From Carnobacterium inhibens subsp. inhibens DSM 13024 (GTDB taxonomy: Bacteria > Bacillota > Bacilli > Lactobacillales > Carnobacteriaceae), in NCBI RefSeq assembly GCF_000746825.1, contig NZ_JQIV01000006.1:248001-312000 (forward strand): a stretch of 64,000 nucleotides of DNA, read 5' to 3'. Shown piece after piece: positions 1 through 64,000 of this stretch (position 1 is its first letter; each line of letters begins with the position of its first letter). The translations under genes and the position numbers were made by a program. The notes under the pieces were generated by a model. The model ran no database searches, was not told the DNA's origin, and worked only from the letters and a program-made list of their open reading frames with translations.

Positions 1-1
1 A

Positions 2-337
2 AACTTGGTTGATTTTGATGCTAAATTTGGACACCGTCGTGATGTTGTTGGATATGGTCAAGCAATTGATGAATTTGATGCTCGTGTTGAAGAAATCGTT
101 GGCAAACTAAGAGAAGATGATTTATTATTGATCACTGCCGATCATGGAAATGACCCTATTGCACCTGGAACGGATCACACAAGAGAGTATGTTCCTTTAT
201 TAGCTTATTCTCCTTCAATGAAAGAACACGGCGAAATTTCTCGAGGCCATTTTGCAGATATTGGTGCTACTATTGCAGCTAATTTCGGTGTTCAAGATAC
301 AGGATTTGGTAAAAGCTTCTTAGAAGAATTAAAGTAA
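2..337 (+). CDS. deoB: Phosphopentomutase, C-terminal part (cut by window edge)
   Basis: Only the last 111 codons are present; the frame is open to the left edge. Phosphopentomutase interconverts ribose (or deoxyribose) 1-phosphate and 5-phosphate in nucleoside breakdown. The visible part holds the metal-binding segment ITADHGNDP and the following [12 protein letters not shown] stretch of the alkaline phosphatase superfamily core, then the usual C-terminal [11 protein letters not shown]. The next gene, punA, starts 25 nt downstream, so the two form one operon: PunA releases pentose 1-phosphate and DeoB isomerises it. This is the drm-pupG pair of Bacillus. Identity is secure; the start lies outside the window. 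Confidence 0.96.
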
Positions 338-362
338 AAAGAATACATTAATGGAGGAAATT

Positions 363-1187
363 ATGACTACAGCATTATTAAAGAAAGTTAATGAAGCAAA
401 AAGCTATATTTTAGAAAATGGTGTTCAAGATATAGAAGTTGGATTGATTCTAGGTTCTGGATTAGGGGAGTTAGGGGACGAAGTTGAAAATCCAATTGCG
501 ATCTCATATAGTAAGATCCCTCATTTTCCTGTGTCTACTGTAGAAGGACATGCTGGACAATTAGTATATGGAACATTGGGCGGTAAAAAAGTATTAGCTA
601 TGCAAGGGCGTTTTCATTTTTATGAAGGGTATACTTTAGAAGAAGTGACTTTCCCGATACGAGTAATGAAAGCACTTGGTATCCATTCATTGATCGTGAC
701 AAATGCAGCTGGCGGAGTCAATACTGATTTCACTCCAGGCGAATTAATGATGATCACAGATCAAATTAACTATACTGGTACCAATCCTTTAATAGGACCA
801 AATGATGCTTCTATGGGACCGCGTTTCACGGATATGAGTCATGCCTATGATGCAGCTTACCAAGAAACCGTTCGTTCTGTAGCTAAGAACATGGATATAG
901 ACTTAAAAGAAGGCGTATATATTGGTTTTTCTGGTCCAACTTATGAAACTCCAGCCGAAATAAAAATGGTTCGTCAATTTGGTGCTGATGCTGTTGGGAT
1001 GTCTACTGTTCCAGAAGTTATTGTAGCAAACCATGCAGGTATGAGAGTCATCGGTATATCTTGTATTACTAATTTAGCTGCTGGCATGCAAGCGACATTA
1101 AATCATGAAGAAGTGGTAGAAACAACACAGCGTGTTAAACATACATTTAAAGCTTTTGTAAAAACTATTCTTTCAGAAATGAAATAA
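363..1187 (+). CDS. punA: Purine nucleoside phosphorylase, trimeric PunA type
   Basis: Splits inosine or guanosine with phosphate into base and ribose 1-phosphate, in the cytoplasm. The 274-residue protein has the family features GSGLGELG near the N-terminus, EGHAGQLVYG, NAAGG, the GPTYETPAE segment and the SxxxEV-type site GMSTVPEV. I place the start at ATG 363 because GGAGG at 353-357 sits five bases before it; an upstream in-frame ATG at 351 contains that SD and has none of its own. It follows deoB in one operon and is closed by the hairpin at 1208-1270. A second, unrelated phosphorylase class (deoD) lies at 44560. Confidence 0.95.
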   Translation: MTTALLKKVNEAKSYILENGVQDIEVGLILGSGLGELGDEVENPIAISYSKIPHFPVSTVEGHAGQLVYGTLGGKKVLAMQGRFHFYEGYTLEEVTFPIRVMKALGIHSLIVTNAAGGVNTDFTPGELMMITDQINYTGTNPLIGPNDASMGPRFTDMSHAYDAAYQETVRSVAKNMDIDLKEGVYIGFSGPTYETPAEIKMVRQFGADAVGMSTVPEVIVANHAGMRVIGISCITNLAAGMQATLNHEEVVETTQRVKHTFKAFVKTILSEMK

Positions 1188-1207
1188 AAAAATCATTGAT
1201 TAGATAG

Positions 1208-1270
1208 AAAGAGGAACTGTGAAGAAGTTATGGCCTAGTTGCCAAACTTTTAAGCAGTTTCTCTTTTCTT
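1208..1270 (+). terminator. Probable intrinsic terminator of deoB-punA
   Basis: AAAGAGGAACTG (1208-1219) pairs with CAGTTTCTCTTT (1255-1266), 12 pairs with one G-U. A nested AAGTT..GGC / GCC..AACTT stem lies inside. A T-rich stretch follows. The loop is longer than usual, so this could also be a processed structure. Confidence 0.65.
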
Positions 1271-1326
1271 CATTAATTTAATACAATTGAAGAATAGTAG
1301 AAAGATTTGATTTTTTAGAGTGTGCA

Positions 1327-1525
1327 AATAGGGTTGTATGACAAATGGTGTGGATGCTTCAAAAAAATTTCTTCTGGAATGGACGGGTTTGCTTGTGGAG
1401 CCATGGGACCGCCTGTAAGCCTGGAGTCTTACAGGCTTTCAAGCTTCAAATAAACCCTAATCGCTGAAGCGCTAACGGTTTATAATTCTCATTGAATCCT
1501 ATACAGGGCTACAAGCAACCCTATT
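1327..1525 (+). ncRNA. ssrS: Candidate 6S RNA (ssrS) in the punA-lysA gap
   Basis: The 492-nt gap has no convincing ORF but holds one closed structured unit of 199 nt. The ends pair perfectly: AATAGGGTTG (1327-1336) with CAACCCTATT (1516-1525). A second block, GTGTGGAT (1348-1355), pairs with ATCC-T-ATAC (1496-1504). The apical arm has GGGTTT (1385-1390) with AAACCC (1452-1457), GCTTG (1391-1395) with CAAGC (1440-1444), and a perfect 9-bp tip hairpin GCCTGTAAG (1411-1419) / CTTACAGGC (1428-1436). Between the arms is a large open bubble (1356-1384 and 1458-1495), with a small hairpin CGCTGAAGCG on its 3' side. Closing stem, central bubble, long apical arm and about 200 nt length are the architecture of bacterial 6S RNA, which mimics an open promoter and binds RNA polymerase. 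The family call is from shape only; I see no strong promoter or terminator at its edges. Confidence 0.6.
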
Positions 1526-1679
1526 ACTCCAGAAATGTTTGGTGAGTATTTTGAATAATCTATCAACATTAAAATTTATAGACCCGCAAATAGGCACTAT
1601 TGATCACATTGAGAAAAGCTTTTTTTTGTGTTAAAGTAAGTAAAGCAAAAAACAAGCAAAACTGAGATGAGGATAGTTA

Positions 1680-2993
1680 ATGGACGAAAGATTACTAACA
1701 GGAACAATGAAAATAAATAAAGCTAACCATTTAGAAATAGGTGGTATAGACACTATTTCATTAGTTGAAAAATATGGAACGCCTCTTTATGTATATGATA
1801 TTTCTCAGGTTAAACACAAAGCACAAATGTTTAAAAAAGCCTTTCAAGATAGAAAAATCAAAGCACAAGTAGCCTATGCAAGTAAAGCTTTTTCTTGTTT
1901 AGCTATTTATCAATTAATGGCCAAGGAAGAAATGTCTTTAGATGTGGTTTCTGGAGGAGAACTTTTTACAGCTATCCAAGCTGATTACCCTAGTAAAAAA
2001 ATTCATTTTCACGGAAATAATAAATCAGATGCTGAAATCTTTGCTGCATTGGATTATAATATCGGCTGCTTTGTAGTAGATAATTTTTATGAATTAGAAA
2101 AATTAAATCACTATACAAATCAACGCAAGCAAAATATGTCGATTTTATTGAGAGTAACTCCAGGAGTTGAAGCTCATACACATGAGTACATTACAACTGG
2201 GCAAACAGATTCTAAATTTGGATTTGACCTTAATAATGGACAAGCTCAACAAGCTTTGCAATTAGCTATGCAGATGCCATATATTGATGTAATGGGATTG
2301 CATTGCCACATAGGATCACAAATTTTTGAAACAGAAGGATTTAGTCTGGCCATTGATAAATTAGTCATGCAATCAAAAGAATGGCATGACGCTATGGGAT
2401 TTGACTTGCGGGTATTAAATGTTGGCGGAGGCTTTGGGATTAGGTATACATCTGAAGATGAGCCATTACCCATAGAAGATTATATCAATAATTTAATTGA
2501 TGAAGTCCAATCTGTCACAACCAAAGTTCAATTACCGATGCCTGAGATCTGGATCGAACCAGGACGCAGTTTAGTTGGAGATGCGGGGATCACCTTATAT
2601 CAAGTTGGCTCACAAAAAATCATACCAGATGTTCGTAATTATTTAGCTATCGACGGGGGAATGACGGATAACATTAGACCCGCGCTTTATGATGCAAAAT
2701 ATACGGGCGTTTTAGCCAATCGTGTAGAGGATGCAGTAGAAGAAACCTATTCTATAGCAGGAAAATGCTGCGAATCTGGTGATATGTTGATATGGGATCT
2801 GCCGCTGCCAAAAGCAGATGACAAAGATGTTTTAGCAGTCTTTAGTACTGGAGCTTATGGATATGCGATGGCTAGTAATTACAATCGTATTCCAAGACCG
2901 CCAGTCATCTTTGTTGAAAATGGAAAAGATTTTTTAGCTATTAAGCGAGAAAGTTATGCAGACTTAATGAGATTAGAACGCTCTCTATATTAA
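1680..2993 (+). CDS. lysA: Diaminopimelate decarboxylase
   Basis: PLP enzyme that decarboxylates meso-diaminopimelate to L-lysine, the last step of the pathway that dapB (20559) also serves. The 437-residue protein has the fold-III decarboxylase layout: PLP lysine K69 in YASKAF, HGNNK, the HCHIGSQ strand, the phosphate-binding glycine run GGGFGI, EPGRS, and CCESGD about residue 361 that supplies the active-site cysteine from the partner subunit, then TGAYGYAMAS. GATGAGGATAGTTA precedes the ATG. It stands alone between the 6S-like RNA and ribT; in Bacillus subtilis it follows the spoIIA/spoVA genes, which are absent here. Confidence 0.96.
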   Translation: MDERLLTGTMKINKANHLEIGGIDTISLVEKYGTPLYVYDISQVKHKAQMFKKAFQDRKIKAQVAYASKAFSCLAIYQLMAKEEMSLDVVSGGELFTAIQADYPSKKIHFHGNNKSDAEIFAALDYNIGCFVVDNFYELEKLNHYTNQRKQNMSILLRVTPGVEAHTHEYITTGQTDSKFGFDLNNGQAQQALQLAMQMPYIDVMGLHCHIGSQIFETEGFSLAIDKLVMQSKEWHDAMGFDLRVLNVGGGFGIRYTSEDEPLPIEDYINNLIDEVQSVTTKVQLPMPEIWIEPGRSLVGDAGITLYQVGSQKIIPDVRNYLAIDGGMTDNIRPALYDAKYTGVLANRVEDAVEETYSIAGKCCESGDMLIWDLPLPKADDKDVLAVFSTGAYGYAMASNYNRIPRPPVIFVENGKDFLAIKRESYADLMRLERSLY

Positions 2994-3055
2994 TTTAAAG
3001 AGATAAAAAACACTAATACTCTGATGTTGCAAGCTTAGAGCGCTAGGAGGATACT

Positions 3056-3463
3056 ATGTTACTCGATTACAAAAATGATTATGAAAAAATTTCAATGGGA
3101 TTGCTCTCATTTGTTCCGGACTTAAAAGACGTTTCGCGTTTGCAGAATGAAATGGATTGGTACCAAAGTAAAGAAAACTACAAACTTTATTTATGGAAGA
3201 GTGAAGAAACTCAAGATATCATAGCTGTAATAGGTGTTGAGATTGGAAACGATATGATATTAGTAAGACATATCTCTATTAACCCTTCATTCAGAAATGA
3301 AGGAATCAGTTACAAAATTTTAGAAGCATTAGAAAAACGACTCCCTCAGAAAAAAGTAATGGGAACGTTAGAAACCGCCTCTTTAATTGCAAAATGGGAG
3401 CAAGAGAAAAGTAAAAAGGACCAACAGTCTATTTTATTGACTGATGAAAAAGGCGAGGATTAA
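3056..3463 (+). CDS. ribT: RibT-like GNAT N-acetyltransferase
   Basis: A 135-residue protein with a GNAT-like core: a strand AVIGVEIG, then LVRHISINPSFRNEGISYKILEALEKRL, where the FRNEGIS turn matches the acetyl-CoA pyrophosphate-binding loop (R/Q-x-x-G-x-G/S). RibT sits at the end of the Bacillus rib operon and next to scpA in many lactic acid bacteria; its substrate is not settled. TAGGAGG stands just ahead of ATG 3056. The stop codon abuts the ATG of scpA, so the two are translated together. The rib biosynthetic genes are missing here, but an FMN riboswitch and ribU lie 5 kb downstream. Family call good, function unknown. Confidence 0.8.
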   Translation: MLLDYKNDYEKISMGLLSFVPDLKDVSRLQNEMDWYQSKENYKLYLWKSEETQDIIAVIGVEIGNDMILVRHISINPSFRNEGISYKILEALEKRLPQKKVMGTLETASLIAKWEQEKSKKDQQSILLTDEKGED

Positions 3464-4237
3464 ATGTCATCCGATATAAATATAAAAATTGATGCATTTG
3501 AAGGACCATTAGATCTATTATTGCAATTGATCAAACACTTAGAGATTGATATTTATGATATCCCAATTGCTGAAGTTACAGCACAATACTTAAATTACAT
3601 CCGAGCAATGAAAGTATTGCAATTAGATATTGCTGGAGATTATTTAGTTATGGCAGCAACTTTAATGGCAATAAAAAGTAAATTGCTTTTACCTAAACAA
3701 GAAATGAATGCTGATCCAGAAGATGAAGTTTTTTTTGAATCCGGTGAAGATCCTCGAGATGCGTTAGTAGAGCAATTATTGGAATACCGTAAATATAAGT
3801 CGGCAGCAGCTTTGTTAAAAGTAAAAGAAGAAGAACGAAGCCAATATTTTTCAAAGGAACCTACTAACCTAGAATCATTACAAGAAAAAGTTCCATTGGA
3901 GCCTCTTCAAATCAGTACGTTTGATTTAGTTGCAGCTTTTCAAGATATGTTTAATAAAAAAATGAAGAAAATACCACTGCAAACAACGATTAGAGCAGAA
4001 GAAACAACGATTAATGAAAAAATGGATTTTATTATGGGGAAATTACGAAGTACCATTGCAAACCAAGGTGTTTTGTTTACTGGGCTATTTGATATTCCTA
4101 CAAAAAATGAGATGGTAACAACGTTTATGGCTTTGCTTGAATTAATAAAAGAAAAAAATGTTTTTATTCAGCAAGAAGTCACGTATGGAGATATTATTGT
4201 CTATCCATCAGAATCAAAAGAAACAGGTGATGAGTAG
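3464..4237 (+). CDS. scpA: Segregation and condensation protein A (kleisin)
   Basis: Kleisin subunit of the SMC-ScpAB condensin that compacts and separates the chromosome. The 257-residue protein opens with the conserved IKIDAFEGPLDLLLQLI helix that contacts SMC, followed by the DIYDIPIAEVTAQYL segment and KSKLLLP, with a C-terminal winged-helix region that binds the SMC head. Start ATG 3464 directly follows the ribT stop. The 3' end touches scpB, which is a normal arrangement and fits equimolar assembly. Confidence 0.95.
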   Translation: MSSDINIKIDAFEGPLDLLLQLIKHLEIDIYDIPIAEVTAQYLNYIRAMKVLQLDIAGDYLVMAATLMAIKSKLLLPKQEMNADPEDEVFFESGEDPRDALVEQLLEYRKYKSAAALLKVKEEERSQYFSKEPTNLESLQEKVPLEPLQISTFDLVAAFQDMFNKKMKKIPLQTTIRAEETTINEKMDFIMGKLRSTIANQGVLFTGLFDIPTKNEMVTTFMALLELIKEKNVFIQQEVTYGDIIVYPSESKETGDE

Positions 4238-4238
4238 T

Positions 4239-4817
4239 ATGGATGAATTAGCAGCAATTGAAGCACTTCTTTTTGTAGCTGGGGATGAAGGGATGTCTTT
4301 AGAAGAAATTTCTACTATCTTAGACTGTTCAACTCAGCAAGCTTATCAGTTCCTGATGCGCCTTCAAAAAAATTATGAAGAAGCGACTTCAAGAGGGTTA
4401 ATGCTTCTTGAGGTTGGGAACCAATATCAATTGGCTACTAAAAAAGAGTATGCAGATGTGATAAAAAAATATGCGATCTCACCATTAACAACTAATTTAT
4501 CACAAGCAGCGTTGGAAACACTTGCAATAATAGCTTATAAGCAACCTTTAACGCGGATGGAGATCGATGAGATCCGTGGAGTCCAAACAAGTGGAGCATT
4601 GCAAAAATTAACGCTTAGAGGGCTTATTGAACCTAAAGGACGGGTAGAAGGACCAGGAAGAGCTATTTTATATGGAACTTCTGATTATTTTATGGATTAT
4701 TTTGGTCTTAAAGAGTTGTCTGATTTACCAGAAATAACAGAATTAGAAACGGAAAATACTGAAAAAGAATCCGATTTATTTTTTGAACGGTTTAATCAAC
4801 AATTTGAAAATGAATAA
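4239..4817 (+). CDS. scpB: Segregation and condensation protein B
   Basis: Dimeric winged-helix partner of ScpA in the SMC complex. The protein (about 192 residues) shows the family motifs AAIEALLFVAGDEG, the LATKKEY strand, LSQAALETLAIIAYKQPLTR and the IDEIRGV / LIEPKGRVEGPGRAILYGTS block, ending in an acidic tail. I choose ATG 4239 because AGGTG at 4225-4229 is nine bases upstream; an alternative in-frame ATG at 4230 overlaps the scpA stop but has no spacing from that SD. It is followed 25 nt later by rluB. Confidence 0.94.
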   Translation: MDELAAIEALLFVAGDEGMSLEEISTILDCSTQQAYQFLMRLQKNYEEATSRGLMLLEVGNQYQLATKKEYADVIKKYAISPLTTNLSQAALETLAIIAYKQPLTRMEIDEIRGVQTSGALQKLTLRGLIEPKGRVEGPGRAILYGTSDYFMDYFGLKELSDLPEITELETENTEKESDLFFERFNQQFENE

Positions 4818-4842
4818 AAATAGAGAATACTAAGGAGAAATT

Positions 4843-5577
4843 ATGGAAAGATTACAGAAAGTTTTGGCTCATGCCGGAGTAGCTTCAAGACGTAAATCAG
4901 AAGAACTTATTTCTAAAGGTCATGTTAGAGTAAATGGAACTGTTGTAAAGGAAATGGGTGTTTTAGTAGGGAATTCAGATCTAATTGAAGTAGATGGTGT
5001 TCCAATTTATAGAGAAGAACCGGTTTATTTCTTATTGAATAAACCTAGAAATATGATCACGGCAGTTTCAGATGACAAAGATCGTCCAGTAGTGACAGAC
5101 TTATTTCCAAATATAGAACAACGTATTTATCCGGTTGGTCGTTTAGATTACGATACAACAGGCGCTTTGATCTTAACAAATGATGGAGAACTTTCTCAAT
5201 TACTGATGCATCCTAAACATCAAATAGATAAAACTTATGTTGCGAAAGTTAAAGGTATGATTGATCGGAAATCTTTGAATAGATTAGAAAAAGGGGTAGT
5301 TGTTGAAGGCAAAAAGACTGCACCAGCAAAAGCAAAAATTCTTTCAGCAGACAGGTCTAGAGACATATCTATGGTAGAGTTAACTATACACGAAGGTCGT
5401 AACAGACAAGTTAAAAATATGTTCCAAGCTATTGGACATCCGGTTGAAAAACTTAAAAGAGAATCGTATGGTACGCTGACGTTAGATGGTTTGCAACCAG
5501 GTGAATGGCGCGAATTAAAAACATTTGAAATCTATCAATTGCGTAATGCAGCAACTCAAAATGATACAACTAATTAA
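4843..5577 (+). CDS. rluB: 23S rRNA pseudouridine synthase RluB type
   Basis: Converts a uridine in helix 89 region of 23S rRNA (U2605 in E. coli numbering) to pseudouridine. An N-terminal S4-like RNA-binding domain (MERLQKVLAHAGVASRRKSE, RVNG) is followed by the RsuA/RluB catalytic domain with YPVGRLDYDTTGALILTNDGEL, which carries the catalytic aspartate, then EGRNRQVKNMF. Length 244 residues is typical. AAGGAG lies before ATG 4843. It is the last gene of ribT-scpA-scpB-rluB, ended by the hairpin at 5590-5626. The same order occurs in Bacillus (ypuL). Confidence 0.94.
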   Translation: MERLQKVLAHAGVASRRKSEELISKGHVRVNGTVVKEMGVLVGNSDLIEVDGVPIYREEPVYFLLNKPRNMITAVSDDKDRPVVTDLFPNIEQRIYPVGRLDYDTTGALILTNDGELSQLLMHPKHQIDKTYVAKVKGMIDRKSLNRLEKGVVVEGKKTAPAKAKILSADRSRDISMVELTIHEGRNRQVKNMFQAIGHPVEKLKRESYGTLTLDGLQPGEWRELKTFEIYQLRNAATQNDTTN

Positions 5578-5589
5578 ATGCAATTTCTT

Positions 5590-5626
5590 AGAGCATGGAC
5601 TTAAATACTCCAGCTCTATTTTTTTA
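5590..5626 (+). terminator. Intrinsic terminator after rluB
   Basis: AGAGCaTGG (5590-5598) pairs with CCAGCTCT (5610-5617) with one bulge, followed by ATTTTTTTA. Confidence 0.85.
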
Positions 5627-5744
5627 AGAGTATTGAAGTAAATGAACTTCAACCAATGGTCTAAATAGAGTGAAGCGTTTTTTACATATAATAGAATTAG
5701 TTTTACAAGTGTTTCAGCTTTTGCAGAAGAATCAAATGTATTAG

Positions 5745-5774
5745 TTGAAACTTTGAACAAATGTTGTGTATACT
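5745..5774 (+). promoter_or_regulatory. Candidate promoter of resDE
   Basis: TTGAAA (5745-5750), an 18-nt spacer and TATACT (5769-5774), about 60 nt before the resD ATG. Confidence 0.5.
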
Positions 5775-5833
5775 GGTCTTATACGAAAAAATCAGTAACA
5801 AAACGTGCTAATGGAAATGATGGGGTGTAATAA

Positions 5834-6559
5834 ATGGAAAATGATGTAATGCATCTATTAGTAGTAGATGACGAAGATCGAATTCGCAGACTATTAAAAA
5901 TGTATTTGGAAAGAGAAAACTATGTTATTTCTGAGGCTGACAATGGGGAAGATGCATTGAAAATGGTTCTAGAAAATGATTATGATTTAGTTTTATTAGA
6001 CTTAATGCTGCCAAAAATGGATGGTATTGAAGTTGCTGAAAAAATAAGAGAGAGTAAGACTACTCCAATTATGATGTTAACAGCTAAAGGCGAAGAAATA
6101 AGCCGCATTGAAGGATTTGAGGTTGGAGCAGATGATTATATCGTGAAACCCTTTAGTCCAAGAGAAGTAGTTTTAAGAGTCTCAGCTATTCTAAAAAGAA
6201 CCCAAAGCAGCAAACCGAAAGAAAAAGCCAATCCTGATTTAATTGAAATGCCGCATTTTGAAATCGATGACCAATCTCATCGTGTGTTGGCTGATGGAAA
6301 TGTTGTTAATTTAACACCAAAAGAATATGATTTGTTATTATATTTAGCGCAATCTCCTGATCAAATTTTTGGAAGAGAACAATTATTAAGAGAAGTATGG
6401 AAATACGAATTTTTCGGGGACTTGAGAACAGTAGATACTCATATCAAACGTCTCAGAGAAAAATTAACTAAACATTCAGAGGCAGCTGCAAAAATGATTG
6501 TTACTGTTTGGGGACTTGGTTATAAATTTAATTCTTTTCCTGAAGAATCTGAAAAGTAG
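5834..6559 (+). CDS. resD: OmpR-family response regulator, ResD/SrrA type
   Basis: A 241-residue DNA-binding regulator. The receiver domain (about 1-125) has the acidic pair D12-D13, phospho-acceptor D56 in LLDLMLP, the signalling threonine in MLTAK and K105 in YIVKPF. A winged-helix domain (about 140-232) carries LTPKEYDLLLYLA, the recognition helix RTVDTHIKRLREKL and the terminal VWGLGYKF. The pairing with the sensor 8 nt downstream and the position after scpAB-rluB match ResDE of Bacillus and SrrAB of Staphylococcus, which respond to oxygen and respiratory state. The resABC cytochrome c maturation genes that precede resDE in Bacillus are absent, so its regulon may differ here. Confidence 0.9.
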   Translation: MENDVMHLLVVDDEDRIRRLLKMYLERENYVISEADNGEDALKMVLENDYDLVLLDLMLPKMDGIEVAEKIRESKTTPIMMLTAKGEEISRIEGFEVGADDYIVKPFSPREVVLRVSAILKRTQSSKPKEKANPDLIEMPHFEIDDQSHRVLADGNVVNLTPKEYDLLLYLAQSPDQIFGREQLLREVWKYEFFGDLRTVDTHIKRLREKLTKHSEAAAKMIVTVWGLGYKFNSFPEESEK

Positions 6560-6567
6560 GTTGAAAT

Positions 6568-8364
6568 ATGTTTAAATTAAATAGTTTAGTTACTCGTACT
6601 TGGGTGGTAACGATGTTGGCTATCGGCATTTGTTTTTTTACTACGAACCAAGTATACGAAAAGTTATACACAAACAATATAGAAGAAAGTTACATCAATG
6701 ATTTTGAACATTCAATTAACTCTATAACCAATCTTTTAGAAGAGGATCCAAATTTTTTGGTTGAAAATATTGATAAAATTCGATCTTATGATGACCATCT
6801 TTCTTTAGTGATCACACAAAATGATGAGCCTATTAGCTATTCTTCAAATGTAAAAATGGATGATCAATCCAATGACTTTACAACTATCAAGGCAAATGGT
6901 GAAGTCGAAAATGAGTTGAAAAATGGGGAAAATACGCTTGTTAAAGACGAGATAAAATTAGATGGTAAACCGAGTATACCGTATATTTTTAAAATCCAAA
7001 ATTTTACTTTTAATGGTCAAGAAAGCAAGCTTTACATTTATGGCGATTTGTCGTTTTTAAGCAGCACGCATAACAAGATGCAAGTGTGGTCAGCTATTAA
7101 TGTTATTTTTTACATTATTATAGGAATTTTATTGTTTTATTATTTCCAACGTAGATTTGGCAGACCGTTAACTCAATTAAGAGATATCGCATATGATTAT
7201 GCTAAAAATGATTTCACTCAACAAGCACAGTCAACTTACAAAGATGAGTTAGCTCAGTTAGCCTTAGCTATGAATAAAATGGGCAAATCATTAGAAGTAA
7301 CTGGAGCAGCTACTAGACAAGAAAAAGAACTTTTAGAAAATATCGTGACATCCATTTCTACAGGGGTATTGTATTATAATCAAGATAAAACATTGTTAAT
7401 GTCAAACCCTTTGGGAGATGAATTCTTACAGCATTTATACCAAACAGATCAAGTAATGAAAACGGTTATACCTGATCTGTTGGAATATCGAATTGATTCT
7501 ATTATACGATTTCCTGAGAAAATAAGTTATGATAATAATATTGATGACTATTATTATAATATAACGTTGATTCCACTTTTTGATGAAAATTTAGACAGTG
7601 TTCGTGGTGTATTAGTTTCTATTCAAGATATTACAAAAGAAAAACGTCTTGATATTATGCGAAATGACTTTATTAATAATATTTCTCATGAGTTAAGAAC
7701 GCCTTTGGTGATGATCCAAGGGTACAGTGAGGCAATTTTAGATGATATAGCTGAAACTCAAGATGAGAAAAAAGAAATGGCAAAAATAATCGGTGAAGAA
7801 TCCGTGAGAATGAATCGAATGGTAAATGAAATGCTCGATAGTTCTAGAATGGAAGCGGGTTTTATTAACTTAATAAAATTGGATGTCCATTTGGAAGGCT
7901 TTTTTAATAAACTGTTTACTCGATTTGCCACAATGTCAGAAAAAAATAATATTCGCTTAGAATTAGAAATTGATCCTAATTTAGATTCTTACTACATGGA
8001 TGAAGATAAAATGAGTCAAGTTTTTGTAAATTTAATCAATAATGCTATTAGGCATACTAGTATGGTCAATAGAGAACATAAAAAAGTGAAAATCTTTGTG
8101 CATTTAGACAAGATTATGGATGAAGTCTTAATTGAGGTCATTGATAATGGAACAGGGATTCCAGAAGAAGATATACCTTATATTTTTGATCGATTCTATA
8201 AAGCAGATAAATCTAGAACTGTAATGAAAGGCGATAAAACAGGTACAGGTATTGGCTTATCCATTGTAAAAAATATAATAGAAGCTCATGGTGGATTTGT
8301 CGAAGTACAGAGTATTGTCAATGAACAAACGAAATTTATCGTTCATTTGCCCTATTTAGATTAA
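6568..8364 (+). CDS. resE: Sensor histidine kinase, ResE/SrrB type
   Basis: A 598-residue membrane kinase. It has a first membrane helix (about 10-27), an extracytoplasmic sensor region (about 30-170), a second helix (about 173-192), a HAMP linker, a PAS-like domain (about 255-355), the HisKA domain with H374 in NISHELRTPL, and a HATPase domain with N box (FVNLINNAIRHT), G1 DNGTGIPEED, F box YIFDRFYKAD and G2 GTGIGLSIVKNI. It is coupled to resD by an 8-nt gap. The extracytoplasmic loop plus PAS suggests two sensing inputs, as in ResE. The ligand cannot be told from the sequence. Confidence 0.92.
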   Translation: MFKLNSLVTRTWVVTMLAIGICFFTTNQVYEKLYTNNIEESYINDFEHSINSITNLLEEDPNFLVENIDKIRSYDDHLSLVITQNDEPISYSSNVKMDDQSNDFTTIKANGEVENELKNGENTLVKDEIKLDGKPSIPYIFKIQNFTFNGQESKLYIYGDLSFLSSTHNKMQVWSAINVIFYIIIGILLFYYFQRRFGRPLTQLRDIAYDYAKNDFTQQAQSTYKDELAQLALAMNKMGKSLEVTGAATRQEKELLENIVTSISTGVLYYNQDKTLLMSNPLGDEFLQHLYQTDQVMKTVIPDLLEYRIDSIIRFPEKISYDNNIDDYYYNITLIPLFDENLDSVRGVLVSIQDITKEKRLDIMRNDFINNISHELRTPLVMIQGYSEAILDDIAETQDEKKEMAKIIGEESVRMNRMVNEMLDSSRMEAGFINLIKLDVHLEGFFNKLFTRFATMSEKNNIRLELEIDPNLDSYYMDEDKMSQVFVNLINNAIRHTSMVNREHKKVKIFVHLDKIMDEVLIEVIDNGTGIPEEDIPYIFDRFYKADKSRTVMKGDKTGTGIGLSIVKNIIEAHGGFVEVQSIVNEQTKFIVHLPYLD

Positions 8365-8373
8365 TATGCTAAT

Positions 8374-8402
8374 AAAAAGTAAGCGAAAGTGTTGCTTTTT
8401 TT
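8374..8402 (+). terminator. Terminator after resE
   Basis: AAAAAGTAA (8374-8382) pairs with TTGCTTTTT (8392-8400), with one G-U, then more T. It overlaps the -35 of the next promoter. Confidence 0.6.
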
Positions 8403-8420
8403 CTTCTCATGTTATACAAT
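8392..8420 (+). promoter_or_regulatory. Promoter of the FMN riboswitch-ribU unit
   Basis: TTGCTT (8392-8397), 17-nt spacer, TACAAT (8415-8420). Transcription would start about 15-20 nt before the riboswitch aptamer. Confidence 0.7.
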
Positions 8421-8442
8421 GAACTTGTTAAAAAAATATAAA

Positions 8443-8567
8443 GATTCGTCTTCAGGGGCAGGGTGAAATTCCCGACCGGTGGTATAGTCCACGAGCTAAA
8501 TAGCATTATTTGGTTGAACTGGTTAAATTCCAGTACCGACAGTAAAGTCTGGATAAAGAAGATGGGG
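8443..8567 (+). promoter_or_regulatory. FMN riboswitch (RFN element)
   Basis: The stretch has the hallmark conserved blocks of the FMN aptamer in order: TCTTCAGGGGCAGGGTGAAA, TTCCCGACCGGTGGTA, GTCCACGAGC, a variable hairpin, TTGAACTGGTTAAATTCCAG, TACCGACAGTAAAGTCTGG and the closing GAAGATGGGG that pairs with the 5' CTTC. Known FMN riboswitches turn off riboflavin genes when FMN is abundant. It lies between the promoter at 8392-8420 and the terminator at 8593-8640, so control by premature termination of ribU is the natural reading. Confidence 0.97.
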
Positions 8568-8592
8568 TTTATTTGAATAGTTGTAATTGTTC

Positions 8593-8640
8593 AAATGCTC
8601 TGTTTAATTATCTGAAGATAATTTAGACGGGCATTTTTAT
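8593..8640 (+). terminator. Expression-platform terminator of the FMN riboswitch
   Basis: An imperfect hairpin with AATGC (8594-8598) closing on GCATT and a core AATTATC / GATAATT, followed by TTTTAT. It stands about 26 nt after the aptamer and 65 nt before the ribU ATG, as expected for a ligand-controlled terminator. Confidence 0.75.
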
Positions 8641-8704
8641 ATTGTTTTTATTTGAATAGACTCATGTAATGCCTAGGCTGATGAATCCTTTTAGGAGGAT
8701 TTTT

Positions 8705-9286
8705 ATGCAAACAAGTAACACAAAGAAAATGGTAGGAATCGCCATGTTGGCTGCTCTAGCAACCATTTTGATTTCATTTGGTTTTCCAATAATTCCAGGA
8801 GTTTCATTTCTAAAAGTTGATTTTAGTGATATTCCTGTTTTGATTGGCATGTTTTTATACGGTCCAGTTGGTGGAACTATGGTGGCGTTTATTCGCTCAT
8901 TGCTCCATTATATTCAAACTGGCGGTGATGCAGGATATCCCATTGGGGATACTGCGAGTTTTATAGCTTCAGTCGCGTATACGTTGCCGATTTATTTGAT
9001 TATGAAATCAAAGGTTAACAATACTAAAACGATTATTTTTGCAAATATCGTTGGGTCACTGTCATTAGCTGTCATTTTGTCACTTGTAAATTACTTTTTC
9101 TTGCTTCCATTGTATTTAAAAGTATTAAACTTTAGTGTAGGGCCTATCAGAGATTACATTTTAATGGGTGTTATACCATTTAATATCATAAAAGGCGCAA
9201 TAGTAAGTACAGTCTTTATTATGTTATACGCCAAATTAAAAACTTGGTTGCAACGCAATCAATTAACTAAAATCAGTGCTAAATAA
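8705..9286 (+). CDS. ribU: Riboflavin transporter, ECF S component RibU
   Basis: Membrane substrate-binding subunit that takes up riboflavin together with an energy-coupling module (EcfAA'T), which is not in this window. The 193-residue protein has about six hydrophobic helices and family features near the N-terminus (MLAALATILISFGFPIIPGVSFLKVDFSDIPV region) and GPVGGTMVAFIRSLLHY. I place the start at ATG 8705 behind AGGAGG at 8693-8698; an upstream in-frame ATG at 8669 has no SD. The FMN riboswitch in its leader supports the substrate. No riboflavin biosynthesis genes are visible, suggesting reliance on uptake, though they may lie elsewhere. Confidence 0.95.
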   Translation: MQTSNTKKMVGIAMLAALATILISFGFPIIPGVSFLKVDFSDIPVLIGMFLYGPVGGTMVAFIRSLLHYIQTGGDAGYPIGDTASFIASVAYTLPIYLIMKSKVNNTKTIIFANIVGSLSLAVILSLVNYFFLLPLYLKVLNFSVGPIRDYILMGVIPFNIIKGAIVSTVFIMLYAKLKTWLQRNQLTKISAK

Positions 9287-9292
9287 AAAAGG

Positions 9293-9322
9293 AAATCGCA
9301 ATTTATTTTGCGATTTTTTTTT
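9293..9322 (+). terminator. Intrinsic terminator after ribU
   Basis: AAATCGCAA (9293-9301) pairs with TTGCGATTT (9308-9316), followed by a run of T. Confidence 0.92.
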
Positions 9323-9357
9323 GCTTTCTTATTAATAATTTTTAAAATTTTGAAAAC

Positions 9358-9387
9358 TATACCCTAAAAATGGTTATTTTTGGTATA
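9358..9387. repeat. AT-rich inverted repeat upstream of ypbB
   Basis: TATACCCTAAAAAT (9358-9371) faces ATTTTTGGTATA (9376-9387) across GGTT: a near-perfect dyad with one two-base offset. It lies about 70 nt before the ypbB start and could be an operator or simply part of a promoter. Confidence 0.4.
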
Positions 9388-9454
9388 TTAGATTTAACAA
9401 TAAATAGCTTTCAATAGCTGCTTTTTTTATGTAATCAGAATGAGGGTGAATGTC

Positions 9455-10522
9455 GTGGAACAATCGTTGTACTATCAGTATTTTTGCCTTTCATTGTATT
9501 CTATAGACTATCCAGTAAAACCGGCCACGCTGTATCACATTTTGGTTGGTAAACGAACAGCTTCCATTTTGTTTAAGGCGCATGTTTATCACGCGATCCC
9601 TTTTTTTTCGGTATTTCCTAATTTAAACCGTGGTCAGTATGACAATATGGTTCGAGAATTTATTGAAAAAGGCTGGATTACTGCCAGTGAAAATAACGAA
9701 GAGTACTACCTTTGTAAACAGGCTAAAGAAGAATTAGACCTTTATTTTTCAAAACATTTTTATCCTAAAAATATTAATCAACTGCTAAACGGACAAGTGA
9801 CTAAAGAATTTTGGAGAAAAATTTTATTTTCAACCCAAGTTCTTTCGGAATTACGCTACCAAAATAATCATTATCTACCAATAGAAAAGGAATGGAAGAC
9901 ACAATTATGGTTAAAAAAATGGTTGAAAAATAGTCCATTAGAAAGACAAGAATTGGGTAGTTCATTTGGAAAAGAATGGATTCAATTATTAAAGGAGTTC
10001 CGTTCATTTGATGCAGAAATTTTAGTATCACAGTTAACGGGACATAAAAAGAATGGAAAAACCAGTACACAATTAGCTGTTAAATATGGATTAGATCAAA
10101 TGGAATTAGCTTTTTTAGTACAAAATACAATTAGTCAACTACTAAATAAAGTGGTCAGTGAAAAAGAAACATTCCCTTTATTTTATTTAATTTATCAAGA
10201 ATGTAAAGGAGACCGTTACAGCAGTCTTAGTCTAAGTGCTAGGTCAACTGCATATTATTTAGAAAAAGGTTACTCTATAGAAAAAATAGCTTTAGAGAGA
10301 AGATTAAAGGTAAATACAATTTCAGAACACATTATTGAATTAGCTATTATTTTTCCAAATTTTGATGTTTCTAACTTTATACCAAAAGAAGACTACCAAC
10401 GATTATGTGCGTTATTTAGTGAGAATGAAGGAATAACATATGAGGATTTGAAAAAAGAAATGCCGCAGATTCCTTTTTCATGGTACAGATTGATTCAAAT
10501 CGAAAGGAGTCGGACTGTGTGA
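9455..10522 (+). CDS. ypbB: YpbB-like helix-turn-helix protein
   Basis: A protein of about 355 residues next to recQ, as in Bacillus subtilis ypbB-recS. The C-terminal region (about 250-310) reads as the helix-turn-helix domain seen in YpbB and at the C-terminus of some RecQ helicases (SARSTAYYLEKGYSIEKIALERR, LKVNTISEHIIEL). The N-terminal 200 residues have no motif I can name. Start GTG 9455 is chosen because GAGGGTG at 9442-9448 stands six bases before it; ATG 9440 overlaps that SD. The stop overlaps the recQ GTG (GTGA), so translation is coupled. A role as accessory or DNA-binding partner of RecQ is an inference from the fixed pairing. Confidence 0.82.
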   Translation: MEQSLYYQYFCLSLYSIDYPVKPATLYHILVGKRTASILFKAHVYHAIPFFSVFPNLNRGQYDNMVREFIEKGWITASENNEEYYLCKQAKEELDLYFSKHFYPKNINQLLNGQVTKEFWRKILFSTQVLSELRYQNNHYLPIEKEWKTQLWLKKWLKNSPLERQELGSSFGKEWIQLLKEFRSFDAEILVSQLTGHKKNGKTSTQLAVKYGLDQMELAFLVQNTISQLLNKVVSEKETFPLFYLIYQECKGDRYSSLSLSARSTAYYLEKGYSIEKIALERRLKVNTISEHIIELAIIFPNFDVSNFIPKEDYQRLCALFSENEGITYEDLKKEMPQIPFSWYRLIQIERSRTV

Positions 10523-11964
10523 CCAATAAAGACCTTATAAAACAAAACTTAGAGAATTATTTTGGATACACTTCTTTTAGAGAAGGGCAAGAAGAAGCTG
10601 TATTAGCAGCTTTAGAAGGTAAAGATACGTTGATTATGCTGCCCACAGGGACAGGAAAATCGATTTGCTACCAATTAACTGGGTATTGTTTAGATGGGTT
10701 AGTAATCATTGTTTCGCCTTTATTATCGTTGATGCAAGACCAGGTGGAACAATTAAAATTAAATGGCGAAAAAAGAGTAGCTGCTATTAACAGTTTAATG
10801 AATGTACGCGAAAAAGATTGGGTGTTAAAGCATTTATCTGACTATAAATTTATTTTTCTTTCACCAGAAATGTTGCGACAAGAATACGTTATAACGAGTT
10901 TGAAAAAAGTGCCTATCTGTCTTTTTGCAATTGATGAAGCTCATTGTATTTCTCAATGGGGATTAGATTTTAGACCTGATTATCTCGATTTAGGTCTTAT
11001 TCGCCGACAATTAAATTTTCCTTTAACAATGGCATTGACAGCCACTGCTACTCAACGCGTTCGAGAAGAGATTTTGACATCGTTGCAGATTAATAATGAA
11101 AAAACAAAGCAGATTATTTATTCTGTGGATCGTTCTAATATCGCTTTTTATACTCAAATTTGTGATCATAATAAAAATGAAGAATTATTAAAACAAGTTC
11201 AAAAATTAAAGAAACCAGGTATTATTTATTTTTCTAGTAAAAAAACAGCAGACGAAACTGCTGAATTGATCCGTCAAGAAACGACGATCACTGCAGAGAG
11301 TTATCATTCCGATATAGAAGCAGAAGATAAAATTAAGATCCAGCAACAGTTTATCTATGATGAAATTGATATTATCTGTGCTACAAGCGCATTTGGGATG
11401 GGTATCAATAAAAGCAATATTCGTTTTGTTATTCACTATCATTTGCCGGGCAGTCCAGAAGCCTACTTACAAGAAGTTGGGCGTTGCGGAAGAGACGGAA
11501 AACCGAGTTTAGCTCTTTTGCTATATGAAAAGGGAGATGGTATCATTCAATTTCGATTACAGGAGTCGAGTTTGCCCACGATTGATATGCTGGAATATAG
11601 CTATAGAAAAGGGAAGGTATTAGAGGGAAGTTGCAGTCCTGTTCAAAAGGTGCTGATAGAAAATTATTTAAATGCCAATATTCCCATTGAAGCAGCAAAA
11701 AGCCAAGTGAAAAGTAGAGAAGTATCTAAACAGCAACAACTGTATTACATGATTGATTATGCTGAGACAGCAAGTTGCAAGAGAGCTTTTCTTTTACATT
11801 ACTTTGATGAACGTTTAGAAGATAAACCGTCTCAATGCTGTTCTAGTTGTCATCTAGAATTAGCTGATTTTTATGAAAAAAATGACTTGAAACAAAAAAA
11901 AGAATCAGAAACAGAAAAAAATTGGGAAGAAATCTTAAAGGAATTGTTTTTAATTGGAAATTAA
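10519..11964 (+). CDS. recQ: ATP-dependent DNA helicase RecQ, short RecS form
   Basis: 3'-5' DNA helicase for repair and replication fork processing. The 481-residue protein has Walker A LPTGTGKS, SPLLSLMQDQV, the DEAH box IDEAHCISQWG with the RecQ aromatic-rich loop (FRPDY), TATATQ, and motifs V-VI (ATSAFGMGINK, QEVGRCGRDG). A C-terminal zinc site (SCKR, then QCCSSC) is kept. The winged-helix and HRDC domains of long RecQ are missing, as in Bacillus RecS; the helix-turn-helix encoded by ypbB may replace them. Start GTG 10519 overlaps the ypbB stop and follows AAAGGAG at 10503-10509; ATG 10480 would overlap ypbB by 43 nt without an SD. Confidence 0.94.
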   Translation: MTNKDLIKQNLENYFGYTSFREGQEEAVLAALEGKDTLIMLPTGTGKSICYQLTGYCLDGLVIIVSPLLSLMQDQVEQLKLNGEKRVAAINSLMNVREKDWVLKHLSDYKFIFLSPEMLRQEYVITSLKKVPICLFAIDEAHCISQWGLDFRPDYLDLGLIRRQLNFPLTMALTATATQRVREEILTSLQINNEKTKQIIYSVDRSNIAFYTQICDHNKNEELLKQVQKLKKPGIIYFSSKKTADETAELIRQETTITAESYHSDIEAEDKIKIQQQFIYDEIDIICATSAFGMGINKSNIRFVIHYHLPGSPEAYLQEVGRCGRDGKPSLALLLYEKGDGIIQFRLQESSLPTIDMLEYSYRKGKVLEGSCSPVQKVLIENYLNANIPIEAAKSQVKSREVSKQQQLYYMIDYAETASCKRAFLLHYFDERLEDKPSQCCSSCHLELADFYEKNDLKQKKESETEKNWEEILKELFLIGN

Positions 11965-11965
11965 T

Positions 11966-11994
11966 AAGACAATTCTATCCAAAAATGATACAAT
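11966..11994 (+). promoter_or_regulatory. Candidate promoter of the LysM gene
   Basis: AAGACA (11966-11971), 17 nt, then TGA-TACAAT with an extended -10 (11986-11994), 35 nt before the ATG. Confidence 0.6.
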
Positions 11995-12028
11995 AAAACT
12001 GAGTTTTGTTTAGGAGGAGTACTAAAAT

Positions 12029-12649
12029 ATGAGTAAGAAAAATTCTAAAAACAATCCAAAAAAAGAAAAAGCATGGGATCGAAAATTTGATGATGATAAT
12101 AGTTTAGTGGATGATAAATACTCAAGAACTGCAAGAAAAAAGGCAAAGAAAAGTGTCCATCCTGTCATAACGTCATTGCTTATTTTCTTAGCACTTATTA
12201 TTATTTTGCCAAGTCTAGCATATACTTGGTGGTCAAATGAAGGCAATGACAGCAGTAAAGAACAAAAATCTTCTGAAGAAAGAATGATCATTACACAAAA
12301 CAGTAGCAGTGAATTAACTAGTTCAGAAGAGCCTGAATCAGAAGTTTCTTCAGAAAGCGTAAGCAGCGAAGAGGAGTCCTCTGAGTCTGAAAGTCAAGTT
12401 GCAGAAGTAGAAGAACCTGAGTCACAACCTGCAGAAGTACCTGTTATTGAAGAACCTGAAAGTATTGTAGAGCCAGAACCAGAGCCTGAACCTGAACCAG
12501 AAGAAGTAACAAATACTTATACTGTTAAAGCTGGAGATAACCTATACCGAATTGCATTAAATCACAATATGACAACTGATGAATTAAAAACATTGAATGG
12601 TATATCAGGAGATTCTGTGAGTGTTGGAACAGTTTTAAAAGTGAAATAA
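12029..12649 (+). CDS. ypbE: LysM-domain membrane protein (YpbE-like)
   Basis: A 206-residue cell-envelope protein. It has a basic cytoplasmic N-terminus (about 1-48), one membrane helix (about 49-68, SLLIFLALIIILPSLAYTWW), a long low-complexity linker rich in Ser, Glu and Pro (about 80-160, with a PEPEPEPEPEE run), and a C-terminal LysM domain (about 162-206, TYTVKAGDNLYRIALNHNMT) that binds peptidoglycan. It therefore anchors in the membrane and reaches the wall. The place between recQ and cmk matches ypbE in Bacillus. AGGAGGAG precedes the ATG, and two hairpins end the unit. The acidic, serine-rich linker could be glycosylated; that is a guess. Confidence 0.88.
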   Translation: MSKKNSKNNPKKEKAWDRKFDDDNSLVDDKYSRTARKKAKKSVHPVITSLLIFLALIIILPSLAYTWWSNEGNDSSKEQKSSEERMIITQNSSSELTSSEEPESEVSSESVSSEEESSESESQVAEVEEPESQPAEVPVIEEPESIVEPEPEPEPEPEEVTNTYTVKAGDNLYRIALNHNMTTDELKTLNGISGDSVSVGTVLKVK

Positions 12650-12660
12650 TAGTCTATAAA

Positions 12661-12712
12661 GCCGCATACTGATTAGCGGCAAGCAGGAAGGCTAGGGTAA
12701 CCTAGCCTTTTT
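12661..12712 (+). terminator. Tandem hairpins and terminator after ypbE
   Basis: A first hairpin GCCGC (12661-12665) / GCGGC (12676-12680) is followed by a true terminator, GGCTAGG (12690-12696) / CCTAGCC (12701-12707) with a T run. Confidence 0.85.
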
Positions 12713-12739
12713 AATATGAAAAGAAAGTAGGATGACACA

Positions 12740-13417
12740 TTGGAAAAAACAATAAAAATCGCTATTGATGGCCCAGCATCTGCCGGAAAAAGTACAGTTG
12801 CTAAAATAGTAGCAAAAGAGCTGGGCTATATTTATTGCGATACTGGTGCAATGTATCGTGCACTAACCTATCAAGCTATCCAAAATAAGACAGCAGTAAC
12901 GGATGAAAAACAATTAGTCCAATTGCTAAAAGAAATGGTCATTTCTTTTGAACCAAACAAAGGCGATCAAAAAGTATTTGTTAATGGTGAGGAAGTTACG
13001 GATGCTATTCGTTTATCTGATGTAACAAATGCAGTTTCCGCAGTTTCAGCCCATGGAGAAGTTAGAAAAGAATTAGTGAAAAGGCAACAAGAAATAGCTG
13101 ATCGTGGTGGTGTAGTTATGGATGGCCGTGACATCGGAACAGCGGTCTTGCCAACTGCGGAAGTAAAGATATTTCTTGTTGCTAGTGTCGAGGAACGTGC
13201 TGAAAGACGATACAAAGAAAACTTGAGCAAAGGTATACCTACTTCATTAGAAGTTTTAAAGCAAGAAATAGCTGAGCGTGATTACAAAGATTCGCATCGT
13301 GAAGTTTCACCATTAATTCAAGCTGAGGATGCTGTTCGCTTAGATACAACTAGTTTATCTATTGAGCAAGTTGTAGAAAAAATTAGAGAAATCATCCAAA
13401 CTAAGCTGACTAAATAG
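12740..13417 (+). CDS. cmk: Cytidylate kinase
   Basis: Phosphorylates CMP and dCMP to the diphosphates using ATP. The 225-residue protein has the P-loop [10 protein letters not shown], the CMP-binding [10 protein letters not shown] segment, DGRDIGTAV, and the lid region [10 protein letters not shown]. The start is TTG 12740 behind AGGA; the nearby ATG 12732 is out of frame and soon stops. cmk next to rpsA is a widespread pair (ypfC-ypfD in Bacillus). There is no terminator between them, so read-through into rpsA is likely. Confidence 0.95.
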
Positions 13418-13519
13418 AGTACTTCTTATTTTTCAAACGTTTTGGTGGCAATATTTTGAAATATTGGTTAAAATATAAGGAGAAAGAATTTTATTGGCTA
13501 GTTATAGGAGGGCAAACAT

Positions 13520-14740
13520 ATGACGGAAAATGAAAAAAACCATGAAGTTGAAGAACAAGAATCAATGATGGACGCAATGAACAGTGTTCAAGAAATTAAT
13601 ATTGGTGATACTGTTAAAGGTGAAATATTAACTATTCAAGATAACAAACAAGCTATAGTTGGCATTATCGGTGGAGGAGTTGAAGGGGTCATTCCTAACA
13701 ATGAGTTATCAGCTGCACCATTTGAGAACGTTACAGATATTGTAAACGTGGGAGATATTGTTGATTTAGTGGTGATAAAAGAAATTAAAGAAAAAGAAAA
13801 CGGCAGCTACTTGCTATCTAAGCGTCGTATCGATGCTAAAAAAGTTTGGGAAAAAATTCAAAAAGAATACGATGAAGGAACCATCATTGAAGCACCAGTT
13901 AAAGAAGTTGTAAAAGGTGGTTTGGTTGTAGATGTTGGGGTCAGAGGATTCGTACCTGCTTCTATGGTAGATGTTCATTTTGTAGAAGATTTCTCTAGCT
14001 ATAAAGGACAAACATTGAAATTTAAAATCGTTGAAATCGAACCGAGTGAAAATCGATTGATTCTTTCTCATAAAGCAGTGGTGGAAGCTGAAAATGAAGA
14101 TAAGAAAAAAGATTTGCTAAGTCATTTAGTTGAAGGCGATACTGTAAAAGGAAAAGTTGCTCGTTTAACTAACTTTGGTGCTTTCATCGACCTTGGTGGC
14201 GTAGATGGATTAGTTCATATCTCTCAACTAGCTTATGAACATGTAAAAGATCCAGCTGATGTATTGACAGTAGGAGAAGAAGTAAATGTGAAAGTTCTTT
14301 CTGTTAATGAAGAAGAAGGACGTATTTCACTTTCTATTAAAGAAACATTACCAGGACCTTGGGATAATATTGAAGAACGTGCAGCAGCAGGATCAGTTTT
14401 AGATGGTCTGGTTAAACGCCTGACAAGTTTCGGGGCATTTGTTGAAGTCTTCCCAGGAGTTGAAGGGTTGGTTCATATTTCTCAAATATCACACAATCAT
14501 ATCGCTACACCGCATGAAGTTCTAAGCGAAGGTGATGAGATCAAAGTGAAAGTGTTAGAAGTAAACCCAACTGATCAACGCCTTTCTCTAAGTATTAAAG
14601 CTTTAGAAGAAAAGCCTAATCAGCCAAAAGAAAAACAAGAAGAAACGAACTATGATTTGCCTGAAGAAGATACAGGATTTACTTTAGGAGATATTCTTGG
14701 AGATCAATTATCTGATATTACTACAAATGAAGACAACTAA
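13520..14740 (+). CDS. rpsA: S1 RNA-binding domain protein (ribosomal S1 homologue, YpfD type)
   Basis: A 406-residue protein built of four S1 OB-fold repeats, roughly at residues 20-90, 105-175, 190-262 and 275-350. The last two are the clearest (GKVARLTNFGAFIDLGGVDGLVHISQ and LVKRLTSFGAFVEVFPGVEGLVHIS). The tail is acidic. Gram-positive four-repeat S1 homologues bind mRNA and the small subunit but are shorter than the six-repeat E. coli S1. GGAGGG precedes ATG 13520. Upstream, an 18-nt inverted repeat CAATATTTTGAAATATTG (13449-13466) lies just before a possible -10 TAAAAT (13469-13474). The unit ends at the terminator 14752-14796. Confidence 0.93.
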   Translation: MTENEKNHEVEEQESMMDAMNSVQEINIGDTVKGEILTIQDNKQAIVGIIGGGVEGVIPNNELSAAPFENVTDIVNVGDIVDLVVIKEIKEKENGSYLLSKRRIDAKKVWEKIQKEYDEGTIIEAPVKEVVKGGLVVDVGVRGFVPASMVDVHFVEDFSSYKGQTLKFKIVEIEPSENRLILSHKAVVEAENEDKKKDLLSHLVEGDTVKGKVARLTNFGAFIDLGGVDGLVHISQLAYEHVKDPADVLTVGEEVNVKVLSVNEEEGRISLSIKETLPGPWDNIEERAAAGSVLDGLVKRLTSFGAFVEVFPGVEGLVHISQISHNHIATPHEVLSEGDEIKVKVLEVNPTDQRLSLSIKALEEKPNQPKEKQEETNYDLPEEDTGFTLGDILGDQLSDITTNEDN

Positions 14741-14751
14741 TTTATTGTTTA

Positions 14752-14796
14752 AAAAGGACATGTGAGTCACTTCTGTTCCCATGTTCTTTTTTTTTT
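14752..14796 (+). terminator. Terminator after rpsA
   Basis: AAAGGACATG (from 14753) pairs with CATGTTCTTT (14780-14789) with one G-U, followed by a run of T. The loop is long (about 17 nt). Confidence 0.8.
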
Positions 14797-14824
14797 GCGT
14801 AAATGAATAAAAATATGACGAATC

Positions 14825-14885
14825 AATAAGGCATTTATGAGAGTTTACCTTATTCCTTAAGCAAAAGCTTGCATGTTTTAAGGTA
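14825..14885 (+). promoter_or_regulatory. Mutually exclusive hairpins in front of der
   Basis: AATAAGG (14825-14831) can pair with CCTTATT (14848-14854). The same CCTTA can instead pair downstream: TACCTTA (14846-14852) with TAAGGTA (14879-14885), enclosing AAGC / GCTT. The two folds cannot coexist. Whether this has a regulatory role is unknown. Confidence 0.35.
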
Positions 14886-14929
14886 TTTCTATAAACTTAC
14901 AAGAGAATATAAAAAAGGAGGCAAAAACA

Positions 14930-16243
14930 ATGGCAAAACCAGTTGTAGCCATCGTTGGTCGCCCTAACGTAGGAAAATCAACTATTTTTAATCGTATCGT
15001 TGGAGAACGTATCTCAATCGTAGAAGACGTATCAGGGGTAACCCGTGATCGTATCTACGCGCCAGCAGAATGGTTAGGAAAAGAATTTAACGTGATTGAT
15101 ACAGGCGGGATCGATTTAGGTGATGAACCATTTTTAGAACAAATTAAACACCAAGCTGAAATAGCTATGGAAGAAGCAGATGTGATTATTTTTATCACAA
15201 GTGTAAAAGAACACATAACAGATGCAGATGAAAATGTAGCTAAAATTCTTTATCGTACAAAAAAACCAGTTTTATTAGCTATAAACAAAGTAGACAATCC
15301 AGAAATGCGTAACGATATTTTTGATTTCTATGCTTTAGGATTAGGGGAACCTTTCCCTATTTCAGGAAGTCACGGTTTAGGTATTGGGGATCTGCTAGAT
15401 GCGGCTATTAGTCATTTTCCAGATGATTCAGAAGAAGAGTACGATGATTCTGTTATCAAATTCAGTTTGATCGGCCGACCAAATGTTGGGAAATCTTCAC
15501 TTGTAAATGCCATATTGGGAGAAGACCGAGTAATCGTTTCAAGTGTTGCAGGAACAACTCGCGATGCAATCGATACTGCTTTTGTTGGCGAAGATGGATC
15601 TGAGTTTGTCATGATCGATACAGCGGGAATGCGTAAAAAGGGTAAGGTATATGAAAATACTGAAAAATATAGTGTTTTAAGAGCCCTTAGAGCGATCGAA
15701 CGTTCAGATGTCGTCTTAGTTGTGTTGAATGCTGAAGAAGGCATTAGAGAGCAAGATAAAAAGGTTGCTGGATATGCTCATGAAGCAGGAAAAGGGATCA
15801 TTATTGTTGTTAACAAATGGGATACTCTTGACAAAGACAATCACACAATGAAAAAATTTGAAGAACAAATTAGAAGCGAATTTTTGTATCTAAGTTATGC
15901 ACCTATTATTTTCGTGTCTGCTTTAACAAAACAACGCTTGAATAAATTGCCTGAAATTATTGAACGAGTAAGTATGAATCAAAACTTACGTATTCAATCA
16001 TCTGTTCTAAACGAAGTGATTTTAGATTCAGTTGCTATGAATCCTACTCCAACAGATAAAGGGAAAAGATTGCGTATTTACTATGCTACTCAAGTGGCTG
16101 TTAAACCTCCAACTTTTGTAGTGTTTGTTAATGAACCGGAAATGATGCATTTTTCTTATTCACGTTTCTTGGAAAATCGAATTCGTGATGCTTTCACTTT
16201 TGAAGGAACACCGATCCATCTTATTACGAGAAGAAGGAAATAA
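14930..16243 (+). CDS. der: Ribosome-assembly GTPase Der (EngA)
   Basis: Double-GTPase needed for 50S subunit maturation. The 437-residue protein holds two G domains and a C-terminal KH-like domain. Domain 1 has [21 protein letters not shown] and NKVD; domain 2 (from about residue 176) has [23 protein letters not shown] and NKWD; the KH-like part runs from about 355 to the end ([27 protein letters not shown]). A strong AAAAAGGAGG site precedes ATG 14930. In Bacillus gpsA and spoIVA lie between engA and hbs; here hup follows directly. Confidence 0.97.
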
Positions 16244-16390
16244 GAATAAGTAAATCCAAGCATTTTAACATAACTCTTATGCGGTTTCAAATAATTTATT
16301 AAATATTTAAAAAAAGGATAAGAATATCTGCTGAAACAGTAAAAATCATTGCAGTATCAGTATTTGTATGATATCTTTTTAAATGAAATG

Positions 16391-16459
16391 TCATTTAGAG
16401 TTACTAATTTTACATTTCGCAATAAGTCATTTTTGGGCCACTCAAAAATGTCTAAATGA
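16391..16459 (+). promoter_or_regulatory. Nested inverted repeats in the hup leader
   Basis: TCATTTAGA (16391-16399) pairs perfectly with TCTAAATGA (16451-16459). Inside, CATTTTTG (16428-16435) pairs with CAAAAATG (16443-16450), loop GGCCACT. The inner and outer stems abut on the 3' side. No T run follows, and the hup SD starts about 40 nt downstream, so it is not a terminator. A candidate leader structure or protein site. Confidence 0.5.
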
Positions 16460-16517
16460 TGTTTATTTGCTAAAAAATAATGCATCAATTCTTCTTTCCG
16501 AGGGAGGTGAAATACAC

Positions 16518-16793
16518 ATGGCTAACAAAGCAGAATTAATCGAAAACGTTGCTACTTCAACAGGTCTTACTAAAAAAGATGCAACTTCAGCAGTAGATGC
16601 TGTTTTTGAATCAATTCAAACTTCATTAAGTGAAGGTGAAAAAGTTCAAATTATTGGTTTTGGTAACTTTGAAGTTCGCGATCGTGCTGCACGTAAAGGT
16701 CGTAACCCTCAAACAGGGGAAGAAATCCAAATTGCTGCAAGCAAAGTACCTGCATTCAAACCAGGTAAAGCTCTTAAAGACGCAGTTAAATAG
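16518..16793 (+). CDS. hup: DNA-binding protein HU
   Basis: Small histone-like protein that bends and compacts DNA. The 91-residue chain begins [20 protein letters not shown] and contains the DNA-clasping arm [24 protein letters not shown] with the arm-tip RNPQTG, ending in [15 protein letters not shown] 16518 is chosen because the very strong AGGGAGGTGA (16501-16510) precedes it; the longer reading frame upstream is untranslated leader. The leader carries nested inverted repeats (16391-16459). Terminated at 16804-16830. HU genes are often autoregulated. Confidence 0.97.
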
Positions 16794-16803
16794 TACAGTA
16801 CTT

Positions 16804-16830
16804 AAAACCCCTGATACGTCAGGGGTTTTT
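16804..16830 (+). terminator. Intrinsic terminator of hup
   Basis: AAAACCCCTGA (16804-16814) / TCAGGGGTTTT across the tetraloop TACG, followed by T. Confidence 0.96.
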
Positions 16831-16851
16831 GCTGTTTTATAAGGCAGATGA

Positions 16852-16898
16852 TAAAAAAAACTAGCAAAAAACTAGCAGAAATTAGACTCTGCTAGTTT
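16852..16898 (-). terminator. Terminator of the minus-strand orphan gene
   Basis: AAACTAGCAGA (16869-16879) pairs perfectly with TCTGCTAGTTT (16888-16898). On the minus strand it is followed by T-rich sequence (A runs at 16854-16870 on the plus strand). It faces the hup terminator. Confidence 0.8.
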
Positions 16899-16957
16899 AA
16901 GGTATCGTTTGATTTTTATTTTTGTTATATAGACAGCAGGTTAAGTGGATTAGATTC

Positions 16958-17257
16958 TTAGAGTAATTTACGTGAAATAGATTTTATAGACGTAGTTTTG
17001 TAAAATGTAGAAAAATCAGTATTGCTTCCTACTGAAATCCATTCTACTTCATTTATAAGGCTCGCATAGCCTAATTGAGGTGTTTTTGTAGCAACTAAAG
17101 AAGCTTCATTTGTATAGCCAGCATCAAATGAAGTAGAAAAAATTTTTTCAAGTTTAAATTCTTTATCGGGCTGTTCAATATTAATATAGCCATTTATAAT
17201 TGAAGAGTCACATAATTCAAGCTTCTCTCCATCAAGAAATGTAATAATTAACTTCAC
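16958..17257 (-). CDS. Hypothetical protein, 99 residues
   Basis: I do not recognise this protein. It is soluble-looking, with no membrane segment or signal peptide, and starts with a beta-rich MKLIITFLDGEKLELCD. The gene is well formed: GTG 17257 has a perfect AAGGAGGTG upstream, a good promoter (17278-17306) and its own terminator (16852-16898). It is the only minus-strand gene between der and ypiB and has no neighbour to suggest a role. The protein at 23527 also opens with a TFxNGE-type strand (LKMTFKNGETW), so the two may share a fold, but the similarity is too short to claim homology. Confidence 0.75.
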   Translation of the reverse strand: MKLIITFLDGEKLELCDSSIINGYINIEQPDKEFKLEKIFSTSFDAGYTNEASLVATKTPQLGYASLINEVEWISVGSNTDFSTFYKTTSIKSISRKLL

Positions 17258-17277
17258 AACAGCACCTCCTTTTTAGT

Positions 17278-17306
17278 ATTATCTCATAATGTGACAGAAA
17301 TGTGAA
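17278..17306 (-). promoter_or_regulatory. Promoter of the minus-strand orphan gene
   Basis: On the minus strand: TTCACA (plus 17301-17306), 17-nt spacer, GATAAT (plus 17278-17283). Confidence 0.65.
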
Positions 17307-17449
17307 CTCATAGGGTACAAGAAAATAGTATTAATAGTTGAAGAGCGTATACAAAAATAGAACTACTTTGTGGTAAAAAAATGACAGTTAACTATTTATT
17401 ATTTATCGAAGAGTAGCTGTGTATAAAGTTGAAATAATTATTTGTTAGG

Positions 17450-17532
17450 TATAATCGGCATTATTTAGTTGTCTTGTTCTGTACTTTAAACAATATACTT
17501 TAAGGTTTAAACAGCTTAATTTATGGTAAAAT
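17450..17532 (+). promoter_or_regulatory. Candidate promoters of ypiA
   Basis: In the 315-nt gap between the orphan gene and ypiA, two -10 boxes stand out: TATAAT (17450-17455, with TTGAAA 15 nt upstream) and an extended -10 TGG-TAAAAT (17524-17532), which is the closer one to the start. The rest of the gap shows nothing clear. Confidence 0.5.
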
Positions 17533-17572
17533 AAAGTATAAAGAAGATTGTAAAATGAAAGAGGTTTTAGAC

Positions 17573-18838
17573 ATGTCATATGGACAAAAGATGATTGATA
17601 CACTTCAAAAAAATGAGTTAGAAGAAGCGATGAATTATTTTGAACAAGCTTTAAAACAAGATACAGATGAAGAACTTTATTTATTGGCAGATTCTCTTTA
17701 TCAATTAGGATTTTTAAAAGAAACCGAAAAAATCAGTTTACAGCTGCTTGAACGTTATCCCGAAGATGATGAATTAAAAGTAAACTTAGCTGAAATTGCG
17801 ATTGAATCAAACGAATTAGAAGCAGCGATGGATTGGTTATTAGAAATTACAGAAGCAAGTGTTGTTTATCCTCAATCTTTGCTTGTTTTGGCAGATCTTT
17901 ATCAAGTCCAAGGACTTTACGAAGTAAGTGAACAAAAGCTGCTTAAAGCGAAAGAAATCGTGCCTGATGAGCCTGTTATCGACTTTGCTCTAGCAGAACT
18001 GCATTTTTCAATGGGGAAATATGCTCAAGCCATTCATGGTTACGAAGAATTAATGGTTCAAGGACTTACAGAATTTTCTGGTATAAATCTTGCTTCTAGA
18101 TGTGGCAGTTCTTATAGCGCTTTAGGTGATTTAGAACAAGCCATCTTGTATTTAGAACAAAGTTTGGAAGAAAAAGAAAATGTCGATACCTTGTTTCAAC
18201 TTGGTTTTTCATATCTTCAAGACAAGCAATACCGTCGTTCAATTGAAACATTGAATCAGTTAAAAGAATTAGATCCAAATTACACGACTTTGTATCCTTA
18301 TTTAGCTAAAGGTCATGAAGAAGAAAATGAGCTTGATAAAGCCTTAGAAACGATTAAAGAAGGTCTAAGAGTGGATCAATACAATTATGAACTATTTTAT
18401 TATGGGGCAGGTATTGCCATTAAGCTGGAAGATGAAACTCTTGCCGAAGATTATTATTTACAAGCTATTCAACTTGTTCCTGAAAACGCCAGTGTCCAAT
18501 TATCTTATACAAATCTACTGTTGCAGCAAAATCGATACGACGAAACCATTGAATTAATTCAAAAAATACTCGTTCAAAATGAAGTTGACCCTCAATTTTA
18601 TTGGAACTTAGCATTAGCAAATGAAGGAATAGAAGAATACAGCGCAGCAAGTACAGCTTATCAAAAAGCATATCCAGCTTTTCGTCAAAATAAAGATTTC
18701 TTAAAATCCTATATCTATTTCCTTCGCGAAGAAGGAGAACGGACGATCATAAAAGATGTATTAAATGATTACTTAATTCTTGATGCAGCTGATGCAGAAA
18801 TGTTAGAAATACTAGATGAAATAAATAGCAACTATTAA
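17573..18838 (+). CDS. ypiA: TPR-repeat protein (YpiA-like)
   Basis: A 421-residue soluble protein made of tetratricopeptide repeats across nearly its whole length; repeat consensus positions (for example LFQLGFSYLQDKQYRRSIETLNQLKELDP and FYYGAGIAIKLEDETLAEDYYLQAIQLVPE) recur about every 34 residues. TPR arrays bind partner proteins; no enzyme motif is present. ATG 17573 follows AAAGAGG with about ten bases; ATG 17555 is upstream of that SD. It is followed by ypiB, the same order as in Bacillus upstream of the ypjC-dapB-cca region. Precise function unknown. Confidence 0.88.
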   Translation: MSYGQKMIDTLQKNELEEAMNYFEQALKQDTDEELYLLADSLYQLGFLKETEKISLQLLERYPEDDELKVNLAEIAIESNELEAAMDWLLEITEASVVYPQSLLVLADLYQVQGLYEVSEQKLLKAKEIVPDEPVIDFALAELHFSMGKYAQAIHGYEELMVQGLTEFSGINLASRCGSSYSALGDLEQAILYLEQSLEEKENVDTLFQLGFSYLQDKQYRRSIETLNQLKELDPNYTTLYPYLAKGHEEENELDKALETIKEGLRVDQYNYELFYYGAGIAIKLEDETLAEDYYLQAIQLVPENASVQLSYTNLLLQQNRYDETIELIQKILVQNEVDPQFYWNLALANEGIEEYSAASTAYQKAYPAFRQNKDFLKSYIYFLREEGERTIIKDVLNDYLILDAADAEMLEILDEINSNY

Positions 18839-18885
18839 AAGATTAAGTTATAATGAGAAAAAGGGTAAGACAAGGAGGTTTTCAT

Positions 18886-19461
18886 ATGAACATCCAAATT
18901 TCTGTAGAAGCTAAAAAGGCTTTTTTAGGTTGGTTTTTAGATAGATACCAACTAAAAAGACGTGAATCAATGTGGATTTTAAACTATTTGCTAAATCATG
19001 ATAGTGTACTAAACAAAGTTCATTTTATTGAGGCAGCTGAAAAAACCCCAAGAGGAATGATGATGTCTGCTATGGGAATGGATAGTGAACCTTTTCTTTT
19101 TTATAAAAGTGGCACAGTGTTTAGTGATCCAGAACAAGCCTTTCATGAAGTGAGGTTGAATTGGAAAGAAGAAATGTACATTGAATTAGTATTTTCTGAG
19201 CCTTGGAAATTTTCAGAATACCTTACTGTCTTAGAAGATAACCCTTATTATAAATGGAATGAAACGATCAGCATAAATCTCGTTCGGGAAGTTGAGTTAG
19301 CTCTTGAAACGTTATCGTTAACTGAACGCAAACAGCATACGTTACATCAAATTGATGTGTCATTAGAAGAAGAGGATCGAGAACGATTCATTGAATTGTC
19401 GCAACAATTGAAAGAAATTGAAGATGATCTGAAGAATGAACAAAAAAAGCCAAACCATTAA
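18886..19461 (+). CDS. ypiB: UPF0302 protein YpiB
   Basis: A 191-residue member of the YpiB/UPF0302 family, recognisable from KKAFLGWFLDRYQLKRRESMWILNYL near the start and a charged C-terminal helix. The function of the family is not known; it tracks with ypiA in Firmicutes. ATG 18886 follows AAGGAGG (18872-18878); the longer in-frame ATG at 18853 is rejected. The stop codon lies in the loop of a bidirectional terminator and overlaps by four bases the end of the convergent yitT-family gene. Confidence 0.9.
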   Translation: MNIQISVEAKKAFLGWFLDRYQLKRRESMWILNYLLNHDSVLNKVHFIEAAEKTPRGMMMSAMGMDSEPFLFYKSGTVFSDPEQAFHEVRLNWKEEMYIELVFSEPWKFSEYLTVLEDNPYYKWNETISINLVREVELALETLSLTERKQHTLHQIDVSLEEEDRERFIELSQQLKEIEDDLKNEQKKPNH

Positions 19462-19476
19462 GGTTTGGCTTTTTTT
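19442..19476. terminator. Bidirectional terminator, ypiB and ypjC
   Basis: AAAAAAAGCCAAACC (19442-19456) / GGTTTGGCTTTTTTT (19462-19476). Both stop codons fall in the five-base loop region. Confidence 0.95.
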
Positions 19477-20348
19477 GTGAAGAAAGATTGTTTAGGTTTA
19501 GTGTCAAACGAAAATCCTTCTCCTAAAACTTCATGGACAGTCAGAAGAGAAAGGAAAGCTTTTGGATCAGTTTCATGAATGATTTTTTTAGCCACAACTA
19601 TTTCATGGCTACCTAAAACACAATACAAGACTTTTTTTTCTTCTTTGGAATATGCGCCTTCAGCTTTGAAGAAGGTCACACCTCTTTCCATTTCAGTCAT
19701 AATATTTTCTGCTATAGCTTCATTTTTATCTGAGATGATCAATAGCCCTCTTGCAGCATAAGAACCATCTTGCATGAAGTCCACTATTTTAGAAAAAACA
19801 TAGGAAGCAAGTAACGTATACATCATATGAGGCAGATCAATATATGAAAGAGACAAAGTTAAGATGAATATATCAAATATCAGTAGGGTTTTTCCCATTG
19901 AAATGCCTTTTTTCTTTTCAAAAATGCGGGCTATAATGTCGCTTCCTCCAGTGGTTCCTCCAGAACGATAAATCATACCGCTGCCTATACCGCCGCATAG
20001 GCCTGCTAAAATACCAGCAATAAATAAATCATTTTCCAAGTTGATCACGATAGAAGTTCGTTGCCAAATGTATAAAAAGAATGACAGCATTGCTGTTCCA
20101 TAAATAGTATAAATCAATGAACGATTGCCTAACATTTTCCATCCTATTAGAATAGTTGGAATATTCAATAATAAGGTAGAAAGAGCTGGGTCAATATGAA
20201 ACCAATACCTCAAGAGAAGAGAAATACCTGTCATTCCACCTTCAGCTAATTCGTTTGCAATATTTATGTACACTAGTCCGAATGCATAAAGTGCACAACC
20301 AATTGTTATAATAAGTATATCTTTTACTGCTATTTTTTCGTTTACCAT
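19458..20348 (-). CDS. ypjC: YitT-family membrane protein (YpjC-like, DUF2179)
   Basis: A 296-residue inner-membrane protein: about five hydrophobic helices in the first 190 residues with the glycine-rich motif SGMIYRSGGTTGGSDIIARI typical of the YitT family, then a cytoplasmic DUF2179 domain (about 200-285, GVTFFKAEGAYSKEEKKVLYCVLGSHE). The transported substrate is unknown. ATG 20348 has AGGAGT six bases upstream; GTG 20354 touches the SD and is unlikely. In Bacillus ypjC is in the dapB-cca operon; here it points the other way, diverging from dapB. Confidence 0.88.
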   Translation of the reverse strand: MVNEKIAVKDILIITIGCALYAFGLVYINIANELAEGGMTGISLLLRYWFHIDPALSTLLLNIPTILIGWKMLGNRSLIYTIYGTAMLSFFLYIWQRTSIVINLENDLFIAGILAGLCGGIGSGMIYRSGGTTGGSDIIARIFEKKKGISMGKTLLIFDIFILTLSLSYIDLPHMMYTLLASYVFSKIVDFMQDGSYAARGLLIISDKNEAIAENIMTEMERGVTFFKAEGAYSKEEKKVLYCVLGSHEIVVAKKIIHETDPKAFLSLLTVHEVLGEGFSFDTKPKQSFFTKKAKP

Positions 20349-20558
20349 ACCCACACTCCTGACTTATTTCATCTTATAAAGAATACAATTTTTTTTAAAA
20401 ACAAGCAACAAGTCTTGCAACCTTCTCACTTTTTGGTAGACTTAGAGAGTGAGTGTCTATTTGAGTGGAACGCTTAAAAAACGATTTGACATCACTAATT
20501 AAAATGTCAGATCATCATTTAAATTAGCGGTAAAAGCCGAGCGAGAGGAAAGAAGAGC

Positions 20559-21350
20559 ATGATTAATATAGTAGTTGCAGGTTTTAAAGGGAAAATGGGA
20601 ATGACTGCTACAAAAATGGTAATAGAAAATGAAAAATTTGCATTAGTAGGTGTATATGACCCTCATGCTACCGAAAAAAATTTAAATGAGTTAAATCAAT
20701 TTTCGACTAGAGATGTACGTGTCTTTCAAGATAAAGAAGAATTGGTTAAAGAGGTACAAGCAGATGTATGGATCGACTTCACTATACCAGACGTTGCTTT
20801 AAAAAATACTTGTTTTGCTTTAGAACATAATATTCGTCCAGTTGTGGGCACAACCGGTTTTTCTGAAAGCGATGTTAAAAAAGTGCAACAATTAGCTAAA
20901 GAAAAAAACATTGGTGGATTAATTGCTCCCAACTTTGCTATTGGGGCTGTCTTGATGATGGAATTTGCTGCTAAAGCAGCTAAATATTTTCCGGATGTAG
21001 AAATAACAGAAATGCATCACGATAAGAAATTAGATGCTCCAAGTGGTACGGCAATAAAAACTGCAGAAATGATTTTTGCAGAACGCGGATACCATCAACA
21101 AGGGAATGCAGATGAAAAAGAAACCATTAAAGGTGCACGAGGAGCAGATTACGAAGGCATGAAAATTCATAGTGTTCGTTTACCTGGTTTAATAGCTCAT
21201 CAACAGGTCCAATTTGGCAGTGTAGGCGAAGGTTTGTTGATTCGTCATGATTCATTTGATCGTTCTTCATTTATGACTGGTGTTGCTTTGGGTTGTGAAA
21301 AGGTTATGTTATTGAAAGAGTTAGCCTATGGATTGGAAAATCTTTTATGA
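20559..21350 (+). CDS. dapB: 4-hydroxy-tetrahydrodipicolinate reductase
   Basis: NAD(P)H-dependent reductase of the diaminopimelate/lysine pathway, upstream of LysA. The 263-residue protein has the Rossmann start [11 protein letters not shown] (variant of GxxGxMG), the GTTGFS strand, [11 protein letters not shown], and the catalytic [15 protein letters not shown] segment with the histidine pair and lysine. GAGAGGAAAGAAGAGC precedes ATG 20559. Upstream, TGACAT (20487-20492) and ATGTCA (20504-20509) form a dyad across 11 bases, overlapping a TTGACA; it may be a promoter or operator. The stop overlaps the cca ATG (ATGA). Confidence 0.96.
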
Positions 21351-22552
21351 TTCTGTTAGATCACCAATTTAAACAAGCATTACCTATTATTGATAAAATT
21401 GAAGAAGCTGGTTATGAAGCCTATTTTGTAGGCGGTAGTGTTCGAGATACATTATTAAATAAACCCATTAATGATGTAGACATTGCGACTAGTGCAAAAC
21501 CCAATGAAATCAAGAAGATTTTTCAAAAGACCGTTGATATTGGTATAGAACATGGAACCGTAATGGTTCTATGGAAAGACGAAACGTATGAGATTACTAC
21601 ATTTAGAACTGAATCTACTTATCAAGACTTTAGACGACCTGATAACGTTGAATTTGTCCGCTCATTAAAAGAAGATCTAAAACGCCGTGATTTTACGATT
21701 AATGCACTAGCTATGAATCGCAATGGTGAAATTATTGATTACTTTAATGGACAAAAGGATATAGAAAAGAAACTTATCCAAGCGGTTGGTATTCCTGAAG
21801 AACGTTTTTTTGAAGATGCTTTACGTATGATGCGTGGAGTACGTTTTGTCAGTCAACTAAATTTTGATATGGAAACGGAAACGGAACGGGCTATTCAAAA
21901 GCATCATGCTTTGTTAGAAAAAATAGCTGTTGAACGAATTCAAGTTGAGTTTTTAAAGCTTCTTCAAGGAAGTGGACGACAAAAAGGCTTAGAATTGTTT
22001 ATTCAAACAAATCTTTATTCCTATTGTCCAGGATTAAATAAGCATAAAAGTGAGTTGAAAAACTTTGCTCAATTAGATTGTTCTATCGATAATAGTCTGA
22101 TAGCTTGGACCTTACTCCTTCACTTTTTGAAAAAAACAACCGATGAAGCAGAAGCTTTTTTAAGAGGATGGAAATGTTCAAAAAAAGAAATGACTCAAGT
22201 GAAACTAGCTTTATTTGCTTTAAATCATCGCTTGAAAAAGCCTTTTGATCGTCAGGTCTTGTATCAAACGGGCTTGGAAATAGCATTGGATGTTGAAACA
22301 ATGATAGGTTGCTTAGGATTTGCAGTTGATGTTGAGGCTGTAAAAAAGATGTACGAAGAACTGCCAATTTATACTAAAAATGAAATGAAGATTAACGGGA
22401 ATGATTTACAAACAGTGTTGAACCAAAAGCCAGGAAAATGGCTCGGAGAGTTAATGACCGAAATAGAGTCAGCTATTTTAAAGAATGAAGTTTCTAATGA
22501 AAGCCAAGAATTATTAAAATGGGTTACTAATAGATATAAGCTAGAAGACTAA
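21347..22552 (+). CDS. cca: CCA tRNA nucleotidyltransferase
   Basis: Adds or repairs the 3' CCA end of tRNA without a template. The 401-residue class II enzyme has the nucleotidyltransferase head [12 protein letters not shown] and the metal-binding DVDIATSA, the [14 protein letters not shown] flap, and the [19 protein letters not shown] neck domain. It overlaps dapB by four bases and is translationally coupled. A long stem-loop at 22575-22616 ends the operon. The dapB-cca neighbourhood matches Bacillus, although mgsA and the bacillithiol genes found there are absent. Confidence 0.96.
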
Positions 22553-22574
22553 CTTTATAATCAGTTTTCAGTTT

Positions 22575-22616
22575 AAATAAGTAGAATTCGTTTAAAAATT
22601 AATTCTACTTATTTTT
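22575..22616 (+). terminator. Terminator of dapB-cca
   Basis: AAATAAGTAGAATT (22575-22588) / AATTCTACTTATTT (22601-22614), perfect 14 bp, then T. Confidence 0.9.
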
Positions 22617-22649
22617 ATTCGTTTTTTTTACAAATAGTAAGAAAAAAGG

Positions 22650-22678
22650 TTTACGCACTAAAAATAAGTTGCTATACT
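22650..22678 (+). promoter_or_regulatory. Promoter of the nitroreductase gene
   Basis: TTTACG (22650-22655), 17 nt, TATACT (22673-22678), 36 nt before the ATG. Confidence 0.8.
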
Positions 22679-22714
22679 AAGAAAGTAAGTTAATTAAAGG
22701 AGGAATTTTAAATT

Positions 22715-23317
22715 ATGGAAAACCAATTCACAAAATTACTAGAAGAACGTCGTTCAATTTATTCTTTAGGAAAAAATGTTTCTTTATCTGAAGATAAAAT
22801 TGTTGGATTAGTTGCAAAAGCAATTAAAGAAAGTCCATCTTCATTCAATTCACAAACTTCACGTGCAGTAGTATTATTTGGATCTGCTCACAACAAACTT
22901 TGGGACATTACTGAAGAAGCTTTAATTAAAGCTATTCCAGAAGGACAAGATGTTGCTCCAACTAAAGCAAAATTAAACAGCTTCCGTGCAGCATTCGGAA
23001 CAATTTTATTCTTTGAAGATACAAGTATTGTAAGAGCGTTACAAGAACAATTCGCATTATACGCAGATAACTTCCCAATCTGGTCTGAACAATCTACTGG
23101 GATTGCACAACACTCTGTATGGACAGCATTAGCTGTTGAAAATATTGGCGGAAGTTTACAACATTACAACCCGTTAATTGATGACGCTGTTCAAAAAGAA
23201 TGGAATCTTTCTGCAGACTGGAAATTAACTGGTCAAATGCCGATCGGTTCAATTGAAGCTCCAGCTGGTGAAAAAGAATACATGGATGATTCTGAAAGAG
23301 TTCTTGTATTTAACTAA
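22715..23317 (+). CDS. Nitroreductase-family protein (Frm2/Hbn1-like)
   Basis: A 200-residue flavin-dependent oxidoreductase of the nitroreductase superfamily, in the Frm2-like branch: ERRSIYSLGKNVSLSED at the start, then KESPSSFNSQTSRAVVLFG, which is the FMN-binding serine-rich loop, and AFGTILFFEDTSIV. It lacks the long C-terminal extension of NfsA types. Physiological substrate unknown; enzymes of this branch reduce nitroaromatic compounds and are linked to redox or lipid stress in yeast. It stands alone with a strong promoter and terminator and optimal codons, suggesting high expression. AAAGGAGG precedes the ATG. Confidence 0.88.
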   Translation: MENQFTKLLEERRSIYSLGKNVSLSEDKIVGLVAKAIKESPSSFNSQTSRAVVLFGSAHNKLWDITEEALIKAIPEGQDVAPTKAKLNSFRAAFGTILFFEDTSIVRALQEQFALYADNFPIWSEQSTGIAQHSVWTALAVENIGGSLQHYNPLIDDAVQKEWNLSADWKLTGQMPIGSIEAPAGEKEYMDDSERVLVFN

Positions 23318-23354
23318 TCATTAATGAGTTAAAACGAGTGGTCTATCAAGAAAT

Positions 23355-23398
23355 AAAAAAAGGAATAGGAATTTGGTGAACTTCCTATTCCTTTTTTT
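23355..23398 (+). terminator. Terminator of the nitroreductase gene
   Basis: AAAAAAAGGAATAGGAA pairs with TTCCTATTCCTTTTTTT across about ten bases. Confidence 0.95.
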
Positions 23399-23440
23399 GT
23401 TTCGTCTTGTTAAAAAAATCACAATTAACAATCTTTTTTA

Positions 23441-23468
23441 TTTACATCTATTTATTTTATGGTAAAAT
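23441..23468 (+). promoter_or_regulatory. Promoter of the gene at 23527
   Basis: TTTACA (23441-23446), 16 nt, extended -10 TGG-TAAAAT (23460-23468). Confidence 0.75.
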
Positions 23469-23526
23469 GAAACTAGTAAAAGAATCACAAACTTTTTAAA
23501 TAGTAAAAGAAAAGGGAGCGAAAATA

Positions 23527-24003
23527 ATGAAAAAAGAAGTTAAAGCATTAAAAATGACGTTTAAAAATGGAGAAACTTGGACAATCGATAAAGAATTTAT
23601 TGGAGATTTATGGATTAAACACATTTCAAAAAGCTTTGGACGCATTGGTGATAGCGAACTTCAAGAAATTTTCCCGTGTGAATCTTTAAAAATCGAAATT
23701 TTTCCAGAGGCTGATGAAGTGAATTCAAGCGACATTAATCTTGGCGGTTTAGAAATGGGTATGTTTGATCGTGCAGTGAAAGATCCAGATATTGAAAAAA
23801 TGGATATCCTGTATAAAGATAGTGAAAATTCGGATTCTGTAGACATTATTGCTAAAGAGACTGTTTATTTCCCTTATGAAGCAATTGATTCTGACCGAAT
23901 TGACAATGCTTATCAAAGTTCATTTGTTTCTCAAGATAATGTGTTGTACATTGTCATTGATAAAGAAAAAACAGTAAAAGATATCTATAAAGATAAATTC
24001 TAA
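23527..24003 (+). CDS. Hypothetical protein, 158 residues
   Basis: I do not recognise this protein. It is acidic and soluble-looking, has no membrane helix or signal, and is probably mixed alpha/beta. It starts with a strand-like EVKALKMTFKNGETWTIDKEFI and ends with VLYIVIDKEKTVKDIYKDKF. The gene is genuine: AAAAGGGAGCG precedes ATG 23527, a promoter lies at 23441-23468 and a strong terminator at 24028-24070, so it is a single-gene unit. The opening strand recalls that of the orphan protein at 16958. Its neighbours (nitroreductase and dinG) have their own signals and do not hint at a role. Confidence 0.8.
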   Translation: MKKEVKALKMTFKNGETWTIDKEFIGDLWIKHISKSFGRIGDSELQEIFPCESLKIEIFPEADEVNSSDINLGGLEMGMFDRAVKDPDIEKMDILYKDSENSDSVDIIAKETVYFPYEAIDSDRIDNAYQSSFVSQDNVLYIVIDKEKTVKDIYKDKF

Positions 24004-24027
24004 AATAACTAATTGGTATTTAAATGA

Positions 24028-24070
24028 CTCAAGAAAAAATGGGATTTAGCTATTTTTTCTTGAGCTTTTT
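24028..24070 (+). terminator. Terminator of the gene at 23527
   Basis: CTCAAGAAAAAAT (24028-24040) pairs with ATTTTTTCTTGAG (24052-24064), followed by T. Confidence 0.95.
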
Positions 24071-24139
24071 TTGTTTTTTTTTAAGCTTCATAGTATGATG
24101 GTAAAGAAAATACTATGTCTAAAGAATTAGGTGAATAGA

Positions 24140-26950
24140 GTGACCCATAAAGATACATATGCTGTTGTGGATATTGAAACTACAGGGGGAAATGTAGCAA
24201 GCGGTGATCGTATGATTCAATTTGGTTGTGTGCTAATAGAAGATGATCAAATCGTTCATCGTTTTTCAACCGATATTAACCCGTTAACCAACATACCAAA
24301 ACAAATAGAGCATTTAACTGGTCTTTCAAATAAATCTGTTGCGCTTGCTCCATATCTTGAAGATGTAGCAGCAACAATTTATAATTTATTGGATGGCTGT
24401 ATAATCATTGCACACAATATCCAGTTTGATTACACATTTCTGTCTGGAGAATTGCAACGATGCGGTATGCCCGCACTTAAAAACAAGGGAATAGATACTG
24501 TGGAATTGGCTCAAATCTTATTGCCTACTGAATCTAGTTATCGTTTAAACGATTTAGTTAACAAATTTAATATTGAACATACGAATCCACATCAAGCTGA
24601 TAGCGATGCGGCTGTTACGGCTGAACTTTTCCTTATATTAAAACAAAAATTAAAGAATCTTCCATTAGTTACAGTAGAAAAAATGGTGGAGATCTCAGAG
24701 TATCTTACAATGGAAACGTCCTATTTCTTTAAAGTTTGTTTAGCTGAAATGAAGAAAGAACTCGATCCGCTTTCAGATTCACTTATGATTAAAAATGGAA
24801 TAGCTATTAAAGTTAAACCGCCAGTCTTTGAACAAGATCATTATCGAGAAGAGTTTCATTATCCACTATCTGTAAAAAATAAGGAACAGTTGTTTCAGAC
24901 TAAACTGACTACTAGAATGCAGCAGATCAAAATGATGGATGCAGTTTATCATTACTTTACAAGTAATGAGACGAATCATTTTGCGATTGAAGCAGCGACT
25001 GGAGTTGGAAAAACATTGGGGTATTTACTCCCCTTAGCGTATATAGCTTCCGTAGATGAACCTGTAATTATTAGTACGTATACAACACTATTGCAAAAAC
25101 AATTATTAGAAAAAGATATCGTTCAATTAAATACAATTTTGCCTTTTACTGTGCAGGCAGCAATTTTAAAAAGTAAAAGTCACTACCTTCACTTAACGAA
25201 ATTTCAAACAGTCTTAAATGATCCTATAGAACAAAAAGTAGAAGCTATCTACAAAATGAAGTTGTTAACGTGGTTGACGGAAACAGAAACAGGTGACTTA
25301 GATGAATTAAATTTAACCAACTACACTCATTTGTTCTGGAATAAAATAAGACATCGTGGTTGGTTGATCAAGCCTGAAGAAGATTTATGGCATGAAGAAG
25401 ACTTTTACTTATATGCTCAACAAAAAGTCGAACATGCTAGAATTATTATTACCAATCATTCTTTTTTATGTCATGACTTGAATCGTAAAGAAAGAGAATT
25501 GCCAAAAATTGGTAAACTGATTGTTGATGAAGCACAGCATTTGCCGGATGTTGCAATGGAAGCATCAAGCGAAGTTTTTGGATATTATCGTATGCAGCAA
25601 TTAGTTAAATTAATTGGACGTACATCAGATGAAAAAAGCTTCATAGGTAAACTAATTATCTTGAGTCAACAATTGTCAAAAATGGAATCTTCTTATTTGG
25701 AGAATATGGAGATGAATCTCTTCTCTTTAGAAGATGAATTATCGGACTTTATTCATCAATTGCTTGTTTACTGTACTACTGCTACAAGCAATAAACAACG
25801 TCAACAAGAACAAATTGATGTTCAATTTAACCGAGAAACTAATTGGAATTTAGAATTAAAGAAAATATCTAAGAAAGTTCTTACACTGATGAGTGAAATC
25901 AGTTATTTAGGATTTGAATTGGTTCATCAAGGATTAGATGAACGTCACCAATTAACATTAAAAGAACGGTATTTGTTAGAAGATTTTTTTGATGTAATGA
26001 CGACTTTTGATGAACAAAAAGATCTTTTTCATGCTGTTTTTCAACAAAATGAAGTAAATGAGGTAACGTGGTTTTCTTATAAAGAAAAAAGTCCCAAAAA
26101 TAGTTTTATGATCAAACGTTCAAAAGTTGACAGCACGAGGTTTTTAAAAGAAAAATTAGTAGAAACAACTTCTTCTATTTTATATACTGGAGCTACGTTA
26201 GAAATCAATGGATCATTTGATTATTTTCAAACGCAACTAGGAGAAGAAGAGTTAAAAGAATTGATCATTGAATCGCCTTATGATTACAAAAACCAAGCAC
26301 GTCTTTGGGTACCTAAAGAATTAAAACCAATAAAAGGATTATCCAAGAAAGATTATGTTCATATGATTGTCGAACAAGTAGAAAATATTATTGAAAATTC
26401 AAATGAAAATACAATGATTCTATTTAATTCCTTTGAGATGCTACAAGAAGTGTACTTTGCGCTCCAACAAAAACCCTCGGCTTCAGGGCGAGAATTATTG
26501 GCACAAGGTTTCTCTGGAAGCCGGGAACGTATGTTAAAACGATTCTTTAGAGCTAAAGGCGGTATATTATTAGGAGCGGATAGTTTTTGGGAGGGTGTTG
26601 ACTTGCCAGGGAAATCCTTGAGTATATTAGTTATCACTCGCTTGCCATTCGAATCTCCAGATAGGCCTTTTGTAAAAGCAAAACATCGTTATTTAGAACA
26701 AAAACACTTGAACCCATTTACTATTGATTCTTTACCTAAAGCAACTTTGCGTTTAAAACAAGGTTTGGGAAGGTTGATTCGTTCTGAAACGGATAAAGGT
26801 ATCATGCTTGTATTAGACAACCGTTTGATCCATACAAGTTATGGAAAACAGATTATCCGCTCACTTCCTAGCGGTTTGCCAATAGAAGAAGTAGCCACCA
26901 AGATGATTGGTGAAAAACTACAACTTTTTCTAAGAACAGAAGAGAAATGA
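24140..26950 (+). CDS. dinG: DinG-type helicase with N-terminal DEDDh exonuclease
   Basis: A fusion of about 936 residues. The N-terminal domain (about 1-175) is a DnaQ-like 3'-5' exonuclease with DIETTG, AHNIQFDYTFL and HQADSDAAVT. The rest is an XPD/DinG superfamily 2 helicase: Walker A AATGVGKTLGYL, DEAQH box, and C-terminal motifs GSFWEGVDLPG and LRLKQGLGRLIR. The four-cysteine iron-sulfur site of E. coli DinG is absent between motifs I and II (only one cysteine, in SFLCHDL), as known for Gram-positive DinG, which act mainly as nucleases. GTG 24140 is chosen since AGGTGA (24129-24134) precedes it by five bases. Followed by ypmB as in Bacillus (ypmA missing). Confidence 0.95.
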   Translation: MTHKDTYAVVDIETTGGNVASGDRMIQFGCVLIEDDQIVHRFSTDINPLTNIPKQIEHLTGLSNKSVALAPYLEDVAATIYNLLDGCIIIAHNIQFDYTFLSGELQRCGMPALKNKGIDTVELAQILLPTESSYRLNDLVNKFNIEHTNPHQADSDAAVTAELFLILKQKLKNLPLVTVEKMVEISEYLTMETSYFFKVCLAEMKKELDPLSDSLMIKNGIAIKVKPPVFEQDHYREEFHYPLSVKNKEQLFQTKLTTRMQQIKMMDAVYHYFTSNETNHFAIEAATGVGKTLGYLLPLAYIASVDEPVIISTYTTLLQKQLLEKDIVQLNTILPFTVQAAILKSKSHYLHLTKFQTVLNDPIEQKVEAIYKMKLLTWLTETETGDLDELNLTNYTHLFWNKIRHRGWLIKPEEDLWHEEDFYLYAQQKVEHARIIITNHSFLCHDLNRKERELPKIGKLIVDEAQHLPDVAMEASSEVFGYYRMQQLVKLIGRTSDEKSFIGKLIILSQQLSKMESSYLENMEMNLFSLEDELSDFIHQLLVYCTTATSNKQRQQEQIDVQFNRETNWNLELKKISKKVLTLMSEISYLGFELVHQGLDERHQLTLKERYLLEDFFDVMTTFDEQKDLFHAVFQQNEVNEVTWFSYKEKSPKNSFMIKRSKVDSTRFLKEKLVETTSSILYTGATLEINGSFDYFQTQLGEEELKELIIESPYDYKNQARLWVPKELKPIKGLSKKDYVHMIVEQVENIIENSNENTMILFNSFEMLQEVYFALQQKPSASGRELLAQGFSGSRERMLKRFFRAKGGILLGADSFWEGVDLPGKSLSILVITRLPFESPDRPFVKAKHRYLEQKHLNPFTIDSLPKATLRLKQGLGRLIRSETDKGIMLVLDNRLIHTSYGKQIIRSLPSGLPIEEVATKMIGEKLQLFLRTEEK

Positions 26951-27008
26951 AGCAGATGTTAAAATTAAGAATATTCTTCTAAAATATTCAGAAAAATGAT
27001 TGTTTTTC

Positions 27009-27017
27009 TGTTATAAT
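27009..27017 (+). promoter_or_regulatory. Extended -10 promoter before ypmB
   Basis: TGT-TATAAT (27009-27017), no clear -35. It lies at the 3' foot of a small hairpin (CAGAAAA / TTTTCTG, 26989-27010). Confidence 0.5.
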
Positions 27018-27077
27018 AAACTATTGAGAGTAACATTTTATAGTTACCAAAACAATACACTTAAAGTAGGGATACTA

Positions 27078-27554
27078 ATGAAAAAAGGAATACTCATCAC
27101 AGTTGCAATTGTGATGTCTGTTGTTCTTGTGTTCGCAATTACCCTTTTAATGATTAGCCAAGATCCAATAAAAAAGGCAGAAAAAGAAACGATCGCAATT
27201 GCTAAAGAATCTGCTGGATTAGTAAAAGCAACAGATTTTTATTGGTATAATCGTGAAAAAACTTATTTTTCAGTTGCTGGATTGAATGAATCAGATGAAG
27301 AAATCATGGTAATTGTTGCTAAAGATGGCGGCGGTAAGACTATTTTGAATCAAGATGAATTCATTACTGAACAACAAGCGAAAGAATTGACTCGAGAAGA
27401 AAAAGGGTCTATTGATATTCTTGAAGCTCGTATTGGGCTTGAGGGAGATATACCTATCTGGGAAGTTTCGTATAAACAAGAAAATGGCAGACTTGGTTAT
27501 TATGTTTTGACTGCTAAATCCGGAAAATGGGTCAGCGATATTGAGAACATTTAA
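27078..27554 (+). CDS. ypmB: YpmB-like membrane-anchored PepSY protein
   Basis: A 158-residue protein with an N-terminal membrane helix (about 4-27, ILITVAIVMSVVLVFAITLLM) and an extracytoplasmic PepSY/YpmB-type domain. Typical elements are KAEKETIAIAKESAGLVKA, a YWYNREKTYFSV strand and the closing YYVLTAKSGKWVSD. The function is not established. ATG 27078 follows AGTAGGGA by six bases; an upstream in-frame start at 27000 is rejected. It sits between dinG and asnS as in Bacillus, although the aspartate aminotransferase gene aspB normally placed between ypmB and asnS is missing. Confidence 0.88.
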   Translation: MKKGILITVAIVMSVVLVFAITLLMISQDPIKKAEKETIAIAKESAGLVKATDFYWYNREKTYFSVAGLNESDEEIMVIVAKDGGGKTILNQDEFITEQQAKELTREEKGSIDILEARIGLEGDIPIWEVSYKQENGRLGYYVLTAKSGKWVSDIENI

Positions 27555-27656
27555 AGCTTCCTAAAAAAGAGCGATAAATCTGCTGAATTTCTTGTATAAT
27601 TATTATGGCAGTAAAAATAAGAGTACCATCAAAATTTATTTAAAGGAGTTTTAACA

Positions 27657-28955
27657 GTGAAACAGATTACTATTGTAGAATCTAAAAATCATGTTGGAGA
27701 AGAAGTAGAAATTGGAGCTTGGGTAGCTAATAAACGCTCAAGCGGTAAAATTGCATTTTTACAATTACGTGATGGTTCTGGTTTTTTTCAAGGAATTGTT
27801 GTAAAGAGTGAAGTAGAAGAGGAAGTATTTCAATTAGCTAAATCATTGAATCAAGAAACCTCTATTCTTTTAACTGGAATTATCCAAGAAGACAGCCGTT
27901 CAAAATTCGGATATGAAATTGCGGTAAAATCTATTAAAATTATTGGTGAAAGCCATGATTACCCGATTACTCCAAAAGAGCACGGAACAGAATTTTTAAT
28001 GGATCACCGTCATTTATGGTTGCGTTCATCTAAACAACATGCCATCATGCATGTGCGTAATGAAATTATTCGTGCAACTTACAATTTCTTCAATGAGGAA
28101 GGATTTATTAAGATTGATCCGCCTATTTTAACTGCTAATGCAGCAGAAGATTCAACTGAACTATTCCATACTGAATATTTTGATCAAGAAGCTTTCCTTT
28201 CACAAAGTGGTCAATTGTATATGGAAGCAGCAGCAATGGCTTTTGGAAAAGTCTTTTCGTTTGGACCAACTTTTAGAGCTGAAAAATCAAAAACACGTCG
28301 TCATTTAATTGAATTTTGGATGATTGAACCAGAAATGGCCTTCATGGACCATGAACAAAGTTTAGAAGTGCAAGAAAAATATGTTGCTTACATCGTTCAA
28401 AGTGTGTTAGATAACTGTGATGATGCATTAAGTGTATTAGAACGTGATAAAGAACTATTGAAAAAATATACTGAATTGCCTTATCCTAGAATTTCCTATG
28501 ATGATGCCGTTAAATTATTAAACGAAAATGGGTTTGACGATATTACTTGGGGAGATGATTTTGGTTCTCCACATGAGACATTCATCGCAACTCAATACGA
28601 CAGACCTGTCTTTATCTTAAATTACCCTAAAGCAATAAAAGCTTTTTATATGAAACCACATCCTGATCGTGATGATGTTGTATTATGTGCTGACTTGATT
28701 GCTCCGGAAGGTTATGGAGAAATTGTTGGAGGAAGCGAACGTGAGGTTGATTTTGATGCATTGACTCAACGTATCAAAGATTTTGGTCTTACTGAAGAGG
28801 ATTATGCATGGTACTTGGATCTACGTAAATATGGTAGTGTTCCTCATTCAGGTTTTGGTTTAGGACTTGAACGTACTGTAACTTGGATTTGTGGAACGGA
28901 ACATATTCGTGAATCCATTCCATTCCCTCGTTTGTTAAACCGTATTTATCCATAA
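27657..28955 (+). CDS. asnS: Asparagine-tRNA ligase
   Basis: Class IIb aminoacyl-tRNA synthetase. The 432-residue protein has an N-terminal OB-fold anticodon-binding domain (about 1-105, [19 protein letters not shown]), motif 1 with [10 protein letters not shown], motif 2 [25 protein letters not shown] and motif 3 [10 protein letters not shown]. Start is GTG 27657 behind AAAGGAG (27642-27648). No T-box leader is visible. Terminated by the hairpin 28968-29002. Confidence 0.97.
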
Positions 28956-28967
28956 GAAAAGCTTGTA

Positions 28968-29002
28968 CAGCAACTTGAGTTCTCTTAAGTTGCTGTTTTT
29001 TT
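28968..29002 (+). terminator. Terminator of asnS
   Basis: CAGCAACTTGAG (28968-28979) pairs with CTTAAGTTGCTG (28984-28995) with one G-U type mismatch at the tip, then T. Confidence 0.92.
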
Positions 29003-29059
29003 AATCGCATTTCATTAAGCGAATACGTATGATGGAACGGAGTAAGGAGGAAAGACGCT

Positions 29060-29773
29060 ATGAATAATGAACTTTTACAAAAATGGCTGAAAGCAGGAGA
29101 TACAACTGTATCGAATGTATTATTGGCTCATTACAATGAAGTAGGACTGAATACTGAACAGCTGGTTTTAGTGTTGCAATTAAAATCTTTTATTGATGCT
29201 GGAAATGATTTCCCAGACACAGAGATTATTTCAAAACGAATGCAGATCACTTCATCGGATGTCTTTAAGTTGATACATGAATTGATCAATAAAAAATTAC
29301 TTGTGATAGAAACAGGAAAAAACCAAGATGGAAAAACACGAGATAGTTATCGGTTAGATTTGTTATGGAATAAATTAACCTTAGTTATTTCGCAACAAGA
29401 AAATCAACAAAGAGTCGAAAAACAACATTTATCTGAACAAGAATTATTTCAATTATTTGAAGCTGAGTTCGGTAGACCGTTATCACCGATCGAAATGCAA
29501 ACGATCGGAATGTGGTTAGATGATGATCATTATGCAATTGAATTAATTGAATTAGCTTTAAGAGAAGCTGTTTTAAATCAAGTGTATAATTTGAAGTATG
29601 TTGATCGTATATTGTTAAATTGGGAAAGAAAAAATATTCGAACAAAAGATCAAGTTGAAAAAGAAGGCAATCGCCGTAGACAAAGTAGTTCGAAAGCACA
29701 AAGTGTTTCTTCTAAAGAACCTACTACAAAAGTACCCTTGCATAATTGGTTGAATAATAATGAGAATCCTTAA
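29060..29773 (+). CDS. dnaD: DNA replication initiation protein DnaD
   Basis: Primosomal protein acting with DnaB and DnaI at origins and restart forks in low-GC Gram-positives. The 237-residue protein has the N-terminal winged-helix DDBH1 domain (about 1-110, LLQKWLKAGDTTVSNVLLAHY) and the C-terminal DDBH2 domain (about 125-200) with the signature FEAEFGRPLSPIEMQTIGMWLDD and YVDRILLNWERKNI that closes on the YxxxIxxxW motif. AAGGAGGAAAG precedes ATG 29060. nth follows after 15 nt; dnaD-nth is the usual Bacillales order. Confidence 0.95.
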   Translation: MNNELLQKWLKAGDTTVSNVLLAHYNEVGLNTEQLVLVLQLKSFIDAGNDFPDTEIISKRMQITSSDVFKLIHELINKKLLVIETGKNQDGKTRDSYRLDLLWNKLTLVISQQENQQRVEKQHLSEQELFQLFEAEFGRPLSPIEMQTIGMWLDDDHYAIELIELALREAVLNQVYNLKYVDRILLNWERKNIRTKDQVEKEGNRRRQSSSKAQSVSSKEPTTKVPLHNWLNNNENP

Positions 29774-29788
29774 CGGAGGAGGTCAGTC

Positions 29789-30427
29789 ATGCTGTCGAAA
29801 AAACAAACCCTTCAAATAATTGAGGCAATGGGGAATTTATTTCCTTATGCAACTTGCGAATTGATTCATAAGAATGCTTTTGAATTATTAATTGCGGTTA
29901 TGCTAAGTGCGCAAACGACAGATGTTTCTGTAAACAAAATCACACCGAGTCTTTTTGAAAAGTATCCTACACCAGAAGCATTTGTAGCTGCTCCTGTTGA
30001 AGATATTATGGAGCAATTAAAAACAATCGGTTTATACCGCAACAAAGCTAAATTTATTAAAGGGTGTTGTCAAATGCTCTTAAGTGAATTTGGTGGGCAA
30101 GTTCCTCGTAGTCGTAAGGAATTAGAATCTTTGCCAGGAGTTGGGAGAAAGACCGCAAATGTTGTATTGAGTGTAGCTTTTAATGAACCAGCTATTGCAG
30201 TTGACACCCACGTTGAGCGAGTGACAAAAAGATTGGGTATCTGTCCATCAAATGCAACTGTTCGTGAAGTAGAAGAGATTTTGATGAAACAATTACCTAA
30301 GGAAATATGGGGGATTGCCCATCATCGATTGATATTTTTTGGGCGGTATCAGTGTACTGCCAGAAATCATGATCATGATGTTTGCCTTCAATTATTGAAA
30401 GAAAACAGGCCTATAAAAGCAAAATAA
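29789..30427 (+). CDS. nth: Endonuclease III with a degenerate iron-sulfur site
   Basis: DNA glycosylase/AP lyase that removes oxidised pyrimidines. The 212-residue protein has the helix-hairpin-helix LPGVGRKTANVV with catalytic K121, and catalytic D139 in AVDTHVERV. The C-terminal cluster expected as C-x6-C-x2-C-x5-C is damaged: the four positions read C189, H196, C199 and E205. A normal 4Fe-4S cluster therefore cannot be bound by four cysteines. The rest of the enzyme looks intact, so I expect a cluster-free active form. GGAGGAGG lies before ATG 29789. The stop codon falls in the large palindrome shared with ponA. Confidence 0.94.
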   Translation: MLSKKQTLQIIEAMGNLFPYATCELIHKNAFELLIAVMLSAQTTDVSVNKITPSLFEKYPTPEAFVAAPVEDIMEQLKTIGLYRNKAKFIKGCCQMLLSEFGGQVPRSRKELESLPGVGRKTANVVLSVAFNEPAIAVDTHVERVTKRLGICPSNATVREVEEILMKQLPKEIWGIAHHRLIFFGRYQCTARNHDHDVCLQLLKENRPIKAK

Positions 30428-30475
30428 ACAATAAGCGACAGCGTATCGATACGCTGTCGCTTATTGTTTTTTTTA
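30426..30475. terminator. Bidirectional terminator built on a 44-bp perfect palindrome
   Basis: Positions 30426-30469 are a perfect palindrome with 22-base arms and no spacer (centre TATC|GATA, arms containing AATAAGCGACAGCG). T runs follow on the plus strand. It ends nth on the plus strand and serves the convergent ponA on the other strand. Confidence 0.95.
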
Positions 30476-30491
30476 AGAGAAACGAATTATT

Positions 30492-33077
30492 TTATTGTTG
30501 TGGAACAGAACTAGAACTCTGTGACTCAGCAGAAGAAGAAGAACTGCTACTGCTACTTGAAGCAGAGCTGCTTGATGAGCTGCTGCTATCTGGTTGAGAA
30601 CTTTCTTCTTGAGAACTGCTGCTAGAACTTTCACTGCTCGATGATGAACTTTCACTGCTTTCATCTTCAGATTCTTCTTCCTCAGGTTCTTCCTCATCTT
30701 TCTTAGGAGGAATGATCACGCTTATGGAAGCGGCTGGGCCCGATTTACCGTCTGCCTCAACAGCTAGAGTGATTGGGATTTCACCTTCAGAAGGACTTTG
30801 CATAACGTATGAAAGGTCCTTAGTAGAAAAGGATTCAGATCCTACAGTTAGAACATAAGAAACATCTTCTTGTGAATAAGCATTCCATTTAATGGATAGA
30901 GCATCTGTTTCTTCGTTATAAGTGGCTGATAACCCTTCAGGAGCTTTTAATTCTTCATCTTCTTCTTCGCTTTCTTCTGTTGCTACTGCAGTAGGCACAG
31001 TTCCTTTGACAAACAATTCAGTTACAATTTTGTCTGATGGTGTATTTGGACCTGCAAGTTTTGCTGGCATAGATCCTTTTTCAATTGCAACTTCAACAAC
31101 AGAACTTGGTTTTTTCCAATCGCTTGATTCAACAGATTGAGAAACGTAAGACATTAACGCTTGATAGATTTCTTGAGGCAGCAAACGTTCGCTTCCTGCA
31201 TTGTCAATTGAAGCAAAGTAGTCTTTTTTCCCAACCCAAACGGATAGAGCATAATTCGTTGTATAACCGGTATACCATTTGTCCGGCACACCGTTTTCTT
31301 GAATGTTGTGTTCGATTTTTTCTTTATCTGTATAGTTTGTCGTACCTGTTTTCCCAGCTTGCGGAATACCATTAAGACTAACACGAGCCGAATTAATAGA
31401 AGCGACATCTTTTAGCATATCTGTAACCATGTAAGCTGTGGATTCGTCCATAGCTTTAGTTGATTCAGGTTGAAGATCAATTTCTTCGCCATCTTCTAAA
31501 ATAATTTTTGAAACTGTATAAGGTTCCGTATATGTTCCGCCATTTGCAAAGCTGGCATAAGCTGCAGATAAATCAACGGGAGTAATGTTCCCGTTAAAGC
31601 CATTGGATTCAACTAGTTCATCTGAGTTGCTATTCAAAGTAGAAGTATCAATTCCAATATTTGTTAAAAACTCTTCTACTTGGCTTTTAGGCACGTCTTC
31701 ATAAATTTTAGTAGTAGGTACATTACGTGAATCAACTAAAGCTCTACGTAAACTAATTTGACCTTCATAATTTCCGTCGTAATTGTTAATAGGAGTTCCA
31801 TCACTAAATGTGTAAGGCTCATCAATTACTTGTTCATAAGTTGAGTAATGTAGATATTGTATAGCTGGGCCGTATGCAGTTAACGGTTTGATATTTGATC
31901 CGACACTACGTTTCAATTCAGTAGCGTAATTTGTACCTAATTGTACTTCTTGATCACGTGCGCCGCCTAATGCCTTTAATTGTCCAGTGTTAACATCAAC
32001 TAAAGAAATACCCGTTTGAATTTCTTCGTCTTCAAAAGTGACATATTCATCGGTATTCACAATATCATAGAGACGTTGTTGTGCGTCCATGTCTAAGTTA
32101 GTATGAATGGTTAATCCAGATGTATAAGGATCTAGATTCGTTTTTCTTTTAATTTCAGCAAGAACTTCTTTGACATAAGGATCAAAAACCATGTTGTTTG
32201 TTTGTTCTTCAGAGTGGTCTACTAAGCCTTGTGTAACATCAGCGGCTTTAGCTTCTTGTGCTTCAGCAGCTGTGATAGCTTCATTTTCAACCATCATATC
32301 TAAAACAAGGTTACGACGTTTTGTAGCGTCTTCTGGATTGGTAATTGGGTTAAAGGAATTTGGTGCTTGTGGCATTCCGGCAAGTAAAGCCGCTTCTGAT
32401 AAAGTTAATTCAGCTAAAGGTTTACCAAAATAATAATCGCTGGCAGTTCCCATACCGTAAGTGTTATCCGACATATACACTTTATTGATATAGAAAGTTA
32501 AAATCTGTTCTTTAGAATAGTCTTGTTCTAATTGAATAGACAACCAAGCTTCTTGTGCTTTACGTTTTAAAGTTTGATCTTCAGATCCTGTAGAAAAAAC
32601 AGAGAGTTTAACCAGTTGTTGAGTAATCGTGCTTCCACCCTCAGAAGCAAAACCATCTGTTACGTTGGCTACAACTGCTCCGGCAATCCGTATCGGATCG
32701 ATTCCAACATGTTTATAAAAACGTTGGTCCTCAATAGCAATAATGGCATCTTTTAATACTTGAGGTATGTCATTTTCAGTAACAATCTCGCGATTTTCAC
32801 CTCCAAGATTTAAGAATTCCTCTTCATTTGAATCTAATAGAGTTGAAGCGACTGTATCTGTTAGATCATTTTCCGTTAAGTCAGGAGCGGAAGAGACATA
32901 ATAAGTAAATAAGCCGATACCGGCAATGATAACTAAAGCAGCAAAAATGAGAATTCCAACAACTATTTTTTTCAAAACGGAAGTAGAAGATTTCTTACTT
33001 TTTTTACCCTTCTGTGAATGTTTAGATTTTTTTGATTGTTTATTTGATACACGAGACATTTCTTTTTTTTCTGGCAT
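30492..33077 (-). CDS. ponA: Class A penicillin-binding protein 1A
   Basis: Bifunctional peptidoglycan polymerase and crosslinker. The 861-residue protein has a basic cytoplasmic N-terminus, a membrane helix (about 36-60), a GT51 transglycosylase domain with catalytic E116 in AIEDQRFYKH and GGSTITQQLVK, and a transpeptidase domain with S394-x-x-K397 (SNIK), S450-R-N and K576-T-G. A fibronectin-III-like domain (about 690-780) follows, then an acidic and serine-only tail of about 75 residues. It lies downstream of recU in the same direction with a 94-nt gap, the Bacillus recU-ponA order. AAGGAGT precedes ATG 33077. The poly-serine tail is unusual in length and could be glycosylated. Confidence 0.96.
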   Translation of the reverse strand: MPEKKEMSRVSNKQSKKSKHSQKGKKSKKSSTSVLKKIVVGILIFAALVIIAGIGLFTYYVSSAPDLTENDLTDTVASTLLDSNEEEFLNLGGENREIVTENDIPQVLKDAIIAIEDQRFYKHVGIDPIRIAGAVVANVTDGFASEGGSTITQQLVKLSVFSTGSEDQTLKRKAQEAWLSIQLEQDYSKEQILTFYINKVYMSDNTYGMGTASDYYFGKPLAELTLSEAALLAGMPQAPNSFNPITNPEDATKRRNLVLDMMVENEAITAAEAQEAKAADVTQGLVDHSEEQTNNMVFDPYVKEVLAEIKRKTNLDPYTSGLTIHTNLDMDAQQRLYDIVNTDEYVTFEDEEIQTGISLVDVNTGQLKALGGARDQEVQLGTNYATELKRSVGSNIKPLTAYGPAIQYLHYSTYEQVIDEPYTFSDGTPINNYDGNYEGQISLRRALVDSRNVPTTKIYEDVPKSQVEEFLTNIGIDTSTLNSNSDELVESNGFNGNITPVDLSAAYASFANGGTYTEPYTVSKIILEDGEEIDLQPESTKAMDESTAYMVTDMLKDVASINSARVSLNGIPQAGKTGTTNYTDKEKIEHNIQENGVPDKWYTGYTTNYALSVWVGKKDYFASIDNAGSERLLPQEIYQALMSYVSQSVESSDWKKPSSVVEVAIEKGSMPAKLAGPNTPSDKIVTELFVKGTVPTAVATEESEEEDEELKAPEGLSATYNEETDALSIKWNAYSQEDVSYVLTVGSESFSTKDLSYVMQSPSEGEIPITLAVEADGKSGPAASISVIIPPKKDEEEPEEEESEDESSESSSSSSESSSSSSQEESSQPDSSSSSSSSASSSSSSSSSSAESQSSSSVPQQ

Positions 33078-33171
33078 AATTAAATCTACTCCTTAATTCT
33101 TTTATCTTAATGGATAAAAGGCATAAACTATTTATTATAGAATAAACGAGTTATTCTTAATGAACCAACCA

Positions 33172-33792
33172 TTATTTTTGTAATTCAGCAATGAGATTAT
33201 CGACTACTTTTAAATAGGGAATACGCGGCGAAAGTTCATAATACAGTTCATACCCTTTCTTTTCAAGCTCTTTAAGAGGAATTGACTTTCTTCCGTCATG
33301 TTCTTGGTTATTCCAATAAGTAATCAACTGTTCTGCTTCTAATAAAAAAAGACGTTCACTTGTTGTAAAACGCATGATTACAAAACAAATAGCTTGTTGT
33401 TGAATGCATTGTTTCATATGTGTAATTTGGTGTTCATGAAAATTTTTTAAGGGGAAAGAAAGTTTGTTTTTTGTTTCTTTAGCCTCAAAATCCAGATAAT
33501 ATCCACGGTAAACGCCGTTGTAGTCAGTAGTCGATGCGTGTCTAAAATAGGCTTCCTTGATAACTGCGGCACTTCTTTTAGGATAATCGACTTTAACGAT
33601 CTGAATAGGGGTCGGCTTTTTATGAATAACCGCATTTCCTTTTGCTAAATAATATTGATTACTTGCATTCAAATCTTCTTCTAAAGACATACCTCTTTTA
33701 CTAAATGAAGTCAACCGATTGTTTAGTTGCTTTTTTGGCAGAACTTTGTCACTATTAACATAGGTTTTACCATTAGGATATCGTATAGCCAA
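33172..33792 (-). CDS. recU: Holliday junction resolvase RecU
   Basis: Cuts Holliday junctions in recombination and chromosome segregation. The 206-residue protein shows the RecU hallmarks: MAIRYPNGK start, NRGMSLEEDLN-type segment (KRGMSLEEDLNASNQYYL), IHKKPTPIQIVKVDYP, the nuclease core TTDYNGVYRGYYLDFEAKET with metal-binding D and E-x-K, and FPLKNFHEHQI. The start is TTG 33792 behind AGGAG. It leads the recU-ponA operon and diverges from ypsA 71 nt away. Confidence 0.95.
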   Translation of the reverse strand: MAIRYPNGKTYVNSDKVLPKKQLNNRLTSFSKRGMSLEEDLNASNQYYLAKGNAVIHKKPTPIQIVKVDYPKRSAAVIKEAYFRHASTTDYNGVYRGYYLDFEAKETKNKLSFPLKNFHEHQITHMKQCIQQQAICFVIMRFTTSERLFLLEAEQLITYWNNQEHDGRKSIPLKELEKKGYELYYELSPRIPYLKVVDNLIAELQK

Positions 33793-33863
33793 TTGAAATC
33801 ACACTCCTGATGTTTATTATATCAAAGAACGACCTTTAAAGAAAAGGGGAATCAAATGAGTTT

Positions 33864-34409
33864 ATGAGAAACTTATATATTAGCGGATATCGATCTTTCG
33901 AACTTGGTATATTTAAAGATGATGACCCAAAGATTGCTGTCATAAAAAAATGTTTGAAACAAGAAATCAGTCAGTTTATTGAAGAAGGCATTGAATGGAT
34001 TTTGACGAGTGCTCAGTTTGGTACAGAACAGTGGGCAGTAGAAGTTGTTGACGAACTGAAAAAAGATTATCCGATGATTAAAGTAGCGGTTATTTTACCA
34101 TTTTTAGAATTTGGTTCAAATTGGAATGAAAAAAATCAGACGAAATTTTCAGCAATAAAAAAATTAGCAAATTATGTTGAATCAACTTCTCACAAACCGT
34201 ATCAAGATCCCTCTCAATTAAGAAACCACCAAGAGTTCTTACTAGATCATTGTCAAGCAGCGCTTTTAGTGTACGATCCTGAATTTGAAGGAAAAACAAA
34301 ATTTGTTTATCAAGCAATCAAAAAAAGACAAGAGACTTCAGAATTTGAATTGCGTTTGATTGATGTGGATCAATTGCAGAATAGCAGCGTTGAAGAAGAA
34401 TATTATTAA
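33864..34409 (+). CDS. ypsA: YpsA-family SLOG protein (DUF1273)
   Basis: A 181-residue Rossmann-like protein of the YpsA/DUF1273 family (SLOG superfamily). It has the family start NLYISGYRSFELGIF, ILTSAQFGTEQWAVEV, a LPFLEFGSNWNE segment and FLLDHCQAALLVYDPEFEGKTKF. Bacillus YpsA affects cell division, and the gene is regularly found beside gpsB, as here. A nucleotide-type ligand is likely from the fold but is not proven. Confidence 0.92.
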   Translation: MRNLYISGYRSFELGIFKDDDPKIAVIKKCLKQEISQFIEEGIEWILTSAQFGTEQWAVEVVDELKKDYPMIKVAVILPFLEFGSNWNEKNQTKFSAIKKLANYVESTSHKPYQDPSQLRNHQEFLLDHCQAALLVYDPEFEGKTKFVYQAIKKRQETSEFELRLIDVDQLQNSSVEEEYY

Positions 34410-34510
34410 TATAATGGATAGAATTTTTCGGAAAGAAAAAATGCTTTTAAATCTTTTATAGGCGAAGTCGTAAGATTATACAGAAATAAGTTTTTTTTTC
34501 TCATTATCTT

Positions 34511-34519
34511 TGCTATAAT
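34511..34519 (+). promoter_or_regulatory. Extended -10 promoter of gpsB
   Basis: TGC-TATAAT (34511-34519), 66 nt before the gpsB ATG; the -35 region is a T run. Confidence 0.65.
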
Positions 34520-34584
34520 AAGAATTATCAAAGAAACGAGAACAATGTTTTGTTAGAAGATGAAGCAAACAAAGAGGTGTAAAC

Positions 34585-34914
34585 ATGGCAAACAGATCAT
34601 TAACAACAAAAGATATTCTTCAAAAAGAATTTAAAACAAGTATGCGCGGGTACAACCCAACTGAAGTAGATGAGTATTTAGACGAAGTGATTCGTGATTA
34701 TGAATCATATAATAAAGAACTTACGCAATTAAAAGCTGAAAATGATCGTTTATTGAGTAAAATTGATGAATTGACTAAACAAGCTTCCATTGCTAAGCCT
34801 AGCCATTCTTCTCAACCTAATAATACCGTAACCAATTTTGACATTTTAAAACGTTTATCTAATTTAGAACGTCACGTCTTTGGTTCAAAATTAGACGAAG
34901 AAGATGAACTATAA
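34585..34914 (+). CDS. gpsB: Cell division protein GpsB
   Basis: DivIVA-like adaptor that links cell division and elongation and directs PBP1 to growth sites. The 109-residue protein has the N-terminal domain (about 1-70) with LTTKDILQKEFKTSMRGYNPTEVDEYLDEVIRDYE, including the hydrophobic loop and the acidic pocket that binds PBP cytoplasmic tails, a coiled coil, a flexible spacer and a short C-terminal trimerising helix (FDILKRLSNLERHVFG). Its client PBP1A is encoded 1.5 kb upstream. AGAGGTG precedes ATG 34585. Confidence 0.95.
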   Translation: MANRSLTTKDILQKEFKTSMRGYNPTEVDEYLDEVIRDYESYNKELTQLKAENDRLLSKIDELTKQASIAKPSHSSQPNNTVTNFDILKRLSNLERHVFGSKLDEEDEL

Positions 34915-34970
34915 CCATCTTTTTAACGATAGAACGATTTGATAGTCGATGAATTAATGAATAACTATAT

Positions 34971-35362
34971 TTGTAAATTTCGGGTAATTGCGGTCTAGCT
35001 AGACTAGACTGAGGAAAGTCCATGCTCGCACAAGCTGCGATGCTTGTAGTGTTCGTGCCTGGCGAAATCATAAGCCAGGGCCTTCATCTAGTATGAAGAG
35101 ACGGCAGAAAAAAAAGCTAAGGTTTAGACTATGCTTGAGTATTCTTGAAAGTGCCACAGTGACGAAGCAATACGGGAAACGGTATTGGTGGAACGCGGTA
35201 AACCCCTCGAGCGAGCAACCCAAACTTTGGTAGGGGCACTTTTCCTAGGGAATTGAACCGATGGAAGAGGCAGTAATTGCAGACAGATAATTACCTCCGG
35301 ATAGAACAGACCCTGACTTTCTATCTGAGACAGAACATGGCTTACAGAAATTTACAAATTCA
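34971..35362 (+). ncRNA. rnpB: RNase P RNA, type B
   Basis: Catalytic RNA of RNase P, which matures tRNA 5' ends. The ends pair as P1 (TTGTAAATTTC near 34971 with GAAATTTACAA near 35347-35357). Conserved blocks are present in order: GGTAATTGCGG, GAGGAAAGTCCATGCTC in the first third, the GTGCCACAGTGACGAAG region, GAAACGGTATTGGTGGAACGCGGTAAACCCC, CGAGCGAGCAACCCAAA, and GATAGAACAGACCC with ACAGAACATGGCTTA near the 3' end. A weak promoter TTGATA (34939-34944)-17-TAACTA precedes it. The order gpsB-rnpB-methyltransferase is as in Bacillus (ypsB-rnpB-ypsC). Confidence 0.98.
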
Positions 35363-35365
35363 GGT

Positions 35366-35396
35366 ATAAAACCCTCCCTTTCGGAGGGTTTTATAT
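35366..35396 (+). terminator. Terminator of rnpB
   Basis: ATAAAACCCTCC (35366-35377) / GGAGGGTTTTAT (35383-35394) with loop CTTTC. Confidence 0.95.
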
Positions 35397-35451
35397 TTAT
35401 ATAAGATTTTTTTAACTAAAGAAACTGAAGAGAATTGGAGAAAATAAAAAT

Positions 35452-36597
35452 ATGAAAACATTTCAACTTGTTGCAACGGCAGCCAGCGGAATCGAAGCAT
35501 TGGTAGGAAAAGAAATCAAAGCTTTAGGGTATGAGTGTCAAGTAGAGAATGGTAAGGTCTTTTTTGAAGGAACAGAAAAAGACATTGCTAAAACGAATTT
35601 ATGGTTAAGAACTGCAGACCGTGTCAAAATTATTGTTGGCGAATTTGATGCATATGAATTTGATGAACTATTTGAAAAAACAAAAGCATTGCCATGGGAA
35701 GATCTATTGCCTATGGATGCCAATTTTCCAGTAGCTGGTAAATCAATCAAATCAAAATTATATAGTGTATCCGATTGTCAAGCTATCGTAAAAAAAGCAA
35801 TTGTTAATCGTTTAAGTGAAGTTTATCATCGTAATACGCGTTTGCCTGAAACAGGGGCTTTGTATCAACTGGAAGTGGCTTTACTAAAAGATAAAGTTAC
35901 CATAACATTGGATACAACTGGACCAAGCTTGTTTAAAAGAGGGTATCGTTCAGCAAAAGGTGGCGCACCATTAAAAGAAAATATGGCTGCAGCTCTTGTA
36001 GAATTAACCAACTGGCGCAAAGACCGTCCGTTTTATGATCCAGTTTGCGGTTCGGGAACAATTGTGATTGAAGCGGCTTTAATTGGCCACAATATTGCTC
36101 CAGGATCTAATCGCTCATTTAGTTGCGAGGAATGGGAATGGTTTGATCAAAGTGTTTTTGAAGAAGTACGTGCAGAAGCAGACGCTGCAGTGGATCATGA
36201 TATTGAACTAGACATTATGGGTTCTGATATTGATGGAACGATGATTGAGATTGCTAAAGCAAATGCGGATGAAGCAGGAGTAGGCAGCAGCATTACATTT
36301 AAACAAATGCAATTGGCTGACTTTACGACTGATAAAGAATATGGCGTTATTTTAGCTAATCCTCCTTATGGTGAACGATTAGGTGAAGAAAAAGAAGTTC
36401 ATAAATTGTATAAGCAAATGGGTCAAGTATATCGTCCATTAAAAACGTGGAGTAAATACATTATTACAAGTGACTTAGCTTTTGAAACCTTTTATGGCGA
36501 AAAAGCGACTAAAAAACGCAAATTGTATAATGGCGCTTTAAGAACGGATTTATTCCAATTTTGGGGTGAACGTCCTCCTAGAGCACCGCGTAAGTAA
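35452..36597 (+). CDS. rlmL: THUMP-domain class I SAM RNA methyltransferase (YpsC/RlmL-like)
   Basis: A 381-residue methyltransferase. The N-terminal part (about 1-160) holds a ferredoxin-like plus THUMP RNA-binding module (FQLVATAASGIEALVGKEIKALGY). The C-terminal part is a Rossmann methyltransferase with the SAM loop DPVCGSGTIVIEAALI and the catalytic NPPYGERLG motif typical of N2-guanine methylation. It corresponds to Bacillus YpsC and to the N-terminal half of E. coli RlmL (23S rRNA m2G2445); the separate RlmK half is absent. Target assignment is by homology only. It follows rnpB's terminator and ends at the big hairpin 36603-36661. Confidence 0.9.
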   Translation: MKTFQLVATAASGIEALVGKEIKALGYECQVENGKVFFEGTEKDIAKTNLWLRTADRVKIIVGEFDAYEFDELFEKTKALPWEDLLPMDANFPVAGKSIKSKLYSVSDCQAIVKKAIVNRLSEVYHRNTRLPETGALYQLEVALLKDKVTITLDTTGPSLFKRGYRSAKGGAPLKENMAAALVELTNWRKDRPFYDPVCGSGTIVIEAALIGHNIAPGSNRSFSCEEWEWFDQSVFEEVRAEADAAVDHDIELDIMGSDIDGTMIEIAKANADEAGVGSSITFKQMQLADFTTDKEYGVILANPPYGERLGEEKEVHKLYKQMGQVYRPLKTWSKYIITSDLAFETFYGEKATKKRKLYNGALRTDLFQFWGERPPRAPRK

Positions 36598-36602
36598 TGG
36601 CT

Positions 36603-36661
36603 AAAAAAATAACTAACAGGACAAAAAAACTTAGTTTTTTTAGACCTGTTAGTTATTTTTT
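36603..36661. terminator. Bidirectional terminator, rlmL and rnhA
   Basis: AAAAAAATAACTAACAGG (36603-36620) pairs with CCTGTTAGTTATTTTTT (36645-36661). Inside, CAAAAAAAC and GTTTTTTT can add a second stem. The stop codon of the minus-strand gene lies within it. Confidence 0.93.
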
Positions 36662-37056
36662 AGTCTTTTTTGTAAAGCTTGTCTAGCTAAATTATCGGCT
36701 CCTTTATTTTGAGATTCTGGAATCCAATGAATGAAAAAAAGTGGGAAATGCTTGAGCTTTTGTTGGATTCGTGTCAGGTAGCCTCGGAAAATATCGTTTT
36801 TAACATAGTTTTTCTTAATAGCAGAGGCTAAAATTTTACTATCTGTATACATCATTAAAGTTTCATTAATTAATAAGTGTTCAATTAAAAAATCAAGCCC
36901 TTGAATCAAAGCCTCGAATTCAGCTTCATGATTGCTCATTTCTTTTTCAAGAGGGATAGACAACTGGTCATATCTATTCTCAGTAAGTATGACAATGCCA
37001 ACTCCACTTAAGCCAGGATTATTTTTTGTAGAAGCATCTGTATATAATTTGATCAT
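36649..37056 (-). CDS. rnhA: Ribonuclease H I family protein
   Basis: A 135-residue RNase HI that cuts RNA in RNA-DNA hybrids. The four acidic catalytic positions are present: D7 in LYTDAST, E46 in NHEAEFEAL, D72 in MYTDSKIL and D121 in GADNLARQAL. The basic protrusion of the E. coli enzyme is not obvious, as in the Gram-positive YpdQ/YpeP group, some members of which are weak nucleases. AAAGGAAT precedes ATG 37056. An RNase HII gene (rnhB) lies at 49180, so both types are in this window. Confidence 0.9.
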   Translation of the reverse strand: MIKLYTDASTKNNPGLSGVGIVILTENRYDQLSIPLEKEMSNHEAEFEALIQGLDFLIEHLLINETLMMYTDSKILASAIKKNYVKNDIFRGYLTRIQQKLKHFPLFFIHWIPESQNKGADNLARQALQKRLKNN

Positions 37057-37140
37057 ATTCCTTTCTTTCCTTTCTTTTAATGGGTTTTTAGTTTAGGGTA
37101 TGTTAAAATAACAGTACTTTCGTATAAGGGGCGTAGCATA

Positions 37141-37593
37141 TTGACTGAAAATCCTCGTTTCAAAATTTCACTTTCATTAGAACCAGCTTTTCAAATTATT
37201 TATTGGTCAATTTGCTGGTTAGTGTTTTTTACACTGCTTACTGTGGCAATAGAGACACAAACAATTTCTTTAACACTTATTATTTTGGCAATTATCTTGG
37301 GTTTACTTGTGTTTTTTGGGTTTGGTTCTACACTAAAAATAAAAAATACTAACTTGAAAATAAGTTATTTTAGAGGGATTAAAACGTCCTATATCTCTAT
37401 AGACGAAATTGAGAAAATAACCATTTCTCCTAACAGAGAAGTAAGTTTAGTTTTTAAACAAAATCAAAAAACTTTACGAATTTTTCTAAATGCTAGGAAT
37501 AAAAAGAAATTTTGTGCGTATATAGAACGTTATGCATCAAACATTGTTTTTGAAAAGCAAAAAGCATGGAGTGAAATGCCTAAACTAAAATAA
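37141..37593 (+). CDS. ebsA: EbsA-family membrane protein
   Basis: A 150-residue protein with two membrane helices near the N-terminus (about 20-37 and 43-62) and a basic cytoplasmic C-terminal domain with a PH-like strand pattern (LKISYFRGIKTSYISIDEIEKITI). This layout and the placement between rnhA and csp match EbsA of enterococci and other Lactobacillales, named from an aggregation-substance locus; its function is unclear. The start is TTG 37141 after AAGGGG. It converges with csp, sharing the hairpin at 37596-37628. Confidence 0.75.
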   Translation: MTENPRFKISLSLEPAFQIIYWSICWLVFFTLLTVAIETQTISLTLIILAIILGLLVFFGFGSTLKIKNTNLKISYFRGIKTSYISIDEIEKITISPNREVSLVFKQNQKTLRIFLNARNKKKFCAYIERYASNIVFEKQKAWSEMPKLK

Positions 37594-37595
37594 CG

Positions 37596-37628
37596 AAAAA
37601 ACGATACTCTAGAGTGTATCGTTTTTTT
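37596..37628. terminator. Bidirectional terminator, ebsA and csp
   Basis: AAAAAACGATAC pairs with GTATCGTTTTTT; loop of about eight bases. Confidence 0.88.
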
Positions 37629-37638
37629 TACTTTTACT

Positions 37639-37863
37639 CTAATTATGAAAATCAACATCATCCTGAACCATAACTTTTGTTGCTTGAGGGCCGTGATTGC
37701 CTTCCACAATTTCAAATGAAACACGTTGGCCTTCGGTTAGAGATTTAAACCCTTCATCGCTGTCAATGCCCGTAAAGTGAATAAAAACATCTTCGGTTTC
37801 GTTGTACTCAATAAATCCGTATCCTTTTGCATTGCTAAACCATTTGACTGTTCCATATTCCAT
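37639..37863 (-). CDS. cspA: Cold shock protein
   Basis: Single cold-shock OB-fold that binds single-stranded RNA and DNA. RNP1 (KGYGFIEY) and RNP2 (DVFIHFTGI) are present. At 74 residues it is longer than the usual 66; the extra part is an acidic tail ending [18 protein letters not shown] precedes ATG 37863, and a near-consensus promoter lies at 37940-37968, leaving a leader of about 70 nt. Confidence 0.96.
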
Positions 37864-37939
37864 TTACGAAACCCTCCTTTAAAAGATTATTCAATTGGTA
37901 TGATCCGATTTCAAAAAATAAAACGAATAACCTACAGCT

Positions 37940-37968
37940 ATTATAGAAATAATCTTATCATTCGTCAA
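37940..37968 (-). promoter_or_regulatory. Promoter of csp
   Basis: Minus strand TTGACG (plus 37963-37968), 17-nt spacer, TATAAT (plus 37940-37945). Confidence 0.88.
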
Positions 37969-38059
37969 TTTTATGTCATGAAAAGTCCTATGCAAATGAT
38001 TCGCTCGTTTAAAGCTGACTACGGTAAACTAATAGTATACGTTTAGGAGGTAGATTCAA

Positions 38060-38710
38060 GTGAAGACAGTTTTAACAACTGATATGGTTACTTTAGCTAA
38101 AAAACGGTCTCAACATTTTCCAGTTGAAGGATTCGTTTATGGACAAGGTCCTGTTCACCCTAAGTTTTTATTGATCGGAGAAGCACCTGGAGAAACAGAA
38201 GCAGTAAATGGTGTCCCATTTTCAGGTAGGGCGGGAAAAGAATTGATGCGTTTTTTTGATTTGTTAGAAGTTGATCGAAGTGAAGTATATATTACTAGTG
38301 CTTTTAGGAGCCGACCTTATCGCTATAAAGAAAAATTAGATCGCAAAACCAACCAAATAGTACAGCGGAAATACAATCGGGCGCCAACTAGACAAGAAAT
38401 GATTGCTCATGCAGAGTTGTTAGATCACGAAGTAAAAACTGTTCAAGCTCCCTATATATTAACTATGGGAAATATCGGTCTAAAAAGACTTCTTGGTCCA
38501 CAAGCAAAAGTTTCTACACATCATGGACAATTGTATAATGGACCCGTGCTTCGACTTGCTTCAATAGAAGATAATACGTATGCATGGACTGAAAAAAATT
38601 ATGCTGTTTTTTCGACTTACCATCCAGCAGCAATATTTTACAATCGCCAGTTATTAGAATCGATCCATGAAGATCTTGCTCAATTTAAAAAGTTGATTCA
38701 TAAAACTTAA
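38060..38710 (+). CDS. Uracil-DNA glycosylase-like protein without cysteines
   Basis: A 216-residue member of the UDG superfamily, closest in motif layout to family 4: GEAPGETEAVNGVPFSGRAGKEL (motif A from residue 40) and STYHPAAIFYN (motif B). Family 4 enzymes carry a 4Fe-4S cluster on four cysteines; this protein has no cysteine, so the cluster is lost. Motif residues for base recognition seem kept, so activity is possible but unproven. TAGGAGGTAG precedes the start (38060). It stands alone between csp and the ABC-F gene. Confidence 0.83.
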   Translation: MKTVLTTDMVTLAKKRSQHFPVEGFVYGQGPVHPKFLLIGEAPGETEAVNGVPFSGRAGKELMRFFDLLEVDRSEVYITSAFRSRPYRYKEKLDRKTNQIVQRKYNRAPTRQEMIAHAELLDHEVKTVQAPYILTMGNIGLKRLLGPQAKVSTHHGQLYNGPVLRLASIEDNTYAWTEKNYAVFSTYHPAAIFYNRQLLESIHEDLAQFKKLIHKT

Positions 38711-38799
38711 TTGGGTCAGCCTAAAGATATTATGAGTAAAAGATGGTAGAATGTTAAAGATAAGTAAATATGTAGGATAAAGGAAAGTGGAGATAAACG

Positions 38800-40701
38800 A
38801 TGAAAGAACTTAAAGTACAGAATTTAACAAAAACCTATGGAGAAAAAGTATTATTTGATGATATTAGTTTTTCAATCATGGAAGGCGAAAGAATCGGTTT
38901 AATTGGAGTGAATGGTTCTGGGAAAACGAACTTGCTGAATGTGATCACAGGAAATGATAGTGCTGAAAAAGGCAGTATCCAAAAACCGAAAGACTATACA
39001 ATTAGTTATTTGATGCAAGAACCAGATTTGAACCCTGATAAATCTGTTTTCGATGCTGTTTTTGAGGGAGATACACCCATCTTAGTGGCTGTTAGAAATT
39101 ATGAAAGAGCCTTAGAATTATTAACGGCAGATCCAATGGATGAAAAATGCCAAAATAGATATTCAAGAGCTGAACAAGCTATGAATGATGAAAATGCTTG
39201 GATAGCTGATACAAATGCAACGACGATTTTGACTAAATTAGGCATCAGTGATTTAGAACAATTGGTAGGAACGTTATCCGGTGGACAGAGAAAACGAGTG
39301 GGTTTAGCACAAGTCTTGATTCAAGAACCTGATTTGCTAGTTTTAGATGAACCAACAAACCATTTAGACTTTGAGACAATAACGTGGTTAGAAAGCTATT
39401 TAAGTGCGTATAAAGGAGCCCTATTGCTTGTAACACATGACCGTTATTTCTTAGACCGAATTGTTAATCGAATGGTTGAATTATTCCATGGAAATGCGAC
39501 ATTCTATACAGGTAACTATGAGCAATACGTGATTAATAGAGCTCAAAGACAAGAAGCAGCCGTAGTGGCAGATCATAAAAGGAAACAGATGTATACGAAA
39601 GAATTAGCTTGGATGCGCACTGGAGCAAAGGCACGTTCAACGAAACAACAAGCTAGGATCGGTCGTTTTAAAGACTTAGAAGACAATTTAAAACAATCTA
39701 ACGTAGACGAATCAGTTGAAATGAACTTAGAAGGATCTCGCTTAGGAAAACGAGTCTTCGAATTGAAAGATGCGTCGCTGAATCTAGGTGGAAAAGTAAT
39801 ATTAGATCACTTCAATATGTTGATTCAAACGAAAGATCGGATTGGAATCAGCGGAGAAAATGGGGCGGGTAAATCAACTTTCTTAAATACGCTAGCTGGA
39901 AGATTTCCATTAGATTCAGGAGAATTAGTTGTCGGTGAAACTGTAAAGGTTGCTTATTTTACGCAAGTAATTGAAGAAATGAACCCCAACAAACGTGTCA
40001 TCTCTTATTTACAAGAAGTTGGAGAAGAAGTGGAAACTACTAATGGTGAACGAATTAGTGTAACAAATCTATTAGAACAGTTTTTATTCGAACGCCATAC
40101 ACACGGTACACTAATTGGTAAATTGTCCGGTGGAGAGAAAAGACGTTTGTATCTGTTGAAGTTATTGATGCAACAACCAAATGTATTGTTGCTTGATGAA
40201 CCGACAAATGATTTAGATATCGCAACTTTAACGGTCTTAGAAGATTATATTGAAACATTCCCAGGAGCGGTTATTTCAGTTTCCCATGACCGTTACTTCT
40301 TAGATAAGACAGTAGAGAAATTATTGATATTTGATGGACATGGAAAAATCAGACCCTTTTATGGCAGTATTACAGATTATATAGAAGAAGAAAAAGAGAA
40401 AAAACAAGGCCGCTCGGTTCAAAGTAGCGATTCAGTTACAAAAGTTGCTTCACAACCGGAACCAATTGATGTAGATAAAAAAGTAAAATTAACCTTTACA
40501 GAACAAAAAGAATGGATCACGATTGAAGAAGAAATGTTTAACCTTGAAAATAAAATAGAAATGCTTAAACAAGAGATGTTAAAATCGGGGAGTAATTTTA
40601 GTTTATTGCAAGAACAGCAAGAACAAGTAACAGCTTTAGAAAAAGAACTAGAAGAAAAAATGAACCGTTGGGAATATTTAAGTCAATATGCAAATGATTA
40701 A
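38800..40701 (+). CDS. uup: ABC-F family ATPase (Uup-like)
   Basis: Soluble protein with two ABC ATPase domains and no membrane part. Domain 1 has Walker A GVNGSGKTNLL, signature LSGGQRKRV and Walker B LLVLDEPTNHLD; domain 2 has GENGAGKST, LSGGEKRRL and VLLLDEPTNDLD. The interdomain linker (about 240-320) is helical and basic, and the C-terminus (about 545-633) is a coiled coil, as in Uup. ABC-F proteins bind the ribosomal E site or affect translation; Uup also influences transposon excision. 18 nt separate it from thyA, without a terminator. At 633 residues the size is normal. Confidence 0.9.
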   Translation: MKELKVQNLTKTYGEKVLFDDISFSIMEGERIGLIGVNGSGKTNLLNVITGNDSAEKGSIQKPKDYTISYLMQEPDLNPDKSVFDAVFEGDTPILVAVRNYERALELLTADPMDEKCQNRYSRAEQAMNDENAWIADTNATTILTKLGISDLEQLVGTLSGGQRKRVGLAQVLIQEPDLLVLDEPTNHLDFETITWLESYLSAYKGALLLVTHDRYFLDRIVNRMVELFHGNATFYTGNYEQYVINRAQRQEAAVVADHKRKQMYTKELAWMRTGAKARSTKQQARIGRFKDLEDNLKQSNVDESVEMNLEGSRLGKRVFELKDASLNLGGKVILDHFNMLIQTKDRIGISGENGAGKSTFLNTLAGRFPLDSGELVVGETVKVAYFTQVIEEMNPNKRVISYLQEVGEEVETTNGERISVTNLLEQFLFERHTHGTLIGKLSGGEKRRLYLLKLLMQQPNVLLLDEPTNDLDIATLTVLEDYIETFPGAVISVSHDRYFLDKTVEKLLIFDGHGKIRPFYGSITDYIEEEKEKKQGRSVQSSDSVTKVASQPEPIDVDKKVKLTFTEQKEWITIEEEMFNLENKIEMLKQEMLKSGSNFSLLQEQQEQVTALEKELEEKMNRWEYLSQYAND

Positions 40702-40719
40702 TGTATAGGAGGTAAGGTT

Positions 40720-41667
40720 GTGGAGTCAGAATATCTAAACCTAGCAAAAAAAGTTTTGGAAGAAGGTAATGAAAAAACCGATCGAACGGGAACGGGAACT
40801 AAAAGTTTATTTGGATACCAAATGCGTTTTGATCTACAAAATGGTTTTCCGCTGTTAACAACTAAAAGAGTACCCTTCAGCTTGATTAAGAGCGAATTAT
40901 TGTGGTTTATTAAAGGCAATACAAATATTCGCTATTTGTTGCAACATAATAATCATATATGGGACGAATGGGCTTTTGAACGTTTTGTAAAAAGTGAAGA
41001 TTATACAGGACCTGATATGACTGATTTTGGTAGAAGATCTTTGATAGATTCAGAATTCAATACTCTTTACCTAAAAGAAAAAGAGGTATTCTGTACACGT
41101 ATTTTAGAAGATGAGACCTTTGCGCTTAAATATGGCGAATTAGGGAATGTTTATGGTGCACAATGGCGAAAATGGCAAACGACTCAAGGAGAAACGATCG
41201 ATCAGCTAAAAGATGTTATTGAATTGATCAAAACGTCTCCGGACTCAAGACGTATGCTTGTTTCGGCATGGAATCCTGAAGATGTACCAAATATGGCATT
41301 GCCTCCTTGTCATACACTATTTCAATTTTATGTTGCAGATGGGAAATTAAGCTGTCAATTGTACCAACGAAGTGCAGATATCTTTTTAGGTGTTCCGTTC
41401 AATATTGCAAGCTATGCGTTGTTGACTCATCTTATAGCTCATGAAACTGGTCTTGAAGTAGGAGAATTCGTTCATACATTGGGAGATGCACATCTGTATT
41501 CAAACCATATTGAACAAATAAACAAACAACTAACTAGAGAACCTAAAAAGTTGCCTACTTTAACGTTGAATCCATCAAAGACAAGTATGTTTGATTTTGA
41601 AATGGAAGATATTCAAATTGAAGGATATGACCCTCATCCTGGTATAAAAGCTCCAATAGCTGTTTAA
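40720..41667 (+). CDS. thyA: Thymidylate synthase
   Basis: Methylates dUMP to dTMP with methylene-tetrahydrofolate. The 315-residue protein has the early [11 protein letters not shown] phosphate-binding loop, catalytic C197 in [32 protein letters not shown] and the HLYSNH segment, with the insertion of about 50 residues typical of the long lactobacillal/staphylococcal form. Start is GTG 40720 behind AGGAGG. folA follows after 21 nt, so the enzyme that makes dihydrofolate and the one that recycles it are co-expressed. Confidence 0.97.
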
Positions 41668-41691
41668 TAAAAAAGAGAGTGGGGAAACGTG

Positions 41692-42186
41692 ATGATTGCA
41701 TTTTTGTGGGCTCAAGATAAAAATGGGGCAATAGGGTATCAAGGTACGTTGCCTTGGTATTTGCCTAATGATTTAAAATTTTTTAAACAAATGACGATAA
41801 ACAATGCTGTTGTAATGGGCAGAAAAACCTTTGAAGGAATGAATAAACGCCCTTTACCAGATCGTATTAATATTATTTTAACTACAGACAAAAATTATGA
41901 AGCTGAAGGGGTCAAAGTCATGCACAGCAGAGAAGAAGTTTTAAAATTTGCTGCAGAGTATGAAGGTGACACTCTTATTACCGGTGGAGCAAATGTCTTT
42001 ACTTTTTTCATGGATGATGTGGATGTACTGCACCGTACTATGATTGAAGGCGAATTTAAAGGAGATACATTTATTCCTGAAATAGACTGGACAAAATGGA
42101 AACTAGATAAATCAGAAGCGGGAATTCTTGATGACCGCAATAAATATCCTCACGTTTTTGAAACATATGTTAGAAAAGAAAAGTAA
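41692..42186 (+). CDS. folA: Dihydrofolate reductase
   Basis: Reduces dihydrofolate, the product of ThyA, to tetrahydrofolate with NADPH. The 164-residue protein has the typical IAFLWAQDKNGAIGYQGTLPWYLPNDLKFFK start (substrate acidic residue in LPNDLKFF), VVMGRKTFEGM and the glycine pair in LITGGANVF. ATG 41692 follows GAGTGGGGAAACGTG; a GTG at 41689 is an equal alternative. It is the target of trimethoprim in the family. Confidence 0.96.
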   Translation: MIAFLWAQDKNGAIGYQGTLPWYLPNDLKFFKQMTINNAVVMGRKTFEGMNKRPLPDRINIILTTDKNYEAEGVKVMHSREEVLKFAAEYEGDTLITGGANVFTFFMDDVDVLHRTMIEGEFKGDTFIPEIDWTKWKLDKSEAGILDDRNKYPHVFETYVRKEK

Positions 42187-42236
42187 CGAAAACTGCAAGT
42201 ACTCTTTATCGGAATATATATAAAAACGAGCGAATC

Positions 42237-42245
42237 TGTTATACT
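42237..42245 (+). promoter_or_regulatory. Extended -10 promoter of the ypmR cluster
   Basis: TGT-TATACT (42237-42245), 35 nt before the ATG, with no good -35. Confidence 0.6.
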
Positions 42246-42279
42246 GTTTTCAGATATTGAGTCATAAAGGAGCTTTCAC

Positions 42280-43113
42280 ATGAAAAAAGGACAGTCTATT
42301 ATCGGTGTCTTCCTTTTTTTGATTATAGGTATTATTCTCGTTGTTGGACTTTTAACGGTTTTATTTCAAACCAATTCATCGAATGACAAGGAAAAAACTG
42401 AAATGAAAAAAGAATCTATTCATATCGTTGCAATAGGAGATTCTTTAACAGAAGGTGTTGGAGATACAACCAATAGTGGAGGGTATGTTCCATTAGTAGC
42501 GAATTTATTAGAAGAAACCGATAACTATAAAAAGATAACAACAAGCAATTATGGAAAAAGCGGTGATCGCAGCGATCAAATTTTAGCGAGGTTTAATGAA
42601 AATAAAGCCATGCAAGAAGATGTTGAAGGCGCGGATATCGTTGTTTTAACAGTTGGTGGCAATGATATCATTCAAACCTTTAAACAAAATTTTTTAACAA
42701 TCACGGAAGATAGCTTTATTGCACCTAGAGAAACTTATGAAGAAAATTTAAGAATGTTATTTACTGCTATTAAGGAAGTAAATCCAGAATCAGAATTATA
42801 TATTTTTGGTATTTATAATCCTTATTCTGCATACTTTCCTGAAATAACTGAAATGCAAACAATCTTAAAAGAATGGAATAATCAGACTCAAGAAGTAGTA
42901 AACGAAACCGAAAATGCTACTTTTGTTTCGATAGCTGATTTGTTTGATCAAACTTTGATACAAGAGGAAAAAGAAGAACCTTTAATAGACGGAATAGATC
43001 AAAAGAGGTCTGAGGTTAAAAATCCTTATTTGTATGAAGAAGATTTATTTCATCCTAATGAAGCTGGTTATGAATTAATGGCAGAAACCTTGTTTCAAGC
43101 TATTATAAAATAA
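42280..43113 (+). CDS. ypmR: SGNH/GDSL hydrolase (YpmR-like)
   Basis: A 277-residue secreted or membrane-anchored esterase/lipase. It begins with a signal-anchor helix (about 5-30), followed by the SGNH blocks: I GDSLTEGVGD (catalytic Ser), III GGND, and V DLFHPNEAGY (catalytic Asp and His). The natural ester is unknown. AAAGGAG precedes ATG 42280. The order ypmR-ypmS-msrA reproduces the Bacillus ypmR-ypmS-(ypmT-msrB)-msrA cluster. Confidence 0.92.
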   Translation: MKKGQSIIGVFLFLIIGIILVVGLLTVLFQTNSSNDKEKTEMKKESIHIVAIGDSLTEGVGDTTNSGGYVPLVANLLEETDNYKKITTSNYGKSGDRSDQILARFNENKAMQEDVEGADIVVLTVGGNDIIQTFKQNFLTITEDSFIAPRETYEENLRMLFTAIKEVNPESELYIFGIYNPYSAYFPEITEMQTILKEWNNQTQEVVNETENATFVSIADLFDQTLIQEEKEEPLIDGIDQKRSEVKNPYLYEEDLFHPNEAGYELMAETLFQAIIK

Positions 43114-43143
43114 AAAGTTTTAGTTTAAGAAAAGGGAGCTTTT

Positions 43144-43758
43144 ATGGAAACAAAAAGAAAACAGCAAAAAAATAAAATAAAATTAAATGGTTGGAAATGG
43201 GCATTTCTTACATTACTAGCGATAATAATTGGAACAATTATTTGGTTTTTTACTCAATTGTCTCCGGTTATTATTGGAGAACCGGATCTGAGGGTAACGG
43301 ATACTAAAGACGAGGTTATGTTTCAAGTATCAACAAAAAAAGATGATGTAAATAAATTAGTAGCTTCATACCTTGAAACTGAAAAGGTAGTAACTGGACC
43401 TGTTAATTATCAGTTTAGGCTAGAAGATGAGGCTCAATTAATTGGAACGTTTCAGTTGTTTGATCACGATGTTCAGTTTCAATTGTTTTTAGAGCCATTT
43501 GTCATGGAAAATGGCAATTTACAATTTAAAGCAACAGGACTTTCAATCGGAAAATTAAATTTACCTATTTCATTTGCGTTAAACCAAGTCGAAAGTCAAT
43601 TGAATATTCCAGAATGGGTTGCGATTGATAGTGAACAAGAAACGGTTGTGTTTAATTTAAATCAGTTTACTTTAGAAAGTGGTATGCATTTTTCAGTAGA
43701 TAAGATAGATTTAGATGAAAATGATATTCGAGTAAACGTTTATATGCCAACAAATTAA
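43144..43758 (+). CDS. ypmS: YpmS-family membrane protein (DUF2140)
   Basis: A 204-residue protein with a basic N-terminus, one membrane helix (about 18-40) and an extracytoplasmic beta-rich domain of the YpmS/DUF2140 type (LVASYLETEKVVTGPVNYQFRLEDEAQLIGTFQLF, and the end DIRVNVYMPTN). The function is not known. It follows ypmR by 30 nt and precedes msrA by 30 nt, in one operon. Confidence 0.9.
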   Translation: METKRKQQKNKIKLNGWKWAFLTLLAIIIGTIIWFFTQLSPVIIGEPDLRVTDTKDEVMFQVSTKKDDVNKLVASYLETEKVVTGPVNYQFRLEDEAQLIGTFQLFDHDVQFQLFLEPFVMENGNLQFKATGLSIGKLNLPISFALNQVESQLNIPEWVAIDSEQETVVFNLNQFTLESGMHFSVDKIDLDENDIRVNVYMPTN

Positions 43759-43788
43759 AGTTAAGATGGATAGGAAAGGATAGTGTGT

Positions 43789-44304
43789 ATGAAAGATACT
43801 GCAATTTTTGCGGGAGGATGTTTTTGGTGTATGGTTTCTCCCTTTGATGAACAACCCGGAATCGACAAAGTAGTTTCAGGTTACACAGGAGGTCATACGG
43901 CCAATCCTACTTATGAAGAAGTGTTGACTGAAACAACCGGACATACTGAAGCTGTTGAGATTACATTCGATCCTAACCTTATCTCATATGAAGAATTAGT
44001 CGAAATTTATTGGAACCAAACAGATCCAACTGATGCAATGGGTCAATTCCAAGATAGAGGAGATAATTATCGTCCGGTTATTTTTGTTAAAGACGAACTT
44101 CAAAGAGCAGTAGCTGAAAAGTCTAAACAGCGCTTAAATGACAGTGGGAAATACAAAAAACCTGTTGTAACAAAGATTGAAGATGCCAAGCCTTTTTATT
44201 TAGCTGAAGAACATCATCAAGAATTTTATCAAAAGAATCCAGAAAAATACGCACAAGAAAAAAATGAGCGTATGGTTTATCAGCAAAATAAAGAAGGGAA
44301 TTAA
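43789..44304 (+). CDS. msrA: Peptide methionine sulfoxide reductase MsrA
   Basis: Repairs the S form of methionine sulfoxide. The 171-residue protein starts [14 protein letters not shown], with catalytic C11 in GCFWC and a second cysteine C14, then [28 protein letters not shown] and [14 protein letters not shown]. The far C-terminal recycling cysteine of some MsrA is not present. ATG 43789 follows AGGAAAGGA by eight bases; GTG 43783 is too close to it. msrB, next to msrA in Bacillus, is missing here. Confidence 0.96.
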
Positions 44305-44308
44305 AGCC

Positions 44309-44530
44309 ATGCAACGTCCATTTTATCATTATTTAATGACTGAAAGAGATCCACATAAGGCAGATGATATTACCTTATTTGCAAATGCAGTTTATTTAGA
44401 TGACAGCTTTCCAAAACAATCAGAAGATTACCATGAGATCAGTCATTATTTAGAATTGAATGGGTCATATTTAGAAGAAATGACAACGTTTGATAAAGCT
44501 TGGGAAATTTATTTAGATAAAGATAGATAA
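44309..44530 (+). CDS. yozE: YozE-like UPF0346 protein
   Basis: A 73-residue acidic protein of the YozE/UPF0346 family, with the family start [35 protein letters not shown] and a helical C-terminus ending [10 protein letters not shown]. It is a small helical bundle with no known function. ATG 44309 is five bases after the msrA stop and is preceded by GAAGGGA; a longer upstream reading into msrA is rejected. deoD follows after 29 nt. Confidence 0.93.
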
Positions 44531-44559
44531 AAAACACTATACCTAGGGGGAAAATAAAA

Positions 44560-45270
44560 ATGAGCGTACACATCGAAGCTAAAGAAGGACAAATTGCAGA
44601 AACGGTATTACTACCAGGAGATCCATTAAGAGCAAAATATATTGCAGATACATTTTTAACGGATGTAGAACAATACAACCGTGTAAGAAATATGTTTGGC
44701 TACACGGGAACTTACAAAGGGCAACGTGTTTCAGTCCAAGGAACCGGTATGGGAATTCCTTCAATGATGATTTATGCCGAAGAGTTGATCACAGGTTACA
44801 ATGTAAAAAACTTGATTCGTGTTGGAACAGCCGGTGGGATGCAAAAAGATGTTAAAGTACGAGATGTTATTTTAGCTCAAGGTGCTACAACAGATTCTGC
44901 TGTAGTAATGAATACATTCAATGGACAAGTGCAATTTGCTCCAATAGCTGACTTTGAATTATTAAAAACAGCTTATGATAGTGCACTTGAACAAGGGATG
45001 AAAGTAAAAGTGGGAAACATTCTGTCTGCTGATCGTTTTTATAATGAAGAATTGGACAAAAAGAAGTTAGCCGATTATGGAGTATTAGCTACCGAAATGG
45101 AAGCAGCTGGTTTATATACTTTAGCTGCTAAATACAACCGTAGAGCTTTAGCAATCTTAACGATAAGTGACCATTTGATCACAGGTGAAGAAACAACGTC
45201 AGACGAGCGAGAAACAACGTTTAATGATATGATGATTGTAGCTTTAGAAACTGCTTTAAAAATGAACTAA
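44560..45270 (+). CDS. deoD: Purine nucleoside phosphorylase, DeoD type
   Basis: Hexameric phosphorylase that also accepts adenosine. The 236-residue protein has [29 protein letters not shown], the phosphate-binding [21 protein letters not shown], the [14 protein letters not shown] ribose/base site, and ISDHLITGE with the catalytic aspartate. It is unrelated in fold subgroup to punA at 363, so both PNP classes are present. CTAGGGGG precedes ATG 44560. It ends the ypmR-ypmS-msrA-yozE-deoD run, an unusual place for a nucleoside enzyme. Confidence 0.96.
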
Positions 45271-45291
45271 CCAGTCAAGAAAACCAAACGC

Positions 45292-45330
45292 ATCTTTTAA
45301 AATACAGTTATAGCAGTAAATTTAAAAGAT
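45292..45330. repeat. Inverted repeat between deoD and ctpA
   Basis: ATCTTTTAAA (45292-45301) pairs perfectly with TTTAAAAGAT (45321-45330). No T run follows, so it is a weak terminator at best or a protein site. Confidence 0.4.
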
Positions 45331-45371
45331 ACAACCCTAGATATTAATTGAAGCAGAGAGGATCCTTACAA

Positions 45372-46868
45372 ATGGAGAATGAATCCAATAACGAAAAAAG
45401 AAAAAAAGGCATTAAGCCTTGGATATATGGCACTTCTCTACTAGTAGTTGCTGCACTTTCAATTGGTGGAACCGTCGCTGTTACGAATGCTGATGAAAAT
45501 ACAAATGAGGAACAAGCTCAAAATCAAGTAAATTCGTCAGAAGCTAGTGTAGCCGTAGATTCCGAAGATTTTGAAAAAATTCAAACAGTCTACGATACTT
45601 TAATGTCAGACTACTATCAAGGTGTAGAAAGTGAAACCTTAATTGAAGGAGCCATTACTGGTATGACTGAATCTGTTGGAGATCCATATACACAGTATCT
45701 TAATGTAGAGGAATCTTCTTCATTAAATGAAAGCATCTCTGCTTCTTTTGAAGGAATTGGTGCAGAAGTAATGAAACAAGGGGATAATGTGATGATTGTT
45801 TCTCCTATTGCTGGATCGCCAGCTGAAAAAGCAGGGCTTCAACCAAATGATATTATTGTAAAAGTAGATGAACAAGAATTATCTGGGATGAGTTTAAACG
45901 AAGCGGTGTCTTATATTCGCGGCGAAAAGGGTTCAGAAGTCGTTTTAACGATTAAAAGAGGAGAGACTACTTTCGAAGTGACTCTTGTGCGGGATACGAT
46001 ACCTGTTGAAACCGTTCTTTATCAATTAGATAAAGAAAATCCAACTATTGGATCAATTACTATTACTAGTTTTTCTTCACCTACGTACGAAGATTTGGTT
46101 ATGGCAATTGAAGATTTAAGAGAACAAGGTGCAACATCTTTTGTATTTGATGTTCGACAAAATCCAGGTGGTCTATTAAATGCCGGTTTAAGTATTTCTA
46201 ATTTGTTTTTAGAAAATGGCGACATTATTTTGCAAACGCAAGAAAAAGATCAAGAACCGGTTTCAATTGTTGCAGATGACAAAACAATGGGCAGTTTCAA
46301 AGTAACTGAACCTTCAGTTCTTTTAGTGGATGAAGGAAGTGCTAGTGCGTCTGAGATTTTAGCAGGTGCAGTAAGTGAATCTGGTAATGTCAAATTGATC
46401 GGGACGAAAACTTTTGGAAAAGGCACAGTTCAAAATGTAGCTACGTTTGATGATAGTAGTGAATTAAAACTAACCATTGCTAAATGGTTGACGCCAAGTG
46501 GCGAATGGATCCACGAAAAAGGAATTACTCCTGATATAGAAGTTTCTTTACCTGAGTATGCTAATTTATTGTTGATCGATAGTTCAAAAACATATCAATT
46601 AGGTGATGTATCAGCAGAGGTTGAAAACTTAGAAAAAGTATTAGATGCTTTAGGTTACTCTGTTGAAGATACAGATGGCTACTTTGACGAATCTACTCAA
46701 GAAGCGGTCAAAGAATTTCAAACAGACACTAAATTAACGGTGGATGGTAAAGTGACTGGAGAAACCTCTACTCAACTAGTTGAATCATTAAGAAAATTGA
46801 TTGATGAAAATGATACTCAATACGAAGCAGCAATCAAAGAACTACAATCATCTAAGTCGAACGATTAA
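45372..46868 (+). CDS. ctpA: Carboxy-terminal processing protease, S41 (CtpA/CtpB-like)
   Basis: A 498-residue membrane-anchored serine protease. Layout: membrane helix (about 16-38), a PDZ domain (about 125-205, SPIAGSPAEKAGLQPNDIIVKVDEQEL), the S41 protease core with the serine in EGSASASEILAGA (about 325) and lysine K350 in GTKTFGKGTVQ, and a C-terminal peptidoglycan-binding domain 1 (about 420-480). It works outside the membrane on exported proteins. ATG 45372 follows AGAGAGGAT; a TTG at 45348 is upstream of that SD. A terminator follows at 46913-46943. Confidence 0.94.
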   Translation: MENESNNEKRKKGIKPWIYGTSLLVVAALSIGGTVAVTNADENTNEEQAQNQVNSSEASVAVDSEDFEKIQTVYDTLMSDYYQGVESETLIEGAITGMTESVGDPYTQYLNVEESSSLNESISASFEGIGAEVMKQGDNVMIVSPIAGSPAEKAGLQPNDIIVKVDEQELSGMSLNEAVSYIRGEKGSEVVLTIKRGETTFEVTLVRDTIPVETVLYQLDKENPTIGSITITSFSSPTYEDLVMAIEDLREQGATSFVFDVRQNPGGLLNAGLSISNLFLENGDIILQTQEKDQEPVSIVADDKTMGSFKVTEPSVLLVDEGSASASEILAGAVSESGNVKLIGTKTFGKGTVQNVATFDDSSELKLTIAKWLTPSGEWIHEKGITPDIEVSLPEYANLLLIDSSKTYQLGDVSAEVENLEKVLDALGYSVEDTDGYFDESTQEAVKEFQTDTKLTVDGKVTGETSTQLVESLRKLIDENDTQYEAAIKELQSSKSND

Positions 46869-46912
46869 ACAAACTAATGATTGTGAATTAAATGATTATA
46901 CACTTATTGGAG

Positions 46913-46943
46913 AAGAGAGATAGGAAGTTGCTATCTCTCTTTT
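46913..46943 (+). terminator. Terminator of ctpA
   Basis: AAGAGAGATAG (46913-46923) pairs with CTATCTCTCTT (46931-46941), then T. Confidence 0.92.
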
Positions 46944-47026
46944 AATTGAGCAGGATCCTAAATAAATAGTCATTTTTAAAATTTTCTTGTATGATAGAAT
47001 AAACCGATTTGTTTGGAGAGAATGTT

Positions 47027-47572
47027 ATGAAAAAAAAGTCTTGGAAGGAATTATCATGGGAGTGGTTTAAGGCATTATTATTAGCAGCCATTATCACGGC
47101 TATATTGCGAAATTTTATTTTTATTCCTATGACTATCGAAGGATCTTCAATGATACCTACTTTTCAACAGGACGATCAAATTATTGTTAGAACAATATAT
47201 GATATACAAAGATTTGATTTAGTCGTTTTTCATGATTCTTCAAATCGAACATTAGTAAAAAGAGTCATTGGGTTACCTGGAGAAAGTATCCGATATGAGA
47301 AAGATCAGCTTTATATAAATGATCAAAAAATAAAGGAAAAATTTTTAGATAATAATTTAGTGAATGATGCTGGAGGAATTTGGACATCTGATTTTACTTT
47401 AGAAGAATTGACTGGTACACAAATAGTACCTGAAGATGAATATTTTGTATTAGGAGATAACAGAAGATCAAGTAATGATAGTCGTTATTTTGGAAGCATC
47501 CCAGTAGATTCGATCATTGGAGAAACATCGTTTACGTATTATCCGTTTGATCGTATAAAATTTGTTCCATAA
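47027..47572 (+). CDS. lepB: Type I signal peptidase, first of two
   Basis: A 181-residue membrane protease that cleaves signal peptides. It has a membrane helix (about 15-36), catalytic S41 in EGSSMIPTF, catalytic K78 in LVKRVIGLPGE, and the GDNRRSSNDSRYFG box. ATG 47027 follows TTGGAGAGAATGTT; the TTG at 47009 is upstream of the SD. A paralogue follows 26 nt downstream, so tandem duplication is likely. Confidence 0.95.
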   Translation: MKKKSWKELSWEWFKALLLAAIITAILRNFIFIPMTIEGSSMIPTFQQDDQIIVRTIYDIQRFDLVVFHDSSNRTLVKRVIGLPGESIRYEKDQLYINDQKIKEKFLDNNLVNDAGGIWTSDFTLEELTGTQIVPEDEYFVLGDNRRSSNDSRYFGSIPVDSIIGETSFTYYPFDRIKFVP

Positions 47573-47598
47573 ATAAAAGAATGTTAGGAGAAAAGCAA

Positions 47599-48252
47599 AT
47601 GAGTAAAATTAATTTTTCTGATGGTCAAAATCAAAATGAAAGTTTTTTTGAACCGAGAAGTAAACGTCATCCTTCTCCTAGCGAAAAACGTAAGGAAAAC
47701 AAAAGTCGCGGAAGCGAATTTTTCAGCACATTATTGTATTGTGTAGTGGCATTAATTATATTTTTTCTTGTTCGTCATTTCCTATTCGCTCCAGTAAGTG
47801 TTGATGGTGAATCAATGGTGCCTACTTTAGAAGACCGAGATCGTCTGATTTTAAATAAAGTTGATAGTATTGAACGTTTTGACGTAGTTGTTTTTCCTGC
47901 TCCAGATGCCCCTGAAAAACAATACATCAAGCGTATCATAGGTCTTCCAGGAGATACTATTCGATTCCAAGATGATGTATTATATATAAATGGAGAAGCA
48001 GTTGAAGAAGAATATCTAGCAAGTGTCGAAGAGGATTTAGCTCCAGGAGAAAACTTTACAGAAGATTTCTTATTAGCAGCTAAAACAGGAGAAGAAGTTG
48101 TTCCAGAAGGAAGTTATTTTGTGATGGGCGATAACCGACAAAATTCAAAAGACAGTCGAGTTTTTGGTTTTGTTGATGCTTCTAGTATAAGTGGTACGGC
48201 GAATTTTCGTATTCTTCCATTTAAAGAATTCGGTTCAATAGACGATAATTAA
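47599..48252 (+). CDS. sipT: Type I signal peptidase, second of two
   Basis: A 217-residue paralogue of the preceding gene with a basic, charged N-terminal extension of about 40 residues before the membrane helix (about 42-60). Catalytic S72 lies in GESMVPTL and K111 in YIKRIIGLPGD; GDNRQNSKDSRVFG follows. The longer cytoplasmic tail and diverged loops suggest different client preference or regulation. ATG 47599 follows TAGGAG (47585-47590). The symbol is by analogy with Bacillus Sip enzymes. Confidence 0.94.
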   Translation: MSKINFSDGQNQNESFFEPRSKRHPSPSEKRKENKSRGSEFFSTLLYCVVALIIFFLVRHFLFAPVSVDGESMVPTLEDRDRLILNKVDSIERFDVVVFPAPDAPEKQYIKRIIGLPGDTIRFQDDVLYINGEAVEEEYLASVEEDLAPGENFTEDFLLAAKTGEEVVPEGSYFVMGDNRQNSKDSRVFGFVDASSISGTANFRILPFKEFGSIDDN

Positions 48253-48313
48253 AAAAACAAAAAAGAAACTTTAAAGAATTCTGTTTTTGTGTAAAGAGAA
48301 AGGTGAAATAACT

Positions 48314-49177
48314 ATGACCATTCAATGGTTCCCAGGACATATGGCAAAAGCAAGACGCCAAGTCACAGAAAAAATAAAACTAGTCGATATTGTTTTTGAA
48401 CTAGTAGACGCAAGACTTCCATTATCAAGCCGCAATCCTATCTTAGATGAAATCATTGGAGAAAAACCAAGAATTATAATTTTAAATAAAAGTGATTTGG
48501 CCGATCCTATAGAAACAAAGAAATGGGTAGCTTATTTTAATAATCAAGGAATTGCGGCAGTGCCGATTATTGCACAAGAAGGAAAAGGCATGAAGCAATT
48601 GATGGAAAAGGCAAAAGAGATTTTGAAACCCAAATTTGATCGACGTGCTTCTAAAGGAATCAAACCTCGTGCCATCAGAGCCATGAGTATTGGGATTCCA
48701 AACGTTGGGAAATCTACTTTAATCAATCGTTTTATCAAGAAAAACGTTGCAATGACAGGTAATAAGCCTGGTGTTACGAAAGCTCAACAATGGTTGAAAT
48801 TAGGGAAAGAACTGGAGTTATTAGATACTCCGGGCATACTTTGGCCAAAATTTGAAGATCCTGATGTTGGTAAAAAATTAGCTTTGACAGGTGCAATTAA
48901 GGATACTATTTTACAGTTAGATGATATTGCGATGTATGGATTAGAAGTAATGAAGACTCGCAACCCTAAAGCAATTGCTAAACGGTATCAATTAACGGAA
49001 GAAGAATTGAATCTTGAAACGCCTGAATTACTTATGTTGATCGGCGAGCGTAAAGGGTTTAGAGATGATTATACTCGTGCATCTGAATTGATCATTCATG
49101 ATATAAGAAGTGGTAAAATGGGGAAATACACACTAGATATAGCTCCTGTTTCTTTACCAGAAGGACAGGAGAATTAA
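48314..49177 (+). CDS. rbgA: Ribosome biogenesis GTPase RbgA (YlqF)
   Basis: Circularly permuted GTPase needed for late 50S assembly. The 287-residue protein starts TIQWFPGHMAKARRQ with the family histidine, and the G motifs come in permuted order: G4 NKSDLAD, then G1 GIPNVGKST, G2 within KPGVTKAQQW, and G3 DTPGILWP; an ANTAR-like C-terminal helical domain follows. ATG 48314 follows AAAGGTGA. rnhB is two bases downstream, the conserved ylqF-rnhB pair. Confidence 0.96.
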   Translation: MTIQWFPGHMAKARRQVTEKIKLVDIVFELVDARLPLSSRNPILDEIIGEKPRIIILNKSDLADPIETKKWVAYFNNQGIAAVPIIAQEGKGMKQLMEKAKEILKPKFDRRASKGIKPRAIRAMSIGIPNVGKSTLINRFIKKNVAMTGNKPGVTKAQQWLKLGKELELLDTPGILWPKFEDPDVGKKLALTGAIKDTILQLDDIAMYGLEVMKTRNPKAIAKRYQLTEEELNLETPELLMLIGERKGFRDDYTRASELIIHDIRSGKMGKYTLDIAPVSLPEGQEN

Positions 49178-49179
49178 AA

Positions 49180-49953
49180 GTGGAAAAGCCAATGACAATT
49201 ACCGCTATTAAAGAATTGTTAGCTACCATAATTGATCCTGGGGATGAACGTTTAGTTTTGATAAAAAATGATTCTCGTAAAGGGGCTTTAACGGCATATA
49301 AATCTTGGGAAAACCGTTTGAAGAAGCAACAAATGATTCTTGATAAGCAGCAAGAAATGCTCCAAATCGAGCGATTCTTTTGGGAAAAAGGAACTCAGTA
49401 TATTGCTGGGATTGATGAAGTTGGAAGAGGGCCTTTAGCTGGACCGGTCGTTGCTGCTGCTGTTATTTTACCAGAAGATTTTAATGTCTTGGGAATCAAT
49501 GATTCTAAACAGTTATCTAGTGAGAAAAGAGATTTTTTATTTGATCAGATCCAAGAATCTGCAATAGCAATTGGTATCGGTGTAAAAGATCATCAAGTTA
49601 TTGATGAAGTTAATATTTATCAAGCGACAAAATTAGCAATGATCGAAGCCATTCAACAATTATCTCAACAACCAGAACAATTAGTCATTGATGCGATGCA
49701 TTTACCGGTTAGTATCCCTCAAGAAAGTTTTATCAAAGGAGATGCGAAAAGTTTATCTATCGCGGCAGCCAGTATTATTGCTAAAGTAACGAGAGATAGA
49801 ATGATGAGTGATTATGATGATTTGTATCCAGGTTATGGTTTTTCTAAAAATGCAGGTTATGGAACGAAAGTTCATTTAGAAGGTTTAGAAAAATATGGGG
49901 TCTGCCCAATTCACCGCAAAACATTTGCTCCTGTAAAGAATTTATTAAATTAA
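49180..49953 (+). CDS. rnhB: Ribonuclease HII
   Basis: Removes ribonucleotides and RNA primers from DNA. The 257-residue protein has an N-terminal extension of about 70 residues typical of Gram-positive RNase HII, then the metal site in GIDEVGRGPLAGPVVAAAV (D-E pair), LGINDSKQLS, the VIDAMHLP aspartate and KGDAKSLSIAAASIIAKVTRDR. Start is GTG 49180 behind ACAGGAGAA, overlapping the end of rbgA closely. A long bidirectional hairpin follows. Confidence 0.96.
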   Translation: MEKPMTITAIKELLATIIDPGDERLVLIKNDSRKGALTAYKSWENRLKKQQMILDKQQEMLQIERFFWEKGTQYIAGIDEVGRGPLAGPVVAAAVILPEDFNVLGINDSKQLSSEKRDFLFDQIQESAIAIGIGVKDHQVIDEVNIYQATKLAMIEAIQQLSQQPEQLVIDAMHLPVSIPQESFIKGDAKSLSIAAASIIAKVTRDRMMSDYDDLYPGYGFSKNAGYGTKVHLEGLEKYGVCPIHRKTFAPVKNLLN

Positions 49954-50001
49954 AAAGTAAAAAAATAACTTGGAGCTGTTCCAAGTTATTTTTTTACTTT
50001 T
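49953..50001. terminator. Bidirectional terminator, rnhB and lexA
   Basis: A perfect stem of about 20 bp: AAAAGTAAAAAAATAACTTG... (49953-49973) pairs with its complement at 49981-50001 across AGCTGTT. Confidence 0.96.
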
Positions 50002-50623
50002 ATTGAATATGACTGCGGTATAAACCGACAACTTTACCCAAAATAGTTACTTCATTTAATAGAATAGGGCTCATAGTATCATTTTCAGGTTGTAATCGAT
50101 AATGGTCTTCTTCTTTGTAGAACCTTTTGCAAGTAGCTTCATCATCTACCGTCATGGCAATAACGATATCACCATTATTCGCTGTTCCTTGTTTGCGAAT
50201 AATCACATCGTCACCGTCAAAAATACCTGCATTGATCATGCTTTCTCCACGTATCGTTAACATAAAGAGAGAATCATTTTCGAATTTTAAATTAGGAGGA
50301 AGCGGAAAATAATCTGTAGCTTCTTCTACTGCTAAGATAGGCTCACCAGCCGTAACGGTTCCTAATAGTGGAATTTTATCTAAAGCAATTCCCAATTTTG
50401 ATAATCCTAGTGTTGTCATTTCGATTGCTCTTGGTTTACTTGGATCACGTTGGATAAAACCATTTTTTTCTAAACGAGAAAGATGGCCATGGACTGTTGA
50501 TGTAGATGATAAAGAAACAGCCGTTCCGATTTCTCGCACTGTTGGTGGATAACCTTTTAATTTAACTTGATCATATATATATTGAAGAACTTCAACTTGC
50601 CTAGATTCAGGATTTTTACTCAT
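50000..50623 (-). CDS. lexA: SOS repressor LexA
   Basis: Represses DNA-damage genes until RecA-stimulated self-cleavage. The 207-residue protein has an N-terminal winged helix (about 1-65, [43 protein letters not shown]) and a C-terminal S24 peptidase domain with cleavage site A92-G93, catalytic S128 in RGESMI and K166 in [12 protein letters not shown] 50623 follows GAGGTG by nine bases; GTG 50635 sits on that SD. A LexA box overlaps its promoter (50689-50702), so it is autoregulated. Confidence 0.97.
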
Positions 50624-50662
50624 ATATATAAACACCTCATTTCTTATATTTTTATCACATTA

Positions 50663-50691
50663 AGATTACCATATACGACACAACAAATCAA
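50663..50691 (-). promoter_or_regulatory. Promoter of lexA
   Basis: Minus strand TTGATT (plus 50686-50691), 17 nt, TAATCT preceded by TGG (plus 50663-50668). Confidence 0.75.
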
Positions 50692-50702
50692 ACAAACGTT
50701 CG
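50689..50702. promoter_or_regulatory. LexA (SOS) box
   Basis: Minus strand CGAACGTTTGTTTG matches the Gram-positive box CGAAC-N4-GTTYG. It overlaps the lexA -35 and lies 41 bases before the -10 of ynzC, so LexA could cover both divergent promoters. Confidence 0.85.
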
Positions 50703-50742
50703 TAGATGAACAGCATTAAAAGGTGTTTTTTTCAAAAAAGTT

Positions 50743-50751
50743 TGTTATAGT
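50743..50751 (+). promoter_or_regulatory. Extended -10 promoter of ynzC
   Basis: TGT-TATAGT (50743-50751), 36 nt before the ATG. Confidence 0.55.
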
Positions 50752-50786
50752 TGAACAAGAAATAAAAATAATGGTGGAGTGATTAG

Positions 50787-51026
50787 ATGTTACCTAAAGA
50801 ACAAATAGACAGAATTAATGTTTTAGCAAAAAAATCAAAAAGCAAGGGATTGACACTTCAAGAACAAGTGGAACAAAAAAAATTAAGAGATGCCTATATC
50901 CAAGCATTTAGAGGCGGCATGAGAAACACAATTGAAGGTGTAAAGGTAGTAGATGAAAAAGGCAACGATGTTACACCTGATAAATTGAAAGATATTCAAA
51001 AAGACAAAGGTCTTCATGGCAGATAA
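50787..51026 (+). CDS. ynzC: DUF896 protein YnzC
   Basis: A 79-residue protein of the YnzC/UPF0291 family: a helical hairpin [58 protein letters not shown] is the family signature. In Bacillus it belongs to the SOS-induced yneA-yneB-ynzC operon divergent from lexA. Here yneA and yneB are gone and ynzC directly faces lexA with an SOS box between them, which supports SOS control. Function otherwise unknown. Confidence 0.94.
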
Positions 51027-51088
51027 CAGCTCGATTGTGCATGGATGTGATAAATGTAAGATTCTCCCATTTAGTAACATTACGATCG

Positions 51089-51125
51089 TGAAAGCGTTGC
51101 ACTTGAAGTGAAATAATAGTAAACT
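51089..51125 (+). promoter_or_regulatory. Promoter of tkt with a cre-like element
   Basis: TTGCAC (51097-51102), 17 nt, TAAACT (51120-51125). The -35 lies in TGAAAGCGTTGCA (51089-51101), which resembles a catabolite-response element but is one base short of the 14-base consensus. Confidence 0.6.
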
Positions 51126-51169
51126 AATAGAGTACCTATTAGAGAGTTAAAATTGAAAGGATGATTTTT

Positions 51170-53164
51170 TTGTTTGATAACACAGACCAGTTAGCAGTAA
51201 ATACAATTAGAACACTAAGTATGGATGGTATACAAAAAGCCAACTCTGGACACCCAGGTTTACCTATGGGGGCTGCTCCAATGGCTTACGCATTGTGGAC
51301 TAAACAATTAAAAGTAAATCCAAAAAACTCAAAATGGTTTGACCGTGACCGTTTTGTCTTATCAGCTGGACACGGTTCAATGTTATTATACAGCTTGTTG
51401 CATTTAGCTGGATATGACGTTAAAATCGACGATTTAAAACAATTCCGTCAATGGGATAGTAAAACACCAGGACATCCAGAAGTTAACCATACTGATGGAG
51501 TAGAAGCAACTACTGGTCCTTTAGGACAAGGGATTGCAAACGGTGTAGGTATGGCTATGGCAGAAGCTCATTTAGCGGCTGTTTACAATAAAGAAAAACA
51601 TACAATTATTGATCATCATACGTATGCTCTATGTGGGGATGGCGACTTAATGGAAGGTGTTTCAGCTGAAGCTGCAAGTTTAGCTGCTCACTTGGAACTT
51701 GGAAAATTAGTTGTTCTTTATGATTCAAATGATATTTCATTAGATGGTCCTACATCTAAAGCATTTACTGAAAATGTTGGCAAACGTTTTGAAGCTTACG
51801 GATGGCAACATATTCTTGTAAAAGATGGAAATGACTTAAATGAAATTAATGCAGCAATTGAAACTGCAAAATCTGAAACAAAAAAACCTTCTCTAATTGA
51901 AGTGAAAACTGTTATCGGATTTGGTGCTCCTAATGCAGGAACACATAAAGTCCATGGTGCACCACTTGGGGCAGAAGGAATCGAAGCAGCTAAAAAAGCT
52001 TACGGATGGGAAGGCGAAGACTTCTTTGTCCCTACTGAAGTAGCTGATCGGTTCAAAGAAACAATGGTAGATAAAGGCGCTAAAGCTGAAGAAGAGTGGA
52101 AAGCAGCATTTGAAGCTTACCGTGCTGAGTATCCAGAATTAGCTGAACAACTTGAAATGTCATTAAGCAATGAATTACCAGCAGATTGGGATGCAGAATT
52201 GCCAACTTATGATGTTGAAGATAACGCATTAGCTTCTCGTGTTACAGGTAGTCAAGCTCTAAATGCTATTGCAAAAAAAGTTCCTTATTTCTGGGGCGGT
52301 TCTGCTGACTTGTCTTCATCTAATAACACAATGATCTCAGATGTAAAAGATTTCCAAGCTGGTCAATATGAGGGAAGAAATATATGGTTTGGAGTTCGTG
52401 AATTTGGGATGACAGCTGCTATGAACGGGATTGCCTTGCATGGCGGTTCTAGAGTATATGGTGGTACTTTCTTCGTCTTTACTGATTACTTACGTGCTGC
52501 AGTTCGTTTAGCTGCTATTTCTAAACTTCCAGTAACGTATGTGTTCACGCATGATTCTGTTGCGGTTGGAGAAGATGGTCCAACTCACGAACCAGTTGAA
52601 CAATTATCTAGTTTACGTGGCATGCCTAACTTATCATTGATCCGTCCTGCAGATGGGAATGAAGTTTCGGCTGCTTGGGAATTAGCATTGACTTCAACAG
52701 ATCATCCTACAATGTTAGTTTTATCACGTCAAAACTTACCAGTTTTGCCAGGTACAAAAGAAGGCGCTCGTACAAACGTTGCTAAAGGAGCTTACGTTAT
52801 TTCAGCTCAAGAAGGTGAAAAACCTGAAGGAATTCTGTTAGCATCTGGTTCTGAAGTTGCTTTAGCTATTGAAGCTCAAAAAGATTTGAAAGAAAATGGA
52901 CACGATGTTTCAGTCGTTTCTGTTCCAAGTTTTGATTTGTTCGACAAACAAGATGCAGCCTACAAAGAAAGTGTATTACCTAAAGATGTCCGCAAACGCG
53001 TATCTATTGAAATGGGTGCTACTTTTGGATGGGAACGTTATGTTGGTTTAGATGGTGCTACAATCGGTATCGACAAATATGGTGCTAGTGCGCCAGGAGC
53101 AACGGTTATTGAAAATTATGGCTTTACAGTAGAAAATGTTGTAAAAACATATAACAACTTATAA
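51170..53164 (+). CDS. tkt: Transketolase
   Basis: Thiamine diphosphate enzyme that moves two-carbon units in the pentose phosphate pathway. The 664-residue protein has [33 protein letters not shown], the ThDP motif GDGDLMEG followed by the metal ligand region [10 protein letters not shown], the pyrimidine-domain glutamate in [19 protein letters not shown], and [19 protein letters not shown]. The start is TTG 51170, nine bases after AAAGG; ATG 51161 abuts the SD and is unlikely. High codon adaptation and its own promoter suggest strong expression. Confidence 0.96.
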
Positions 53165-53169
53165 AATTC

Positions 53170-53212
53170 AGCCATGTAAGTTGATTTCTATCACTTACAT
53201 GGCTTTCTTTTT
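53170..53212 (+). terminator. Terminator of tkt
   Basis: AGCCATGTAAGT (53170-53181) / ACTTACATGGCT (53193-53204), perfect 12 bp, then T-rich. Confidence 0.94.
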
Positions 53213-53325
53213 GCTATTATTTAGTAAAGATCTTTTTTTTAGCTTAAGAAATAGAATTTTAGTTTATTTTTTGTCTAGAGTTTAGTACAATTAAGACTTG
53301 AGAGGTTTGAAAGGAGTGAATCAAA

Positions 53326-53571
53326 ATGAATTTAGGTCTTGCTATCTTTTTAATTATTTTAGCTTTAGTTGGTGGAGCAGTCGCTGGTTTCTTTCTTGCT
53401 AGAAAGTACATGATGGATTATTTCAAAAAAAATCCGCCAGTTGATGAAAATATGTTGCGTATGTTAATGATGCAAATGGGACAAAAACCATCAGAAAAGA
53501 AAATTAAACAAATGATGTCGTCCATGAAAACACAAACAACAAAAACAACAAAAACAAGTAAAAAAAAATAA
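53326..53571 (+). CDS. yneF: UPF0154 membrane protein YneF
   Basis: An 81-residue protein with one N-terminal membrane helix (about 3-25, [25 protein letters not shown]) and a cytoplasmic segment [34 protein letters not shown] that is the family signature, ending in a Thr/Lys tail. Function unknown. It lies after tkt as in Bacillus. AAAGGAG precedes ATG 53326. Own terminator at 53601-53632. Confidence 0.95.
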
Positions 53572-53600
53572 GTATGCGTCATAGCTTATGATAGATGAAT

Positions 53601-53632
53601 GCGAACAGATAGTGATATCTGTTCGCGTTTTT
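53601..53632 (+). terminator. Terminator of yneF
   Basis: GCGAACAGATA / TATCTGTTCGC across GTGA-type loop, then TTTTTT. Confidence 0.95.
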
Positions 53633-53675
53633 TAGTTAATAACATAATGGGGGATTTAAGAAAAGGAGGAAAACG

Positions 53676-55427
53676 ATGGGAATCTATAAAAAGTTGGGTT
53701 GGTTTTTCAAACAAGAAAAGAAAGCATATATTACAGGGATAGTATTTCTGTTCTTTGTAGCATTAATACAACTAGTACCTCCTAGAATAATTGGAATTAT
53801 TGTAGATGAAGTTAGTGAAGGTACGCTAACTTCTGCCACATTAATAAAGTGGTTAAGTTTTTTAATTGCAGCTGCGACAGCGAGTTATTTATTTCGTTAT
53901 ATTTGGCGGGTCAATATATGGGGAACATCCGCTAAATTAGAAAGAATACTTAGAACACGTTTATTTAATCATTTTACTGAAATGGATAATAGTTTTTTTC
54001 AAAAATACCGCACAGGAGATTTAATGGCACACGCAACTAATGATTTGACTGCCGTTCGTAACGTAGCTGGTGGCGGAATATTGACATTAGCTGATTCGAT
54101 TATTACGGGTGGTACAACAATCATTGCGATGACTTTAGTCGTTGACTGGCGATTAACGTTGATTGCCTTAGTTCCGCTCCCGTTGCTCGCTGTAGCCTCA
54201 CGTGTCTTAGGTTCTAAGCTTCATGAACGCTTTAGAGGAGCACAAGCTGCTTTTTCTGATATGAATGATAAAGCACAAGAGAGTATCTCAGGAATGAAAG
54301 TCATCAAAACGTTTGGACAAGAAGATGAGGATGTGGATGAATTTAGAAGTAAAACACACCAAGTCGTAAAAGAAAATAAAAAAGTTTATAAAATCGATTC
54401 ATTGTTTGATCCTACGATCACCTTTATTATGGGAATCTCGTATGTGTTAACGATTATAATGGGTGGAATTTATATTAGATCGGGTTCGATTTCGATAGGA
54501 GAACTCGTTTCTTTCATTAACTACATTGCTATGCTTGTTTGGCCGATGTTTGCTATTGGACGTTTATTTAATATTCTAGAACGCGGGAGCGCAAGTTATG
54601 ATCGCGTTGAAAGATTGTTGCTAGAAAAATCCAAAATCGTTGAGAAACCTTCAGCTTTAACAAAAGCTATAAGAGGGGATATTCACTATTCGATTGAAAA
54701 ATTTTCTTACCCTAAATCAGATGTTGTGGCACTTAAAGAAATTCATTTTGAATTAAAACGTGGACAGACGCTTGGAGTAGTAGGAAAAACAGGAGCAGGG
54801 AAAACCAGTATCTTTAGATTGCTGTTAAGAGAGTATGATCGGTATCATGGACATATTTTATACGGCAATGAAGATATACGAGATTACACGTTAGATGCTT
54901 TATTGCAACATATAGGGTATGTGCCGCAAGATCAATTTTTGTTCTCAACAAGTATTAAAGAAAATATTCGTTTTTCTGATCCGTATTTGCCTCAAAAGGA
55001 AGTAGAAAAAGCAGCAGAACTGACGGCCATTCATTCGGATATCATGGAGATGCCTAATGGCTATGATACCGTGGTGGGTGAACGAGGAGTTTCATTATCT
55101 GGAGGACAAAAGCAACGAATTTCAATTGCTCGTGCATTGATCATTCGCCCAGAATTATTGATTCTTGATGATGCTTTATCAGCAGTAGATGCAAAAACAG
55201 AAGAAAAAATATTATCAGCTTTGAAAAAGGAACGTTCTGAACAGACAACGATCATTGCTGCACACCGTATCAGTAGTGTAATGCATGCAGATGAAATCAT
55301 TGTCATTGATAATGGAGCAATTGTTGAAAGAGGATCACATGCTGATTTGCTTCTTCAAAATGGATGGTATAAAGAGATGTTTGATAGTCAGCAACTTGAA
55401 AGAAAAATTGAAGGAGGTGCAGACTAA
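53676..55427 (+). CDS. ABC exporter half, first subunit (YheI/LmrC-like)
   Basis: A 583-residue half-transporter: six membrane helices (about 15-310) fused to an ABC ATPase. Motifs: Walker A GKTGAGKTS, Q-loop GYVPQDQ, signature LSGGQKQR, Walker B LLILDDALSAVD, H-loop AAHRIS. Walker B ends in aspartate (LDDA) instead of glutamate, so this subunit carries the degenerate catalytic carboxylate typical of one half of heterodimeric exporters. Its stop TAA overlaps the ATG of the partner. Such pairs (YheI-YheH, LmrCD, BmrCD) export drugs or lipids; the cargo here is unknown. Confidence 0.93.
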   Translation: MGIYKKLGWFFKQEKKAYITGIVFLFFVALIQLVPPRIIGIIVDEVSEGTLTSATLIKWLSFLIAAATASYLFRYIWRVNIWGTSAKLERILRTRLFNHFTEMDNSFFQKYRTGDLMAHATNDLTAVRNVAGGGILTLADSIITGGTTIIAMTLVVDWRLTLIALVPLPLLAVASRVLGSKLHERFRGAQAAFSDMNDKAQESISGMKVIKTFGQEDEDVDEFRSKTHQVVKENKKVYKIDSLFDPTITFIMGISYVLTIIMGGIYIRSGSISIGELVSFINYIAMLVWPMFAIGRLFNILERGSASYDRVERLLLEKSKIVEKPSALTKAIRGDIHYSIEKFSYPKSDVVALKEIHFELKRGQTLGVVGKTGAGKTSIFRLLLREYDRYHGHILYGNEDIRDYTLDALLQHIGYVPQDQFLFSTSIKENIRFSDPYLPQKEVEKAAELTAIHSDIMEMPNGYDTVVGERGVSLSGGQKQRISIARALIIRPELLILDDALSAVDAKTEEKILSALKKERSEQTTIIAAHRISSVMHADEIIVIDNGAIVERGSHADLLLQNGWYKEMFDSQQLERKIEGGAD

Positions 55428-57220
55428 TGGCACAAGAAGAATCGGCATGGTCAAAATCATTTACAGCTAAAGAACAGGTTACTATTTTAAAACGTATCAT
55501 TAAGTTTGCGTCTCCTTTTAAGGGACAATTTGCGGGTGGGATCGTATTCGGAATTTTGTTAGCCATTACGAATATTATTTTACCTAGAATCCTTCAAGTG
55601 TTTATTGATGATTACTTAGCTAAAGGAGCAGCTACGAATAATATCATCATACTATTTGCTGTCATTTATTTTGGTATGACTATCGTGAAAATCATTTTTT
55701 GGTATTTGAATCTTTATTTATACAATATGGCTTCAGAAAAAACCGTAGAAAATATACGAAACGCGATATTCAAAAAATTGCACACTTTAGGTATGCGTTT
55801 TTTCGATCAGACTCCTGCAGGTTCTGTTGTTACTAGAGTGACAAATGATACGGAGACCATCAAAGAGTTTTGGTCAGTGTTTCTTACGATTTTGCAAGGA
55901 ATATTAGGGGTAACCACTTCACTTTTTGCAATGCTGTTGCTCGATGTGAAAATTTCTCTTTGGATCGTTGCATTGATTCCTATATTAGGTGTTGTTATCT
56001 GGTACTATCAAAAGCACAGCTCAAGACTGTATCGAAATATGAGAGAAAAACTAAGTTCACTAAATGCAAAATTGGCAGAATCGGTCAACGGAATGAGTAT
56101 CATTCAACAATTTCGTCAAGAAAAAAGATTGCAAACTGAATTTGATGAAACGAATATGGATTATTATAAATTACGATTTGCAATGGTAAAAACAAACTCT
56201 ATTTTGTTAAGTCCGGTAATTGATTTTCTCTACACTTTTTCACTGGTTTTTATTCTTGGCTTTTTTGGATATGAAGCTTTAAATGGTCCGGTTAGCGTAG
56301 GTGTTATTTATGCGTTTACTTCTTATGCTCGTAATTTCTTTAATCCAATGACAAGTATGATGGATAGTTTGAGTATTTTTCAGGATGGAATTGTTTCAAG
56401 CAGTCGAGTATTAAACGTATTAGACAACGAAGAGTATACTCCTCAGCAAAATGAAACGGCTAATGCAGAAATAACCGATGCCAAAATTGAATTTAAACAT
56501 GTTAGTTTCTCTTACGATGGCAAACATAATGTTTTGAATGATATTTCATTCACGGCTTTGCCAGGCCAAACCATCGCATTAGTTGGTCACACAGGTAGCG
56601 GGAAAAGTTCCATTATCAATGTGATGATGCGTTTTTATGAATTTTATGAAGGTGAAATTTTGATTGATGATATTCCTATCAAGAATTACCCTCTGAAAGA
56701 ATTGCGGAAAAAAATGGGGTTAGTTTTACAAGATTCCTTTTTATTTTATGGAACACTTAAAGATAACATCCGTTTAAAGGACGCTTCTATTACTGATTTT
56801 CAGATTGAAGAAGCAGCGCGATTTGTTCAAGCAGATACATTTATTGAAAAATTACCGAATCAGTATGATTCTAGAGTGATTGAACGAGGAGCCAGTTATT
56901 CGACAGGGCAAAAACAATTGATTTCTTTTGCAAGTACAATTGTGACGGATCCTAAGATTCTTATTTTAGACGAAGCAACAGCGAATATTGACACTGAAAC
57001 TGAAGCATTGATTCAAGAAGGGCTTAAGAAAATGCGTAAAGGTCGTACAACTTTAGCAATTGCTCATCGATTATCTACTATTCGTGATGCAGACTTGATT
57101 CTTGTATTAGATCATGGAGAAATAATTGAGCGTGGTACGCACGATCAACTTATCCAAAAAAATGGTATTTACTATGATATGTATCAATTACAAAATAAAG
57201 GTCTTTACCTAGAAGAATAA
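55427..57220 (+). CDS. ABC exporter half, second subunit (YheH/LmrD-like)
   Basis: A 597-residue partner of the previous gene with six membrane helices and an ATPase: Walker A GHTGSGKSS, signature YSTGQKQL, Walker B ILILDEATANID, H-loop AIAHRLS. The catalytic glutamate (LDEA) is present, but the signature has STGQ instead of SGGQ. Together the two subunits therefore form one canonical site and one degenerate site, the normal asymmetry of this class. The start codon shares one base with the upstream stop. A strong bidirectional terminator follows. Confidence 0.93.
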   Translation: MAQEESAWSKSFTAKEQVTILKRIIKFASPFKGQFAGGIVFGILLAITNIILPRILQVFIDDYLAKGAATNNIIILFAVIYFGMTIVKIIFWYLNLYLYNMASEKTVENIRNAIFKKLHTLGMRFFDQTPAGSVVTRVTNDTETIKEFWSVFLTILQGILGVTTSLFAMLLLDVKISLWIVALIPILGVVIWYYQKHSSRLYRNMREKLSSLNAKLAESVNGMSIIQQFRQEKRLQTEFDETNMDYYKLRFAMVKTNSILLSPVIDFLYTFSLVFILGFFGYEALNGPVSVGVIYAFTSYARNFFNPMTSMMDSLSIFQDGIVSSSRVLNVLDNEEYTPQQNETANAEITDAKIEFKHVSFSYDGKHNVLNDISFTALPGQTIALVGHTGSGKSSIINVMMRFYEFYEGEILIDDIPIKNYPLKELRKKMGLVLQDSFLFYGTLKDNIRLKDASITDFQIEEAARFVQADTFIEKLPNQYDSRVIERGASYSTGQKQLISFASTIVTDPKILILDEATANIDTETEALIQEGLKKMRKGRTTLAIAHRLSTIRDADLILVLDHGEIIERGTHDQLIQKNGIYYDMYQLQNKGLYLEE

Positions 57221-57262
57221 AATAAAGAGAGAAAAGTCAGCGACTTTTCTCTCTTTATTTTT
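57220..57262. terminator. Bidirectional terminator, exporter and plsC
   Basis: A perfect 19-bp stem: AAATAAAGAGAGAAAAGTC (57220-57238) and GACTTTTCTCTCTTTATTT (57242-57260), loop AGC. Confidence 0.97.
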
Positions 57263-57875
57263 CGTACTCGTATTTAAATGAAGGATCGATTTCCATATCT
57301 AATTGATCAAAAGCTTGTTGGATCTGTTCGTCGATTGCTTTTAAATTTTCTTTAGACAGCTTAACTTTGCGATCTATGGTGATAGGATCCCCAAAACGAA
57401 CTGTTACTTTTTTTCTTTTTAAAATGCCTCCAAGAGTCAACGGGCCTTGGTACACCGCTGGAATAATCGGAACACCGCTTAATTTAGCAATTGTAGCAGC
57501 TCCACCTTTTATTTCGTTTGAATGTCTCGTTCCAGTTGGAAATATCATTAAACTTAAATCGCCTTTTTTAAGAATTTTAACCGGTGTTTTTATAGCACTT
57601 GGTCCTGGATTAGCACGATCTACTGGAAAGGCGTTAGCGTGTCTAATGACCCAACTCAAAATTGGATTTTTAAACAACTCTTTTTTTGCCATAAAAGTAA
57701 ATGGTTTAGGACTGGCAGCTATAGCTAGATAAACTGGGTCAATCCAAGTTCTATGTGGTGCCACTAATATATAAGATGTATCTGTTGGAAGTTTGGTGCG
57801 GTTTTCATAATGCGCATTTCCGTTTAAAATAGCTAATAGGAAACGCAAAACAGCTCTTAAAATTTTATAAAACAA
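57255..57875 (-). CDS. plsC: 1-acyl-glycerol-3-phosphate acyltransferase
   Basis: Makes phosphatidic acid by acylating the sn-2 position of lysophosphatidic acid at the membrane. The 206-residue protein has an N-terminal hydrophobic segment, the H-x4-D catalytic motif HRTWID (H41, D46), FMAKKELFK, the substrate-binding FPTGTRHS (in place of FPEGTRS) and IIPAVYQGP. Start is TTG 57875 after GAGAGG. The FPTG variant replaces the usual glutamate and is seen in some Lactobacillales PlsC. It stands alone on the minus strand. Confidence 0.93.
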   Translation of the reverse strand: MFYKILRAVLRFLLAILNGNAHYENRTKLPTDTSYILVAPHRTWIDPVYLAIAASPKPFTFMAKKELFKNPILSWVIRHANAFPVDRANPGPSAIKTPVKILKKGDLSLMIFPTGTRHSNEIKGGAATIAKLSGVPIIPAVYQGPLTLGGILKRKKVTVRFGDPITIDRKVKLSKENLKAIDEQIQQAFDQLDMEIDPSFKYEYEK

Positions 57876-58176
57876 AGTTCGTCAACCTCTCATGAATTCA
57901 TTTTTCTAGTGCATTTTTATAATAATAGTATGATTCATAATTTGTATTTTAGCAAGTAGTAATCTTTAATAGTATACTGAATTATTGGATCATTATACTA
58001 TTAGAGACCGAAAAGAAATAGACTCATGCTTTTTTTACTGAAAAAACAATGAAAGCATACAATGAAAAAAGAAAAAATTTTCTTTTTTTATTATAATGAC
58101 GTACAATAGAGAGATAGAAAAAGCGTGCTTGAAAAATAATTATTATATGAAAAGCAAGAAAGTAGGGGAATGTTGA
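57876..58176. promoter_or_regulatory. Intergenic region with two hairpins, plsC to helicase
   Basis: A 301-nt divergent gap. ATGCTTT (58026-58032) pairs with AAAGCAT (58052-58058). Then AAAAAAGAAAA (58065-58075) pairs perfectly with TTTTCTTTTTT (58078-58088), followed by TATTATAATG and TACAAT (58102-58107), a likely -10. The rest shows no ORF or known RNA. Confidence 0.4.
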
Positions 58177-61100
58177 ATGAAATGGAGTATACCTGAACGC
58201 GTTATTGAGCAAGGAAGACAATATGTTGCAGAAAAACGTGTCCTTTCAGTCAACTCAAATTTTGATAAGAAAATATGGTCTGCCGAAGTTATGGGCAGTG
58301 ATATTTTTCATGTTGAATTAGATGGATCAACAAAAGAAGATGATTTTTGTGAATGTTTATATTGGAAAAATCATGGTTATTGTAAACATACTGTTGCGGT
58401 TGAATTAGAGCTTAGAGACCGAAAAATCAGCCGAGTGATGACAGCTGAGAATGCTAAAAAAGTAGCAGTGGATTCTCCAAATCCAGGCCAAGAATTAACA
58501 GAATCATTCACACGTATATTTTTAAATGAAAATAGAAAAATGGCTGTAACAGCTAAACAAAAACAGTCACTGAAATTAGAATACAGAATAGAAATCAAGC
58601 CGATGACTACTGCACTGATAAGAACTTCTTTTGACGTGTTGGCTTTAAGCCTTAAAGCTGGTAGTGATAAAATGTATATTATAAAAGATCTGCCTTTGTT
58701 TTTAGAAAGTTTTATCAAAAAAGAAACACTTGAATTAAAAGCAGGTCAAGAAATCAACTTTAAAGATATTTTTCTTGAAGAAGAAGATCGTGATATCCTA
58801 ACAAGTTTATATAAACAATATAAATCAATCCAATTGATTTCTGGAGAGCATAAAGATGCTAAATCATTATTGACTAATAACCGTTATTTGGTACTAATGA
58901 CTGCTCTAGCAGAAAATACGATTCAAGATTTACAAGATAGTGGCAATTTAACCTTTGTTACGAAAGACGATACCTATAAAACGATGATGTTTGTCGAAGG
59001 GAAAATGCCTTTTTCGTTTGAGATTTTTCAAAAGAACAACACAATTACTCTGTCTATTACGGGTTTAGCAGATAGTCACTTAAAAGAATATGATTGGTTT
59101 GTTTCAGACAATATTGTCTTTCAACCTAATTTAGAACAAATGCGTGCTTATCGTCCGCTGCAACAATTTTTACAACGTTTTGGTGGCGACAATATTGTGA
59201 TTGAACCTGCTGATATGCCGGACTTTACTGCTTATGTAATGCCATTGCTCGTAAAAATCGGAAATGTCTCAATTGATGATCAACTGAAAGATTCTTTCGT
59301 TCAAGAACCTTTATTAACATCTGTTTATTTTGAGTACCATAATGAGGCGGTACACGCTACTGTGGAATTTAATTATAAACACATGATTCTATCTACTGAT
59401 CCTTCTAAAAATCAGTTGTCCGAAGAAGGCGTACAAATTATCAGAGATAGTGAAAAAGAAATGAAAATTATTAATCAATTAAATGAATTTGATTATCATC
59501 GGACAGAAACCAACTATACGAAACGAATGGTTCGAGATGACGAATTCTACAACTTGTTTACAAAAGAAATTCCAACTTTAGAGTTAGATGCAACCGTTTA
59601 TGTAGATGATTTATTAGACAGTATGTTTTTAAATCAAATTGATCCTGAGACCATTATTGATGTTCAAAATGAAGGCTCTTTGTTAGATGTTCGTTTTGAC
59701 ATTAAAGGGATCACTCCAGAAGAAGTAGATGATGTATTAAGAAGTTTGGTCGAAAAGAAAGCTTTCCATAAATTTGATAATGGAACGATTCTTTCGTTAG
59801 AATCAGAAAGTTTTAAACAAGTTAGTGATGTTTTAAATGAATTGAGAGTGACCAAGAAATTTCAAAATGGCGGAATTCAATTGCCGAGTTATCGAGGATT
59901 AGAATTGAACGAAAAGTTCGCTATGGATGAAAAAACAAAAGGAACGGTATCCAAAAAATTCAAAAACCTCATTCATGATCTGAATTTCCCAGAAGAATTT
60001 GAGGCTGCGGTTCCTAAGACTTTGAAAGCAGAATTAAGACCCTATCAAGTAACTGGGTTTCAGTGGTTGAAGATGTTGTCTAAATATGGATTTGGCGGTA
60101 TTTTAGCTGATGATATGGGACTTGGGAAAACCATTCAGGTCATTACGTATATACTATCTGAAATAGAAGAAAAAGGACAAAATGATCCTTTCTTAATTGT
60201 TGCTCCAGCTTCATTGATCTACAATTGGCATTTTGAGATTGAAAAATTTGCACCATCGATCGAAAGTATAGTGGTTTCAGGTACAGCTGAGGAAAGAATG
60301 CAGTTAGTTGGAAATGTTAAACCAAATCAAGTCTTGATTACGTCTTATCCTAGTTTTAGACAGGACGTGGAATATTACAAGCAGGCTTCTTTTAGTACAC
60401 TTATTTTAGATGAGTCGCAAATGGTGAAAAATCATAACACTAAAACATCACAAGCTTTGAGAGACTTATCCATAAAGAAACGATTTGCCTTAAGTGGTAC
60501 ACCTATTGAAAATAAAATCGAAGAGTTATGGGCAATTTTCCAATTGATCATGCCTGGATTTTTCCCTTCTATCAAAAAGTTTAAAACTTTACCAAATGAA
60601 CAAATTGCAAAAATGATTCGTCCATTTGTCTTAAGACGTATCAAAAAAGAAGTACTGAAAGAATTACCGAATAAAATTGAAACTAACTTATATAGTCAAA
60701 TGACTAAAGAACAAAAAACGGTCTATCTTGCTTACTTGCAACGAATCCAAGAAAGTGTCAATAGCATGGATGGGGCAGAGTTCAAAAAGAATCGAATTGA
60801 GATTTTGGCTGGATTAACTCGTCTAAGACAAATCTGTTGTGATCCTAAGTTGTTTATTGATGATTACGAAGGCGACTCGGGTAAATTAGAACAGTTGAAA
60901 GAAACAATTCAAACAGCTAGAGAAAATGGAAGACGGATTTTGATCTTTTCTCAATTTACTTCTATGCTTGCCATTATTGAAAAAGAACTGGCAGAACAAG
61001 AAGTGGATACTTTCTATTTAAGTGGACAAACCAAACCAAAAGAGCGTATTGAAATGGTCAATAAATTCAACGCTGGAGAAAAAGATGTTTTTCTTATCTC

Positions 61101-61404
61101 ACTTAAAGCTGGTGGGACTGGATTAAACCTTACGGGTGCCGATATGGTTATCCTTTACGATTTATGGTGGAACCCAGCAGTGGAAGAACAAGCCGCTGGT
61201 AGAGCACACAGAATCGGACAGAAAAAAGTTGTTCAAGTTTTACGCTTGATTGCTGAAGGAACCATTGAAGAAAAAATCGATCAATTGCAACAAGAGAAAA
61301 AAGCGTTGTTTGATCAAATTATTACTGAAGACGGATCTATCCAAAGAGAAGGAAGCCAGTTATCGGAAGATGATATTCGTGAAATTTTAAGTATAGGGAT
61401 GTAA
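58177..61404 (+). CDS. SNF2-family helicase with SWIM zinc finger
   Basis: A 1075-residue Swi2/Snf2 ATPase. An N-terminal SWIM finger has C58-x-C60-x8-C69-x-H71. A middle region (about 100-560) resembles the SNF2-associated domain of bacterial homologues such as YwqA. The motor has motif I DDMGLGKT (about 645), motif Ia VAPASLIYNW, motif II LDESQ (an unusual DESQ instead of DEAQ/DEGH, about 744), motif III LSGTPIEN, and motifs V-VI LKAGGTGLNLTGADMVI and AAGRAHRIGQ. It likely remodels RNA polymerase or DNA-protein complexes. RBS is GTAGGGG. It is monocistronic, upstream of rpsB. Confidence 0.93.
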   Translation: MKWSIPERVIEQGRQYVAEKRVLSVNSNFDKKIWSAEVMGSDIFHVELDGSTKEDDFCECLYWKNHGYCKHTVAVELELRDRKISRVMTAENAKKVAVDSPNPGQELTESFTRIFLNENRKMAVTAKQKQSLKLEYRIEIKPMTTALIRTSFDVLALSLKAGSDKMYIIKDLPLFLESFIKKETLELKAGQEINFKDIFLEEEDRDILTSLYKQYKSIQLISGEHKDAKSLLTNNRYLVLMTALAENTIQDLQDSGNLTFVTKDDTYKTMMFVEGKMPFSFEIFQKNNTITLSITGLADSHLKEYDWFVSDNIVFQPNLEQMRAYRPLQQFLQRFGGDNIVIEPADMPDFTAYVMPLLVKIGNVSIDDQLKDSFVQEPLLTSVYFEYHNEAVHATVEFNYKHMILSTDPSKNQLSEEGVQIIRDSEKEMKIINQLNEFDYHRTETNYTKRMVRDDEFYNLFTKEIPTLELDATVYVDDLLDSMFLNQIDPETIIDVQNEGSLLDVRFDIKGITPEEVDDVLRSLVEKKAFHKFDNGTILSLESESFKQVSDVLNELRVTKKFQNGGIQLPSYRGLELNEKFAMDEKTKGTVSKKFKNLIHDLNFPEEFEAAVPKTLKAELRPYQVTGFQWLKMLSKYGFGGILADDMGLGKTIQVITYILSEIEEKGQNDPFLIVAPASLIYNWHFEIEKFAPSIESIVVSGTAEERMQLVGNVKPNQVLITSYPSFRQDVEYYKQASFSTLILDESQMVKNHNTKTSQALRDLSIKKRFALSGTPIENKIEELWAIFQLIMPGFFPSIKKFKTLPNEQIAKMIRPFVLRRIKKEVLKELPNKIETNLYSQMTKEQKTVYLAYLQRIQESVNSMDGAEFKKNRIEILAGLTRLRQICCDPKLFIDDYEGDSGKLEQLKETIQTARENGRRILIFSQFTSMLAIIEKELAEQEVDTFYLSGQTKPKERIEMVNKFNAGEKDVFLISLKAGGTGLNLTGADMVILYDLWWNPAVEEQAAGRAHRIGQKKVVQVLRLIAEGTIEEKIDQLQQEKKALFDQIITEDGSIQREGSQLSEDDIREILSIGM

Positions 61405-61429
61405 AATAATAAAAAAACGTTAGTTAGTG

Positions 61430-61458
61430 TTGATATTTTCATTAAAATCATATATACT
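61430..61458 (+). promoter_or_regulatory. Promoter of rpsB-tsf
   Basis: TTGATA (61430-61435), 17 nt, TATACT (61453-61458). The predicted transcript starts about 61465, giving a 130-nt leader. Confidence 0.9.
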
Positions 61459-61465
61459 AATTAAC

Positions 61466-61552
61466 GGTGCTAAAAGCACTAAAAAAATTATTTCACACTT
61501 CAAAGGATGTAAAGGACGGTGCTTGATTTTTTCAAGTCTCCTTACAGTTGAA
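61466..61552 (+). promoter_or_regulatory. Structured leader of rpsB
   Basis: Hairpin 1: GTGCT (61467-61471) / AGCAC (61475-61479). Hairpin 2, long and interrupted: TTCAA (61499-61503), TGTAA, GGA and CTTGA pair in order with TCAAG, TCC, TTACA and TTGAA (ending 61552). The octamer ACGGTGCT occurs in both (61464-61471 and 61516-61523), so the AGCAC of hairpin 1 can pair with either copy. The SD is about 30 nt downstream. Probable ribosomal-protein autoregulation site; the ligand (S2) is an inference. Confidence 0.65.
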
Positions 61553-61593
61553 TTTGAAGGAGGAAAATAAAAAACCAATGGAGGAAACATATT

Positions 61594-62382
61594 ATGGCAG
61601 TAATTTCTATGAAACAATTGCTTGAAGCAGGAGTTCATTTTGGTCACCAAACACGTCGTTGGAACCCAAAAATGTCTCGTTATATCTTTACAGAAAGAAA
61701 CGGTATCTACATCATTGACTTACAAAAAACGGTTAAGTTAGCTGATACTGCATACAACTACATGAAAGAAGTATCTGAAAATGGCGGAATCGCTTTATTC
61801 GTTGGTACTAAAAAACAAGCACAAGAAGCTATCAAAGATGAAGCAACTCGTGCTGGACAATACTTTGTAAACCACCGTTGGTTAGGTGGAACATTAACTA
61901 ACTGGGATACAATCCAAAAACGTATCAAACGTTTGAAAGCTATCAACAAAATGGAAGAAGACGGAACTTTTGAAGTCCTTCCTAAAAAAGAAGTTGGGAT
62001 CTTGATCAAACAACGTGACCGTCTTGAAAAATTCTTAGGTGGGATCCAAGATATGCCTAGAATTCCAGATGTAATGTTCGTTGTTGACCCTCGTAAAGAA
62101 CGTATTGCAATCCAAGAAGCACACAAATTAAACATTCCAGTAGTAGCAATGGTTGATACTAACTGTGACCCAGATGAAATCGATGTTATCATCCCATCAA
62201 ACGATGACGCTATCCGCGCTGTTAAATTGATTACTTCTAAAATGGCTGATGCTATGATCGAAGGAAACCAAGGTGAAGATGAAGTCGTTGAAGAAACTTT
62301 CACAGCTGAAGCTCCAGAAGCTTCTGAAACTGCTTCAATTGAAGAAATCGTTGAAGTCGTTGAAGGAAACAACGCTGAATAA
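61594..62382 (+). CDS. rpsB: Ribosomal protein S2
   Basis: Small-subunit protein that joins late and helps bind S1-type proteins. The 262-residue protein has the family start [63 protein letters not shown] and [24 protein letters not shown], and an acidic C-terminal tail of about 35 residues. GGAGGA precedes ATG 61594. The leader is structured. tsf follows after 172 nt containing a long hairpin. Confidence 0.98.
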
Positions 62383-62406
62383 TCAATTTTATTACTAACA
62401 CTATTT

Positions 62407-62490
62407 AAGGCTGTCTCGAGTAGGGAGAAGTGAGAAGCGACTTTTTACGAAGCGGCGTCATTTCTTTCTTGACGAGTCAGCCTTTTTTTT
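62407..62490 (+). terminator. Long hairpin between rpsB and tsf
   Basis: AAGGCTG-T-CTCG at the 5' foot (62407 on) pairs with CGAG-T-CAGCCTT (62473-62484), followed by a T run. Inside, GAAGTGA pairs with TCATTTC. It is a terminator by form but much longer (84 nt) than the others here, and it sits inside the rpsB-tsf operon, so it may act as an attenuator. Confidence 0.8.
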
Positions 62491-62554
62491 GTAAAAGAAT
62501 AGTTAAAACAAAAATCGAATAACGAATAATGTAACTTATAGGAGGAAATATAGA

Positions 62555-63436
62555 ATGGCAAAAGTAACAGCTCAACTAGTTAAACAATTACGTGACATGA
62601 CCGGCGTAGGAATGATGGATGCTAAAAAAGCATTGGTTGCTGTTGATGGCGACATCGATGCTGCAGTTGACCACTTAAGAGAAACAGGTATGGCAAAAGC
62701 TGCTAAAAAAGCTGGACGTATCGCTGCTGAAGGATTAGCTGGCGTTTATGTTGATGGAAATGTTGGTTCTATTACAGAAATCAACTCTGAAACTGACTTT
62801 GTTTCTAAAAACAACCAATTCATAAAATTAGTTAAAGATGTAACTGAAGCAATTGCTGAAGGAAATCCTGAAACAGTTGCAGATGCTCAATCTATTAAAG
62901 CTGGAGACGGTACTGTAGAAACTGAAATTTTAGCAGCAGTAACTAAAATCGGTGAAAAAATCGAATTACGTCGTTTTGCACGTGTCGAAAAAACTGATGC
63001 AGACGTTTTTGGAGCATACACTCACATGGGCGGACGTATTGCAGTATTAGTTACTCTTGAAGGAACAACTGATGAAGATGTTGCTCGTGATATTGCTATG
63101 CATATCGCAGCTATCAATCCTAAATATGTTTCTCGTGACCAAGTTTCTCAAGAAGAAATCGATCACGAAACAAAAGTATTAACTGAACAAGCATTAAACG
63201 AAGGCAAACCAGCTAATATCGTTGAAAAAATGATCCAAGGACGTTTGAACAAATATTTAGCTGAAATTTCTTTAGTAGACCAACCATTTGTAAAAGATCC
63301 AGATCAAACAGTTGGAAAATACATTGAATCAAAAGGCGCTGTAGTTAAATCATTTGTTCGCTTTGAAGTTGGCGAAGGAATTGAAAAACGTGAAGAGAAC
63401 TTTGCTGAAGAAGTTATGAATCAAGTTAATAAATAA
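62555..63436 (+). CDS. tsf: Elongation factor Ts
   Basis: Guanine nucleotide exchange factor that recycles EF-Tu. The 293-residue protein has the N-terminal UBA-like domain with the EF-Tu-contacting motif [12 protein letters not shown], the core [12 protein letters not shown] with the conserved TDFV segment, LRRFARVEK, and [23 protein letters not shown] precedes ATG 62555. Order rpsB-tsf-pyrH is universal in this group. Terminated at 63452-63482. Confidence 0.98.
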
Positions 63437-63451
63437 ACGGATTTCAATTTG

Positions 63452-63482
63452 AAAAGGGACGCAGCAGTTGCGTCCCTTTTTT
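63452..63482 (+). terminator. Terminator of tsf
   Basis: AAAAGGGACGCA (63452-63463) / TGCGTCCCTTTT (63469-63480), loop GCAGT, then T. Confidence 0.96.
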
Positions 63483-63625
63483 ACTAGCGTTTTTCAGAAA
63501 CACTCACTTTTAAGGGTTATGAAAAAAAGACAGATTTTAGTGTATCTCAACTTTTTGCTACATAGTAGTCTTATTAGCCAAACCAGTATAAGAGATATCT
63601 TTTAAATGAAGTTTTTGTTTGAGTA

Positions 63626-63634
63626 TGGTAAAAT
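63626..63634 (+). promoter_or_regulatory. Extended -10 promoter of pyrH
   Basis: TGG-TAAAAT (63626-63634), 36 nt before the ATG, no clear -35. Same core as at 17524 and 23460. Confidence 0.6.
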
Positions 63635-63669
63635 AATAAAAGTGAACGAGCCAATGGAGGGAAAGACAA

Positions 63670-64000
63670 ATGATTGAACCAAAATACAAACGTGTCGTTT
63701 TAAAACTAAGCGGAGAAGCCTTAGCAGGTGATACTGGATTTGGAATAAAACCACCAACAATAAAAGAAATTTGTAAAGAAATAAAAGAAGTAAAAGAATT
63801 AGGTGTAGAAATTGCTATTGTCGTTGGAGGCGGAAATATTTGGCGCGGTCAAGTTGGTTCTGAAATGGGAATGGAACGTGCTCAAGCAGATTACATGGGA
63901 ATGCTGGCTACAGTAATGAACGCTTTAGCATTGCAAGACTGTCTTGAAAATGAAGGAGTACCAACGCGTGTACAAACATCCATCGAAATGCGTCAAATTG
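63670..64000 (+). CDS. pyrH: UMP kinase, N-terminal part (cut by window edge)
   Basis: Phosphorylates UMP to UDP; amino acid kinase fold, hexameric, usually activated by GTP and inhibited by UTP. The first 110 residues are visible: [16 protein letters not shown] with the phosphate-binding KLSGEAL, the glycine loop [10 protein letters not shown], and [29 protein letters not shown] precedes ATG 63670. It follows tsf after a terminator and has its own promoter. The reading frame is open to the right edge. Confidence 0.97.

Follow-up and report, generated by a model that had tools for sequence, protein, structure and literature searches.

The window analyzed here, a stretch of 64,000 nucleotides from the genome of Carnobacterium inhibens subsp. 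inhibens DSM 13024, carries on its forward strand rpsB, encoding ribosomal protein S2 (61594-62382; an open reading frame supported by tblastn with relatives), followed by an open reading frame at 62555-63436 that, judging from its sequence, we take to be tsf, encoding elongation factor Ts. All features described below lie on the same strand, among them the rpsB Shine-Dalgarno sequence GGAGG, recognized from the sequence at 61580-61584. Upstream of rpsB, the octamer ACGGTGCT occurs twice, at 61464-61471 (copy 1) and 61516-61523 (copy 2), just as the original prediction for this locus had it. In dinucleotide-preserving shuffles of 61420-61593, some 8-mer of any composition was repeated in 1210 of 5000 sequences, whereas a repeat with at least five G/C and both copies within 60 nt appeared in only 4 of 5000.

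A consensus scan placed a promoter-like site at 61430-61458, with TTGATA (61430-61435) and TATACT (61453-61458) 17 nt apart and 10 of 12 positions matching. The scan found 9 sites overall against 6.8 expected, and this was the top-scoring one upstream of rpsB. Transcription of the leader is predicted to start at about 61465-61466, so that one or two bases at the beginning of copy 1 probably remain untranscribed and the repeat in the RNA is reduced to GGUGCU. From this predicted start, copy 1 would form the 5' end of the rpsB mRNA, its GG serving as the presumed initiating nucleotides. Among 209 leaders examined for the motif G[GT]T[GA], 60 had none near the start; in 129 of the other 149 it begins 6-7 nt past the -10 element, the spacing expected of a transcription start. 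In this count no bonus was given for a G following the -10 element; the selection of -10 elements for the 5'-hairpin analysis did include such a bonus.

Folding predicted a hairpin 1 at 61466-61480 and a long hairpin at 61498-61559. The two hairpins proposed originally were thus recovered, with a z-score of -2.5 for the leader (equally good folds in 3 of 200 shuffles) and of -4.0 for hairpin 1 by itself (2 of 200 as good). Hairpin 1, called P0 below, would stand at the very 5' end of the transcript; copy 1 supplies its 5' strand, and AGCAC (61475-61479) the 3' strand opposite, an assignment already made in the original prediction and supported by the fold. Directly 5' of the long stem lies a CACAC element (61494-61498). 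The stem, P1, begins with P1a (61498-61504, partner 61553-61559, pair probabilities of at least 0.92), is interrupted by an internal loop with GGAU (61505-61508) on its 5' side and GUUGAA (61547-61552) on its 3' side, and continues with P1b (61508-61516, with a bulged A at 61513, partner 61539-61546). Only the A and the final CU of copy 2 are helix-paired in this fold. Its CGGUG is unpaired between P1b and the apical hairpin P3 (61522-61536, pair probabilities of at least 0.98), with GGUG (61518-61521) looping out between the two helices as the junction strand. The helices P1b and P1a are completed by 3' strands that, together with the loop sequence separating them, span 61539-61559. A Shine-Dalgarno-like GGAGG (61559-61563) stands right behind P1a, and ACC (61574-61576) is found three bases ahead of the rpsB Shine-Dalgarno sequence. 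The second GGAGG lies 16 nt before the latter, where a decoy or standby site is conceivable.

The upstream regions of rpsB were compared in a wider sample, for which 219 loci were taken; L251 was lost when its start codon was not found, leaving 218 leaders from 80 Bacilli loci and 138 loci of order and phylum genomes, the window's own included. Parsing succeeded for 215 (not for L155, L156 and L177), and 202 were kept after removal of those in which the CAC element was not recognized (L151, L152, L164, L173, L201, L252) or in which the junction, the CAC element or the -10 element was misplaced (L088, L136, L140, L227, L232, L255, L256). The junctions of L056, L062, L224 and L235 were shifted by hand to a downstream GTTGCC. 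Since T[GA]C in the junction was a requirement of the parser, the complete conservation of U and C at this site follows from the method itself. The leaders are not independent, 28 of the 202 being of streptococcal type. With exceptions, the leaders have a common architecture: a start-site hairpin, CACAC or a variant, P1a, the internal loop, P1b, a junction NNUGCY, P3, the 3' strands, a GGAG-like stretch (GGAG in 135 of 202; GGAG or GAGG in 178), an A-rich linker with AC(C), and the Shine-Dalgarno sequence.

An alignment of 42 of the 80 Bacilli leaders, without streptococci, near-duplicates or any member of the window's genus, gave the covariance model R1. All 15 consensus pairs, seven in P1a and eight in P1b, show double (compensatory) changes. 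CACA of the CACAC element, which is present in E. coli too, is invariant across the alignment, and the A and U of the internal loop and the GA opposite are invariant or nearly so. R1 matched the window at 61490-61585 (75.3 bits, E 4e-17), its single match in that genome (next best E 2.5), and thereby bears out the structured rpsB-tsf leader that had been proposed. Across the phylum, with E up to 0.001 as the limit, it matched 87 of the 101 genomes sampled, a lower bound given the strict filters; 14 gave no match under these settings. The five matches compared by eye (G168, G228, G143, G218, G201) are found upstream of rpsB, no more than 60 nt away.

A pairing of copy 2 with the linker ahead of the Shine-Dalgarno sequence would require both sites to change together. 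Among the 202 leaders, ACC was found with 136 of 146 GGU junctions, with 0 of 17 AGU junctions and with 0 of 37 GUU junctions; ACU was found with 15 of the 17 AGU junctions and elsewhere in 9 of 146 GGU and 5 of 37 GUU leaders. For GUU junctions, the informative point is this absence of ACC, AAC being uninformative because the GGU leaders, too, have it in their linkers (151 of 151). The AGU/ACU combination occurs in Lactococcus (L051), several Lactobacillaceae (e.g. L070, L071, L077, L103), family f8 (L198) and three families outside the order (L157 and L159; L160, L161 and L170; L165). Being spread over several families, it probably arose more than once. Exceptions to the pairing are L057 and L172 (AGU with ACA), L174 (UGU without ACA) and the 10 GGU leaders without ACC, among them L054 (Weissella), L228 and L236. 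The pseudoknot comprises only three pairs. This covariation establishes copy 2 as the junction strand, with its GGU pairing with ACC before the ribosome binding site.

Copy 1 proved to be conserved in another manner, as judged from the same leaders: it is kept as a hairpin, not as a sequence. P0 has at least four pairs in 196 of 202 leaders, with a mean of 5.36 pairs against 3.70 in mononucleotide shuffles, and its 5' arm takes 84 different sequences. Two copies of the complete octamer are present in 6 of 218 leaders, five from the window's genus and L126. Of the 202 leaders, 36 repeat the NNUGC of their junction at the 5' end, and 113 repeat NNUG. Copy 1 mostly did not follow changes in the junction, the streptococcal group excepted. 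GGUG is retained beside a GUU junction in Trichococcus (L044-L046), L192, L208 and L257, and AGUG stands at both sites in one of the 17 AGU leaders (L221). The doubled octamer is accounted for by two separate features and is no conserved switch, and P0 probably acts as a shield of the 5' end or as a folding aid. In family f1 (L009, L133, L134 and others), P0 was seen to vary by compensating pairs (GGUGU/ACACC; GGUAU/AUACC in L129) beside a junction that stays GGUGCU.

The element is the rpsB (S2) leader in its Firmicutes form, a described type known as the "rpsB motif", on the evidence of its sequence and predicted structure; this settles whether the leader matches an S2 leader of a described kind, on which the original prediction had offered no view. 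According to the sections of Meyer et al. 2009 (PMC2704228) that describe it, the motif is found in Proteobacteria, Cyanobacteria and "some Firmicutes" and consists of P1, a junction and a pseudoknot, which in Firmicutes has three pairs, with P2 absent or very short. The window leader shares with it the position upstream of rpsB, a long P1 with covariation, a junction strand that pairs with the 3' extension past P1, and the three-pair pseudoknot; P1 and P3 are present and P2 is absent. A start-site hairpin goes unmentioned in those sections. In the E. coli rpsB leader (t44, gene tff; Rfam RF00127), the elements run CACACACG, P1, GGGGUGCC junction, P3, P1', GUGGAGG and ACCCC, the same order as in the Bacilli leaders. 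It differs in missing their AU/GA internal loop and in allowing a five-pair pseudoknot.

Searches against leader families, as the original prediction had suggested, failed with Rfam and succeeded with R1. The t44 model gave no match in 60000-64000 of the window at E up to 10, and the 8 Rfam matches obtained there, none of them a ribosomal-protein leader, were taken as chance. Its gathering cut-off was reached in none of 59 relatives' genomes; seven sub-threshold matches in these lay directly upstream of rpsB (G023, G041, G036, G030, G043) or elsewhere (G010, G003). Among 15 Bacilli loci, t44 reached L108 (29.0 bits) and L084 (26.5 bits), both under the cut-off of 44, and 0 of 20 loci matched at the gathering cut-off. 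R1 itself matched the E. coli leader with 23.0 bits (E 0.0016, such model E-values being rough). Among published surveys, the 20 r-leaders of Eckert et al. 2020 (PMC7247131) are likewise ribosomal-protein leaders found by comparative genomics; we noticed no S2 leader in Table 1 of that paper, where rpsB is listed solely as an additional gene under an L13 leader of Bacteroidia. Beyond Meyer et al. 2009, no rpsB leader for Lactobacillales or Bacillus was recognized in the literature searched.

The architecture that the leader has in common with that of E. coli makes autoregulation of rpsB-tsf by S2 the natural reading, by analogy. In E. coli, S2 represses rpsB-tsf via the leader with the help of S1, the details being described as unclear in the relevant part of a review (PMC10931766). 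We consider it likely that the window carries a Firmicutes S2 leader in which the GGU-ACC pseudoknot of the junction, stabilized by S2, blocks ribosome entry, with copy 1 as a strand of the separate hairpin P0. The long stem, made of P1a, the internal loop with its conserved AU and GA, and P1b, carries the unpaired GGUG junction and the apical P3, and the GGU-ACC pseudoknot, as the covariation shows, ties this fold to the ribosome binding site. Extrapolating from E. coli, S2 present in excess over 30S subunits would most likely bind and stabilize the pseudoknotted fold, which would keep 30S subunits off the Shine-Dalgarno sequence and so block translation of rpsB-tsf. P0 may protect or order the 5' end.

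The original prediction had read the doubled octamer as a two-state switch, in which AGCAC gives up its pairing with copy 1 in hairpin 1, captures copy 2 and opens the long hairpin, with S2 plausibly picking the state. The window does offer a six-pair alternative (AGCACU with GGUGCU), but forcing this exchange cost 6.2 kcal/mol in a nested fold and its pair probability was 0.0, from a program blind to pseudoknots. A check for preserved double copies in relatives, proposed together with the switch, returned the 6 doubled leaders among 218 given above: only one copy of the octamer is conserved, which the original prediction itself had named as speaking against exchange. A looser measure speaks in part for exchange: counting five-pair helices between the whole 5' region and the 8 nt around the junction, and taking foreign junctions for the expectation, GGU leaders had a mild excess (61 of 146 against 37.4) and GUU leaders a larger one (23 of 37 against 4.4), 21 of the 23 being streptococcal and the others L049 and L176; AGU leaders had no excess (2 of 17 against 2.4). 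The 3' arm of hairpin 1 makes at most 4 pairs with the junction in the 17 AGU leaders and at most 3 in the 9 non-streptococcal GUU leaders, and copy 1 remains GGUG beside the GUU junctions listed above. In the comparison of own with foreign junctions, exchange fails outside the streptococcal group; we reject it as a general mechanism and regard the two-state switch as improbable. Pairing of CACAC with the junction was also tried, brought no gain and was rejected: with CACAC included, five-pair helices were possible in 64 of 146 GGU leaders (43.0 expected), 23 of 37 GUU leaders (13.1) and 2 of 17 AGU leaders (3.1).

Both copies changing together is clear in the streptococcal group only. This group comprises 28 leaders with ACUCAU in place of CACAC, all with a GUUGCC junction and some with GUCG at the 5' end; GUUG stands at both sites in 10 of 28, and 25 could form an exchange helix of 4-5 pairs. 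Exchange confined to single lineages has a low probability. It is similarly doubtful that P0 acts as a competitor in some lineages, its 5' strand mimicking the junction (GGUG in many Bacilli; GUUG or GUCG in Streptococcus) and its opening either pairing with the ACC or AAC by the Shine-Dalgarno sequence or freeing an arm that captures the junction, so that the switch would be encoded at the transcription start. A different alternative is that the leader is structured and independent of S2, serving constitutive translation or mRNA stability, with the 5' hairpin acting against exonucleases and the long stem and upstream GGAGG forming a standby site. The generality of the 5'-terminal hairpin and the frequency of GGAG or GAGG behind P1 speak for this, as does the report for S. 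aureus, in the relevant part of PMC4608709, that RNase Y governs rpsB mRNA decay, with one site within the rpsB coding region. The element order is nevertheless constant from E. coli to distant Firmicutes, which better fits a shared protein ligand, S2 in E. coli, and we consider S2 independence unlikely, if less so than the exchange readings. A meaningless chance match of the octamers, with hairpin 1 incidental, is the least credible explanation. The full repeat is indeed limited to the window's genus and L126, but its rarity in shuffles led us to reject chance, and both sites are conserved features independently, with covariation in each that already makes chance unlikely.

Some streptococcal-type leaders (L056, L062, L079, L224, L240 and others) have a start-site hairpin and a junction that co-changed, to GUUGC and GUUGCC. 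The excluded leader L256, with GUUGC at the 5' end and GUUC in the junction, is a possible second case of co-change.

The leader is real, well conserved and of a known type, and its novelty is modest. New are the finding of it in most of the phylum genomes that were sampled, which Rfam's t44 model does not reach, and two parts of its structure, the hairpin at the start site and an internal loop whose AU and GA are conserved and which E. coli lacks. With the identity of the leader settled and the pairs for mutation named (GGU and ACC), an action of S2 through a pseudoknot by the ribosome binding site becomes testable in bacteria far from E. coli.

Two further hairpins were observed around tsf. 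The one 3' of the gene (63451-63481) is strong and terminator-like (-20 kcal/mol, z -4.4). The consensus scan did not report it, for which a T run lying within the stem may be the reason. The other, between rpsB and tsf (62407-62484), is long and imperfectly paired, with a T run on its 3' side (-36.2 kcal/mol, z -4.0), and is present as a single copy in the genome; it resembles the leaky rpsB-tsf terminator reported for S. aureus (PMC4608709).
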